A stretch of DNA of 55,537 nt from Burkholderiaceae bacterium (lineage in GTDB: Bacteria; Pseudomonadota; Gammaproteobacteria; Burkholderiales; Burkholderiaceae_C): the NCBI GenBank assembly GCA_030653255.1, contig JAURZS010000111.1, positions 1 through 55,537 of the forward strand, in the 5' to 3' direction. The position numbers and the translations under genes are program-made. This document shows, one piece after another, positions 1 to 55,537 of the stretch. Position 1 is the stretch's first letter; each line of letters starts with the position of its first letter. The notes below the pieces were generated by a model, which saw only the letters and a program-made list of their open reading frames with translations, did no database searches and was not told where the DNA came from.

Positions 1-43
1 TGGCTCGATTTCTCAACCCATTGTTCCAAAATTAGGAGATGCA

Positions 44-337
44 ATGAAACTACGTCCTCTCGGCGACCGCGTGATCGTCAAGCGCATTGAAAGCGAAACC
101 AAGACCGCATCGGGCATCGTGATTCCCGACAATGCCGCTGAAAAGCCCGATCAGGGCGAGGTCCTGGCCGTCGGTCCCGGCAAGAAGGATGACGCCGGCA
201 AGCTGGTCGCCATGAGCATCAAGGTCGGAGACCGCGTCCTGTTCGGCAAGTACAGCGGACAGACCGTCAAGGTCGATGGCGACGAGCTGCTGGTCATGAA
301 GGAAGACGACCTTTTCGCCGTCGTCGAAACCAAGTGA
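44..337 (+). CDS. groES: Co-chaperonin GroES
   Basis: 97 aa [29 protein letters not shown]...; AGGAG at 34-38 upstream of the ATG; followed by groEL. Confidence 0.98.
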
Positions 338-344
338 ATTGCGG

Positions 345-384
345 GACAGACCGACGGACGCGCGAAGCGCCCCGTCGCTCTGTC
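345..384 (+). other. groES-groEL intercistronic stem-loop
   Basis: GACAG(345-349)/CTGTC(380-384), CGACGG(352-357)/CCGTCG(372-377) and an inner CGC/GCG can pair. Confidence 0.6.
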
Positions 385-393
385 GCCAACTGA

Positions 394-2091
<1,698 letters not shown>

Positions 2092-2141
2092 TTGTCCAGC
2101 GCCAGAGGCTGAGCGCACTGCGCTCGGCTTGCCAGTGCAAA

Positions 2142-2179
2142 GGGGCCCGCAGCGCGAAAGCGCTGCGGGCCCCTTTTTT
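2142..2179 (+). terminator. Rho-independent terminator of groESL
   Basis: Perfect 14-bp stem GGGGCCCGCAGCGC-GAAA-GCGCTGCGGGCCCC followed by T6. Confidence 0.97.
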
Positions 2180-2198
2180 GCGGGTACGGACCGTCGGC

Positions 2199-2786
2199 TC
2201 AGAGATCGGGGTTCTTTTTCTTCGGTCGCGTGACAGGAATACTGATCGCAGCGAATTCGGGCGACCTCTGGATAACATCCGTCGCAAGCAGCCTTCCGCC
2301 CGACCAGATGAGCGTTGGCAGGGGCATCACAGGCAAGTTTTGGATCGGTGGCAGCTCAGCCTGGCATTTATGCACATTCTCAGGTGTGAGATTGGAGCCC
2401 GAAGTGTCCTTGCGCATCTGCGCTATGGCGGTGCCAACCCTGGGGGGTAAGTTGCTGTCGTCCGAACGGCCGTCAAGAAAATAATCGCGGCGGTCCCGCA
2501 TGTAGTACTTGTAAAAGTCGGGCTCCAGGTGGAAGGATTCTTCCGGTTGAAATGAATCGCCCCCGGCGGGTGCTCTCTCGGGCGCTGAATGAGGCCGTCG
2601 GGCTGGTGGTTCTTCCAGGTTTCGCTGATCAAACGCGAAATCGCGGATGTTCTGCAAACCGGCGGGGGAAAGACGGAGCTTTCCATGTGGGTCCATTTGA
2701 AATCCTCGCATTGAACGAAACGCAAAGACTATTTGCTCAGGATCGGACGGCAAGTTTGTTACGTTTTCGACACTGTCAATTTTCAC
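2199..2786 (-). CDS. Hypothetical protein, no family recognised
   Basis: 195-aa ORF in a stretch between the groEL terminator and the pgi stop with no competing gene; mixed, non-repetitive composition. Confidence 0.6.
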   Translation of the reverse strand: MKIDSVENVTNLPSDPEQIVFAFRSMRGFQMDPHGKLRLSPAGLQNIRDFAFDQRNLEEPPARRPHSAPERAPAGGDSFQPEESFHLEPDFYKYYMRDRRDYFLDGRSDDSNLPPRVGTAIAQMRKDTSGSNLTPENVHKCQAELPPIQNLPVMPLPTLIWSGGRLLATDVIQRSPEFAAISIPVTRPKKKNPDL

Positions 2787-2847
2787 AAATGAAACGGCAA
2801 GGCCCCTGTGGTTCCGTCCAGCTGGATCGTCCGTGCGCTGGGCAGGT

Positions 2848-4407
2848 TCATTTCAGGCGGCGCATCAGCCCAGCCGTCGATGGATCAAGGCCCGTGAGAT
2901 CCCCGGTGAGCATGCGCTCACCGATGTTGCTCGCCAACAGCTTGCCCAGCTCAACGCCCCATTGGTCGAAGCTGTTGATGCCCCAGACCGCCCCACTGAC
3001 GAACACCCGGTGCTCATGCAAGGCCAACAGCGCACCCAGGCTTTGCGGCGTGAGGCTGTCGAGGACGAAGAAGGTGCTGGGGCGGTTGCCGGGGAAGTCC
3101 CGATGCCCCTGCGCATCGGCCTTGCCGGTCATCAGCGCATGGGCCTGCGCCAGCGCGTTGGCCAGCAGCACTTCATGATGTCCCTGCAGCGCATGTGTTC
3201 TGTGGCGCACGACGATGAATTCGACCGGGATCACGTCGCTGCCTTGGTGCAGCATCTGGAAATAGGCATGCTGCCCATTGGTGCCCGGCTCACCCCATAT
3301 CACTGGCGCCGTACCATGCCGCAGCCTGCGGCCATCCGTATCGACGCGCTTGCCATTGCTTTCCATTTCGAGCTGCTGCAAGTAGGCGGGAAGCCGACGC
3401 AGCGCGCTGTGGTACGGCGCGATGCTGCGGCTGGCAAAGCCCAGGAAGTTGCGGTTCCAAACATCGAGCAGCCCCAGCCGCATCGGCAGGTTGCTCTTCA
3501 GGTCAGCGCTGCGAAAATGCAGGTCCATGGCATGCGCGCCTTCCAGCAAGCCACGAAAACCGTCGGCGCCGATGGCGATGGCCACGGGCAATCCGACCGC
3601 CGACCACAGGGAGTAGCGCCCCCCCACCCACTCCTCGACACCGAACACCGTATCGATGCCGAATTCGCGCGCGGCCTGTGTGTTCTGGGTCAGTGCGACG
3701 AAATGCTGAGCCACATCGCGCCCCCCATGCGAGCTAAACCAGCGCAGCGCCGAACGCGCGTTGGACATGGTCTCCACAGTGGTGAAGGTCTTGGACGCGA
3801 TGAGGAACAGGGTTTTTGCAGCATCGAGCTGCGCCAGCACAGCGGCCAGCTCGTGGCCATCGATGTTGGAGACGAAGTGAAAGCGCTTGCCTGCAGTGAC
3901 GTGCTCGCTTAACGCCTGCACGGCCATCTGCGGCCCGAGGTCCGAGCCGCCAATGCCGATGTTGACCACGTCGGTGATGGACTCGTCGCTGCGGATGCGT
4001 TGCGCAAAGGCTAGCATGGCCTGCAGTGTGGTCTGGACCTGCGCGCGCTGCAGGCCCAGCGGGTCGGCGCCGCGGGGGGTGGCCGGCGTCGGCTCGCGCA
4101 GCAGGCAGTGCAACACCGCACGGTGCTCGCTGCCGTTGATCAGGTCGCCGGCAAACATGGCGTCCCGGTAACGCTCGACGCCGCACTCGCGGGCGAGCTC
4201 GAACAGCAGCGCCTCGGTCCGCGCATCGATCCTGTTCTTGGACAAATCGGCAAACAGGTAGGGCGCTTCCTGGCTGAAAGCCTGCACCCGCTGCGCGTCG
4301 GCGGCAAAAGCGTCGCGCAGGTCCAGCGCGTGGGCGCCACCATCGAAATGGGCTTGCAGCGCCTTCCAGGCGGCTGTCTGGTCACAGGGAATCCGGCTCA
4401 TCGGCAC
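2848..4407 (-). CDS. pgi: Glucose-6-phosphate isomerase
   Basis: 519 aa; VNIGIGGSDLGPQMAVQAL, FLIASKTFTTVETM, QWGVELGK motifs. Confidence 0.98.
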   Translation of the reverse strand: MPMSRIPCDQTAAWKALQAHFDGGAHALDLRDAFAADAQRVQAFSQEAPYLFADLSKNRIDARTEALLFELARECGVERYRDAMFAGDLINGSEHRAVLHCLLREPTPATPRGADPLGLQRAQVQTTLQAMLAFAQRIRSDESITDVVNIGIGGSDLGPQMAVQALSEHVTAGKRFHFVSNIDGHELAAVLAQLDAAKTLFLIASKTFTTVETMSNARSALRWFSSHGGRDVAQHFVALTQNTQAAREFGIDTVFGVEEWVGGRYSLWSAVGLPVAIAIGADGFRGLLEGAHAMDLHFRSADLKSNLPMRLGLLDVWNRNFLGFASRSIAPYHSALRRLPAYLQQLEMESNGKRVDTDGRRLRHGTAPVIWGEPGTNGQHAYFQMLHQGSDVIPVEFIVVRHRTHALQGHHEVLLANALAQAHALMTGKADAQGHRDFPGNRPSTFFVLDSLTPQSLGALLALHEHRVFVSGAVWGINSFDQWGVELGKLLASNIGERMLTGDLTGLDPSTAGLMRRLK

Positions 4408-4416
4408 AGGGCGACT

Positions 4417-5364
4417 TCAGGCCGCCAGCATCAGTTGGTCGAGCTTGGCGGCATCTGCGGCAAAAGCGCGTATGCCTTCGGCGAGCTTCTCCGTGGCCAT
4501 GGCGTCCTCGTTCAGCGCATAGCGAAACCCCACCTCGTCATAACGCAAGGGCTCCAACGCGGCTGCCTTGGCCGCCACAGGATCGAGCGCCCGGGCCACA
4601 GGGGCTTCGCTGGCCGACAGCTGGGACAGCAACTCGGGCGCGATGGTCAGCAAGTCGCAGCCGGCCAGCGCGATGATCTGGCCCGTGTTGCGAAAGCTCG
4701 CGCCCATGACTTCGGTGGCTATGCCGAACTTCTTGTAGTAGGTGTAGATCTGGCGCACCGACTTCACGCCGGGGTCGTTGACGCCCGCGTTGTCGGCCTC
4801 GACCCAGGCGGCGCCGGCGGACTTCTTGTACCAGTCATAGATGCGGCCGACGAAGGGCGATATGAGTTGCACCCGCGCCTGCCCGCAGGCAACGGCCTGG
4901 CAGAAAGAGAACAGCAGCGTCAGGTTGGTATGGATGCCCCGGCGCTCAAGCTGCGCGGCCGCCTGGATGCCCTCCCATGTGGAGGCCACTTTGATGAGGA
5001 CGCGGTCGACGTGAATGCCCTCGGCCTGATACAGCTCGACAATGCGCTCGGCGCGCGCCACGGTGGCGTTGGCATCGAAGCTCAGCCGGGCATCCACCTC
5101 AGTGGACACACGCCCCGGAATGATGGACAGGATCTCGCAGCCAAAACGCACCAGCAGCCGGTCCATGATTTCATCGAGCGGCCGGCCCCTGAAGCGCTCC
5201 ACGGTCTGCTGCAGCAAGGGCTGGTATTCGGACTTCTGAACGGCCTTGAGAATCAGTGAAGGGTTGGTCGTGGCGTCTTGCGGCTTGTAGCTGCCCATCT
5301 GCCGGAAATCGCCGGTATCGGCGACGACGGTCGTGAACTGCCTGAGTGCGTCGAGTTGGTTCAT
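4417..5364 (-). CDS. tal: Transaldolase
   Basis: 315 aa; [44 protein letters not shown] motifs. Confidence 0.97.
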
Positions 5365-5379
5365 GACAGGATTATCCCG

Positions 5380-6429
<1,050 letters not shown>

Positions 6430-6439
6430 GGGAGCCTCG

Positions 6440-8653
6440 TCAGACGGCGTAAGGTACAGGTGTTGTAGCGGCCTGCCGCCGGCCCAGCCTGCGCTCGCCG
6501 ACCAGAAACTGGATCAGCGCGATGGCCAGTGACATCAGGATGATGAGCACCGTGCAGTAAGCCAGGGCGACGCCGTAGTCGCCATTGCCCACTCGCCCGA
6601 TGATGTAGGTCGTGGCCAGCTCGTTCTCCGCTGTCACCAGAAAAATCACCGCCGACACGGTGGTCATGCCACGCACGAAGCTGTAGATCAGCGCGGCCAC
6701 CAGGGCCGGCTTGAGCAGCGGCAGCACCACGCGCGTCAGTGTCTGCAGTGTCGAGGCGCGCAGCATCAGCGAGGCTTCGTCCAGCGAGCGATCGAGTTGC
6801 TTGAGGGCTGCCGTGCCAGCGCGCACCCCCACCGGCAGATTGCGGAACATGAAGCACAGCACGATGATCAGGCCGGTGCCGGTGAGCTCAAAAGGTGGAA
6901 CATTGAATGCCAGGATGTAGCTCACCCCCAGCACTGTGCCCGGAATGGCGAAGGTCAGCAGCGCCGCGAATTCGAACATTCCGCGCCCCTTGAACTCCAC
7001 GCGCGCCAGCAGGTAGGCGATCAACAGACCCAGCACCGCCGTCACCGGCGCAGCAATGCCCGCCAGCTTGACGGTGGTGATCAGGGAGTTCCAGGCGGTG
7101 CCGGCCCAGACCAGTCCGTATTGTCCCCACTCCAGCGCAAAGGCGGTCCTGAAATGATCGAGCGTGAGCGTGTAGTCGCGGCCCCAGGTCCGCACGAAGC
7201 CGCCGGCAAAGGCAAAGCCGTAGACGACCACGGTGAACAGCAACCAGGGAATGGCCACCACGTAAATGACCTTGCGCACCCCTGCCGGCAAGGCCATGGC
7301 CACACCGGAATCGCCCTTGCCTCCCACCGTGGTGTAGCTCTTGCGGCCCAGCAGTCCGCGTTGAATGGCAAAGACGCCCAAGGCGAACAGGGTCAGGATC
7401 CAGGCCAGCGATGCGGCCCGTCCCTGGTCGTACTGCGCGCCCACAATGGCGAAGAAAATCTCTGTCGACAGCACCGAGAACTGCCCTCCGACGACGATGG
7501 GATTGCCGAAATCCGCGATGCTTTCGATGAAGCCCACCAGAAACGCGTTGGCCAGGCCCGGCTTGAGCAGCGGCAGCGTGACGCTGCGGAAGGTCCGGGC
7601 GCGATCCGCGCGCAGGGTCTGCGAGGCTTCCTCCAGGCTGGGCGACACGCCCTGCACCACGCCGCGCATGATCAGGAAGGCGATCGGCGTGAAGGCGAAC
7701 ATCTGCGCCACCCAGACGCCGAACATGCCGTAGAACCAGCGCGTGGGCTCCAGGCCGAACGCGTACTCCAGAAACTGGTTGACGATGCCGGCCCGGCCAA
7801 ACAACAGGATCAGGCCCAGACCCACCACGAACGGCGGTGTGATGATGGGCAGGAGCGCCAGCACCTTGAGCGGCGCTTGCAGCCGCCGCGTGTCGCGCTC
7901 GGCCAGCAGGGCCAGCATGGTGCCCAGCACCACTGTGCCGCTCGCGGTCAGCAGGGCCAGCGACAGGGTGTTCCAGGCCACGCCGCAGCGCACGCCGCCG
8001 GCCAGGCAACCCAGGCTCCAGACACGCTCGTTGCCTACGCGCTCGTACAGGGCGAACAAAGACCACTGCCCTTGCTCGTCAAGCAGCGCGCCATACAGGG
8101 CCTTGAAGACCGGGAAGGCAATGAACAATGCCAGCAGCACGGCGCACAGCACCACGCTGGCGGCGATAAATAGATCGCCCTTGAAGTTGCCCAGCCGCGC
8201 CAGCCCGAAAGCCGCCAACACGATAAGCGAGGTCAGCACCACTGCAGCGCCCAGACCCATGCCAGACTGATGGAACGCCAGTTCGCCGAACTGAGTGTTC
8301 AACGCCGCGAACGCCCAGCCCTTGGCACCGATCAGGAAGCCACTGGCTGCCAGGCCCAGGCTGCCGACCAGCCCGCCGGCCAGCAGCCAGCCGCCTTGCT
8401 GGCGCCCGGCAGGCATGCCCACGCCGGCAGCAGCCATGACCAGTCCGGCCAGCCCGATGAGCAACCATTTGCGCTTGTGGATGACGGCCTGCACCAGTCC
8501 ATTGGCCGTGTCTGCGCCGCCCAGCACACCCGGCAGGGCCTGGTACCAGGCGCCGTCCTGCATGGCATACCAAGGCAGGGCCAAGTAGCCCAGCAGGCCG
8601 ATGACGACCCACAGGCGCAGCGCGAAATTGGTGGACTTCTTCAAGTGGTGCAA
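6440..8653 (-). CDS. Fused two-domain ABC transporter permease (FbpB/AfuB-like)
   Basis: 737 aa, highly hydrophobic; two EAA-loop motifs (EASQTLRADRARTFRSVTLPLLKPG and EASLMLRASTLQTLTRVVLPLLKPA). Confidence 0.95.
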   Translation of the reverse strand: MHHLKKSTNFALRLWVVIGLLGYLALPWYAMQDGAWYQALPGVLGGADTANGLVQAVIHKRKWLLIGLAGLVMAAAGVGMPAGRQQGGWLLAGGLVGSLGLAASGFLIGAKGWAFAALNTQFGELAFHQSGMGLGAAVVLTSLIVLAAFGLARLGNFKGDLFIAASVVLCAVLLALFIAFPVFKALYGALLDEQGQWSLFALYERVGNERVWSLGCLAGGVRCGVAWNTLSLALLTASGTVVLGTMLALLAERDTRRLQAPLKVLALLPIITPPFVVGLGLILLFGRAGIVNQFLEYAFGLEPTRWFYGMFGVWVAQMFAFTPIAFLIMRGVVQGVSPSLEEASQTLRADRARTFRSVTLPLLKPGLANAFLVGFIESIADFGNPIVVGGQFSVLSTEIFFAIVGAQYDQGRAASLAWILTLFALGVFAIQRGLLGRKSYTTVGGKGDSGVAMALPAGVRKVIYVVAIPWLLFTVVVYGFAFAGGFVRTWGRDYTLTLDHFRTAFALEWGQYGLVWAGTAWNSLITTVKLAGIAAPVTAVLGLLIAYLLARVEFKGRGMFEFAALLTFAIPGTVLGVSYILAFNVPPFELTGTGLIIVLCFMFRNLPVGVRAGTAALKQLDRSLDEASLMLRASTLQTLTRVVLPLLKPALVAALIYSFVRGMTTVSAVIFLVTAENELATTYIIGRVGNGDYGVALAYCTVLIILMSLAIALIQFLVGERRLGRRQAATTPVPYAV

Positions 8654-8663
8654 CGACCCCGCA

Positions 8664-9680
8664 TCACTTCGGCAGGGAGTTGACTTCCCTCTCCCACTTG
8701 GCGATCAGGCGGCGCCGCTCGGCGCTTGCACCGTACTTGGCGTAGTCGTAGTTGATGAGCTTGATCGACTTGATGTTGGGCACTCGGGCATCGACGGGCG
8801 TACCCGCATTGCTCGGCAGCTGAAACTGCCTGGCAGCGACCCCGAATTGCTGTGCACCCGGCGTCAGCGCCCACTCGTAAAATTTCTTGGCGGTCTCGGC
8901 ATTGCGCGCACCCTTGATCAGGCTCATGGAGCCGATCTCCGCGCCGGTGCCCTCTGCAGGGGTGGCCGAACCCACGGGGAATCCCTGCGTGGCCTCAGTG
9001 GTCACGTCATGCACAAAGCTGATCGACACTGCGGTCTCGCCGCGCGCAACCGCCTTGACCGGCGCTGTGCCCGAACGCGTGTACGCGCCGATGTTCTTGT
9101 GCAGCGCCTTCATGTAGTCAAAGGCCTTGTCCTCACCCATGAGCTGCACCAGCGTGGCGATCATGGTGTAGGCCGTGCCGCTGGAAGCCGGGTTCGCCAT
9201 CTGCACTTCGCCCTTGAATTCGGGGCGCAAGAGATCGGCCCAGGCAGCAGGCGCCCGGGCCTTCTTCTTGGCCAGAAGTTCCTTGTTGAAGCCAAAGCCC
9301 AGCGGGCCCAGGTAGACGCCCACGGTGCGGAACCCGGAATCTGCCGCCTGCTTGCGCGCCCAGGGATAGAGCTGGGGCAGCAACGCAGATTTGTATTCGA
9401 GCGTCAGGCCTTGTTCGGCCGCCTGCAGGTGCGGATCTCCGGTGCCACCGAACCAGAGGTCGGTTTTGGGGTTGTCGCGCTCGGCGATCAACTGCGCAAG
9501 CGCCTCGCCCGAGCCCTTCATGCTCATGTTGACCTTGACGCCCGTGGTCCTGGCGTAGACCGTCGACATCATGTTGCACCAGTCTGCCTGCACCGAGCAG
9601 ATGATGTTGATCTGACCTTGTTGTGCGCTGGCGCCGACGGACAGCGCCGCGAGCGCGGCAGCGGCAATTAACTTATTCAT
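8664..9680 (-). CDS. ABC transporter periplasmic substrate-binding protein (FbpA/AfuA-like)
   Basis: Start placed at MNKLIAAAALAALSVGASAQ (signal peptide) rather than the longer ORF; WFGGTGDPHLQAAEQG, SSGTAY, EGTGAEIGS motifs. Confidence 0.92.
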   Translation of the reverse strand: MNKLIAAAALAALSVGASAQQGQINIICSVQADWCNMMSTVYARTTGVKVNMSMKGSGEALAQLIAERDNPKTDLWFGGTGDPHLQAAEQGLTLEYKSALLPQLYPWARKQAADSGFRTVGVYLGPLGFGFNKELLAKKKARAPAAWADLLRPEFKGEVQMANPASSGTAYTMIATLVQLMGEDKAFDYMKALHKNIGAYTRSGTAPVKAVARGETAVSISFVHDVTTEATQGFPVGSATPAEGTGAEIGSMSLIKGARNAETAKKFYEWALTPGAQQFGVAARQFQLPSNAGTPVDARVPNIKSIKLINYDYAKYGASAERRRLIAKWEREVNSLPK

Positions 9681-9763
9681 GGGGAGTGACACCATTGAAG
9701 GCAGAGTGGGCTTCAAGCATACGCTCCCGACAGGCGGTATGCATACGTGGAAACACCCGACGT

Positions 9764-10987
9764 TCATGCCTCCGATGCGAGCGGCATGAACCGCTCGGCC
9801 AAGCCGGCATGCAGCGCCGAGCCGAGCGGCAAGATGTCGTCGTTGAAATCGTAACGGGTGTTGTGCAGATGGCTGCCTTCTGCGCCCTGCCCGATGCGCA
9901 GGTAGGCGCCGGGCTTGGCCTGCAGCATGAAGGAAAAATCCTCCGCCCCCATGCTGGGTTCCAGGTCGCGCACCACCCGAGCCGCACCCACCAGCGATTC
10001 GGCCACATCGCCCGCGAGTTGCGCCTCGGCAGGCGAATTGATGGTGGCCGGATAGATGCGCTCGTACATCACAGAGGCGGTGGCCCCGAACGCCATTGCC
10101 ACCGCGCCGCAGATCTCATTGAGCCGGCGCTCGACCAGGGCCTGGGTCTCGGCGCTGAACGTGCGCACAGTGCCCACCAGCGTGGCCTCGCCCGGCACCA
10201 CGCTCATGGCGTGAATATCCCCGGCCTGCATGGCGCACAAGCTGACGACGGCGCTGTCGACCGGGCGCACGTTGCGCGAAACGATGCTTTGCACCGCCGT
10301 GATGATGTGGGCAGCCACCAGTACCGGGTCGACTGTGAGGTAGGCGTGCGCGCCATGCCCACCGCGCCCTGTGATCCTGATGGTGATGCGGTCTGCCGCC
10401 GCCATCATCGGCCCGGAATTCACGCCCACCATGCCAGGCTTCATGAAGGGCCAGTTGTGCATGGCAAACACCGCCTGCACCGGAAAGCGATCGAACAAGC
10501 CATCCTCGATCATGAGTCTGGCGCCTGCGAATCCTTCCTCGCCAGGCTGAAAAATCAGCACTGCCGTGCCATTGAAGTTGCGGGTCTCGGCCAGGTAGCG
10601 TGCCGCACCCACCAGCATGGCGGTATGGCCATCGTGTCCGCAGCCATGCATCATGCCGGGCGTGGACGACTTCCACGCGAAATCGTTGTGCTCGGTCATG
10701 GTCAGGGCGTCCATGTCGGCACGCAAGCCGACCATGCGGCCGCTGTCGGTGCGGCGGCCTCTGACGACGCCGACCACCCCGGTCTTGCCGATGCCGGTGT
10801 GCACCTCGTCGACGCCGCACAGCTTGAGCGCCTGGGTCACACGGCCGCTGGTATAGACCTCCTCAAGACCCAGTTCCGGATGCGCATGGAGATCGCGGCG
10901 CAGCGCCGTCAGTTCCGGATGAAAGCGCGCAATGTGGTCAAAGGCCCGGCCATTGGCCTTGAATCGGGGGGCGAATATCGATGTCAT
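9764..10987 (-). CDS. M20-family amidohydrolase (hippurate hydrolase-like)
   Basis: Start at MTSIFAPRFKANG; HAHPELGLEE, GMMHGCGHDGHTAMLVGAARYL, FQPGEEG motifs. Confidence 0.94.
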   Translation of the reverse strand: MTSIFAPRFKANGRAFDHIARFHPELTALRRDLHAHPELGLEEVYTSGRVTQALKLCGVDEVHTGIGKTGVVGVVRGRRTDSGRMVGLRADMDALTMTEHNDFAWKSSTPGMMHGCGHDGHTAMLVGAARYLAETRNFNGTAVLIFQPGEEGFAGARLMIEDGLFDRFPVQAVFAMHNWPFMKPGMVGVNSGPMMAAADRITIRITGRGGHGAHAYLTVDPVLVAAHIITAVQSIVSRNVRPVDSAVVSLCAMQAGDIHAMSVVPGEATLVGTVRTFSAETQALVERRLNEICGAVAMAFGATASVMYERIYPATINSPAEAQLAGDVAESLVGAARVVRDLEPSMGAEDFSFMLQAKPGAYLRIGQGAEGSHLHNTRYDFNDDILPLGSALHAGLAERFMPLASEA

Positions 10988-11022
10988 GGACGGGCGCAGT
11001 GGCGCTGGCTGCGCTGCTGGTT

Positions 11023-11862
11023 CTATCGAGAGGCCTGCGCCAGGGTCGGCGCCAGGCGCACCGGACCGTACCAGGCGTTGGCCGTGGAATGCGTGTTGTC
11101 CGTGTCGGTCATGATGGCAACACCCACCAGCGCCCCCGGTGACTCGCCGAAGGCCTTGATGAAGTCGGCCCGGATGTTGCGCTCGTAATCGAGCCACTGG
11201 TTCAGCTTTCTGGCACCGGACTCAACCACCAGTTTGCGGATGCGGTCGGTTCGCGGACTGACGATCACGGTGCCGGGCTCACGCTGGTTGCACCAGACAT
11301 ACATCAGCGTGGCATAGGGCATGGGCTCGCCGGTCAGCGCATGGGCCAGCTCGGACAGCATGGCATTCTTGGGGGAAAACTTGCTTCGGTCGCCCTCGAA
11401 GGCGAGGACGATGCGCACCGGGGAGTCGGCGGCATCGCGCTGACCCAGATCGGCGCCCTGGATCAGTTCCGGAACCTTCCATGAGAAGCGCACGGAGCCG
11501 AGGTCCATCGGTTCTATACGCACCACGCGACGCAACATGCTGGCCGAGGACTGCGCCGTGACTGCAACAGCATCGCGCCCATCCTTGCGGCTGTAGTTGA
11601 ATTTTGTGGCGGCCTTGCCCAGCAGCGGATAGTGCTGCCAACGCGACGGCTTGCCGGCTTGCGGCGATGACTGAACAGCCCACGGGCTGGATGCGATGCC
11701 TGCATCAGGAGCAGGGGACTTGACGTCAGGGGCGGCACCAGCTTCGACCGGCAGGGGACGCTGCGACGTGACCACGGGCGCGGTCGTGCATGCGCCCAAT
11801 GTCGCCAGCAGTGCGAGTGCGGACAGGAATTTGCAGATCATGAGAGCGTTCGAGGCATTCAA
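11023..11862 (-). CDS. DUF3047-like predicted lipoprotein
   Basis: Lipobox-like LATLGAC near N-terminus; YATLMYVWCNQREPG...TDRIRKLVVESG...LDYERNIRADFIKAFGESPGALVGVAIMTDTDNT. Confidence 0.75.
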   Translation of the reverse strand: MNASNALMICKFLSALALLATLGACTTAPVVTSQRPLPVEAGAAPDVKSPAPDAGIASSPWAVQSSPQAGKPSRWQHYPLLGKAATKFNYSRKDGRDAVAVTAQSSASMLRRVVRIEPMDLGSVRFSWKVPELIQGADLGQRDAADSPVRIVLAFEGDRSKFSPKNAMLSELAHALTGEPMPYATLMYVWCNQREPGTVIVSPRTDRIRKLVVESGARKLNQWLDYERNIRADFIKAFGESPGALVGVAIMTDTDNTHSTANAWYGPVRLAPTLAQASR

Positions 11863-11891
11863 ATCAGGACCATCTGTGCATTATTCATAAA

Positions 11892-11917
11892 AAAAGCCGC
11901 CCGTGAGGGCGGCTTTT
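11892..11917 (-). terminator. Rho-independent terminator downstream of the porin gene
   Basis: AAAAGCCGCCC-GTGA-GGGCGGCTTTT, 11-bp stem, T-run on the minus strand. Confidence 0.92.
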
Positions 11918-11958
11918 CAAATCTTCAGGATCGAAGCTGGCACGAGGCCAGCCATCGA

Positions 11959-13044
11959 TCAGAAGCTGTGGCGGAAGCCGATGTCGTAGCCGCTGGAGTT
12001 GCTGCTGGCAGCAGTCACAGCACCGTTCAGGCCCACAGCAGCACCGCCGCTGTTGCGAACGCGAGCGTACGTGGTGTACAGAGCGGTACGCTTGGACAGG
12101 TTGTGCACATAGCCCAGAGCGATCTTCGTGGACTTGGGCGAAGCGCCTGCGTCGGTACGATAGGTGGAGTAAGCCAGGCGAACCAGGCCAGCACCGCCGA
12201 CGGGGATATGGCCGCCGATCAAAGCGCCACGGCCAGCCACTGCCACGGCCGACGAAACGCGCTCGCGGGTGACTTGGGCCATCAGGTTGACAACCTTGAA
12301 GTCGTAGGAAGCGCCCAGGTTCGACTGACGGATGTCGCCAGTTGCGTACTTGGTGGTGCCGGTGGCCAGGTAAATCTTGGCCGGGCCAGCAGCGTAGCCG
12401 ATGCGCAGGCTGGTGCCCGTGCCGTCCTTGTCGGTAACAGCGCCGATTTGGTTGTTTTCACCGCGATAGTGTTGCAGCCAGCCGGAGAAGCCGCCCAGCT
12501 TGTTGGGGGTCAGGTAGCCGACCGAGTTCGAAGCACGAACTGCCGTCACGCCGCCGATGGTGGAGACCAGGGTCAGGGTCGAGCCAACGCCCAGGGTGCC
12601 GAACGGATCGAATTCCGTCAGGGTCCAGAAATGCGGCGTGTAGTCACGGCCAGCGCGCAGTTCACCCCAGTTGCCAGCCAGGCTGACAGTGGAACGACGG
12701 CCGAACGTCAGGCCTTGACGGCCGACGAGAGCACCAGCAGGCGCTGCGCCAGTGGCCTGGTTGTTGGTGTTGGTCGCGGCGCCAGAGCCGTCATCATTGA
12801 TGACAGCGGCCTCGAGCCAGAAGCTGGCGGACATGCCGCCACCCAGGTCTTCCGTACCACGGAAGCCCAGACGGCTGGTCGTCAGACCGGAATGGGTCAG
12901 TTGGGTCTTGCTGGAAGAACCAGCGCCGCTGCCGCTGCCATGAGCCCAGGTAGCGTCGACCACACCGAACAGGGTGACCGAAGATTGAGCAGAAGCCACG
13001 CCGACAACAGCCAGGGCAGCCAAAGCAACTAGTGATTTTTTCAT
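11959..13044 (-). CDS. Gram-negative general porin
   Basis: Start at MKKSLVALAALAVVGVASAQSSVTLFGVVDATWAHG; LGFRGTEDLGGGMSASFWLEA; terminal GYDIGFRHSF (C-terminal Phe). Confidence 0.96.
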   Translation of the reverse strand: MKKSLVALAALAVVGVASAQSSVTLFGVVDATWAHGSGSGAGSSSKTQLTHSGLTTSRLGFRGTEDLGGGMSASFWLEAAVINDDGSGAATNTNNQATGAAPAGALVGRQGLTFGRRSTVSLAGNWGELRAGRDYTPHFWTLTEFDPFGTLGVGSTLTLVSTIGGVTAVRASNSVGYLTPNKLGGFSGWLQHYRGENNQIGAVTDKDGTGTSLRIGYAAGPAKIYLATGTTKYATGDIRQSNLGASYDFKVVNLMAQVTRERVSSAVAVAGRGALIGGHIPVGGAGLVRLAYSTYRTDAGASPKSTKIALGYVHNLSKRTALYTTYARVRNSGGAAVGLNGAVTAASSNSSGYDIGFRHSF

Positions 13045-13200
13045 TGCAAGTTTCTCCAAGGTTAAACATAGGGCACCGGTACGAGAGAAACACTGGATGC
13101 TGCCAACCATATGCTCCTGCCGGTTCCCCGGGCCAACCTCCGGTTTAGGGAAGTTGTCGTTATTGCACCAGAGGCGGCATTCTTTCGCAAAGGATTTAAC

Positions 13201-13250
13201 CCCCCGGCACACATTTCGTTGCACCCCTGCAACAAAGCTCTGTGCGGGGG
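13201..13250. repeat. Nested inverted repeats between porin and coq7
   Basis: Outer arms CCCCC-G-GCACA / TGTGC-GGGGG enclose a perfect GTTGCA-CCCC-TGCAAC hairpin (13218-13233). Confidence 0.6.
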
Positions 13251-13343
13251 AGGGTAACTCGATGGGTTTACACTGGAACCTGTTCGATAAACCCGCAAAA
13301 ACTTAGGGTTTTTCTTGATTTTCCCGGCTTTGAAACCGACTCC

Positions 13344-13964
13344 ATGCTCGACCAGCTCCTGAGCACCGCCGATACGGCCCTGCGCACCCTCTTTGCTCCG
13401 CCGCCGAGCCGGCGCCCGCCACCGACCGAAACGCGCGTGGCTCCGGTTCTGAGCAAGAGCGAACAGGCGCTTTCCGGCGCGCTGATGCGCGTGAACCATG
13501 TCGGAGAAATCTGCGCTCAGGCGCTTTATACGGCGCAGGCGCTGGCAACAGGCAATGCAGCTCTGCGCGCCCATTACGAGCAGGCTGCGCGTGAGGAAGG
13601 CGATCACTTGGCATGGACGCGCCAGCGGCTGGACCAGTTGGGCGCCAGCCCTTCAGCGCTCAACCCGCTCTGGTACGCGGGGGCCTTCGGTCTGGGTCTG
13701 ATTGCAGGTCGTCTCGGGGATCCCATCAGCTTGGGCTTTGTGGTTGAAACCGAGCGTCAAGTGGAAGCGCACCTGCAAAGTCACCTGGAGCGACTCCCCG
13801 CCGCCGACCTGGCATCGCGCGCCATCGTGCGCCAGATGAAGGACGAGGAAGCGCAACACGCGGACAAGGCATTGCATGCCGGGGCCCAGGCGCTCCCGGA
13901 GCCGGCCCGCGCGCTGATGAAAGCCGCGGCCAGGGTCATGACGACGACCGCGCACTACATCTAG
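13344..13964 (+). CDS. coq7: Coq7-type ubiquinone hydroxylase
   Basis: [20 protein letters not shown]...; di-iron pattern [15 protein letters not shown]...EEGDHLAW...ETERQVE...MKDEEAQH. Confidence 0.95.
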
Positions 13965-13982
13965 GACGGGCTCAGGCCGGGG

Positions 13983-14438
13983 TCAGACCTCGGTCAACTC
14001 GAAACTGGTAGTAATTTCCGCCGTCTTGCCCCGCATGCTACTGGCGGACCAGTTTTTTCCGTGGCTCATGGCAATCGCCCGCTCCACTGCCGCCGGCGCA
14101 ATGCCTTTGCCGCTCACCGTGAAGTGCATATTGATGCGGGTGAACACCTTGGGGTCCACATCGGCGCGCTCGGCAGATATCTTCACGCTGCATCCGCGCA
14201 CATCGTGACGCCCCCGCTTGAGGATCAGCACCACATCGTAGGCCGTGCAGCCGCCGGTGCCCGCGAGCAGCGTCTCCATCGGTCTGGGCGCCAGATTCTG
14301 ACCACCGTTCTTGGGATTGACGCTGTCCGGTGCGCCGTCCATGACCAGGGTGTGGCCGCTCCCGGTCTCAGCCACAAAGCCCATCCCTGAACGCGTCCCG
14401 GCCCCGCCGGTCCAGCTCACAGTGCATTCCATCGTCAT
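13983..14438 (-). CDS. OsmC family protein
   Basis: MTMECTVSWTGGAGTRSGMGF...PMETLLAGTGGCTAYDVVLILKRGR. Confidence 0.92.
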   Translation of the reverse strand: MTMECTVSWTGGAGTRSGMGFVAETGSGHTLVMDGAPDSVNPKNGGQNLAPRPMETLLAGTGGCTAYDVVLILKRGRHDVRGCSVKISAERADVDPKVFTRINMHFTVSGKGIAPAAVERAIAMSHGKNWSASSMRGKTAEITTSFELTEV

Positions 14439-14530
14439 CGCTTCACCTCGTCTGTAGTATCAGTTTCGCTTTACGGGCACAAATTTACCTACTGAAAGCC
14501 TCTCAACCTAGGTTAAACACCTATTTTTTG

Positions 14531-14559
14531 TTGCGACGCAGCAAGTAAAGGGGTACATT
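14531..14559 (+). promoter_or_regulatory. Predicted sigma70-type promoter of candidate sRNA
   Basis: TTGCGA (14531-14536), 17-nt spacer, TACATT (14554-14559). Confidence 0.6.
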
Positions 14560-14565
14560 CTTGCT

Positions 14566-14657
14566 CATGGCACAGGATATCTTCTGTGCACCGATTGTCT
14601 CCTCCACCCTCCGAACAGGTGGATTCAGCCCCGAGTCGCAAGATTCGGGGCTTTTTT
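14566..14657 (+). ncRNA. Candidate intergenic small RNA (~92 nt)
   Basis: Promoter-like boxes upstream; stem 1 GCACAGGA-UAUC-UUCUGUGC (14570-14589); CUCCUCC tract; stem 2 UCCACC/GGUGGA (14603-14623); terminator stem with GCAA loop (14627-14652) and T6. Confidence 0.65.
14627..14657 (+). terminator. Rho-independent terminator (3' end of candidate sRNA)
   Basis: AGCCCCGAGTC-GCAA-GATTCGGGGCT followed by T-run. Confidence 0.9.
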
Positions 14658-14708
14658 CTGGGTTGTGCTCCAGTGGAATAATCACCCCTTGTCCCCCTGG
14701 CGCATCCC

Positions 14709-16265
14709 ATGAAGTCCCCCAAATCCAAGCCCCTCACGCCCGCCGACTATCTCAAGAAAATCCTCACGGCGCGCGTCTATGACGTGGCCGTGGAGTCCGC
14801 TCTGGAGCCTGCGCGCAACCTGAGCCGGCGCCTGCACAACAAGGTGCTGCTCAAGCGCGAGGACCAGCAGGCGGTGTTCAGCTTCAAGCTGCGTGGCGCC
14901 TACAACAAGATGGCCGGCCTCACGCCGGAGCAGCTGAAAAAAGGCGTGATCTGCGCCTCGGCCGGCAACCATGCCCAGGGCGTGGCGCTCAGCGCGCACA
15001 AGCTCGGTTCACGCGCAGTCATTGTCATGCCGGTGACGACACCGCAGCTCAAGATCGATGCCGTGCGGGCACTGGGCGGTGAGGTCGTGCTGTTTGGCGA
15101 AAGTTACTCGGATGCCCATCAGCATGCCCTGCAGCTCGAAAAGGTCCAGGGGCTGACCTTTGTGCACCCTTTTGACGATCCGGACGTAATTGCCGGCCAG
15201 GGCACGATCGCGATGGAGATCCTGCGCCAGCACCAGGGACCGCTGCATGCCGTGTTCGTGGCCATCGGCGGCGGCGGGCTGGTTGCAGGCGTTGCAAATT
15301 ACATCAAGGCGGTGCGCCCCGAGATCAAGGTCATCGGCGTGCAGATGAACGACTCGGACGCGATGATGCAATCGGTGGCCCAGAACAAGCGCATCACCCT
15401 CGATGAGGTCGGATTGTTCTCCGACGGCACCGCAGTCAAGCAAGTCGGCGAGGAGACTTTCCGCGTGGCGCGCGGCCTGGTCGACGAGTTCGTGACCGTG
15501 GACACCGATGCCGTGTGCGCCGCGATCAAGGATGTTTTTGTCGACACCCGCAGCATCGTGGAGCCGGCCGGCGCGCTGGCCGTGGCCGCCATCAAGCAGT
15601 ACGTGGCAAGGAACAAGACGCGCGGCGAGACTTATGCCGCGATCCTGTGCGGCGCGAACATGAATTTCGACCGGCTGCGCTTCGTCGCTGAGCGCGCCGA
15701 AGTGGGCGAGGAACGCGAGGCGCTTTTTGCGGTGACCATCCCCGAGGAACGCGGCAGTTTTCGGCGCTTTTGCGAAACCATCGGCGGGCTGCCTGGCGGG
15801 CCGCGCAATGTCACCGAGTTCAACTACCGCATCAGCGACTCGCAGCGTGCCCATGTGTTCGTCGGACTGACCACGCAGGGCAAGGGCGAATCACAGAAAA
15901 TCGCAGCAAACTTTACGCGGCACGGCTTCGATGCGCTGGACCTCACGCACGACGAACTGGCCAAGGAGCATGTGCGCCACATGGTGGGTGGGCACTCTGC
16001 CCTGGCGCGCGACGAGCGGCTGCTGCGTTTCGTATTTCCGGAACGCCCCGGCGCCTTGCTGAAGTTCCTGAGCCTGATGCGCCCGGGCTGGAACATCAGC
16101 CTGTTCCATTACCGCAACCAGGGCGCGGACTATGGCCGCATTTTGGTCGGTCTGCAAGTGCCCAAGACGGATGACAAGGCGTTCCGGAAATTCCTCGATG
16201 CCCTGGCTTATCCCTGCGTGGAAGAGACGAACAATCCTGTCTACAGATTGTTCCTCCAGAGCTGA
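14709..16265 (+). CDS. ilvA: Biosynthetic threonine ammonia-lyase
   Basis: 518 aa; FSFKLRGAYNKM PLP-lysine region, CASAGNHAQGVALSA, two C-terminal ACT-like regulatory regions. Confidence 0.96.
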   Translation: MKSPKSKPLTPADYLKKILTARVYDVAVESALEPARNLSRRLHNKVLLKREDQQAVFSFKLRGAYNKMAGLTPEQLKKGVICASAGNHAQGVALSAHKLGSRAVIVMPVTTPQLKIDAVRALGGEVVLFGESYSDAHQHALQLEKVQGLTFVHPFDDPDVIAGQGTIAMEILRQHQGPLHAVFVAIGGGGLVAGVANYIKAVRPEIKVIGVQMNDSDAMMQSVAQNKRITLDEVGLFSDGTAVKQVGEETFRVARGLVDEFVTVDTDAVCAAIKDVFVDTRSIVEPAGALAVAAIKQYVARNKTRGETYAAILCGANMNFDRLRFVAERAEVGEEREALFAVTIPEERGSFRRFCETIGGLPGGPRNVTEFNYRISDSQRAHVFVGLTTQGKGESQKIAANFTRHGFDALDLTHDELAKEHVRHMVGGHSALARDERLLRFVFPERPGALLKFLSLMRPGWNISLFHYRNQGADYGRILVGLQVPKTDDKAFRKFLDALAYPCVEETNNPVYRLFLQS

Positions 16266-16308
16266 CCCGCCGCCGGCGGAATTCCAAGCGCATAACGCCG
16301 GAGGCGGG
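16266..16308. other. Inverted repeat between convergent ilvA and gspC ends
   Basis: CCCGCCGCCGGCG (16266-16278) / CGCCGGAGGCGGG (16296-16308), 12 of 13 positions complementary; no T-run. Confidence 0.5.
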
Positions 16309-16319
16309 GCTCGCCGCGC

Positions 16320-16757
16320 TCACTTCATGAGCGGGGGCATGTCCAGCGTGATCGACGGCTCGCCGTCGACGCCGGCGAGCACGGCACGGCGCGGACCGAC
16401 CGATTTCAGAATCAGGCCCTCCTCCAGCCGGCTGCCCACGCGATAGGGCCGGGCAGGCTTGCCATCGATGGCGATCAGGGCCGCGCCCCGGCGTGATCGA
16501 CTGGCGATCACGCCGAGCAAGGCGAAGCGACTGGCCGCCGGCTGCGCGGAGGCTGCGGGCGCTGCGCCAGCGCCCAGCAGCCGCGCCAGTGCAAGCGCAT
16601 CCACAGGAGCCGCCTGGTACGCCGGTGGCGCTGCGGGCGGTGGGGCGGCGGGCGTCGTCAGCCCCATCAGCCAGTATGTGGCGCTGCCCACGGCAAAAGC
16701 CCACAGCGCGAAGCTAAGGCCCCGGACTGTCCATGTGCTTTGCGAAGGAATCGACAT
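16320..16757 (-). CDS. gspC: Type II secretion protein GspC (short form)
   Basis: Start at MSIPSQSTWTVRGLSFALWAFAVGSATYWLM; homology-region-like FALLGVIASRSRRGAALIAIDGKPARPYRVGSRL; divergent from gspG. Confidence 0.85.
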   Translation of the reverse strand: MSIPSQSTWTVRGLSFALWAFAVGSATYWLMGLTTPAAPPPAAPPAYQAAPVDALALARLLGAGAAPAASAQPAASRFALLGVIASRSRRGAALIAIDGKPARPYRVGSRLEEGLILKSVGPRRAVLAGVDGEPSITLDMPPLMK

Positions 16758-16805
16758 GCGAGGATTATCATTGAAGCGATCCAAGCTCGAAGGCGCCCCA
16801 CCGAT

Positions 16806-17267
16806 ATGAACCATCCCCTCCACGCCATCCGACGCCTGCGCCACGCGGGCGCGACCTTGAGGCAAGCGGGCTTCACGCTGATCGAACTCATGGTGGTATT
16901 GGTGATCATCGGTGTGCTCGCGGCCCTGATCGTGCCCAATGTGCTGGACCGGGCCGACGATGCGCGCGCCACGGCGGCCCGCACCGATGTCAACAACCTG
17001 ATGCAGGCGCTCAAGCTCTACCGTCTGGACAATCAGCGCTATCCCACCACCGAACAGGGGCTGCAGGCGTTGATCGCGAAGCCGGGCGCCGGTCCTGCGC
17101 CCGGCAACTGGAAGCCATATCTTGACAAGCTGCCCAGTGATCCCTGGGGCAGGCCCTATCAGTATTTGAACCCCGGCATCAAGGGCGAGGTCGACGTGAT
17201 GTCCTTCGGCGCCGACGGCCAGACTGGCGGCGAAGGCAAGAATGCCGACGTCGGGAGCTGGCAGTAG
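16806..17267 (+). CDS. gspG: Type II secretion major pseudopilin GspG
   Basis: Prepilin motif QAG/FTLIELMVVLVIIGVLAALIVPNV; C-terminal DPWGRPYQYLNPG. Confidence 0.97.
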   Translation: MNHPLHAIRRLRHAGATLRQAGFTLIELMVVLVIIGVLAALIVPNVLDRADDARATAARTDVNNLMQALKLYRLDNQRYPTTEQGLQALIAKPGAGPAPGNWKPYLDKLPSDPWGRPYQYLNPGIKGEVDVMSFGADGQTGGEGKNADVGSWQ

Positions 17268-17276
17268 GCGCCCTGG

Positions 17277-17699
17277 ATGCGCGCCCGGGGTTTCACACTG
17301 CTCGAATTGCTGGTTGTGGTGGCCATCATGGCGCTGGCCACAGCAGGTGTGGGGTTGGCCATGCGCGACTCGGCGCAGTCGCAACTCGACCGCGAGGCCG
17401 AGCGCCTGGTGGCCTTGCTGGAATCGGCAAGGGCCCGCTCAAGAGCCAGCGGTGAGCCGGTGCAATGGCAGGCCGCGGCCCAGGGCTTCGCATTCCAGGG
17501 ACTGCCGCAGGATGCCATGCCGCACCAGTGGCTCGATGCAGGCACGGCGGTGCTCGGCTCCGTCACGTTGACACTGGGGCCGGAGCCCATCATCGGCCGT
17601 CAGGAACTGGTGCTGACACGGTCTGCTGAGCCGGCTCGCAGGCTGCGCATCGCGACCGATGGCCTGCGTCCTTTTAAGGTGATGGCGGATACGCCATGA
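17277..17699 (+). CDS. gspH: Type II secretion minor pseudopilin GspH
   Basis: MRARG/FTLLELLVVVAIMALATAGV; position after gspG. Confidence 0.92.
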   Translation: MRARGFTLLELLVVVAIMALATAGVGLAMRDSAQSQLDREAERLVALLESARARSRASGEPVQWQAAAQGFAFQGLPQDAMPHQWLDAGTAVLGSVTLTLGPEPIIGRQELVLTRSAEPARRLRIATDGLRPFKVMADTP

Positions 17700-18052
17700 G
17701 GCAGGCGCGAGGCTTTACCCTGATCGAGGTGCTGGTGGCGCTGGGCATTGTGTCCATCGCGCTGGTCGCAGGCTTGCAGTCAACCACCGCATTGACGCGC
17801 AATGCGATGCGCCAATCGGACTTGCTGCTGGCGCATCTGTGCGCCGAGAACGAGCTGGTGCGCGTGCGGCTGTCGCGGCAGATGCCCGGCGTGGGCGACA
17901 CCTCCCTGGGCTGCGAGCAGGCTGGCCGCGCCTTCGAGGTCAGGCTGTCGGTGCGGCCCACACCGAACCCCAGTTTCCGGCGCGTGGACGCGCAGGTGCT
18001 CGATGGCACGACGCCTGTGCTTCGACTGTCCACCGTGGTGGGGCGGTACTGA
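17696..18052 (+). CDS. gspI: Type II secretion minor pseudopilin GspI
   Basis: MRQARG/FTLIEVLVALGIVSIALVAGLQ; 4-nt overlap with gspH. Confidence 0.93.
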   Translation: MRQARGFTLIEVLVALGIVSIALVAGLQSTTALTRNAMRQSDLLLAHLCAENELVRVRLSRQMPGVGDTSLGCEQAGRAFEVRLSVRPTPNPSFRRVDAQVLDGTTPVLRLSTVVGRY

Positions 18053-18055
18053 GTC

Positions 18056-18784
18056 ATGGCTGCGACCCAGACCGGACTTGGCATGCGCCGCGAGGCTCCA
18101 CCCCCGTGGCGGCCCGCCGCGCGCGGCTTCACGCTTGTCGAGCTGCTGGTCGCGCTGGGCGTGATGGCGCTGCTGGCGATGTTGAGCTGGCGCGGGCTCG
18201 ATGGCATGGCGCGCGCTCAGTCGCAGACACAAACGCGCAGCGACGAGGTGTTGACGCTGCAAGCCGGACTCGGCCAATGGAGCGCAGACCTGGACGCACT
18301 GGTGCAATTGCCGCAGGCCAGCGCCATCGACTGGGACGGTCGGGTCTTGCGCCTCACGCGGCGCAGCACCAGGGCGCCCTCCGACGGGGTGCTGGTGGTG
18401 GCCTGGTCGCGGCGCGAGTCCGACGGCGGACAGTGGCTGCGCTGGCAGTCGCCGCCGGTGACTACCCGTGGCGCCCTGGAGACGGCGTGGCTGATGGCCG
18501 CGACGTGGGCCCGCACGCCGGGCGATGAACAGCGGCGTTTCGAGGTGCCGGTTGCCGCTTTGCAGGACTGGCAGATTTTCTATTTCCGGGCCGACGCCTG
18601 GACCCATCCACAGTCGAGCGACACCGGGCCAGGACTCGCCGCGCTCCGAGCCACCGCCGTGCCGGGGATCGCCACGATTCCCGATGGCGTGCGCCTTGTG
18701 CTGACTTTGCCACCGGGCCAGGCCTTGAGCGGGCGCATCACGCGCGACTGGGTGCGTCCCACGCTCGGCGGAGGCAAATCATGA
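18056..18784 (+). CDS. gspJ: Type II secretion minor pseudopilin GspJ
   Basis: AARG/FTLVELLVALGVMALLAMLSWRGLDGM. Confidence 0.93.
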   Translation: MAATQTGLGMRREAPPPWRPAARGFTLVELLVALGVMALLAMLSWRGLDGMARAQSQTQTRSDEVLTLQAGLGQWSADLDALVQLPQASAIDWDGRVLRLTRRSTRAPSDGVLVVAWSRRESDGGQWLRWQSPPVTTRGALETAWLMAATWARTPGDEQRRFEVPVAALQDWQIFYFRADAWTHPQSSDTGPGLAALRATAVPGIATIPDGVRLVLTLPPGQALSGRITRDWVRPTLGGGKS

Positions 18785-19743
18785 GGGCTCAGCGCGGCGC
18801 GGCGCTGCTCATGGCCATGCTCACGGTGGCGCTGGTCGCAAGCTTCGCCGCGGCGGCACTTTGGCAGCAGTGGCGCGGCATCGAGGTTGAAGCCGCCGAG
18901 CGGTCGCGTGTGCAGTCGGGCTGGATACTGACGGGCGCACTGGACTGGTCGCGGCTGATCCTGCGCGAGGACGCCCGCACCGGCGGCGAGGACCACCTGG
19001 CCGAACCCTGGGCCGTGCCGCTGGAGGAAGCCCGCCTGTCCACCTTCCTCGCAGCAGAGCAGGGTGTGGCCGGCAGCGGCGACGGCGACGCGCGGGACGC
19101 TTTCCTATCGGGACGGATCGCCGACATGCAGTCGCGGCTCAATGTGGCCAATCTGATCGAGGCTGGCCGCATTTCAGCACCCGACCTGCGCGCCTTCACG
19201 CAACTGTTCGCACAGCTGGGACTGCCGCCACAGCAGCTCTCCGCCTTCGCCGAGAACTTGCGCTTCGCGTCGGACATCAGCGCCGATAACCGCTCGGGCG
19301 GCATGGCGGCCCTGATGCCGCAACAGGTCGAGCAGTTGGTCTGGCTGGGCCTGCCACCCGAGTCCATTGCACGCATCGCCCCTTTCGTGACGCTGCTGCC
19401 GCAGCGCACCCCGCTGAACCTCAACACCGCGCAAGCCGAGGCCATTCAGGCCAGCGTACCGGGGTTGAACATGTCCGATGCGCAGAGACTGGTCGCCGTG
19501 CGGCAGAGCGCGCCCTTTCGCAGCGTGGCCGATGCCGACCGGCTGCTGGGCGGCATCGGCGCACTGACCGAGAGCCGGTTCAGCGTGGCATCCCGCTTCT
19601 TCGAAGTCCGCGGCCGTCTGCGGCTCGATGGCAATATCGTCGAAGAGCGCTCGCTGGTGCAACGCGACGGCCTGGAGGTCAGGACCCTTTGGCGCCGGCG
19701 CGGCATCGTGCTGTCCGAACACGCACAAGCGCCTGTGCGCTGA
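18781..19743 (+). CDS. gspK: Type II secretion minor pseudopilin GspK
   Basis: MRAQRG/AALLMAMLTVALVASFAAAALW; internal LNLNTAQAEAIQASVPGL. Confidence 0.93.
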   Translation: MRAQRGAALLMAMLTVALVASFAAAALWQQWRGIEVEAAERSRVQSGWILTGALDWSRLILREDARTGGEDHLAEPWAVPLEEARLSTFLAAEQGVAGSGDGDARDAFLSGRIADMQSRLNVANLIEAGRISAPDLRAFTQLFAQLGLPPQQLSAFAENLRFASDISADNRSGGMAALMPQQVEQLVWLGLPPESIARIAPFVTLLPQRTPLNLNTAQAEAIQASVPGLNMSDAQRLVAVRQSAPFRSVADADRLLGGIGALTESRFSVASRFFEVRGRLRLDGNIVEERSLVQRDGLEVRTLWRRRGIVLSEHAQAPVR

Positions 19744-19801
19744 CACGGCGCCATGACTCCGCGTCATGGCGCTGGCTCTCTACAATGGCCGGCTACAGCC
19801 T

Positions 19802-21022
19802 ATGTCTTCACTGATCGTCATCCTTCCCGCGCCAGGCTCCGCCAGTGCTGCAGAGTTGCGCTTCGTGCTGACGCCCGAGGGACGCAGCGTGGGCAGCCAT
19901 GGCAGTGCTGCGGCAGCCCTGCTTCCCGCAGCCAGCGGCGAGATCGTCGCGCTGGCGCCGGCCAGCGCGCTGTCCTGGCATCAGGTCGATCTGCCGCGTG
20001 GCGTGGGGCCGACATCGGCGCGGCTGCGCGTGGTGTTGGAGGGCCTGCTTGAAGACCGCCTCCTTGACGAACCCGAGACGCTGCACTTCGCGCTGCAGCC
20101 GCAGCCGCGCGCGGGTACGCCGGCCTGGGTTGCCGTGTGCGACAGGGCCTGGCTGCGCAGCGCGGTACAGGCGATCGAGAGCGCAGGGCGGCGCGTCTCG
20201 CGCATCGTTCCCGAATTCGCGCCCGACGGCCCCCCTGCGATGCATGTCCTGGGTGAGCCCGACGCCGCTCATCTGGTTGTCATCGACGCAGGCATCACTC
20301 TGGCGCCTTTCACGGCCACGACAGCGGCGCGCCTGAGCCCTGCTGTGGATTCGGCAGATGCGCCGGTGGTGCTGGCCGAGCCCGCCGTGGCCGCGCTGGC
20401 GGAGCAGTGGCTGAAGACCCGCGTCACCTTGCAGCAATCGGCACAGCGCTGGCTGCTGGCTGCCCAGACCTCCTGGGACCTGGCCCAGTTTGACCTGGCC
20501 AGTTCTGGCGGCCGCCGTGCATTCAGGCGCATCAGCGCGCTCGGGCGCGCGCTATGGAGCGCGCCTCAATGGAAGGCAGCGCGCTGGGGGCTGGCTGCGC
20601 TCGTCGCCGTCAATCTCCTGGGCTTGAATGCCTGGGCCTGGAAGGAACGCACAGCACTGGATGGCAAGCAGGCCGCGGTGCGCGACACACTGCTCAAAGC
20701 CTTCCCCAGCGTCAAGGTGGTGGTGGACGCGCCGCTGCAAATGGAGCGCGAGCTCGCGGCGCTGCGCCAGTCAACTGGCGCAGCCTCTGCTGGCGACATC
20801 GAGGCCATTCTGAGCGCGGTCAGTCTTGCCGTACCCATCAACCGCACTGTCTCCGCCATCGAATATTCCGAGGGTGAAGCACGCATCCGGGGTGCCGCGC
20901 TCAACGCCGCCGAGGCTGCAGCCCTGGACGCAAGCCTGCGTGCCCAGGGCTACGCACCCCGGATCGAAGGCGACACGCTTCGTGTGCGGCCGCTGCAGGC
21001 ACAGCCGCAGGTGGGTCCATGA
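19802..21022 (+). CDS. gspL: Type II secretion protein GspL
   Basis: MSSLIVILPAPGSASAAELRFVLTPEG...; ORF is open from 19766, internal ATG preferred; syntenic position. Confidence 0.88.
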   Translation: MSSLIVILPAPGSASAAELRFVLTPEGRSVGSHGSAAAALLPAASGEIVALAPASALSWHQVDLPRGVGPTSARLRVVLEGLLEDRLLDEPETLHFALQPQPRAGTPAWVAVCDRAWLRSAVQAIESAGRRVSRIVPEFAPDGPPAMHVLGEPDAAHLVVIDAGITLAPFTATTAARLSPAVDSADAPVVLAEPAVAALAEQWLKTRVTLQQSAQRWLLAAQTSWDLAQFDLASSGGRRAFRRISALGRALWSAPQWKAARWGLAALVAVNLLGLNAWAWKERTALDGKQAAVRDTLLKAFPSVKVVVDAPLQMERELAALRQSTGAASAGDIEAILSAVSLAVPINRTVSAIEYSEGEARIRGAALNAAEAAALDASLRAQGYAPRIEGDTLRVRPLQAQPQVGP

Positions 21023-21504
21023 GCCGACTCGCCACACTGCGCTCACGCTGGACCGCACTGGCTGCGCGCGAGCGCGCATTGAGTGCGGTCGCAGCGACCC
21101 TGGTCGCGCTGGCGCTGATCTGGTGGCTGGGCTTTGCCGGCCCCTTGCAGACCTTGCGCAATGCCGAGTCCCGGCACGCCGCCCTGGACGCGCAACTCAG
21201 CCACATGCGCTCGCTGCAGACCCAGGCGTTGTCCATGCAGTCGCAGCCGCGAATGACGGCCGAAGAGTCGCGGCGGATACTGGAGGAGCTGGTGCGCCAG
21301 CGCCTGGGGCCTGCTGCCCAGCTCGCCGCGGCCGGCGACCGCGTGACCGTGACACTGCGCGCCGCGCCGGCCGATGTGCTGGCCATGTGGCTGACGCAAG
21401 TGCGCGTCAATGCGCGTGCACAACCTATCGAAGCCCGGCTCACCCGATCCGGCAGCAGCGCCTCATGGGACGGCACGGTGGTGTTGGCACTGCCCGCGCG
21501 CTGA
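21019..21504 (+). CDS. gspM: Type II secretion protein GspM
   Basis: Single N-terminal TM, RWTALAARERALSAVAATLVALALIWWLGFAGP; syntenic position. Confidence 0.88.
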   Translation: MSRLATLRSRWTALAARERALSAVAATLVALALIWWLGFAGPLQTLRNAESRHAALDAQLSHMRSLQTQALSMQSQPRMTAEESRRILEELVRQRLGPAAQLAAAGDRVTVTLRAAPADVLAMWLTQVRVNARAQPIEARLTRSGSSASWDGTVVLALPAR

Positions 21505-21524
21505 CCTGGCCGACGCACTCCGCT

Positions 21525-22319
21525 GTGGCCCGCGATCGTTCATCCCCTTCTGCCGGCGCACCCTGGGCCTGGGCCCTGTCTGGCGCCCTGGCCGGTCTGA
21601 TCCTGAGCCTGCTGCTCTTTGCGCCAGCACGCTGGCTTGGCAGCGCTATGCAGCAGAGCACGGCCGGGCAGGTACTGCTGCTCGACGCGCGCGGCACGGT
21701 TTGGCAGGGATCGGCCAGACTGATGCTCGCAGGCGGCATCGGCAGCAGCGATGCCGCCGAACTCCAGGGCCGGGTGCGCTGGACCTTGCGTGCCGCCTTG
21801 GGTGGCCTGCGAGCGCAGATTGCGGCCGATTGCTGCACGTCCGATCCTGTGGTCCTGCATTACCGCCCCGCCTGGCGGGGCGGCGAGGTCCGCTTCGGCG
21901 ACAACACCTCGCAGTGGCCGCTGGCGCTGCTGGCAGGCCTGGGTACGCCATGGAACACCGTGCAGCCCCAAGGCGCCGTGCACCTGTCCACACGGGGGCT
22001 TTCAGTAGAATGGGTCGCAGGCCGCATCGCCATCGGCGGGCAGGCCCGCATGGATGTCCTGGGCGCGTCGTCGCGCCTGTCCACGCTGCGGCCGATGGGC
22101 AGTTACCGCATCACTCTCAATGGGGGCTCTACGTCGACACTACAACTGGATACGCTGGAAGGCCGATTGCAACTCAAGGGTAGCGGACAATGGGTCGGCT
22201 CGCGCCTGCGTTTCGCGGGAGAGGCCAGCGCGGCACCGGAACACGAGGCCGCGCTGTCCAACCTCCTGAACATCATCGGGCGCCGCAGCGGCCCGCGCTC
22301 CATCATCACCTTGGGTTGA
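21525..22319 (+). CDS. gspN: Type II secretion protein GspN
   Basis: In-frame GTG at 21525 (alternative ATG at 21465); WALSGALAGLILSLLLFAPARWLG...GQVLLLDARGTVWQGSARL. Confidence 0.85.
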   Translation: MARDRSSPSAGAPWAWALSGALAGLILSLLLFAPARWLGSAMQQSTAGQVLLLDARGTVWQGSARLMLAGGIGSSDAAELQGRVRWTLRAALGGLRAQIAADCCTSDPVVLHYRPAWRGGEVRFGDNTSQWPLALLAGLGTPWNTVQPQGAVHLSTRGLSVEWVAGRIAIGGQARMDVLGASSRLSTLRPMGSYRITLNGGSTSTLQLDTLEGRLQLKGSGQWVGSRLRFAGEASAAPEHEAALSNLLNIIGRRSGPRSIITLG

Positions 22320-22332
22320 ACACCGCCACGCC

Positions 22333-24477
22333 ATGAAGCATCGTCTCGCCAGTCTCTCCATCGCCGTCGGCGTTCTCCTGACGGGCATGGCAGGGGCCGC
22401 CCATGCGCAGGGGCGTGCGGAGCCGATCACCCTGAATTTCGCCAACGCCGACATCGAGGCCGTGGCCCGCACCATGGCCACCATCACCGGCCGCAACGTC
22501 GTGGTGGACCCGCGCGTCAAGGGCACCATGACGCTGGTCACCGAGCGCGCCGTGCCGCCCGCCACCGCCTTCAACCAGTTCCTGGCCGCCTTGCGGCTGC
22601 AGGGCTTTGCCGTGGTGGAAGCCGCCGGCCTGTACAAGATCGTGCCCGAGGCGGATGCCAAGCTGCAGGGCAGTTCGGTCTCGGTGGCTTCGCCCAACGC
22701 GCCCACGGCAGCCGGCGCCAACCAGATCGTGACGCAGATCTTCCGGCTCAACTACGAGACCGCTGCCAATCTGGTGCCGGTGCTGCGCCCGCTGATCAGC
22801 CCCAACAACACCATCAACGTCAATCCGGGCAACAACTCGCTGGTGATCACCGACTATGCCGACAATCTGCAGCGCATGGCCCGCATCGTCGCCGCGCTCG
22901 ATGTGGCCAATGCCGGCGACGTCGAGGTCATTGCGCTGCAACACGCCATCGCCACCGACCTCGCGCCTCTGGTGCTGCGACTGATCGAGTCCGGTTCGGC
23001 CGCAGCCGCCGCAGGGCAGGGCCAGACCGACACCTCGTTCCGCACCACACTGGTCGCCGAGCCGCGCAGCAATGCGCTGATCCTGCGTGCGGCCAATCCG
23101 GCCCGCGCGGCCCTCGTCAGGTCTCTGGTGGAACGCCTGGACCGGCCCTCGGCAGTCAGCACCAATGGCGCGGCCGGTAATATCTATGTCGTCTATCTGA
23201 AGAACGCCGATGCCACCAAGCTTGCGGTGACACTGCGCGCGGCACTCGCCGGCGAGTCCCGATCTGGTGCGGCCAGCGGCACCGGCTCCACCCCGCTACC
23301 GCTCCCCGTGGCGGCCAGCACCACAGGCAACAGTGGCTCCGGTTCGGCATCGTCGGTGTTGTCGGGCGGGCCGCTCGGCAGCAGTTCGGGCGGCGGCAAC
23401 CTGCCTTCGACCGGCGGACAGATCCAGGCCGATGCCGCCACCAACTCGCTGATCATCACCGCGCCCGAGCCTCAGTACCGGCAACTGCGTGCAGTCATCG
23501 ACAAGCTCGACGGGCGGCGCGCCCAGGTGCTGGTGGAGAGTCTCATCGTCGAAGTCAACGCCGACAAGGCCGCCGAGTTCGGCATCCAGTGGCAGACCGT
23601 CCTGGGCCAGAAGGGCGACACCAACATTGGCTTGCTGGGCACCAACTCCAGCATCGGTGGCACCAATATCCTGAGCCTGGCCACGGCGGCGCCGGGCACG
23701 GTTGCCCCGGCCAGTGGGCTGAATTTCGGCATCGGCCATCAGGTCAATGGCCGCTACCTGCTGGGTTTCCTGGCGCGCTTCCTGGAGAGCAAGGGCGACG
23801 GCAATGTGCTGTCCACGCCCAACCTGCTGACCCTGGACAACGAAGAGGCGCGCATCGTGATCGGCCAGAACGTGCCCTTCGTCACTGGCCAGTACACCAA
23901 CACCGGCAGCAGCACTTCCACGGTCAACCCATTCCAGACCATAGAGCGCAAGGACGTCGGCCTGACGCTGCGCGTGCGTCCCCAGATCAGCGAGAACGGC
24001 ACGGTCAAGATGTCGATCTTCCAGGAGGTCTCCAGCGTGCAGGCCTCCACCATCAACAATCCGAGCGGGCCAACGACCAACAAGCGCTCGATCGAATCGA
24101 ACGTGGTCGTTGACGACGGCACCATCATCGTGCTGGGCGGACTGCTGCAGGACGAGTACTCCGGCAACCAGGAAAAAGTGCCGGGCATCGGCGACATTCC
24201 CCTGTTTGGCAATTTGTTCAAGAGCGAGACGCGCAGCCGCAGAAAGACCAACCTCATGGTCTTTCTGCGGCCCGTCGTCGTGCGCGACAACGCCACCAGC
24301 GACAGCCTGGCCATCGACCGCTACGAGACCATCCGCGCCTTGCAGCAAAACCAGCAGCCCCAGCCCAACGTCATGCTGCCCGGCGTGACCTCCGCGCCTG
24401 TGCTGCCGGCCATGCGCTTCGCGCCCGCGCAGCAGAACACGCCGCCTGCGGCCGTGCCCCAGCCACTGCTGCGATAA
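22333..24477 (+). CDS. gspD: Type II secretion outer-membrane secretin GspD
   Basis: 714 aa; signal peptide, [69 protein letters not shown]. Confidence 0.97.
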
Positions 24478-24487
24478 GCCTGCGGCC

Positions 24488-25876
24488 ATGCGCTACCCCC
24501 TGCCCTACGCATTCGCGCGCAGTGCCCAGCTCCTGCTGGAGGATGACGGGACAGCGCTGACGCTCTGGCACGACGGCCGGCCCGCGTCCAGCCCGTGGAG
24601 CGAGGTGATGCGCAAGTACCCCGTGCAGCAGGTGCAGCAACTCGACCCGGCGGCGCTTGCCAACCGCATCAGCAGCGCCTATGCGCAAGGCGAATCCAGC
24701 GCCGCCACGGTGGTCAGCGAAGTCGAGAGCGATGCCGACCTCTCGCGCATCATGCAGGAACTCCCGGCGGTCGAAGACCTGCTGGAGACCAGCGATGACG
24801 CGCCCATCATCCGCATGCTCAATGCCTTGCTGACACAGGCCGCCCGCGACGGCGCCAGCGACATCCACATCGAGCCCTACGAGCGGCATTCCAGCGTGCG
24901 CTTCCGTGTTGACGGCACGCTGCGTGAAGTGGTGAGCCCCAACCGCGCGCTGCACGCGGCACTGATCTCGCGGCTCAAGATCATGGCCGACCTGGACATC
25001 GCCGAGAAGCGCCTGCCGCAGGACGGCCGCATATCGCTGCGCATTGGCACGCGCGCCGTCGATGTGCGCGTGAGCACCCTGCCCAGCGCCCACGGCGAAC
25101 GCGCCGTGCTGCGCCTGCTCGACAAGTCCGGCGCCAAGCTGAGCCTGGAGTCGGTGGGCATGGAGGGCGAGACCCTGCGGCGTTTTCTGGCGCTGATCGC
25201 GCAGCCCCACGGCATCATCCTGGTCACCGGCCCGACCGGCTCGGGCAAGACCACCACGCTTTATGCCGCGTTGAGCCGGTTGGACGCAGGGCGCAGCAAC
25301 ATCATGACCGTGGAAGACCCGATCGAGTACGAACTGCCCGGTGTCGGCCAGACACAGGTCAACGCCAAGATCGATCTGGACTTTGCCCGGGCGCTGCGCG
25401 CCATCCTGCGCCAGGACCCGGACGTCATCATGATCGGCGAGATCCGCGACTACGAGACCGCCCAGATCGCGATCCAGGCTTCTCTCACAGGCCATCTGGT
25501 GCTGGCCACGCTGCACACCAATGACGCGGCCAGCGCTGTCACGCGCCTGAGCGACATGGGCGTGGAACCCTTCCTGCTGAGCTCCAGCCTGCTGGGTGTG
25601 CTGGCGCAAAGACTGGTGCGAAAGCTGTGCACCGCCTGCGCCGGCGCCGGCTGCACGGTCTGTGGCCAGACCGGTTATCAGGGTCGCACAGGCGTGTTTG
25701 AACTGCTGGTGACCAACGACGCGATTCGGGCACAGATCCACAACCGCGCGGCCGAAGCGGACATCCGCGACACCGCACTCAGGTCCGGCATGACCCTGAT
25801 GCGCGACGACGGCGAGCGGCTGGTGAGCACAGGCATCACCTCGCGCGAGGAACTGGTGCGCGTCACGCGCGACTGA
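24488..25876 (+). CDS. gspE: Type II secretion ATPase GspE
   Basis: Walker [23 protein letters not shown], Walker B-type [23 protein letters not shown]. Confidence 0.97.
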
Positions 25877-25877
25877 C

Positions 25878-27965
25878 TCAGAACTTCAGTGCCTTGAACA
25901 GGTTGTTGTACGAGTCCGTCCAGGGCCTGGCGCCTGCTTGCGGCTCCATCAGTTGGCCCGCGTTGAGCAGCGCGGGCCCGAAGCTCTTGCCCACCAGCAC
26001 CCAGTCCGTGTACGACAGGTAATTGAGCTCCGGCGTGTCCTCAATGGACAGCGCCTTGAGGCCCAACGCATGCGCGAGTTCGGCCACCACGGGCGCCAGC
26101 GCAAGGTAGCGGTTGGACACATGAAACGCCACCAGCCCGTCTTCGTTCAGGTGCTGGACATACACGGCCAGCGCCTCTTTGGTCATCAGGTGCATGGGGA
26201 TGGAGTCGCTGGAGAACGCATCGACCACAACGAGATCGTATTTTCCAGGCTTGCCTGCGGCAAGCTCGCGCTCCATCGTCAAGCGCGCATCGCCGATGCG
26301 CACATCCACCTGGGCATTGCCTTGGGGAAGATAGGTAAACCAGCGGCGCGCAGCCTCCAGCACATGGCTGTCGAGCTCATAGACCACGAAGGTGTCGCCG
26401 CTGCGGCCATAGCTCAGCAAGGTGCCAACCCCCAGTCCGACCGCGCCCACGCGAAGCGGCCCGCGCCGGCCCAGTTCAGTCAGCGCGCGCCCCACCCCGC
26501 TGGTTTCGCCGTAATAGCTGGTGGCCAGGCCGCGAAAATCCGGCTTGGTGAATTGCTCGCCATGCATGATGGTGCCGTGCATCAGTCGACGCATCTGGCT
26601 GTCGCCCGGAGGATCGGAGCGCACGCGCAGCACGCCGTAGAAATCGCGCGAGGCCGACACGCTTTCGCGGCCGGAAAACTGCACGTACGCATGGGTGAAC
26701 CACACCGTTGCCACCACAGCGGCCAGGGCCGGAAGCACCCACAGCCGCCGCGCGCCACGGCCGAGCTGCAGACTCGCCCAGACGCCCACACCGGCCAGCG
26801 CAATCAGCAATCCCGGCAATTCCCAGTAGGCATTGAGCAGCACCGGCGCCGCAAGGCCGACGCCCAGTCCGCCGATCGCCCCGCCCAGCGACATGCAAAG
26901 GTAAAAGCGCGTGAGGTATCGCGGCGCCGGCCGCGCCGCCGCCAGTTCGCCATGGCACACCACGCAGGCCAGCAGCAGCCCCACCGTGAACAAAGGCAGC
27001 GCGTACTGGATGTGCAACACGCCGTTTTGCGCCGACAGGCCCCACGTCATTGCCACCGTGGCGCCCAGGGCAGGCAGCAGCCACAGCAAGCGGGCCACCG
27101 TCCCCACATACCAGCCCCTGCCGCCACGCCCGTCGAAGACCAGCATGAACGACACCAGATAGATCGACAAGGGCACCAGCCACAGGAAGGGAATGGAGGC
27201 GACGTTCTGCGTCAAGTGCGTGGTGACCGCCAGCAAAAAGGCCGACGGCACCATGGACAGGACAATCCACAACGCATAGTGCCGCGCGCCCGGCGGCGAT
27301 CCTTCGCGCAGGGCTGCGGCGGCAGCATCCCCAACGGCCGCAGTGGCAGACACAGGCTCGTACGCAGCGCCTGGGCGTGTCGCCCGCCACGCCACCCAGG
27401 CGCACAACAGGGCGAACACACCATAGGCCACGCTCCAGCTCCAGGATTGCGCCCGCGAAGAAACCCAGGGTTCAATGATGAAAGGGTAGGCCAGCAAGGC
27501 CGCCAGCGAGCCCGCATTGGACCAGGCGAACAGGCGATAGACACCCGGCTGCGCTGCGCTGGGCAACGTATGGCTCAGCCAGCGCTGCAACAAGGGCGAT
27601 GTTGCCGCCAGCGAAAAATAGGGCAGCCCGACCGTTGCCAGCAGCAGGCCATTGATCTGCCAGAAAGAATCCGTCTCCAGTGTCGGCTTCCAGCTCACCG
27701 AGGGAATTATCGGCAGGCTCAGCACCGCCGCCGCCAGCAGGACCATGTGCACACGCCGCTGCATGATCCGGGGCCGGGCCTGCAGCCAATTGGCGTAGAC
27801 ATAGCCTGCGAGCAGCGCGCACTGGAAGAACACCATGCAGGTGGTCCACACGGCGGAAGTGCCGCCGAACCACGGCAGTATCTGTTTGGCGAGTATGGGT
27901 TGAACGAGAAACAGCAGGAAGCTGGAAAGCACGATGGTCGTGCCGCAGGCAATGGGAAAAAGCAT
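25878..27965 (-). CDS. Polytopic membrane protein with C-terminal spermidine-synthase-like domain
   Basis: N-terminal multi-TM region from MLFPIACGTTIVLSSFLLFLVQPILAKQ; C-terminal RVGAVGLGVGTLLSYG, DLVVVDAFSSDSIPMHL. Confidence 0.92.
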   Translation of the reverse strand: MLFPIACGTTIVLSSFLLFLVQPILAKQILPWFGGTSAVWTTCMVFFQCALLAGYVYANWLQARPRIMQRRVHMVLLAAAVLSLPIIPSVSWKPTLETDSFWQINGLLLATVGLPYFSLAATSPLLQRWLSHTLPSAAQPGVYRLFAWSNAGSLAALLAYPFIIEPWVSSRAQSWSWSVAYGVFALLCAWVAWRATRPGAAYEPVSATAAVGDAAAAALREGSPPGARHYALWIVLSMVPSAFLLAVTTHLTQNVASIPFLWLVPLSIYLVSFMLVFDGRGGRGWYVGTVARLLWLLPALGATVAMTWGLSAQNGVLHIQYALPLFTVGLLLACVVCHGELAAARPAPRYLTRFYLCMSLGGAIGGLGVGLAAPVLLNAYWELPGLLIALAGVGVWASLQLGRGARRLWVLPALAAVVATVWFTHAYVQFSGRESVSASRDFYGVLRVRSDPPGDSQMRRLMHGTIMHGEQFTKPDFRGLATSYYGETSGVGRALTELGRRGPLRVGAVGLGVGTLLSYGRSGDTFVVYELDSHVLEAARRWFTYLPQGNAQVDVRIGDARLTMERELAAGKPGKYDLVVVDAFSSDSIPMHLMTKEALAVYVQHLNEDGLVAFHVSNRYLALAPVVAELAHALGLKALSIEDTPELNYLSYTDWVLVGKSFGPALLNAGQLMEPQAGARPWTDSYNNLFKALKF

Positions 27966-28083
27966 GGAAGTAAGCGAGTGAATTTTGCGGTCAACGCTAA
28001 CATGCCGCGCAGACGCCAGCAAGCGCGGCGACCCTCATGCGGCTCGCCGCGCAGTCGCCTGGGCTCGACCCGCTGCCGGCACC

Positions 28084-29721
28084 TCAGCGCAGGCCTGGAC
28101 GGCAGGGCGCATAGGCGTCCATGCCGACCTGATAGGCCGCAGTGCTCACATCCATCAGGCCCAGCACCGAATGGAAATAGTTGTCATGCGACACTTCGGC
28201 GTCACGCCGCCCGCGCAGACAAGCGGTCGTCAAACCGGTGGTCTTCTCATAGCCTGGAGACAGCCACGTGACCCAGGGCACTTTCTTCTGCACGTCCGGC
28301 GCCACCGCGTAGGGCAGGCCATGCAGATACAGGTTGTTCTCGCCCAGCGACTCGCCATGGTCGGAGACATAGACCATGGCCGTGTCGGCCGTAGCTTGCT
28401 GGCGTTTGAGCCAGTCGATAGTCTGCCCCAGAAAGTGGTCGGTGTAGACAATGGTGTTGTCGTAGGCGTTGATCACGCTGTCACGACTGCAGTCCTGCAG
28501 CGCGGAACTGGTGCACTCAGGCATGAACCGCTTGAAAGACTTCGGGGACCGCCGGTAATAGGCGGGGCCGTGGCTGCCCATCTGATGCAGCACAACCACG
28601 ACGCCGCGTGCGCGGCGCGCCGCATCGAGCGCGGCGATGCGATCCTCCAGCCCTTGCAGCATGATCTCGTCCAGACACTCACCGCTGGCGCAGAATTTCG
28701 GGTCTTTCAGGTCCGCTGTGCTCACAGTGGGAACGCGCGCGCAGACCCCTTTGCAACCTGACTGGTTGTCCACCCACAAGACGGCCAGGCCGGCGCGCTG
28801 CAGAACATCCAGCAGGCCCTCGAAAGCGGTCTTGCGGTCCTCGAACTTGTCGCGGGTCAGATTCGAGAACATGCAAGGCACCGAAGCTGCCGTACTGGTC
28901 CCGCAAGACCATGCATTGCGAAAACTTGCCGCCTGTGCCCGCTCCATCTCGGGCGTGGTCGGTCGGGCGTAGCCGTTGATCGAAAAATTTGCGCTGCGCG
29001 CCGTCTCTCCCAGCACCAGCAACAACAGCGGCGGCCGCGCACGCCCCGCATGGCTGCGTCCGAGGCGCGCGTCCTCACCCACAGGGACAAGCACGGAGTC
29101 ATTCCGCTCCAAGGGCCGCAACGCCACGCGGGCCAGCGAGTACACCCCATTGAGCGGGTTGATCAGGTAGCGGACCTCCTTGTGATTTCGCATCAGCGAG
29201 GCCATCGGCTGGAAAATGGCCACTGCGGCGATCAGCATCATGCACAAGGCCGACACGGCCACCAGCGGATTGCGCAGCAACTGCCTGCGCAGCCCCCCGT
29301 AGTTCACCGGCTGGCGCCACAGCAGCCAGATCGGGAGCAGCGCGAACAGGGCCAGGGACAGCAGCATCTTCACGCTGAACAATCCGCTCGCTTCGCGCAC
29401 ATCGGTCTGCAGCAGGTTGTCGATCATCGTGGGGTCGATCACCACGCGGTAACCCCACATGAAGTAACTCATGGCCGCAGTGGCCAGCAGCAGCGCCGTG
29501 ACCGCAGGCTTGAGCGTCAGCCGCCATGCCAGCGCGCCGAGAAGCGCCGCGAGCGCGCCCCAAATCATCACCAGCATGCCCAGACCAAACGCCGCGCCCC
29601 CCAGGCCATCGAGCATGCTCAGTTCACCCAGCTTGCGCCACAAGGCTCCGTTACCCACCAGCGCCATCCACAGACTGGAAAGCGTGACAACCCACAGGGG
29701 GGAGACAGCAACACGTTTCAT
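28084..29721 (-). CDS. eptA: Phosphoethanolamine-lipid A transferase (EptA/MCR family)
   Basis: Start at MKRVAVSPLWVVTLSSLWMA; LVLGETARSANFSINGYARPTTPEM, MGSHGPAYYRRSP, VYVSDHGESLGENNLYLHGLPYAVAP. Confidence 0.95.
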   Translation of the reverse strand: MKRVAVSPLWVVTLSSLWMALVGNGALWRKLGELSMLDGLGGAAFGLGMLVMIWGALAALLGALAWRLTLKPAVTALLLATAAMSYFMWGYRVVIDPTMIDNLLQTDVREASGLFSVKMLLSLALFALLPIWLLWRQPVNYGGLRRQLLRNPLVAVSALCMMLIAAVAIFQPMASLMRNHKEVRYLINPLNGVYSLARVALRPLERNDSVLVPVGEDARLGRSHAGRARPPLLLLVLGETARSANFSINGYARPTTPEMERAQAASFRNAWSCGTSTAASVPCMFSNLTRDKFEDRKTAFEGLLDVLQRAGLAVLWVDNQSGCKGVCARVPTVSTADLKDPKFCASGECLDEIMLQGLEDRIAALDAARRARGVVVVLHQMGSHGPAYYRRSPKSFKRFMPECTSSALQDCSRDSVINAYDNTIVYTDHFLGQTIDWLKRQQATADTAMVYVSDHGESLGENNLYLHGLPYAVAPDVQKKVPWVTWLSPGYEKTTGLTTACLRGRRDAEVSHDNYFHSVLGLMDVSTAAYQVGMDAYAPCRPGLR

Positions 29722-30401
29722 TCGACAAACTTCCCGCTGCGGCGCGCGCGCTCGAACGCCCAGTTCACCATCCAGCCCACGATCCCGCAGAGCCAGCCCG
29801 TCCATAGTGTATGGCTCAGGAAATGGGCGCCGCGCAGCTGCTGCGCGCCTCCCAGTATGAGCCCGGCAGCGATGGCCACCGCAAGCCAGACCGGCGCCAG
29901 TTCCGGCTGCTCGTCACGCAAGGCGAAAAATCCCCCGACAAAGGCAAAGCCGGTGGCGGCATGCCCGGCCGGAAAGCACCGCCCGGCACCGCCATCGGTC
30001 CCGAACCAGCCACTCCAGTGGGAGATATGGCGGGCCACACCGCCGAATTCGGCCAGATCCCATGGGCAACTGCTGCCGCTGGCAGATTTCAGCAAAGTGA
30101 TGATGGCGCTGGCCAGCAGAGCCGACACCGGCAACTGCAGGCGACGCCAGAAGGGCAGACGGACCAGCGGCCCCACAGGCCAGGTCACGCACAGCGACAG
30201 CATCAGCAACAGCACCCAGGCCGCATACTTGGCGCCATCGTGCAGCACATGGGTGAGCACCCAGGAGTCGCGCAGGGCAAACCCCTGACTCCCCCCGAAT
30301 TCGTGCGCAAGGGCCAGATCGAGCCCCGAGGCGTCCCAGCTCAGCAAGAACGCGAGCAAGCCCGTGGCCCACCAGGCAAAGCGGATATTTGGATTGGACA
30401 T
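29718..30401 (-). CDS. PAP2-family membrane phosphatase
   Basis: KSASGSSCPWDL ... CFPAGHAATGFAFVGGFFALRD ... GAHFLSHTLWTGWLCG; 4-nt overlap with eptA. Confidence 0.93.
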   Translation of the reverse strand: MSNPNIRFAWWATGLLAFLLSWDASGLDLALAHEFGGSQGFALRDSWVLTHVLHDGAKYAAWVLLLMLSLCVTWPVGPLVRLPFWRRLQLPVSALLASAIITLLKSASGSSCPWDLAEFGGVARHISHWSGWFGTDGGAGRCFPAGHAATGFAFVGGFFALRDEQPELAPVWLAVAIAAGLILGGAQQLRGAHFLSHTLWTGWLCGIVGWMVNWAFERARRSGKFVE

Positions 30402-30424
30402 GCTTGGCAGCTTGAAGCAGGCTG

Positions 30425-30441
30425 CTTAAGCCACCCTTAAG
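30425..30441 (-). promoter_or_regulatory. PmrA/QseB-type response-regulator box
   Basis: CTTAAG-CCACC-CTTAAG exactly matches the published PmrA consensus (C/T)TTAA(G/T)-N5-(C/T)TTAA(G/T); 24 nt from the PAP2 ATG. Confidence 0.75.
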
Positions 30442-30448
30442 CTTTCAG

Positions 30449-30464
30449 CATTCCCCGGGGAATG
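30449..30464. promoter_or_regulatory. 16-bp perfect palindrome upstream of VIT1-NRAMP genes
   Basis: CATTCCCCGGGGAATG. Confidence 0.5.
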
Positions 30465-30500
30465 ACGCCTGTCGCCGCAAAACAGGTATGCTCGGCAGAC

Positions 30501-31202
30501 ATGGCCCACCGACACTTTGAGCGTCACCGCACCGACCGCATCGGCTGGCTGCGTGCGGCCGTGCTGGGTGCCAACGACGGCATCGTCTCCACGGCCAGCC
30601 TGATCGTCGGCGTGGCCGCCGCCGGAGCCTCATCCACCGACATTCTGCGTGCCGGGCTGGCTGGCCTGGTAGCGGGCGCCATGTCCATGGCCGCCGGTGA
30701 ATACATCTCCGTGCATTCCCAGGCCGACACCGAAAAAGCCGATCTGGCCCGGGAAAGTGCCGAAATCGAAGCCGATCCCGTCGCCGAACACCGCGAGCTG
30801 GCCGGCATCTACGTCGGCAGGGGCCTGGACCCCCAGCTTGCCCAGCAGGTGGCCGAACAATTAATGGCCCACGACGCGCTGGGCGCCCATGCCCGGGACG
30901 AGCTCGAGATTTCGAGCGCCTTCAGCGCACGTCCCGTTCAAGCCGCTTTGGCCTCCGCCGGATCCTTTGCCGTAGGTGCGGTGTTGCCGCTGGCGGTAGC
31001 GGTGATCGCCGCCAAAAGCAGCCCTACGCTGTGGGTCGGCGGCACCAGCCTGGTGTTCCTGGCGATGCTGGGTGCGCTGGCGGCGAAAGCCGGCGGCGCG
31101 AATGTCGTCTACGGCGCCTGGCGCGTCACCTTCTGGGGCGTGATGGCCATGGCCATCACTGCTGCGGTCGGCAAATGGTTCGGCAGCATCGGCGGACTCT
31201 AG
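30501..31202 (+). CDS. VIT1/CCC1 family Fe/Mn transporter
   Basis: MAHRHFERHRTDRIGWLRAAVLGANDGIVSTASLIVGVAAAGASS...GAMSMAAGEYISVHSQADTEKADL. Confidence 0.94.
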   Translation: MAHRHFERHRTDRIGWLRAAVLGANDGIVSTASLIVGVAAAGASSTDILRAGLAGLVAGAMSMAAGEYISVHSQADTEKADLARESAEIEADPVAEHRELAGIYVGRGLDPQLAQQVAEQLMAHDALGAHARDELEISSAFSARPVQAALASAGSFAVGAVLPLAVAVIAAKSSPTLWVGGTSLVFLAMLGALAAKAGGANVVYGAWRVTFWGVMAMAITAAVGKWFGSIGGL

Positions 31203-31206
31203 TCGA

Positions 31207-32484
31207 ATGAATGCGCCCCCTGAACCAAGGCGCGAAACCACGGTCCCTGCCGGCCTGCGCCAGCTGGGCCCCGGCCTGATCACAGGCGCGGCCGACGACG
31301 ACCCCAGCGGCATCGCCACTTATTCACAGGCCGGCGCCCAGTTCGGCAATGCGATGCTATGGACCGTGGTGTTCACCCTGCCCCTGATGGTGGCGATACA
31401 GATGGTGAGCGCCCACATAGGCCATGTCACGCGCCGCGGGCTGAGCGCCAACATCAAGACCTTTTTCCCGCGCTGGGTGCTCCACGCCGTCGTCGGGATG
31501 CTGCTGGTGGCCAACACCCTGAACATCGCGGCCGACATTGCCGCCATGGCCGAGGCCCTGCGCCTGCTGGTGGGCGGGCCGGCCCAGGTGTATGCAGTGA
31601 CCTTCGGCCTGATCTGCGTGGTGCTGCAGGTCTTCATTCCCTACAAGACCTACGTGCGTTGGCTGAAATGGCTGACCCTGGCCTTGCTGGCCTACGTGGC
31701 AGTGGTTTTTTCCGTGCGGCTCGACTGGTGGCAGATCGCCAGGGATCTGGTCAACCCCCACCTGCCACTCACTGTCAGCCGCCACGATGCACTGTTGATG
31801 GTGGTGGCCATCTTCGGCACCACCATCAGCCCCTATCTGTTCTTCTGGCAGGCCGCGCAGGAGATGGAGGACGCCGACGGCCCGCCGCCCGACGCCGAAG
31901 AAACGCGTCAGAACCTGCGCCGCATCCGCAACGACACCCTCGTGGGCATGACCTTCTCCAACCTCATCGCCTTCTTCATCATCCTGAGCACCGCCGCCAC
32001 GCTGCATACGGCCGGCGTCACGGACATCCAGACCTCCGCACAGGCGGCGGAAGCCCTGCGGCCCTTGGCAGGTGACCTCACCTTTTTGCTGTTCAGCATC
32101 GGCATCATCGGCACGGGCATGCTGGCCGTGCCTGTGCTTGCGGGTTCGGCTGCCTATGCCGTGGCCGAGGCGGCAGGCTGGAGGGGCAGTCTGAGCCTGC
32201 GCCTGGACCACAACGAAGGGCGCGGCTTCTATGCCGTGATCGGCGCGGCCACCATCGGCGGCGTGCTCCTGTGCTTTTTACCCGTGGACCCGGTCAAGGA
32301 ACTGTTCTGGGCGGCCGTGCTGAACGGCGTGATCGCCGTGCCCATCATGGCGGTGATGATGATCCTGGCCCGAAGCTCCCGCATCATGGGCCGGTATGTC
32401 ATCGGCGGTTGGTTGCGCTGGGTCGGCTGGATCGCCACGCTGGCCATGGGAGCCACAGTGGCCGCCATGCTGCTGACGATCTGA
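31207..32484 (+). CDS. NRAMP-superfamily divalent metal transporter, divergent
   Basis: LGPGLITGAADDDPSGIATYSQAGAQFG; multi-TM; VVAIFGTTISPYLFFWQAAQEMED in the TM6 region. Confidence 0.9.
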   Translation: MNAPPEPRRETTVPAGLRQLGPGLITGAADDDPSGIATYSQAGAQFGNAMLWTVVFTLPLMVAIQMVSAHIGHVTRRGLSANIKTFFPRWVLHAVVGMLLVANTLNIAADIAAMAEALRLLVGGPAQVYAVTFGLICVVLQVFIPYKTYVRWLKWLTLALLAYVAVVFSVRLDWWQIARDLVNPHLPLTVSRHDALLMVVAIFGTTISPYLFFWQAAQEMEDADGPPPDAEETRQNLRRIRNDTLVGMTFSNLIAFFIILSTAATLHTAGVTDIQTSAQAAEALRPLAGDLTFLLFSIGIIGTGMLAVPVLAGSAAYAVAEAAGWRGSLSLRLDHNEGRGFYAVIGAATIGGVLLCFLPVDPVKELFWAAVLNGVIAVPIMAVMMILARSSRIMGRYVIGGWLRWVGWIATLAMGATVAAMLLTI

Positions 32485-32497
32485 GCAGGAGATCGCG

Positions 32498-33265
32498 CTA
32501 CCTGAAGGCGGCATTCAAGGCGGCCGCCAACCTGACGCCGGCCAGCGCCAGGCGCTGCTGCATCACGGGCTGGTAGGACTCGACATACGCTGGTGGAAGC
32601 TTGCGCGGCGGATAAAAGCCCTGAGCCGCCACGATCTGGCACGACTCGCGGGCCACGGCAGCGGGGTCCGTCACCGCCGCTGCAGGCGATGCGGCCACCG
32701 ACGCCACATCGGAGCGCAAGCGGGCCAACAGCGTTTCGGCATCTGCGGCGCTTTCAAGAATCAGGCCGCTGTCCCAATAGGCGTGCAGGTTGCTGCCGCG
32801 CCCGTGCACCTGGATCTGGTACTGATTGCCGCCGCGATCCTCGGCATGCCCCGCATGCAGCGGCTGATGCACGTCGGCGAACAGATGCACCACATATTTC
32901 AAGGCCAGCAAACGGGCTGCATCGGGAGCATCGGACGACAGAATCCCGAGTTGCGCATGGATGGCCCCGACCACGCATTGGCCGCCGGGGCAATCGCGGG
33001 CCGCGTCGTAGCTGCAACTGTCTTTCGGCAGATTCACGTAGTGCCAGCGCGCTGTGCCGGCACCCCGGTGCTCGTCGGCCCAGGTCGAAACCGATGCGAG
33101 CGTGGCGCCCGGCTCCAGTGCGAGCAGCCGGTTCACGCCTGTCAAGGCCTTCGGGCTGAGCTGCGCCTGGGCAATCCTGGCCACCACCTGATGGCCGAGA
33201 TTGCCCCAGGCCCACGAGGCCAGAGGCGACAGCGACAGAATCAGTGCCAGCGCAACGACGCGCAT
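32498..33265 (-). CDS. S1/P1 nuclease family protein (secreted)
   Basis: MRVVALALILSLSPLASWAWGNLGHQVVARIA (signal peptide then mature N-terminal Trp/Gly/His), HLFADVHQPLHAGHAEDRGGNQ, NLHAYWDSGL; ORF is open from 33325. Confidence 0.92.
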   Translation of the reverse strand: MRVVALALILSLSPLASWAWGNLGHQVVARIAQAQLSPKALTGVNRLLALEPGATLASVSTWADEHRGAGTARWHYVNLPKDSCSYDAARDCPGGQCVVGAIHAQLGILSSDAPDAARLLALKYVVHLFADVHQPLHAGHAEDRGGNQYQIQVHGRGSNLHAYWDSGLILESAADAETLLARLRSDVASVAASPAAAVTDPAAVARESCQIVAAQGFYPPRKLPPAYVESYQPVMQQRLALAGVRLAAALNAAFR

Positions 33266-33368
33266 ACCCCAAAGCGCCCTCTGTGAGAGGGCGCGCTGAT
33301 CGGGCAAAGACACAAGAATCGGCATGGCGGCGGAGAAACCGCCAACTCTACCCCATGCCCTGCTCGAC

Positions 33369-33890
33369 TTACCTGCGGCCCAGGTTCTCGATGGCGTCGA
33401 TCACCATGCCGGTGCCGATGGTGATCATCAGGATGTCGGAGTCCACCCGCACATAGCGGTGGCCGGACGGCGGCGGGCCGAGCTGGACGAGCACGGGCTG
33501 CGGCAGGCTGTAGTAGACGACCTCGCGCGGAAGCTGGCGACCGACCGACCACTTGCGCGCCTGGCCCGGGGGCATGCAGCCGTTGTTCGTCTTGGCCAGG
33601 CCCGGGGGGCAGCGGCCATCGCGGTAAGTCGTTTCGTAGTAGCTGCGCACGCCGTTGCGCTGCGAGTCCTCGAAGTGCTTGCCGCGCGCCTTGTCGCGTC
33701 CGGGGCCATCGTCGCGGTCCCGCTTGTCGCCACGGTCCGGCTTGCCCCGGTTCTCGTCCTGCTGTCCCTTGCCGTTGTTGCGACCTTGTCCGGCGCCGTC
33801 GGGCCGCTGGGCCATGGCCCCGGTGGCCGCAAGCAGACCCGCCGTGAAAAGGCACAGCATCAGCCGGGTTTTGAATTTCTGGGTTGTCAT
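33369..33890 (-). CDS. RcnB-like periplasmic protein
   Basis: Signal peptide MTTQKFKTRLMLCLFTAGLLAATGAMAQ; basic low-complexity linker; C-terminal PSGHRYVRVDSDILMITIGTGMVIDAI. Confidence 0.75.
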   Translation of the reverse strand: MTTQKFKTRLMLCLFTAGLLAATGAMAQRPDGAGQGRNNGKGQQDENRGKPDRGDKRDRDDGPGRDKARGKHFEDSQRNGVRSYYETTYRDGRCPPGLAKTNNGCMPPGQARKWSVGRQLPREVVYYSLPQPVLVQLGPPPSGHRYVRVDSDILMITIGTGMVIDAIENLGRR

Positions 33891-34043
33891 GGGAGTCACC
33901 TTTGAAAGGACATATGTCCACAATACGGTGTCGGGACCTGATGCGCTGTAGGACAAGACCGGGTCTTCGCGCTGGCAGATCGTGGCACTCCCAGGTGTCG
34001 CCTTCGTGGCGGCGTCCGCGCTGAGCCCGCTGGCCTGCAGCGC

Positions 34044-35042
34044 CTAGAGCAGGGGCGTCATGCTCAGCATGGGCTTGCCCACCATCTTTCGATGCTCCAG
34101 CGCCTCCAGTCCCAGATGCACCGTGTCCAGCGTATAGCGTTGTGCAATGTCGACCTGCAGCCAGCCTTCGCACAGCCCGCCGAACACCGCGTCGGCGCGC
34201 GACTGCACCACGGAGCCATCCTGCAGATGATCCGCGAGGCGCGGCCGCGTCAGGTACAGCGAGCCGGCCTCGCCCAGCTCGATCGGGTCCAGATCCTTCA
34301 GCGAGCCGGACACCGAACCGAAATTGACCACCAGCCCGCGCCGTCGCGTGGCGCGGAAACTGTCGCGCAAGGTGTCGCGCCCAATCGCGTCAAACACCAC
34401 GTCGACGCCCGCGCCTTGCGTGGCCTCGCGCACCGCATCGGCGAAGCGCCCGTTTTCGTACAGCAGCACATCACGCACGCCGCCTTCGCGCAGCAGGGCC
34501 GCACGCTCGGGCGAGCTGGTGGTGGCGAACACGCGCGCGCCCGCGCGTTGTGCCATCTGCACCATCAGCCGGCCCACGCCACCCGTGGCGGCATGGATCA
34601 GGCAGCTTCGCCCCGGGCCCAGTTGCCCGACATCGTTGACAAGGTAATGGGCGGTGCAGCCATGAAACATCGACGCGGCGGCCATCTCCAGCGGCAGCGC
34701 ATCGGGCACTTTCGCGAGCAGGCGCGCCGGCACGACCGCGTACTCGGCATAGCTGCCCCAGGAGATGCACCAGGCCACGCGATCCCCCGACTGAAAGCCC
34801 GCGACGCCTTCACCCACGCCCTGCACCGTACCTGCGCCCTCCATGCCCAGCGTGCAGGGCAGGCGCACGGGATAGGTTCTCGAATCACGGTACTTTCCCT
34901 GGCGGGTATGCACGTCCATGAAATTGACGCCCGAGTGGCACACCCTGACCAGGACTTCGCCCGCTGCGGGCTCCGGGACGGGCAGCTCGCGGTGAACCAT
35001 GACTTCGGGCCCGCCGTAGCGATCGATCTGTATGCACTTCAT
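34044..35042 (-). CDS. Zinc-type/quinone oxidoreductase (MDR family)
   Basis: MKCIQIDRYGGPEVMVHRELPVPEPAAGEVLVRVCHSGVNFMDVHTRQG; HAATGGVGRLMVQMAQRAGARVFATTSSPER. Confidence 0.94.
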   Translation of the reverse strand: MKCIQIDRYGGPEVMVHRELPVPEPAAGEVLVRVCHSGVNFMDVHTRQGKYRDSRTYPVRLPCTLGMEGAGTVQGVGEGVAGFQSGDRVAWCISWGSYAEYAVVPARLLAKVPDALPLEMAAASMFHGCTAHYLVNDVGQLGPGRSCLIHAATGGVGRLMVQMAQRAGARVFATTSSPERAALLREGGVRDVLLYENGRFADAVREATQGAGVDVVFDAIGRDTLRDSFRATRRRGLVVNFGSVSGSLKDLDPIELGEAGSLYLTRPRLADHLQDGSVVQSRADAVFGGLCEGWLQVDIAQRYTLDTVHLGLEALEHRKMVGKPMLSMTPLL

Positions 35043-35190
35043 CATGCACGCCATTGTGCCGGCGCCGGGCCTCTGGGCCGAACGCGCGGCCAGTTGCTCC
35101 AGGAAAACACGGCAACTTGGTAAGACCATTAACTGTTAATATCTGCCAGATCCCGGTCGCGTCGTCGTCGGCCACAAAACGGAGTACAAA

Positions 35191-36159
35191 ATGATTTCTA
35201 GGTTTCTCAGGCTGGGGCTTTGTGCGGCCTTCGGATTGCTTGGCGGCATGGCCCCCAGCCTCGCACAGGATTTCCCGACCCGACCTATCAAGATCGTCGT
35301 GCCCTATGCGCCTGGCGGCGCGGCCGACAGCCTGGCGCGTGCGGTCGGAGAGACCATGTTCAAGACCCTGGGGCAGGCGGTGGCCATAGAGAACCGGACC
35401 GGCGCGAGCGGCACGACCGGCTCCGACATGGTGTCGCGGTCGGCACCCGACGGCTACACCCTGGTCATGGGCACATCGGCCAGCCACTCGGTCAATACCG
35501 TCGTCTTTGCCAAGACCTACGACCCACTCACGGCCTTCGCCCCGGTGGCTCTGGTCACGCGCGTGCCGAACGTTCTTTTCGTCTCGCGCTCCCTGCCGAT
35601 CCACACCATGCAGGAGCTGGTGGCCTATCTGAAGGCCAATCCCGGCACTCCGATCGCCACCGGCGGCCCGGCCACGTCCGGCCGCTTTGCCGCCGAACTA
35701 CTGAAGGCCAAATTGGGCCTGTCCTTGACCATCGTCCCCTATCTGAGCAGCGCTCCGGCGGTGGCCGACGTTCGCGTGGGCCATGTGCAGATCGGTGTCA
35801 CCGATCTGCTTGCACCCACGCCCTTCATCAAGAGCGGCGACGTGCGGGCCATCGCCGTCACAGGCCTGAAACGTGCGCCGGCGCTGCCTCAGGTTCCCAC
35901 TGTGGCCGAGACCGTGTCCCCCGGATTCGATGCGGTGGCCTGGAACGGACTGTTCGCGCCGCCCGGCACCCCCGACGCGGTGATCGAGCGGCTCAATGCC
36001 GCGGTGCGCAAGACATTCGAGTCCCCTGAAGCCCGGAAAAAGTTCGAGTCCCTCGGGCAGGAGATCGCCGTCAGCTCGCCCGCCGAACTCACGCAGTTCA
36101 TCAAGGAAGACATTGCGCGCTGGAAGGCCGTGGCAGCGACGAACAAGCTCACGTTCTGA
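35191..36159 (+). CDS. Tripartite tricarboxylate transporter (Bug family) solute-binding protein
   Basis: DFPTRPIKIVVPYAPGGAADSLARAVGE... IENRTGASGTTGSDMVSRSAPDGYTLVMG. Confidence 0.95.
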   Translation: MISRFLRLGLCAAFGLLGGMAPSLAQDFPTRPIKIVVPYAPGGAADSLARAVGETMFKTLGQAVAIENRTGASGTTGSDMVSRSAPDGYTLVMGTSASHSVNTVVFAKTYDPLTAFAPVALVTRVPNVLFVSRSLPIHTMQELVAYLKANPGTPIATGGPATSGRFAAELLKAKLGLSLTIVPYLSSAPAVADVRVGHVQIGVTDLLAPTPFIKSGDVRAIAVTGLKRAPALPQVPTVAETVSPGFDAVAWNGLFAPPGTPDAVIERLNAAVRKTFESPEARKKFESLGQEIAVSSPAELTQFIKEDIARWKAVAATNKLTF

Positions 36160-36191
36160 TGCCACCGTAATGGCCGCATCGAGCCCTGCAA

Positions 36192-37394
36192 TCAGGCCTG
36201 CGGCTCGACCGCGCTGCCAGCCGCCAGCATGGCGCTGATGGCGGCCTCGTCATAGCCCAGTTCACGCAGAACCTCCCGCGTGTGCTCGCCGGTTCGGGGC
36301 GCGTGGCGGCGCACTGTCAGCGGCGTGCCTGACCACCGGGCTGCGGGGTTGATCGTGCGCAGCCTGCCTTCGCTGGGATGCTCCGAGTGGTCGAAGAAAC
36401 CCACCGCCTGCAAATGTTCGTCCTCGGCCAAGCTCTCCAGCGAGTGCAGGCGGTTGGACGGGATATCGGCCTGCTCGAAGGCCCGCAGCCATTCGGCCGT
36501 GCTGCGGTGGCGCAGCTGCTGCTCCAGGAACTGGTGGATCGAGCTTGCATGGGCCGTCCGGCTCGTCAGGTTGTTGAACCTCGGGTCCGTATCAAACAGA
36601 TCGCTTCCGATCAGCTCGAAAAAATTCTTCCAGTGCTGGTCCGTGTACATGGCCAGGCAGATGTGTCCGTCGCGTGTCTCGTAAGGGTGGCGCTCCAGCG
36701 CCAGATAACGGGGATAGCCCGGCGGCCCCAGCGCCGGCTCGAAGGTCTCGCCAGCCGAGTGATCGGACAGCACGCACTCGGCCATGGTCTCGAACATCGG
36801 CACCTCGATCTGCTGGCCCTCGCCCGTGTTCAGCTTGTGCACATAGGCGCCCAGCACCGCGCTGGCTACGGCCTGCCCCATGTAGCGGTCCACCATCGAC
36901 AAGGGAATGTAGCGCGGCACGCCTTGCGATGAACGCGCAAACAGACTGGGCATTGCGCACAGGCCCTGGATCAGGTCATCGAATGCGGGCCGGCCGGCAT
37001 AGGGGCCGCGCTCGCCAAAGCCGCAAGCGCTCACATAAATCAGGCCGGGATTGATCGCCCTGCATGCCTCATAAGCCAGACCCAGGCGCGCCATGGCTTG
37101 CGGCCGGATGTTGTAGAGCAGAACATCCGCATCCTTGATCAGGCGGTGCAGCGCGGCCTTGCCATCGGAGCTCTTCAGGTCCAGCGCAATGCTGCGCTTG
37201 TTGCGATTGACGTGCAGATACATCGGCCCCATTCCGGGGTTGCGCATGGGTCCGATCTTGCGCACGCTGTCTCCCTCGGGGGACTCCACCTTGATCACAT
37301 CTGCGCCCATGTCGCCCAGAATGCGCGCGGCCAGCGGCGCCATCACCACAGCGGACAGGTCCAGCACCCGCATGCCCTTCAGTGCGCCGGACAT
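36192..37394 (-). CDS. CaiB/BaiF family CoA-transferase
   Basis: LKGMRVLDLSAVVMAPLAARILGDMGADVIKVESPEGDSVR; LNRNKRSIALDLKS-type motif. Confidence 0.95.
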   Translation of the reverse strand: MSGALKGMRVLDLSAVVMAPLAARILGDMGADVIKVESPEGDSVRKIGPMRNPGMGPMYLHVNRNKRSIALDLKSSDGKAALHRLIKDADVLLYNIRPQAMARLGLAYEACRAINPGLIYVSACGFGERGPYAGRPAFDDLIQGLCAMPSLFARSSQGVPRYIPLSMVDRYMGQAVASAVLGAYVHKLNTGEGQQIEVPMFETMAECVLSDHSAGETFEPALGPPGYPRYLALERHPYETRDGHICLAMYTDQHWKNFFELIGSDLFDTDPRFNNLTSRTAHASSIHQFLEQQLRHRSTAEWLRAFEQADIPSNRLHSLESLAEDEHLQAVGFFDHSEHPSEGRLRTINPAARWSGTPLTVRRHAPRTGEHTREVLRELGYDEAAISAMLAAGSAVEPQA

Positions 37395-37452
37395 CGAAGC
37401 CCAAGGGGAGTGAATGAAGTCATGAATGGGAACCGTCGCCCGGTCGCAAAAA

Positions 37453-38421
37453 CTATTGCGCCTTGATGTTGCCCTTGCGGATCACCTCGCGCCACTTGCG
37501 CTGCTCCGAGGCCATGAAGGCACCGAACTCGGCAGGCGTGCCGAACGCCGGTTCGGCATTGATCTTTTTGAGCTGTGCCTTGCCTGCTTCGGACTGCATC
37601 ACCTTGGCCATGATCTCGTTCATGCGGTTCACGATCGGCTGCGGTGTTCCCGCCGGCGCCACGATGCCGAGCCAGGAGTAGACGTTGTAACCCTTGACGC
37701 CAGCCTCTTCCATGGTCGGGACATTGGGCAGCGATTCGCTGCGCTTGGCACCTGTCACCGCCAGAGGACGCAAGGAGCCCGCTTCAATGTGCTTGATCGC
37801 CAGGGGGATGTTGGCAAACATCATCGGCACATGGCCGCCTGTCAGGTCGACCATCGCGGGTGCGGCGCCCTTGTAGGGCACATGAATGATGTCGATCCCC
37901 ACCGCCTGCTTGAACAGCTCACCCGACAGATGGTGCGACTGCCCGACGCCCGCCGAGGCATAGCCCATTTTGCCCGGCTGCTGCTTGGCCAGCGCGATCA
38001 GCTGCTGCACATTCTGCGCAGGCACCGAAGGATGGACCACCAGCACATTGTGGAACAGGACCACATACGCCACCGGCACGAAATCCCGGGCGACGTCGTA
38101 GCTCAAGTTGGGATCGAGTCCGGAGTTGATCGCCAGATTGCCGACATTGCCCATGAGAAATGTGTAGCCATCGGGCGCCGACTGCGCCACATGCTTGCTG
38201 GCGACGATGCCGCCTGCGCCGCCCCGATGCTCCATCACCAGGGGTTGCCCCAGGTCCTTGCGCACCTGCTCACCCAGCAGTTGCACGAACACGTCCGTCA
38301 GGCCGCCAGGCGCAGCGGGCACGACCATGGTGATCGGGCGCACAGGATAGTTTTGCGACATCGCCGGCGCAGTCGCGCCGATCAGTGAAGCCATGATGAA
38401 CAGGCGCAGTAACTTCTGCAT
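37453..38421 (-). CDS. Bug family solute-binding protein
   Basis: MQKLLRLFIMASLIGATAPAMSQNYPVRPITMVVPAAPGGLTD; SAPDGYTFLMGNVG. Confidence 0.95.
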   Translation of the reverse strand: MQKLLRLFIMASLIGATAPAMSQNYPVRPITMVVPAAPGGLTDVFVQLLGEQVRKDLGQPLVMEHRGGAGGIVASKHVAQSAPDGYTFLMGNVGNLAINSGLDPNLSYDVARDFVPVAYVVLFHNVLVVHPSVPAQNVQQLIALAKQQPGKMGYASAGVGQSHHLSGELFKQAVGIDIIHVPYKGAAPAMVDLTGGHVPMMFANIPLAIKHIEAGSLRPLAVTGAKRSESLPNVPTMEEAGVKGYNVYSWLGIVAPAGTPQPIVNRMNEIMAKVMQSEAGKAQLKKINAEPAFGTPAEFGAFMASEQRKWREVIRKGNIKAQ

Positions 38422-38572
38422 GAGAAAGGTCTCCTTGAATTGAGCCGGCTGAATGCCGCCGACCATTGACCTACCGGATAGTATCCATTCGGCCCCTGAG
38501 CCCTATTGGTGAAATCCCGTGTATGGGGCCAATGCCCGCACACTCCGAGGCAGACACGCAAGCCCGGCCGGA

Positions 38573-39796
38573 CTAAACCACGCCCCGGTCACGCAGCTGC
38601 GCCACACGCTCTGCGGACAGCCCCAACGCGCCTCGCAGAACCTCTTCGGTGTGCTCACCCAGCATCGGCGAGGCGCGGCCGTAGGCAATGGGCGTATCGG
38701 AAAAGCGGATGGGATTGGCCACGCCCGGCGCATCCACGCCCGAGCCGTGCGGCAGCGAAACCTTGAGTTGCCGGTGCCGGACCTGCGGGTCGTCGAACAC
38801 CTGCTGCAGATTGTTGATCGGGCCGCAAGGCACGTTGGCCGCCTCCATCATGTGCACCCACTCGCCCATGGGACGCGCCAGCATGGCCTGCGCCACCTGC
38901 GGAATGAGCAGTTCGCGGTTGATGCTGCGCTGGGCCGAAGTGACGAACAGCGGATCGGTGGCCAGTTCCGGACGGCCGATCAATTTGCAGAAAGTGGCGT
39001 ACTGCGTGTCGTTGCCGATGGCAACGATGATCTCCCCCTCCTTGCAACGGAACACCTGGTAGGGAACCATGTTGGAGTGACTGTTGCCCAGCCGCTGGGG
39101 CAGTTTTTCCGAGAGAAAGTAATTCATGACCGCGCATCCCGTCACGTTGACCAGGCAGTCCAGCAGCGCGATGTCGATGTACTGGCCTTTGCCGCTGACG
39201 TTGCGATGCTCCAGCGCCGCGACGATGGCGGTGGACGCATAGATGCCGGTGACGATGTCGGTGATCGGAATGCCCGTCTTCAGCGGCCCGCCGCCCGGCT
39301 CGCCATCTGGCAAGCCGGTGATGCTCATCAGCCCGCCCATGCCCTGGAAGATGTAGTCATAGCCAGGCAAAGGGGCGTAGGGCCCGGACTGGCCAAAGCC
39401 CGTCACCGAGCAATACACCAGCCGCGGGTTGATCGCGCGCAGCTCGTCGGGACCCAGGCCGTAGCGCGCCAGCGTTCCGACCTTGTAGTTCTCCACCACA
39501 ACGTCGGCGCTCTTCGCCAGCTCCCGCACGATCTCCTGGCCCTCGGGTGTCGCGATGTCCAGCGTCACTGACTTTTTGCCGCGGTTGGCGCTCAGGAAAT
39601 AGGCCGCGTCGCGCGTCGGCTTGCCCTGCGCGTCTTTCAGGAACGGCGGCCCCCAGCCGCGAAGGTCATCGCCCGCGCCCGGCCGCTCAATCTTGATCAC
39701 CTGTGCGCCCATGTCCGCCAGGATCTGCGTCGCCCAAGGGCCCGCCAGTACGCGCGTGAGGTCCAGCACCTTGATGTGACCGAGTGCCTGATTCAT
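38573..39796 (-). CDS. CaiB/BaiF family CoA-transferase
   Basis: LGHIKVLDLTRVLAGPWATQILADMGAQVIKIERPGAGDDLRGWGPPF; SANRGKKSVTLDIATPEGQ. Confidence 0.96.
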   Translation of the reverse strand: MNQALGHIKVLDLTRVLAGPWATQILADMGAQVIKIERPGAGDDLRGWGPPFLKDAQGKPTRDAAYFLSANRGKKSVTLDIATPEGQEIVRELAKSADVVVENYKVGTLARYGLGPDELRAINPRLVYCSVTGFGQSGPYAPLPGYDYIFQGMGGLMSITGLPDGEPGGGPLKTGIPITDIVTGIYASTAIVAALEHRNVSGKGQYIDIALLDCLVNVTGCAVMNYFLSEKLPQRLGNSHSNMVPYQVFRCKEGEIIVAIGNDTQYATFCKLIGRPELATDPLFVTSAQRSINRELLIPQVAQAMLARPMGEWVHMMEAANVPCGPINNLQQVFDDPQVRHRQLKVSLPHGSGVDAPGVANPIRFSDTPIAYGRASPMLGEHTEEVLRGALGLSAERVAQLRDRGVV

Positions 39797-40701
39797 TGTC
39801 GAGTTCCCATGTTCATTTTCTTGCGTAGAAAGTCCGCGGCTTCCCGCAATGCCTGATCCGCTTCATCGAGCCGTCCCGCGAAAAGCTGGAAGGTATGGAT
39901 CATGTCCGGCCAGACTGTCAGGCGCGCATCCACACCTTGCGCGATGGCGCGCTGCGTCAGTTGCACGGCGTCGCCATGCAGGACTTCACCGCTGCCGACC
40001 TGCACCAGCAGCGGCGGCAGCCCTGCCAGGTTGGCGTGAACGGGTGAAGCCAGCGGATCGCGCGGATTGCCTGCCCGCCCCAGATAGGCGCGCGCCATCA
40101 GCAGCAGGTTCTGGCGCTGCGTGACCGGGTCGCGTTGCGCGTTGTGGCTGAAGGACGCATCGGTCGCTTCCATATCAACCCAGGGCGACATGGCCACCGC
40201 CGCCGCCGGCTGCGTCATAGAGCGTTCACGCAACAGGGTCATCAGAGCGATGATCAGCCCGCCACCGGCAGAGTCGCCGCACAGGGCGATGTGCTTCGCG
40301 TCCACCCCTTGCTGCGTCAGCCAGCGCCAGGCCGTGAACGCGTCGTCCACGGCCGCCGGGAATTTATGCTCGGGTGCCATTCGATAATCGACGCCGAGAA
40401 CGCGGCAGCCCGTATCGAGCGACAGCGCTGCCATCGCATTGAAATGGGAGTCGGTGGAACCGATCTGGTAACCGCCACCGTGCAAGTACAGGATGGTGCG
40501 GTCTTCACGCGCCGCCCTCGCGCGGATCCAGCGGCAGCGCACACCATCGGCATCCACATCCTGTGCTGCGGCGTCGATGCGTGTGAGGGTCAGAAACGCA
40601 TCCCATTCGCTTCGCATCTGGGCGATGCCCACGCCCGCGCTCCAGCCCGCATACAGTTCGCGAAAGCCCGCCTTGATGGCGTCCAGTTGTTCAAGCGACA
40701 T
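39793..40701 (-). CDS. Alpha/beta hydrolase, HSL-type esterase
   Basis: YLHGGGYQIGSTDSH oxyanion motif, CGDSAGGGLIIAL nucleophile elbow; 4-nt overlap with 38573 CDS. Confidence 0.94.
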   Translation of the reverse strand: MSLEQLDAIKAGFRELYAGWSAGVGIAQMRSEWDAFLTLTRIDAAAQDVDADGVRCRWIRARAAREDRTILYLHGGGYQIGSTDSHFNAMAALSLDTGCRVLGVDYRMAPEHKFPAAVDDAFTAWRWLTQQGVDAKHIALCGDSAGGGLIIALMTLLRERSMTQPAAAVAMSPWVDMEATDASFSHNAQRDPVTQRQNLLLMARAYLGRAGNPRDPLASPVHANLAGLPPLLVQVGSGEVLHGDAVQLTQRAIAQGVDARLTVWPDMIHTFQLFAGRLDEADQALREAADFLRKKMNMGTRQ

Positions 40702-40725
40702 GGTTACGCGCCCCAGTGCCTGACG

Positions 40726-41961
40726 CTACCAGGCGCGCAAGGCGCGCCACGCGTCATCCTCGCCGCGCGCAGCCAGTTCGGCGTCGTAGCCGAACAGCCA
40801 TTCCTGCTGAGGCAGGTAGCTGCCTTTGAACTTGGCGTCGTATTCGCGCAAGCGCGCGTTGCGCCGCGCCACTTCGGTCGGTTCGCTCATGTGGAACCGC
40901 TTCTCGGCGATGCGTGACTGCGTCTGCACGCGCGTGGCGCGGTCCAGGCGCAACTGCTGGTATCTGTCCAGCGCCGCGTCGATCTTTCCTCCAGACATCT
41001 GGAGAACGCGTGCCAGCACCCAGGCATCTTCCATGCTCTGCACGGCACCTTGCGCGTGGTAGGGCAGCATGGCATGCGCCGCATCGCCCATCAGCACCAC
41101 GCGGCCATTCACCCAGCGATTCAGCGGCTCGCGGTCATACAGGGCCGTGACGAAAAGACTGGGGGTCAGTTTGACCAGATCGTGCACTTCCGAGTTCCAG
41201 CCTTTGTACTCCTGCAGCACCTCGTCCACGGTGGCCGTCGCCGACCAGGATTCCTTCCTGTTGGCCGGCGAGCTGCCGATGCAGATCCAGTTGATTTTCC
41301 GCCCGCCGCTGACGTAATAGACGACCACGCTGTGACCCGGCCCCATCCAGATATGGGCCGATGGGCTGATGCCCAGATGCGCCGCGTCCCGGGCGTCGAC
41401 CATGCCGCGCCATGCCACACAGCCTGAGGACAGCGGCGCGTCGGCCTGAAAGAGCTGGCCGCGAACCAGTGAGTGGATGCCATCGGCGCCGACCAGTACA
41501 TCGCCTTCCTCGGTCGAGCCGTCGGCCAGATGCGCGATGACCCGCTCGCCTTTTTGTTCAACAGAAATGAGTTTGCGCCCCAGCGAGACGCGGCCTGGCA
41601 AGAGACTGTCCGTCAGCACGGCCAGCAGATCGGCGCGGTGCGCGTGGTAGTACGGCGCGCCGAAATGCTCGGCTATCTGCGGCATCAGCGGGCTGCTCAT
41701 CAGCACTTCGCCCGTCTGCCAGTCCCGGTAAAGCAGCTCACGCGGCTGGAACGCCACCTTCGCCAGCGCATCGTGCACGCCCAGCGCCTTCAGCACCGCA
41801 ACGCCGTTGGGGCTCAGCTGCACGCCCGCGCCCACTTCCTTCAGTGAACCGGCTTGCTCCAGCACCAGGCAGTCAATGTCCAGCCGTTGCAGTGCCAACG
41901 CCAGTGCAGCTCCACCGATTCCGCAGCCGGCAATGATGACCCGCATCCCACCGCTCATCAC
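40726..41961 (-). CDS. FAD-dependent aromatic-ring hydroxylase-like monooxygenase (salicylate hydroxylase type)
   Basis: VIIAGCGIGGAALALALQRLDIDCLVLEQ; VLVGADGIHSLVR; GRVVLMGDAAHAMLPYHAQGAVQSMEDA. Confidence 0.93.
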   Translation of the reverse strand: MMSGGMRVIIAGCGIGGAALALALQRLDIDCLVLEQAGSLKEVGAGVQLSPNGVAVLKALGVHDALAKVAFQPRELLYRDWQTGEVLMSSPLMPQIAEHFGAPYYHAHRADLLAVLTDSLLPGRVSLGRKLISVEQKGERVIAHLADGSTEEGDVLVGADGIHSLVRGQLFQADAPLSSGCVAWRGMVDARDAAHLGISPSAHIWMGPGHSVVVYYVSGGRKINWICIGSSPANRKESWSATATVDEVLQEYKGWNSEVHDLVKLTPSLFVTALYDREPLNRWVNGRVVLMGDAAHAMLPYHAQGAVQSMEDAWVLARVLQMSGGKIDAALDRYQQLRLDRATRVQTQSRIAEKRFHMSEPTEVARRNARLREYDAKFKGSYLPQQEWLFGYDAELAARGEDDAWRALRAW

Positions 41962-42932
41962 TCAGCCTTGAGCCCGATGGCCTGCACCATGGGGGCGATC
42001 TTGGCGCTCTGCGACTGGATGAACTGCATGAGCTGGGCATTGGTGATCAGCCAGGGCTCGGCGCCGCGGCTGCGCAGGAATTCTGCGAACTCCGGTGCCG
42101 ACACCACGGAGCGCGTGCTGTCTTCCAGTTTCTTCAACACATCGCGCGGAGTGCCTGGCGTGGCGAAGAAGGCAATCCACACCGGCAAATCGGAGTTCCT
42201 GGATCCTGCCTCCACCGTGGTCTGAATATTGGGGAAGGCGGGAATGCGGTCAGCCTGCAATACCCCCAGCGCCTTCACCTCACCCGAGCGGATGCGCTGC
42301 TGCGCACTGAACAAAGTGATGAACGCGACATCCACCTGCTTGCCCATCAGCGCCAGGTAGACCGGCGCATCGCCTCTGTACGGCACATGCGTGACCTCGA
42401 TGCCCATGTCTTTCTTGAAGATCTCCATGCCCAGGTGTGCGCTGGAGCCCACGCCGAAGGACCCATAGTTCAAAGTGCCCGGTCTGGCCTTGGCAAGTCT
42501 CACCAGGTCGGCCAGCGAGCTTCCGGGGAAATCAGGCCGCGCCACCAGTACCGTCGGCGCTGTATTGATCGGCGAAATCGGCAGCAGGCTGGCGATGTCG
42601 AAGTTCAGATTCTTGTACAGATGGGGCGCGACGGTCAGGCCGGTGTTCGAGCCCAGCAGCAGCGTGTACCCGTCGGGGGGAGCCTGCGCCACCGTTTGCA
42701 TCGCCACGATATGGCCGGCGCTCGGCTTGTTGTCGATGATCACCTGCTGGCCCAGCTTGTCGGCCAGCCCTTTGGCGACCTGGCGCGCGATGACATCCGT
42801 GATGCCGCCCGGCCCGAAGGGCACGATGATGCGAATCGGCTTGACGGGGAAATCCGTCGCCGACGCCAGCGGCGTCGACACGATGGCGGTTGCGCACAGA
42901 AGTGCGGCAAAAAAGGTTTGCACGCGGCTCAT
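41958..42932 (-). CDS. Bug family solute-binding protein
   Basis: TDFPVKPIRIIVPFGPGGITDVIARQVAKGLADKLGQQVIIDNKPSAG; 4-nt overlap with monooxygenase. Confidence 0.95.
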   Translation of the reverse strand: MSRVQTFFAALLCATAIVSTPLASATDFPVKPIRIIVPFGPGGITDVIARQVAKGLADKLGQQVIIDNKPSAGHIVAMQTVAQAPPDGYTLLLGSNTGLTVAPHLYKNLNFDIASLLPISPINTAPTVLVARPDFPGSSLADLVRLAKARPGTLNYGSFGVGSSAHLGMEIFKKDMGIEVTHVPYRGDAPVYLALMGKQVDVAFITLFSAQQRIRSGEVKALGVLQADRIPAFPNIQTTVEAGSRNSDLPVWIAFFATPGTPRDVLKKLEDSTRSVVSAPEFAEFLRSRGAEPWLITNAQLMQFIQSQSAKIAPMVQAIGLKAE

Positions 42933-42990
42933 CCTTGTCTCCTTTGGTTCGCAGGGATGCTAGAGCGAGGCGAGGCACGCGACCAGACAT

Positions 42991-43025
42991 GTTTTGACAT
43001 GCAGAACAGCGTTTTGATATGCTGA
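42991..43025. repeat. 15-bp direct repeats in IclR/Bug divergent promoter
   Basis: GTTTTGACATGCAGA (42991-43005) and GTTTTGATATGCTGA (43011-43025): 13/15 identical, 20-bp period. Confidence 0.6.
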
Positions 43026-43028
43026 CCC

Positions 43029-43796
43029 ATGGACATCAAAATCGGAGACCGGCAATTCGCCTCCACATTGGCCCGCGGCCTGCAGCTGCTGCGCTGCTTC
43101 ACACCCGAGTGCCCGGTGCTGGGCAACCGCGAGCTGTCCGACCTGAGCGGCCTGTCCAAGCCGACCGTCTCCCGCTTCACCTACACGCTCACGCAGCTGG
43201 GCTATTTGATGCCCGACCGCGACACGGGAAAATACCGGCTGAGCACGGCCGTTCTGACGCTGTCCTACCCGCTGCTGGCCAACATCTCGTTGCGCCAGGT
43301 GGTGCGCTTCCCCATGCGCAGGCTGGCCGACAAGCTGGGCGGTTCGGTGTCGCTGGGCATGCGCGACCGCCTGTCCATCGTCTATGTCGAGACCAGCCGC
43401 AGCCGCTCGGTGCAGGCGCAGCGCTATTCGGACATCGGCATGTCGCACCCCATCATCGCCACCTCCATTGGTCGCGCCTACCTCGCCGGCTGTACGCCGG
43501 AGCAACGCAAGACACTGCTCAACGAGATCAAGGTCAAGACGCCGGACGACTGGAGGAAATACTACGCCCGCGCGATGGAAATGATCGAGATCTGGCGCAC
43601 GCTGGGATTCTGCTATTCCTACGGCGGGTACCGCCCGGATGTCTGTACGGTGGGGGCGCCCTACCGGCACGACGCGCGCGGAGAACTCTATGTCTTCAAC
43701 TGCGTTCTGGGCGCCCACGTCGTCAAGCCGGGACAGCTTGAAAAAGAAGTGGGGCCGCAATTGCTGGAGATGATCTCCACCATGAATTACGGCTAG
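43029..43796 (+). CDS. IclR family transcriptional regulator
   Basis: FASTLARGLQLLRCFTPECPVLGNRELSDLSGLSKPTVSRFTYTLTQLGYL. Confidence 0.95.
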   Translation: MDIKIGDRQFASTLARGLQLLRCFTPECPVLGNRELSDLSGLSKPTVSRFTYTLTQLGYLMPDRDTGKYRLSTAVLTLSYPLLANISLRQVVRFPMRRLADKLGGSVSLGMRDRLSIVYVETSRSRSVQAQRYSDIGMSHPIIATSIGRAYLAGCTPEQRKTLLNEIKVKTPDDWRKYYARAMEMIEIWRTLGFCYSYGGYRPDVCTVGAPYRHDARGELYVFNCVLGAHVVKPGQLEKEVGPQLLEMISTMNYG

Positions 43797-43814
43797 GCGC
43801 GGTGTCTACCGCGC
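43797..43814. other. Hairpin between convergent IclR and nitronate monooxygenase genes
   Basis: GCGCGGT-GTCT-ACCGCGC, perfect 7-bp stem, no T-run. Confidence 0.4.
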
Positions 43815-44810
43815 GGCCCGCAGCGCTTCCTCTGCCAGCCGCGCCGCCTGCGCCATGTCGGGCGTCGCGCAGGCCGCGATGTATTCGCGCCGCAGCCGGC
43901 TGACCAGTTCGGCCACAGCGGGAACATCGTCGATCAGATCGATGCCCTGGCCCGCGCTCCACAGGTCCTTCCAGGGCCGGGCCGCCTGCGGCAGGTGACT
44001 GTGGCCCAGGCCTTTGCCTTGCGGCTGGGGCAGCCGGTCCGGCTCCAGCCCCCGCGCCTGCAGGGACGGCACCAGCCAGTTGGCCGGCACGCCGGAGATG
44101 GCGTTGGTGTACAAAAGGCTGGCCGAACCTTGCTCGACCAGCATCTGCTTGTAGCCCTGCGCCGCATCGGACTCCTGGGTGGCGATGAAACGCGTTCCCA
44201 TGTAGGCCAGATCCGCGCCGAGGATCTCGGCGGCACGCACGGCAGCGCCGCAGGACAGGGCGCCGGCCATGACGATCACGCCGTCGAAGATCGCGCGAAT
44301 GCGCGGCACCAGGGCCAGGTGGCTGATGGTGCCGGAGTGGCCACCGCCGCCGGCGCCGATGCAGATCAGGCCATCTGCGCCGGCGTCCATCGCCTTTTGG
44401 GCAAAGCGCATGCTGGTGACGTCATGGAACACCGGCAAGCCCCGCGCATGCACGCGCCGGATGAGCTCCGTCGGGTCGCCGGCGGCGCTGACGATGATCT
44501 CCACGCCGTGGCGCTGGCACACATCGAGATTGGCCTCCAGCGCCGCCGCATCCAGGCGGGTGCTCAGGTTCACTGCCACAGGCCCCACCGGCGCCGCCGG
44601 CCGGGCTTGTGAGAACGCCGTCAGATCGGCGCGTATGGTGCGCAGCCAGTCATCAAACTGGGCCAGGTCGGCCGCGTTCTGGCGCGGCAGGCCGGCAACA
44701 ATGCCCGCCTTGCAGGCCTCGCGCACCAGGGCCGGACCGGTCACGCTGAACATGGGCGAGCAGAACACCGGCAACGAGAGCCGGGAGCGAAGGCGGGCGG
44801 ACAAGTTCAT
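43806..44810 (-). CDS. Nitronate monooxygenase-like (2-nitropropane dioxygenase family) FMN protein
   Basis: MNLSARLRSRLSLPVFCSPMFSVTGPALVREACKAGIVAGLP; GADGLICIGAGGGGHSG; GADLAYMGTRFIATQES. Confidence 0.92.
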   Translation of the reverse strand: MNLSARLRSRLSLPVFCSPMFSVTGPALVREACKAGIVAGLPRQNAADLAQFDDWLRTIRADLTAFSQARPAAPVGPVAVNLSTRLDAAALEANLDVCQRHGVEIIVSAAGDPTELIRRVHARGLPVFHDVTSMRFAQKAMDAGADGLICIGAGGGGHSGTISHLALVPRIRAIFDGVIVMAGALSCGAAVRAAEILGADLAYMGTRFIATQESDAAQGYKQMLVEQGSASLLYTNAISGVPANWLVPSLQARGLEPDRLPQPQGKGLGHSHLPQAARPWKDLWSAGQGIDLIDDVPAVAELVSRLRREYIAACATPDMAQAARLAEEALRAAR

Positions 44811-44855
44811 CGCAGGCTCCGGATTGAACAACGTGTCATGGCGCGCAGCAGGGCC

Positions 44856-46016
44856 TCAGAACGAGCGCGGCATGCCCAGCACGTGCTCGGCGACATACGA
44901 CAGGATGAGGTTGGTTGAAATCGGCGCCACCTGGTACAGGCGTGTTTCGCGGAATTTGCGCTCGATGTCGTATTCACAGGCAAAGCCGAATCCGCCGTGG
45001 TATTGGATGCAGGCGTTGGCCGCCTCCCAGCTGGCCTTGGCTGCGAGGTACTTGGCCATATTGGCTTCGGCGCCGCAGGGCTGGTGCGCATCGAACAAGG
45101 CGCAGGCCTTGAAGCGCATGAGGCTGGCCGCCTCCACTTCGATGAAAGTCTCCGCGATGGGGAACTGCACACCCTGGTTCTGGCCGATGGGGCGGCCAAA
45201 GACCACACGGTCTTTGACGTACTTCGTGACCCGGTCGATGAACCAGTAGCCGTCGCCGATGCATTCCGCGGCAATCAGCGTGCGTTCGGCATTCAGGCCG
45301 TCCAGGATGTACTTGAAGCCCTGGCCTTCCTCGCCGATCAGGTTCTCGGCGGGTATCTCCAGGTTTTCGAAGAACAGCTCATTGGTCTCGTGGTTCACCA
45401 TGTTGCGGATGGGCCGCACCGTCATGCCCGTCTTCTCGGCCTGGCGCAGATCGACCATGAAGATCGACATGCCTTCGGATTTTTTCCGGACATCGGCCAG
45501 CGGCGTGGTGCGGGCCAGCAGAATCATCCAGTCCGAATGCTGCACGCGCGAAATCCAGACCTTCTGGCCATTGATGACGTAACGGTCGCCTTTCTTAACC
45601 GCCGTGGTCTTGATCCGGGTGGTGTCGGTGCCGGTCGTGGGCTCGGTCACCCCCATGGACTGCAGACGCCACTCTCCGCTGGCGATCCGGGGCAAATAAA
45701 GCTCCTTCTGCGCCCGGGAGCCATGGCGCAGCAACGTGCCCATGTTGTACATCTGGCCATGACATGCGCCCGAGTTGCCGCCACTGCGGTTGATCTCTTC
45801 CATGATGACGGAGGCCTCGGTCAGGCCCAGGCCGGAGCCGCCGTAATCCTGCGGAATCAGCGCGGCCAGCCAGCCGGCCTTGGTGAGCGCATCCACAAAG
45901 GCCTCGGGGTAAGCGCGCTGCTCGTCGATCTGGCGGTGGTATTCGTCGGGAAACTGCGCGCAGAGTGCGCGCACGGCTTCCCGGATTTCCTGATGCTGTT
46001 CAGTCTTGTCTTGCAT
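44856..46016 (-). CDS. Acyl-CoA dehydrogenase
   Basis: Start at MQDKTEQHQEIREAVRALCAQFPDEY; MGVTEPTTGTDT; NACIQYHGGFGFACEYDIERKFRETRLYQVAPIS. Confidence 0.95.
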   Translation of the reverse strand: MQDKTEQHQEIREAVRALCAQFPDEYHRQIDEQRAYPEAFVDALTKAGWLAALIPQDYGGSGLGLTEASVIMEEINRSGGNSGACHGQMYNMGTLLRHGSRAQKELYLPRIASGEWRLQSMGVTEPTTGTDTTRIKTTAVKKGDRYVINGQKVWISRVQHSDWMILLARTTPLADVRKKSEGMSIFMVDLRQAEKTGMTVRPIRNMVNHETNELFFENLEIPAENLIGEEGQGFKYILDGLNAERTLIAAECIGDGYWFIDRVTKYVKDRVVFGRPIGQNQGVQFPIAETFIEVEAASLMRFKACALFDAHQPCGAEANMAKYLAAKASWEAANACIQYHGGFGFACEYDIERKFRETRLYQVAPISTNLILSYVAEHVLGMPRSF

Positions 46017-46048
46017 ATCTGTCTGTCGGTCAAAGAGTCGGTGTGGGG

Positions 46049-47131
46049 TCAGGCCGCGGCCTCGGCCTGCATGGCCCGGCTGCGGTGGCGCATGGGGGTT
46101 GCGGCAAACGCGAAGTCGAACATGGCGCGCTTGACCCATATCTGCAGATCAAACTCCCAGGTGAAGCCAATTCCACCATGCAGTTCCACTGCGGTGCGGG
46201 CGGTCGCATTGAAGCGATCGGCCAGATGGGCCTTCGCCAGCGACGCAATGCGCGAGCGGTCCGGCTGGCGCTGGTCCTGCGCCAGGGCGGCATACCAGTA
46301 GAGGCCGCGCGCCGGCTCGACTTCGCAGGCCGCGTTTGCCAGGCGGTGCTTGACGCCCTGGAATGAGCCAATGGCGACGCCAAACTGCGTGCGGGTCTTG
46401 ACGTAGTCCACCGTCATCTGCAGCACGCGGCTGGCTCCGCCAAAAGCGTCGGCCGCCAGCAGCACGCAGCAGTCGTCCAGAAGATCCGCTGCGGCCGCCG
46501 CGCCGGAGCCGAGCGGCTCGGCGGCAGTGCTGCCGAAGCGCACCGTGCCCAGGCGGCGCGTGCGGTCCACACCGTCCAGGGCCGCCAACGCGACCGCAGA
46601 TTTCTTCGGCTCCACCAGCATCAGGCCGCCGCCCTGGACGCCGACCACCATCACGTCGCAGAGCGCCGGGTACGGCACCGGGGATTTCATCCCGCTCAGC
46701 CAGCCCTCGCGCACCGCCACGCCCCATTCGGACGGGGTCCAGCGATCGCCGGGTTCGCCCAGCGCAACAGTGCCCACAGCCTGCCCGGTGGCCAGCAAGG
46801 GCAGCCACCGGGCCTTCTGCGCAGCCGAGCCGGCGGCCTGGATGGCGCGCGCAGCCAGCACATGACCGAGAAAAGGCCCGGGCGCCGCCTCGTAGCCCAG
46901 AACTTCCGCCACCAGCGCCAGGTCCACCAGCCCCAGGCCCATGCCGCCATGGGCTTCATCGATGGTGATGCCGCCCACACCCAGGTCCATCAAGCCGCGC
47001 CAGTAGCTGGCATCAAAGCCGTCCGCGCCTTCAAAGACCGCGCGGCGAAGACCGCCGTCGAGCGACTCGCGCGCATGGCGCTGCACGGCATCCTGCAGCG
47101 CGACCTGTTCATCGGAGAGATGAAAGTTCAT
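46049..47131 (-). CDS. Acyl-CoA dehydrogenase family protein, probable small/partner subunit
   Basis: MNFHLSDEQVALQDAVQRHARESLDGG; TRTQFGVAIGSFQGVKHRLANAACEVE; VELHGGIGFTWEFDLQIWVKRA. Confidence 0.9.
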   Translation of the reverse strand: MNFHLSDEQVALQDAVQRHARESLDGGLRRAVFEGADGFDASYWRGLMDLGVGGITIDEAHGGMGLGLVDLALVAEVLGYEAAPGPFLGHVLAARAIQAAGSAAQKARWLPLLATGQAVGTVALGEPGDRWTPSEWGVAVREGWLSGMKSPVPYPALCDVMVVGVQGGGLMLVEPKKSAVALAALDGVDRTRRLGTVRFGSTAAEPLGSGAAAAADLLDDCCVLLAADAFGGASRVLQMTVDYVKTRTQFGVAIGSFQGVKHRLANAACEVEPARGLYWYAALAQDQRQPDRSRIASLAKAHLADRFNATARTAVELHGGIGFTWEFDLQIWVKRAMFDFAFAATPMRHRSRAMQAEAAA

Positions 47132-48303
47132 GCCGTCCCCCCCGCCTGCCGCGGCAGGCCGAGGCCGCGCTCTGCAATGATGTTGCGCTGCACGTTCGAA
47201 GTGCCACCCGCGATGGTGACGCCCAGCGAGCGCATGATCCAGAACGGCCAGTCGAGATTGTCCGAGGTCACGCCCTCGCCCGGCATCATCAGCCCGCCGT
47301 CGCCAATGACCTCCTGCGCGAGCTCGGCGATGCGCAGTCCGATGTCGGTGCCGTAGAGCTTGTTGCACAAAGTGGCCAGGCCCGGCGACTGGCCGACCGC
47401 ATCCATGGAGCGCTGCCGCGTCACGGAAAAGCGATGCGACAGCACATGCGCCTCCAGCGCGGCGAAAGCCTGCTGGAAATGCGCCTGCGCCAGCAAAGGC
47501 GAGCCGTCGCGCACGGTCGACGCGGCCAGCGCCTTGAGCTTGTCGAACAGCGCGCTCATCATCTCGGGAGCGTTGATGCTGGCGCGCTCGAAACTCAGCG
47601 TGGTCCGGGCCACCGACCAGCCTTCACCGCGCTGGCCCACGATCCAGTCGGCCGGCGTTCGCACGTTGTCGAAGAACACTTCATTGAAGCCCGAGGCACC
47701 CTGCATCTGGCGCAGCGGGCGCACGGTGATGCCCGGCGTCTTCATGTCCAGCAGCAGATAGGAAATGCCCTGATGGCGCGGCGCATCGGGCTCGGTGCGC
47801 ACCAGCACGAACATGTAGTGGGCGTAGTGCGCGTGCGAGGTCCAGATCTTCTGTCCGTTGATCAGCCAGTGATCGCCGTCCAGCACGGCGCGCGTGGAAA
47901 GAGAGGCCAGGTCGGAGCCCGAGCCCGGCTCGCTGTAGCCCTGACACCAGACGTAGTCGCCCAGCAGCGTGGGGGCGATGAAGCGCTCCTTCTGCCAGGC
48001 CTGTCCGCGCGCCACCAGCGTGGGCGCGAGCATGCGCGGGCCGATGCCCGTGATCTCGCCGGGTGCGCCCACGCGCTCGAACTCCTGCTGCACCAGCATG
48101 GCCTTGATCGAGTCGTAGCCGCCGCCGGCGCCGCCGTACGCCACGGGAATGTGGCGATACAGCAGCCCCGCTGCGATGGCCTTGCCGCGAAAGGCTCTGA
48201 TCTCCTGCGGATTCGCCCTGGTGCCGGCCTGCCAGTTCGCGGCCAGAAAGCGCCGCACCTCGTCGCGGAAGGCCTCATATCCGGCCCCGATATTCAGGTT
48301 CAT
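47128..48303 (-). CDS. Acyl-CoA dehydrogenase family protein, probable large/partner subunit
   Basis: MNLNIGAGYEAFRDEVRRFLAANW; GYSEPGSGSDLASLSTRA; AGGTSNVQRNIIAERGLGLPR; 4-nt overlap with 46049 CDS. Confidence 0.92.
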   Translation of the reverse strand: MNLNIGAGYEAFRDEVRRFLAANWQAGTRANPQEIRAFRGKAIAAGLLYRHIPVAYGGAGGGYDSIKAMLVQQEFERVGAPGEITGIGPRMLAPTLVARGQAWQKERFIAPTLLGDYVWCQGYSEPGSGSDLASLSTRAVLDGDHWLINGQKIWTSHAHYAHYMFVLVRTEPDAPRHQGISYLLLDMKTPGITVRPLRQMQGASGFNEVFFDNVRTPADWIVGQRGEGWSVARTTLSFERASINAPEMMSALFDKLKALAASTVRDGSPLLAQAHFQQAFAALEAHVLSHRFSVTRQRSMDAVGQSPGLATLCNKLYGTDIGLRIAELAQEVIGDGGLMMPGEGVTSDNLDWPFWIMRSLGVTIAGGTSNVQRNIIAERGLGLPRQAGGTA

Positions 48304-48342
48304 GAGCAATGATTCCTTGCAGGCACCCGCTTCACGCCCGCA

Positions 48343-49560
48343 TCAGATGGCGCCCCTGGCGCGCAATGTTTCGATCTCCTGCGCGCTCTTGCCCAGCACA
48401 GAGGTCAGCACCTGCTCCGTGTGCTGGCCCAGGTCCGGAGGCACGGTGGGCACGGGAATGGGCGTGCCCGACAGACGAATCGGATTGGCAATGAGAGGGA
48501 TGGGGCCGGCGCGGGGATGCTCGACTTCCACCAGCACCTTGCGGGCCTGGATCTGCGGCTCCTGGTAGGCCTCGGCCAAATTGTTGATGGGTGCACACAT
48601 CACATTGGCCTGCGTGAACCGCTGAAGCCACTGCGCGCGCGTGCCCGTGGCCAGGATGGCCAATAGCTCCTCGTTGAGGGCCAGCCGGTTGACATTGCGC
48701 ACAGAGCGCGTGTGGTACCGGGGATCGGTCAGCCAATCCTCGCGTCCCAGCAGTTTTGCCAGGCGCGTGAACTGCGCATCCGAGCCCGCCGACAGGACCA
48801 GATCACCGTCGGCGCAGGCATACAGGCCTGCCGGCTCGTTGGCCGGCGTGGACGAGCCCCGCCGCTGCGGCACCTTGCCCGACAGCAGATAACTCTGGGC
48901 ACGCGCCCCCAGCGCGGCCATGGTGCATTCCAGAAGACTGATGTCGATGTGCTGGCCGCCTCCGCCGTTGACTTCCCGGTGCCGCAAAGCGGCCTGCACC
49001 GCCACCGCGGCGTACATGCCGCCGATGAAGTCGCTCACGGGAATGCCCACCTTCTGCGGCGCGCCGTCGGCCTCGCCGGTCATGCTCATGAGGCCCGAGG
49101 TCGCCTGGAACAATGTGTCCAGGCCCGGGCGCTGCGCGTCGGGGCCGGTCTGCCCGAATCCGGTCACCGAGCAATAGACGATGTCCGGATTGACCGCCTT
49201 CACCGACGCATAGTCCAGACCGTAGCGTTTGAGGTCGCCGACCTTGTAGTTCTCGATCAGCACGTCGCTGATCCGGGCCAGGTCGAGGATCAGGGCCGCA
49301 CCCTCAGGGGTGGCCAGGTCCACCGTGATCGAGCGCTTGTTGCGGTTGACGGACAAATGATAGGGCGAATCGTCATCGCTGCCGTCGCGCGCCTTCAGGT
49401 ACGGCGGTCCATAGCCGCGCATGTCGTCGCCCGAGCCGGGGCGCTCGACCTTGATGACCTCCGCGCCCAGATCGCCGAGCAGTTGCGTGCACCAGGGCGC
49501 CGCAATCATGCGGCTGAGGTCCAGCACACGGATGCCGCTGAGCGCTTGCTGCGTCTTCAT
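48343..49560 (-). CDS. CaiB/BaiF family CoA-transferase
   Basis: MKTQQALSGIRVLDLSRMIAAPWCTQLLGDLGAEVIKVERPGSGDDMRGYGPPYL. Confidence 0.96.
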   Translation of the reverse strand: MKTQQALSGIRVLDLSRMIAAPWCTQLLGDLGAEVIKVERPGSGDDMRGYGPPYLKARDGSDDDSPYHLSVNRNKRSITVDLATPEGAALILDLARISDVLIENYKVGDLKRYGLDYASVKAVNPDIVYCSVTGFGQTGPDAQRPGLDTLFQATSGLMSMTGEADGAPQKVGIPVSDFIGGMYAAVAVQAALRHREVNGGGGQHIDISLLECTMAALGARAQSYLLSGKVPQRRGSSTPANEPAGLYACADGDLVLSAGSDAQFTRLAKLLGREDWLTDPRYHTRSVRNVNRLALNEELLAILATGTRAQWLQRFTQANVMCAPINNLAEAYQEPQIQARKVLVEVEHPRAGPIPLIANPIRLSGTPIPVPTVPPDLGQHTEQVLTSVLGKSAQEIETLRARGAI

Positions 49561-49573
49561 CGGGGCCATCCCT

Positions 49574-50557
49574 TCAATTGCTGTCGAGCTTGATGTTCCG
49601 GCTCTGCACCAGCGCGCTGTAACGGTCGGCGTCGCCACGCATCAGCGCCGCCAGCTCGACGCCGGTGCGCGAAGAGGGCTCCACGCCGCGCTCACGCATG
49701 TTCGCGCGCACCTCTTCGCTGTCGAGCGCGCCGCGCGCCGCCCGGCGCAAGGCATCAAGCACGGCAGGCGGCGTCTTTGCGGATACGGCAAGCCCCGCCC
49801 AGCCGACGGCGGTGAAGCCTGGCAGGCCGAGTTCGATCAGCGTGGGCACCTCGGACAACTTGGACCAGCGTGTCGCGCCGGTGGACGCAATGGCCTTCAT
49901 CTGCCTGCCACGCACGTAAGGCGCGGCATTGGCAATGATGCCGACATCGACCTCGCCGGCCAGCATGGCATTGATGGTCTGCGCCTCGCCGCGGTAGTTG
50001 ACCACCGTCATGGACGTTCCGGTCTCGCCCATCAGCCGCTCGGCCGTCAGGTGGGAGATCGCGCCCAGTCCGCTCACGCCGACATTGAGCTTGCCCGGCT
50101 TGCTGCGCGCCAGGGCCAGCAGCTCCTGCAGGTTCGACGCCGGCAGATCCTTGCGAACGACGATCACCACCGGGAACTCGCCGATCTGCGCCAGCGGCGC
50201 GAGGTCATTGAGCGGGTGATAAGGCAGCTTGACACCCAGCGCCACCGACAGCACATGCTGGCCGGATGTGATCAGCAGCAGCGTATGGCCGTCGGCGGGC
50301 GCCTGTAGCACTGCGGAGGTGCCGATCTGTCCGTTGGCGCCACTGCGGTTGTCGATGGCGATAGCCTGCTTCAGAACCGGCGCCATGCGGTCGGCCGCCA
50401 GGCGCGCCAGCGAATCGTTGATGCCGCCGGCGCCCCAGGGCACCACCAGCTTCAACGGCCGGCTGGGCAGCCAGGCCTCGCCGCCTTGCTGCGCAAAGGC
50501 AATGGGGCCTGCGAAGGCAAACGCGCCCAAAGCCGCGGAAATCTGTCGTCGTTTCAT
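49574..50557 (-). CDS. Bug family solute-binding protein
   Basis: WLPSRPLKLVVPWGAGGINDSLARLAADRMAPVLKQAIAIDNRSGANGQIGTSAVLQAPADGHTLLL. Confidence 0.95.
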   Translation of the reverse strand: MKRRQISAALGAFAFAGPIAFAQQGGEAWLPSRPLKLVVPWGAGGINDSLARLAADRMAPVLKQAIAIDNRSGANGQIGTSAVLQAPADGHTLLLITSGQHVLSVALGVKLPYHPLNDLAPLAQIGEFPVVIVVRKDLPASNLQELLALARSKPGKLNVGVSGLGAISHLTAERLMGETGTSMTVVNYRGEAQTINAMLAGEVDVGIIANAAPYVRGRQMKAIASTGATRWSKLSEVPTLIELGLPGFTAVGWAGLAVSAKTPPAVLDALRRAARGALDSEEVRANMRERGVEPSSRTGVELAALMRGDADRYSALVQSRNIKLDSN

Positions 50558-50595
50558 GTCACTTCTTTCGTTGAATCCCTCGACCCTCGGCGGGC

Positions 50596-51360
50596 TCAGT
50601 CGAGGATGTCGATGACCGCCGTGCCCGCCAGTCCTTGCAGCCAGTACTCGCCGGCCGCCTTCATATGCCTCACCCAGTGCGCCTCGGCTTCCAGCCCGGC
50701 CCCGGCGGAGATCAGCGCGATCAGCCGCTCCTGCGACTTCAGGCCGAAGCGCACCTGCCGATCCCGTTCATCCGCGCCAGGCACCGGGTTCTGCCGATAG
50801 GCGAGTTCCAGATGCCGATTCACCACGTCGTGCAGCGACTGCCCCACCACGGCCAGCGCCACATTGCCGCATTGCTCCAGCAGGATGCGGTGGAAAGCCG
50901 CCACCTCGTGGGCGCGGGCGCGCTCGTCGTCGGCCACCGCACGTTCGCGCTCCAGCTGCGCCTGCAATGCGCGGGCTGCCAGCTCGGGGCGGGTCTCTGC
51001 GGCAAGGCGGGCCGCAGGCGGCTCGATCATGGCGCGCGCCTGGTACACATCACCCAGGGTGGCGCTTCTCGCCTGCAGCAGCAGGCCGGTGGCCTGCGTG
51101 AGCACTTGCGCATCGACCTGCTTGACCTGTGCGCCGCCTTTGGCGCCGCGCGCAATGGTGATCAGGCTCTGGAATTCGAGAATGCGCAGCGCCTCGCGCA
51201 GCGTGGGGCGCGAAGTCTCGAAGCGCGCCATCAACTGGGCCTCGGAGGGCAGCTTGTCGCCGGGCTTGAGTTCGCCCATGAGAATGCCTTTGCGGATTTT
51301 GCTGGCGACGATTTCGGCGGTCTTGGGTTGCCGGATCTGGGAAATTTGAAACGTGGACAT
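50596..51360 (-). CDS. GntR/FadR family transcriptional regulator
   Basis: VASKIRKGILMGELKPGDKLPSEAQLMARFETSRPTLREALRILEFQSLI winged HTH; FCD-like C-terminal domain. Confidence 0.95.
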   Translation of the reverse strand: MSTFQISQIRQPKTAEIVASKIRKGILMGELKPGDKLPSEAQLMARFETSRPTLREALRILEFQSLITIARGAKGGAQVKQVDAQVLTQATGLLLQARSATLGDVYQARAMIEPPAARLAAETRPELAARALQAQLERERAVADDERARAHEVAAFHRILLEQCGNVALAVVGQSLHDVVNRHLELAYRQNPVPGADERDRQVRFGLKSQERLIALISAGAGLEAEAHWVRHMKAAGEYWLQGLAGTAVIDILD

Positions 51361-51468
51361 GGCTCAGGGCTTTCGATGCGCATCGCCGTCGCGTTGATCG
51401 CGAAGGTCAAATGGCTCAATTATCAAGCTCATTTTCCGATGGTCCTGTTCAATGCCGAGGCCCGCGTG

Positions 51469-53918
<2,450 letters not shown>

Positions 53919-53958
53919 CATGAACAGTGGGATGGACAAATGGGGGGCCAGCCGGCAC

Positions 53959-55050
53959 TCAAGCCGGAGCGGCTTCGTTGGGCGTCAATACGGCGCGGCC
54001 CTGGATGCGGCCTTCGCGCAGATCGTCCAGCGTGGCCTGGGCGCTGGACAAGGGGCGCGTCTCGATCTGCATGGGGGTCAGACGGCCCTCGCGCGCCAGC
54101 GCCATGAGCTCGGCCATCTCGCCGAGGCTGCCGACATAGGAGCCCAGGATGCTGATCGATCGCAGCGGCAAGGTGGGCAAGGCAATTTCCACCGCGCCGC
54201 CAAACAGACCCACCATCACCAGACGGCCGCCCTTGCGCAGCACGGACAGGCCAAACTCGGCCGTGGACTGCGCGCCCACGAAGTCGATCGCGGCGGCAAC
54301 GCCGCCCGTCTGCTTCAGCAGCCGCTTGCGCACATCGGGGTCTGCGGGGTCTACCGCTTCGGCAGCGCCTGCTTCCAGAGCGCCCTGGCGCTTCTTCGGA
54401 TCGATGTCTGCAACGATGGGGGCGACCCCATAGAGCGCCCGCGCAATGTAAACCGCGGCCAGACCCACGCCGCCGGCGCCGATGATCAGCAAGGGATCGG
54501 TCCTGGCCAACGGGCCTGCCTTGCGCAACGCGCTATAGGCCGTCAGGCCCGAGCACGCCAGCGTCGCGGCATAGCCTTCGCTCAGGGCGCCATAGGGCAG
54601 CAGATAGCGCGAATGCGGCACCAGCACCAGATTGCTGAAACCGCCATCGGTGGTCGTGCCATGGTGCCGGGGCTGGGAGCACAGTTGCTCCTGTCCGGCC
54701 GCGCACATCGCGCACTCTCCGCAGCCGATCCACGGATAGAGCACACGGCGCTCGCCCACCGCGACATCGCTGACCTGATCGCCCACCGCCACGACCTCAC
54801 CCGACACTTCATGGCCCAGCGTGCGCGGCAGCGCAATGCCCCGGCCCAGGTCCATGCGCTTGCCGCCGCCCAGCGTGAAATAACCATCGGCCACGTGCAG
54901 ATCGCTGTGGCACACGCCGCAGGCCAGCACGCGCAGCAGGACTTGCGTGCCCGTGGGCGCGGGCACGGGACTTTGGCTCTCCACCAGCGACTGGCCGAAG
55001 CCGGCCAGCTTGAAGCTGCGATGGGAAGTGATCTGCCATTTTTGATTCAT
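53959..55050 (-). CDS. Zinc-dependent alcohol dehydrogenase
   Basis: LLRVLACGVCHSDLHVADGYF; ALPRTLGHEVSGEVVAVG; CGECAMCAAGQEQLC structural zinc motif; IIGAGGVGLAAVYIA. Confidence 0.95.
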   Translation of the reverse strand: MNQKWQITSHRSFKLAGFGQSLVESQSPVPAPTGTQVLLRVLACGVCHSDLHVADGYFTLGGGKRMDLGRGIALPRTLGHEVSGEVVAVGDQVSDVAVGERRVLYPWIGCGECAMCAAGQEQLCSQPRHHGTTTDGGFSNLVLVPHSRYLLPYGALSEGYAATLACSGLTAYSALRKAGPLARTDPLLIIGAGGVGLAAVYIARALYGVAPIVADIDPKKRQGALEAGAAEAVDPADPDVRKRLLKQTGGVAAAIDFVGAQSTAEFGLSVLRKGGRLVMVGLFGGAVEIALPTLPLRSISILGSYVGSLGEMAELMALAREGRLTPMQIETRPLSSAQATLDDLREGRIQGRAVLTPNEAAPA

Positions 55051-55060
55051 GCTTGTCTCT

Positions 55061-55537
55061 TCAATCGCCGGGGCGATCCTTGGGGGTCTTTGGGGATGAG
55101 GCAGCGGCCTGCGCCTTCAGCGCGCGCCGCATCTGCACGAAAGCATCGGACTCCCGTGTCAGCACCTGGTTGATGTCCGCTTCCATGGCGTTGTCCTGCA
55201 ACATCTGACGCGTCAGGCGGACCTGCAACTGCGGAAAACCCGCGATCCGCTCGCCCAGGGCCAGCGCCTCGTCGAGCAGGACCTCGGGCGCATGCACGCG
55301 GGTGATGAGACCGATACGCTCAGCCTCGGCCGCATCGAGCTTGGCCGCGCTCAGGCACAGGTCGCGGGCGCGGCCATGGCCCACCAGCCGTGCCAGCAAG
55401 GCCGTGGCGCCCAGCTCCGGCATGAAGCCCAGCGCCAGAAAAGGCAGCGAGTAGGTCGAGGCGCTCGATCCCATGCGGATGTCCATCGGCAGCAATTGCG
55501 TCACGCCCAGGCCGATGGCCGCGCCATGCACCGCCGC
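55061..55537 (-). CDS. Enoyl-CoA hydratase/isomerase family protein, truncated by window edge
   Basis: MDIRMGSSASTYSLPFLALGFMPELGATALLARLVGHGRARDLCLSAAKLDAAEAERIGLITRV; ORF runs to the edge, 5' end not visible. Confidence 0.88.
   Translation of the reverse strand, partial: AAVHGAAIGLGVTQLLPMDIRMGSSASTYSLPFLALGFMPELGATALLARLVGHGRARDLCLSAAKLDAAEAERIGLITRVHAPEVLLDEALALGERIAGFPQLQVRLTRQMLQDNAMEADINQVLTRESDAFVQMRRALKAQAAASSPKTPKDRPGD

Follow-up and report, generated by a model that had tools for sequence, protein, structure and literature searches.

The sequence CTTAAGCCACCCTTAAG, read directly at positions 30425-30441 of the window (the whole 55.5-kb stretch of DNA analysed here, 66% G+C), is an exact CTTAAG-N5-CTTAAG box, and it is probably where an OmpR-type response regulator of the PmrA/QseB class binds to activate the neighbouring PAP2-eptA genes, with the regulator-kinase pair having been relocated to another contig (C22) of the same genome. 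The initial annotation had taken the box for a PmrA/QseB-class control site of these lipid A genes, and comparison with relatives, in which orthologs of the C22 regulator flank the box, supports that reading.

The box fits the PmrA-box definition of two YTTAAK half-sites with 5 bp spacing and, because CTTAAG is self-complementary, presents the identical doublet on both strands; its coordinates and symmetry are as first annotated. CTTAAG occurs only twice in the window, both times inside the box, and YTTAAK-N5-YTTAAK did not occur in 100 dinucleotide shuffles of the window. A motif scan of the whole 2.53-Mb genome (90.6% complete), as had been proposed, returned the box as its single strict YTTAAK-N5-YTTAAK match, and six further places match CTTAAG-N5-CTTAAG when up to two mismatches are allowed, each with two mismatches. 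The earlier expectation that such a doublet is unlikely by chance agrees with its absence from the shuffles and with its conservation in relatives, and it is this conservation that most strongly places the box beyond chance.

The box lies upstream of two genes on the minus strand, with 23 nt between it and the ATG (30401) of a PAP2-family phosphatase gene (29718-30401; Pfam PF01569, 48.3 bits, cut-off 27.2). The stop codon of this gene overlaps the ATG of an eptA-like gene (28084-29721) as ATGA at 29718-29721, and the two are therefore consistent with one operon in which PAP2 comes first. The eptA-like protein contains PF08019 and PF00884 and belongs to the phosphoethanolamine--lipid A transferase family NF028537 (569.5 bits, cut-off 500), and it scores 524.1 bits against the narrower EptA equivalog NF008619 (cut-off 660). 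Elsewhere in the window, secretin-like and GspE-like ORFs at 22333-25876, recognised by eye, apparently form a type II secretion locus.

Relatives of the eptA-like gene were found mostly in Burkholderiaceae/Comamonadaceae genomes. The box recurs upstream of PAP2 in five loci (L005, L006, L011, L028, and L030), where the gene across the box encodes an OmpR-type response regulator 64-71% identical to the C22 regulator, and a more divergent box lies directly upstream of eptA in four others (L045, L047, L049, and L051). In general, the gene facing PAP2(-eptA) across the box in Burkholderiaceae relatives is a PmrA/QseB-class response regulator, usually with its kinase, and the box sits between two divergent units whose start codons are often 22-24 nt away on both sides. 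Viewed from the regulator, C22-type proteins were found in 35 of 201 family genomes (E at most 1e-60), and a box with at least 10 of 12 half-site matches lies within 130 nt upstream of the regulator in 23 of 29 non-self ortholog loci (shuffle mean 0.03), with PAP2 on the facing side in 21 of these 23. Elsewhere in the family, the exact CTTAAG-N5-CTTAAG was found 25 times, eight of them between a C22-type regulator and PAP2 as read gene by gene. The half-sites and their spacing are kept beside one regulator family, and the N5 varies. Other arrangements also occur: in G001 the regulator and eptA share a contig and a strand with about 1.5 kb between them, a proximity that also speaks for their pairing, and some genomes (G186, G228, and G234) have two copies of the regulator. 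A PAP2-facing ortholog in L089 (G099 C1:1245626-1246306) carries one in-frame TGA and is either a pseudogene or affected by a sequence error. In L064 (G173), three tandem CTTAAG with 11-bp spacing (positions 1501-1528) lie upstream of a response regulator of the divergent type, and L056 (G022), from the same genus, has three CTTCAG at the same spacing.

The initial annotation placed the regulator outside the window, and it was indeed on contig C22 that a PmrA-like gene was found whose orthologs flank the box in relatives. The accompanying suggestion that pmrAB or qseBC might be present elsewhere in the genome holds in part, in that C22 encodes a PmrA-like regulator with a kinase as the next gene, but both score below the strict curated cut-offs. 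The best NCBIfam match of the regulator is the PmrA model NF007928 (221.4 bits, cut-off 330), followed by the QseB model NF007663 (195.4 bits, cut-off 345), and its best PDB match is BasR; the kinase is closest to QseC (NF007664, 162.2 bits, cut-off 475) and reaches 108.4 bits with the PmrB model NF008025 (cut-off 314). Since these equivalog cut-offs are not reached, the proteins are not classed as PmrA, PmrB, QseB, or QseC, and the regulator is PmrA-like rather than PmrA. The kinase has a single ExxE (residues 37-40), and a crude pattern picked up the segment EADEL at only 5 of 28 ortholog loci, which is too weak to be taken as a sign of iron sensing.

Complete regulators of the PmrA/QseB/TctD subclass number four in this genome (on C22, C28, C105, and C203), and a further OmpR-like (QseB/PhoP-like) regulator on C6 is cut by the contig end. 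The nine PF00486 matches probably represent eight genes, because the ends of C57 and C168 (L019 and L021 in G000) appear to share overlapping parts of one OmpR-family regulator gene. Among the four subclass regulators, whose DNA-binding domains are complete, only that of C22 keeps BasR's His193 together with His195; those of C28, C105, and C203 are about 43% identical to it, none with His193 and two without His195, and were rejected as partners of the box. An unlinked paralog was likewise rejected, as the sister of the C22 regulator in the tree is that of G079, which faces PAP2 and bears the box (support 100/95, in a bootstrap that had not fully settled). On the basis of this sister relationship, the C22 regulator is apparently the ancestral partner of the box and has relocated, leaving the box with PAP2-eptA. 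At its new position it is preceded by a sigma-70 gene of the rpoD type, and its start region, CACAATCGGGCCATG, follows the CACAAT-N6/7-ATG pattern that many orthologs show; no box was found at its own promoter. As the assembly is a draft, a chimeric contig is possible as the source of the rpoD-regulator junction.

What chiefly limits confidence in this reading is the recognition helix of the C22 regulator, in which N188, H193, and H195 are kept and position 196 is R, compared with N196 in PmrA. In the PmrA-DNA crystal structure, base-specific contacts in the major groove come from Asn188 and Asn196, with His195 packing on bases (PMC4660055), and an earlier docking model had favored His193 and His195 (PMC3973317). 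Across the family, residue 196 tracks base 4 of the half-site, as judged from linked pairs. Apart from C22, all 20 linked pairs with R196 have two TTCA half-sites, and of 34 counted with other residues, 33 have one or two TTAA half-sites, or 31 of 32 after removing two loci that had been counted twice (L148 = L006, L149 = L011); both TTAA and TTCA were allowed in the count, and the choice between candidate boxes drew partly on the -10. The Fisher value of 7e-14 for this association ignores shared descent, with most R196 cases forming one clade and L104 standing separately. That clade, a sister group with F193-S195-R196, faces PAP2 or eptA across GTTCAK-N5-GTTCAK boxes at the same -10 spacing. 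The orthologs linked to TTAA boxes have H196 or N196, and the exception is the C22 regulator, which has R196 and a TTAA box. A specificity code at residue 195 alone was rejected, for L064 and L056 share S195 and N196 and have CTTAAG and CTTCAG boxes, respectively. It is tempting to see here a family-wide code between residue 196 and base 4, with this genome caught midway through a switch (the regulator moved, its own box lost, R196 acquired, and the target still TTAA), although we regard this as rather doubtful.

Because the C22 regulator has R196 and the window box is TTAA, it is possible that the association is not strict, or that binding has been weakened or rewired. In the stronger form of this alternative, the C22 regulator would read the TTAA box poorly and the box would be a relic or serve some other regulator, perhaps one that the assembly lacks or truncates; in a 90.6%-complete draft another regulator may be missing. 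The R196/TTAA combination is unique among the linked pairs examined, the C22 regulator has lost its own box, and the only TTCA-type site in the genome with promoter-like geometry lies elsewhere, on C6 (L195, G000; 2220-2236), where GTTCAT-N5-GTTCAG is followed by CACAAT and, six bases on, an ATG, and precedes a small PepSY-like gene and the truncated response regulator. However, a relic would be expected to decay, whereas both half-sites in the window match the consensus perfectly and the -10 spacing is intact, and the C22 regulator has kept N188, H193, and H195. We therefore consider rewiring unlikely and retain activation by the relocated regulator, while counting the R196/TTAA mismatch, the boxless C22 promoter, and the truncated C6 regulator against it.

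The promoter geometry offers a further line of evidence. Of 27 boxes picked on box score alone, from related and hence non-independent sequences of about 18 or more genera, 23 have A at +12 from the box and 25 have T at +16, the surrounding DNA being rich in G+C. Sixteen of them have the first ATG at offset 22-24, and the start codon is usually at +23 to +25. The conserved nAnnnT at +11 to +16 fits a -10 element, which would put the transcription start at or next to the start codon. Together, the conserved -10 and start-codon spacings suggest activator-dependent promoters with leaderless mRNA, in agreement with an earlier caveat that a box so near the ATG might imply such a transcript. At PAP2-eptA, the putative -10 would be CAAGCT (30409-30414, minus strand), a poor match in which the A at +12 and the T at +16 are conserved, and no -35 element was seen; the predicted transcription start is near 30402 (30401-30403), at or beside the PAP2 ATG.

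We hypothesize that a dimer of the regulator, occupying both half-sites at about -39 to -23, would stand in for the -35 element and recruit RNA polymerase to the weak -10, giving a leaderless transcript. The ancestral order in the family would have been kinase-regulator, box, and PAP2-eptA, with the box between divergent units. Later, in the genome of the window, regulator and kinase would have moved behind rpoD as a pair that kept its CACAAT-N6-ATG start and lost the box, which remained at PAP2-eptA and now has VIT1-NRAMP on its other side. Binding, activation rather than repression, the transcription start, and continued action of the relocated regulator here are what we infer from the observed box, its conservation, synteny, and orthology.

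The genes now across from PAP2, on the plus strand, encode VIT1 (PF01988) and NRAMP (PF01566), and the initial annotation included them as possible targets. One symmetric box driving both PAP2-eptA and VIT1-NRAMP is conceivable, since either strand gives the same box, which in relatives lies between divergent units with start codons often equally near on either side. However, the sequence at +11 to +16 on the VIT1 side is TCCCCG, with no -10-like element at the required spacing, and VIT1 has a separate -10-like TATGCT at 30487-30492 ahead of its ATG at 30501. Further, VIT1 was not found beside PAP2 or eptA in the loci retrieved from 24 other genomes with VIT1. The inclusion of VIT1-NRAMP is unsupported on both counts, and two-way control appears quite improbable. 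Between the box and VIT1 lies a perfect 16-bp palindrome, CATTCCCCGGGGAATG (30449-30464), which might be an operator of VIT1-NRAMP's own; the relatives showed no matching palindrome ahead of VIT1.

Unphosphorylated QseB-type regulators may repress by covering a promoter, and the box does overlap the predicted -35 position. However, a promoter with a poor -10 and no visible -35 fits one that needs an activator, and repression of PAP2-eptA is accordingly given little credence. A chance repeat or an RNA hairpin without any regulator deserves practically none: GCTTAAG-N5-CTTAAGC is also a short inverted repeat, but no terminator was found at the box, its fold is not more stable than shuffles (z -0.68), and the conservation of half-sites and spacing around a varying N5 speaks against chance.

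The preferred reading, a PmrA-like regulator activating PAP2-eptA, invites comparison with known systems. The enteric PmrA (BasR)/PmrB box at pbgP and pmrC/eptA shares the CTTAAG half-site and the 5-bp spacing, and in Salmonella the second half-site is XTTAAT, 5 bp apart (PMC3973317). Both systems also have an OmpR-type regulator with His193 and His195 and a lipid A modification target. They differ in that the C22 proteins score well below the enteric models (221 bits for the regulator, cut-off 330; 108 for the kinase, cut-off 314), the regulator is divergent from or unlinked to its target, and PAP2 is the first gene. Whereas the PmrA box of K. pneumoniae pbgP lies at -170 from the start codon (PMC3973317), the Burkholderiaceae box is close to it, with leaderless geometry. 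Likeness to QseB/QseC is seen in the kinase, which matches QseC best (162 bits), and in the regulator, for which QseB is second best (195 bits), but the curated cut-offs (475 and 345, respectively) are much higher. In the pair of mcr-1 and hpap2 (PMC7559476), a PAP2 gene adjoins one for a phosphoethanolamine transferase, as the window PAP2 does; here, however, the order is PAP2 then transferase with a conserved regulator box ahead of the pair, and the proteins are far from the MCR-1 (326.7 of 1100 bits) and PAP2_near_MCR1 (32.6 of 475) models. Taken together, the site agrees with the PmrA consensus and would function as a PmrA box does, read by a PmrA-like regulator; the regulator and kinase fall short of the equivalog cut-offs. 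We found no description of this arrangement in Comamonadaceae in the open-access literature, nor of the combination of a divergent regulator, PAP2 as first gene, leaderless geometry, and a residue/box association.

On this reading, one two-component system is tied to the lipid A modification genes of Burkholderiaceae, and the promoter model of box, -10, and leaderless start would allow targets to be predicted purely from sequence. Two natural clades that differ in their boxes and, in a way that makes structural sense, in a residue would further provide a clean test of how specificity changes in OmpR-type regulators, and the genome of the window suggests that a regulator and its target can split with the box preserved.
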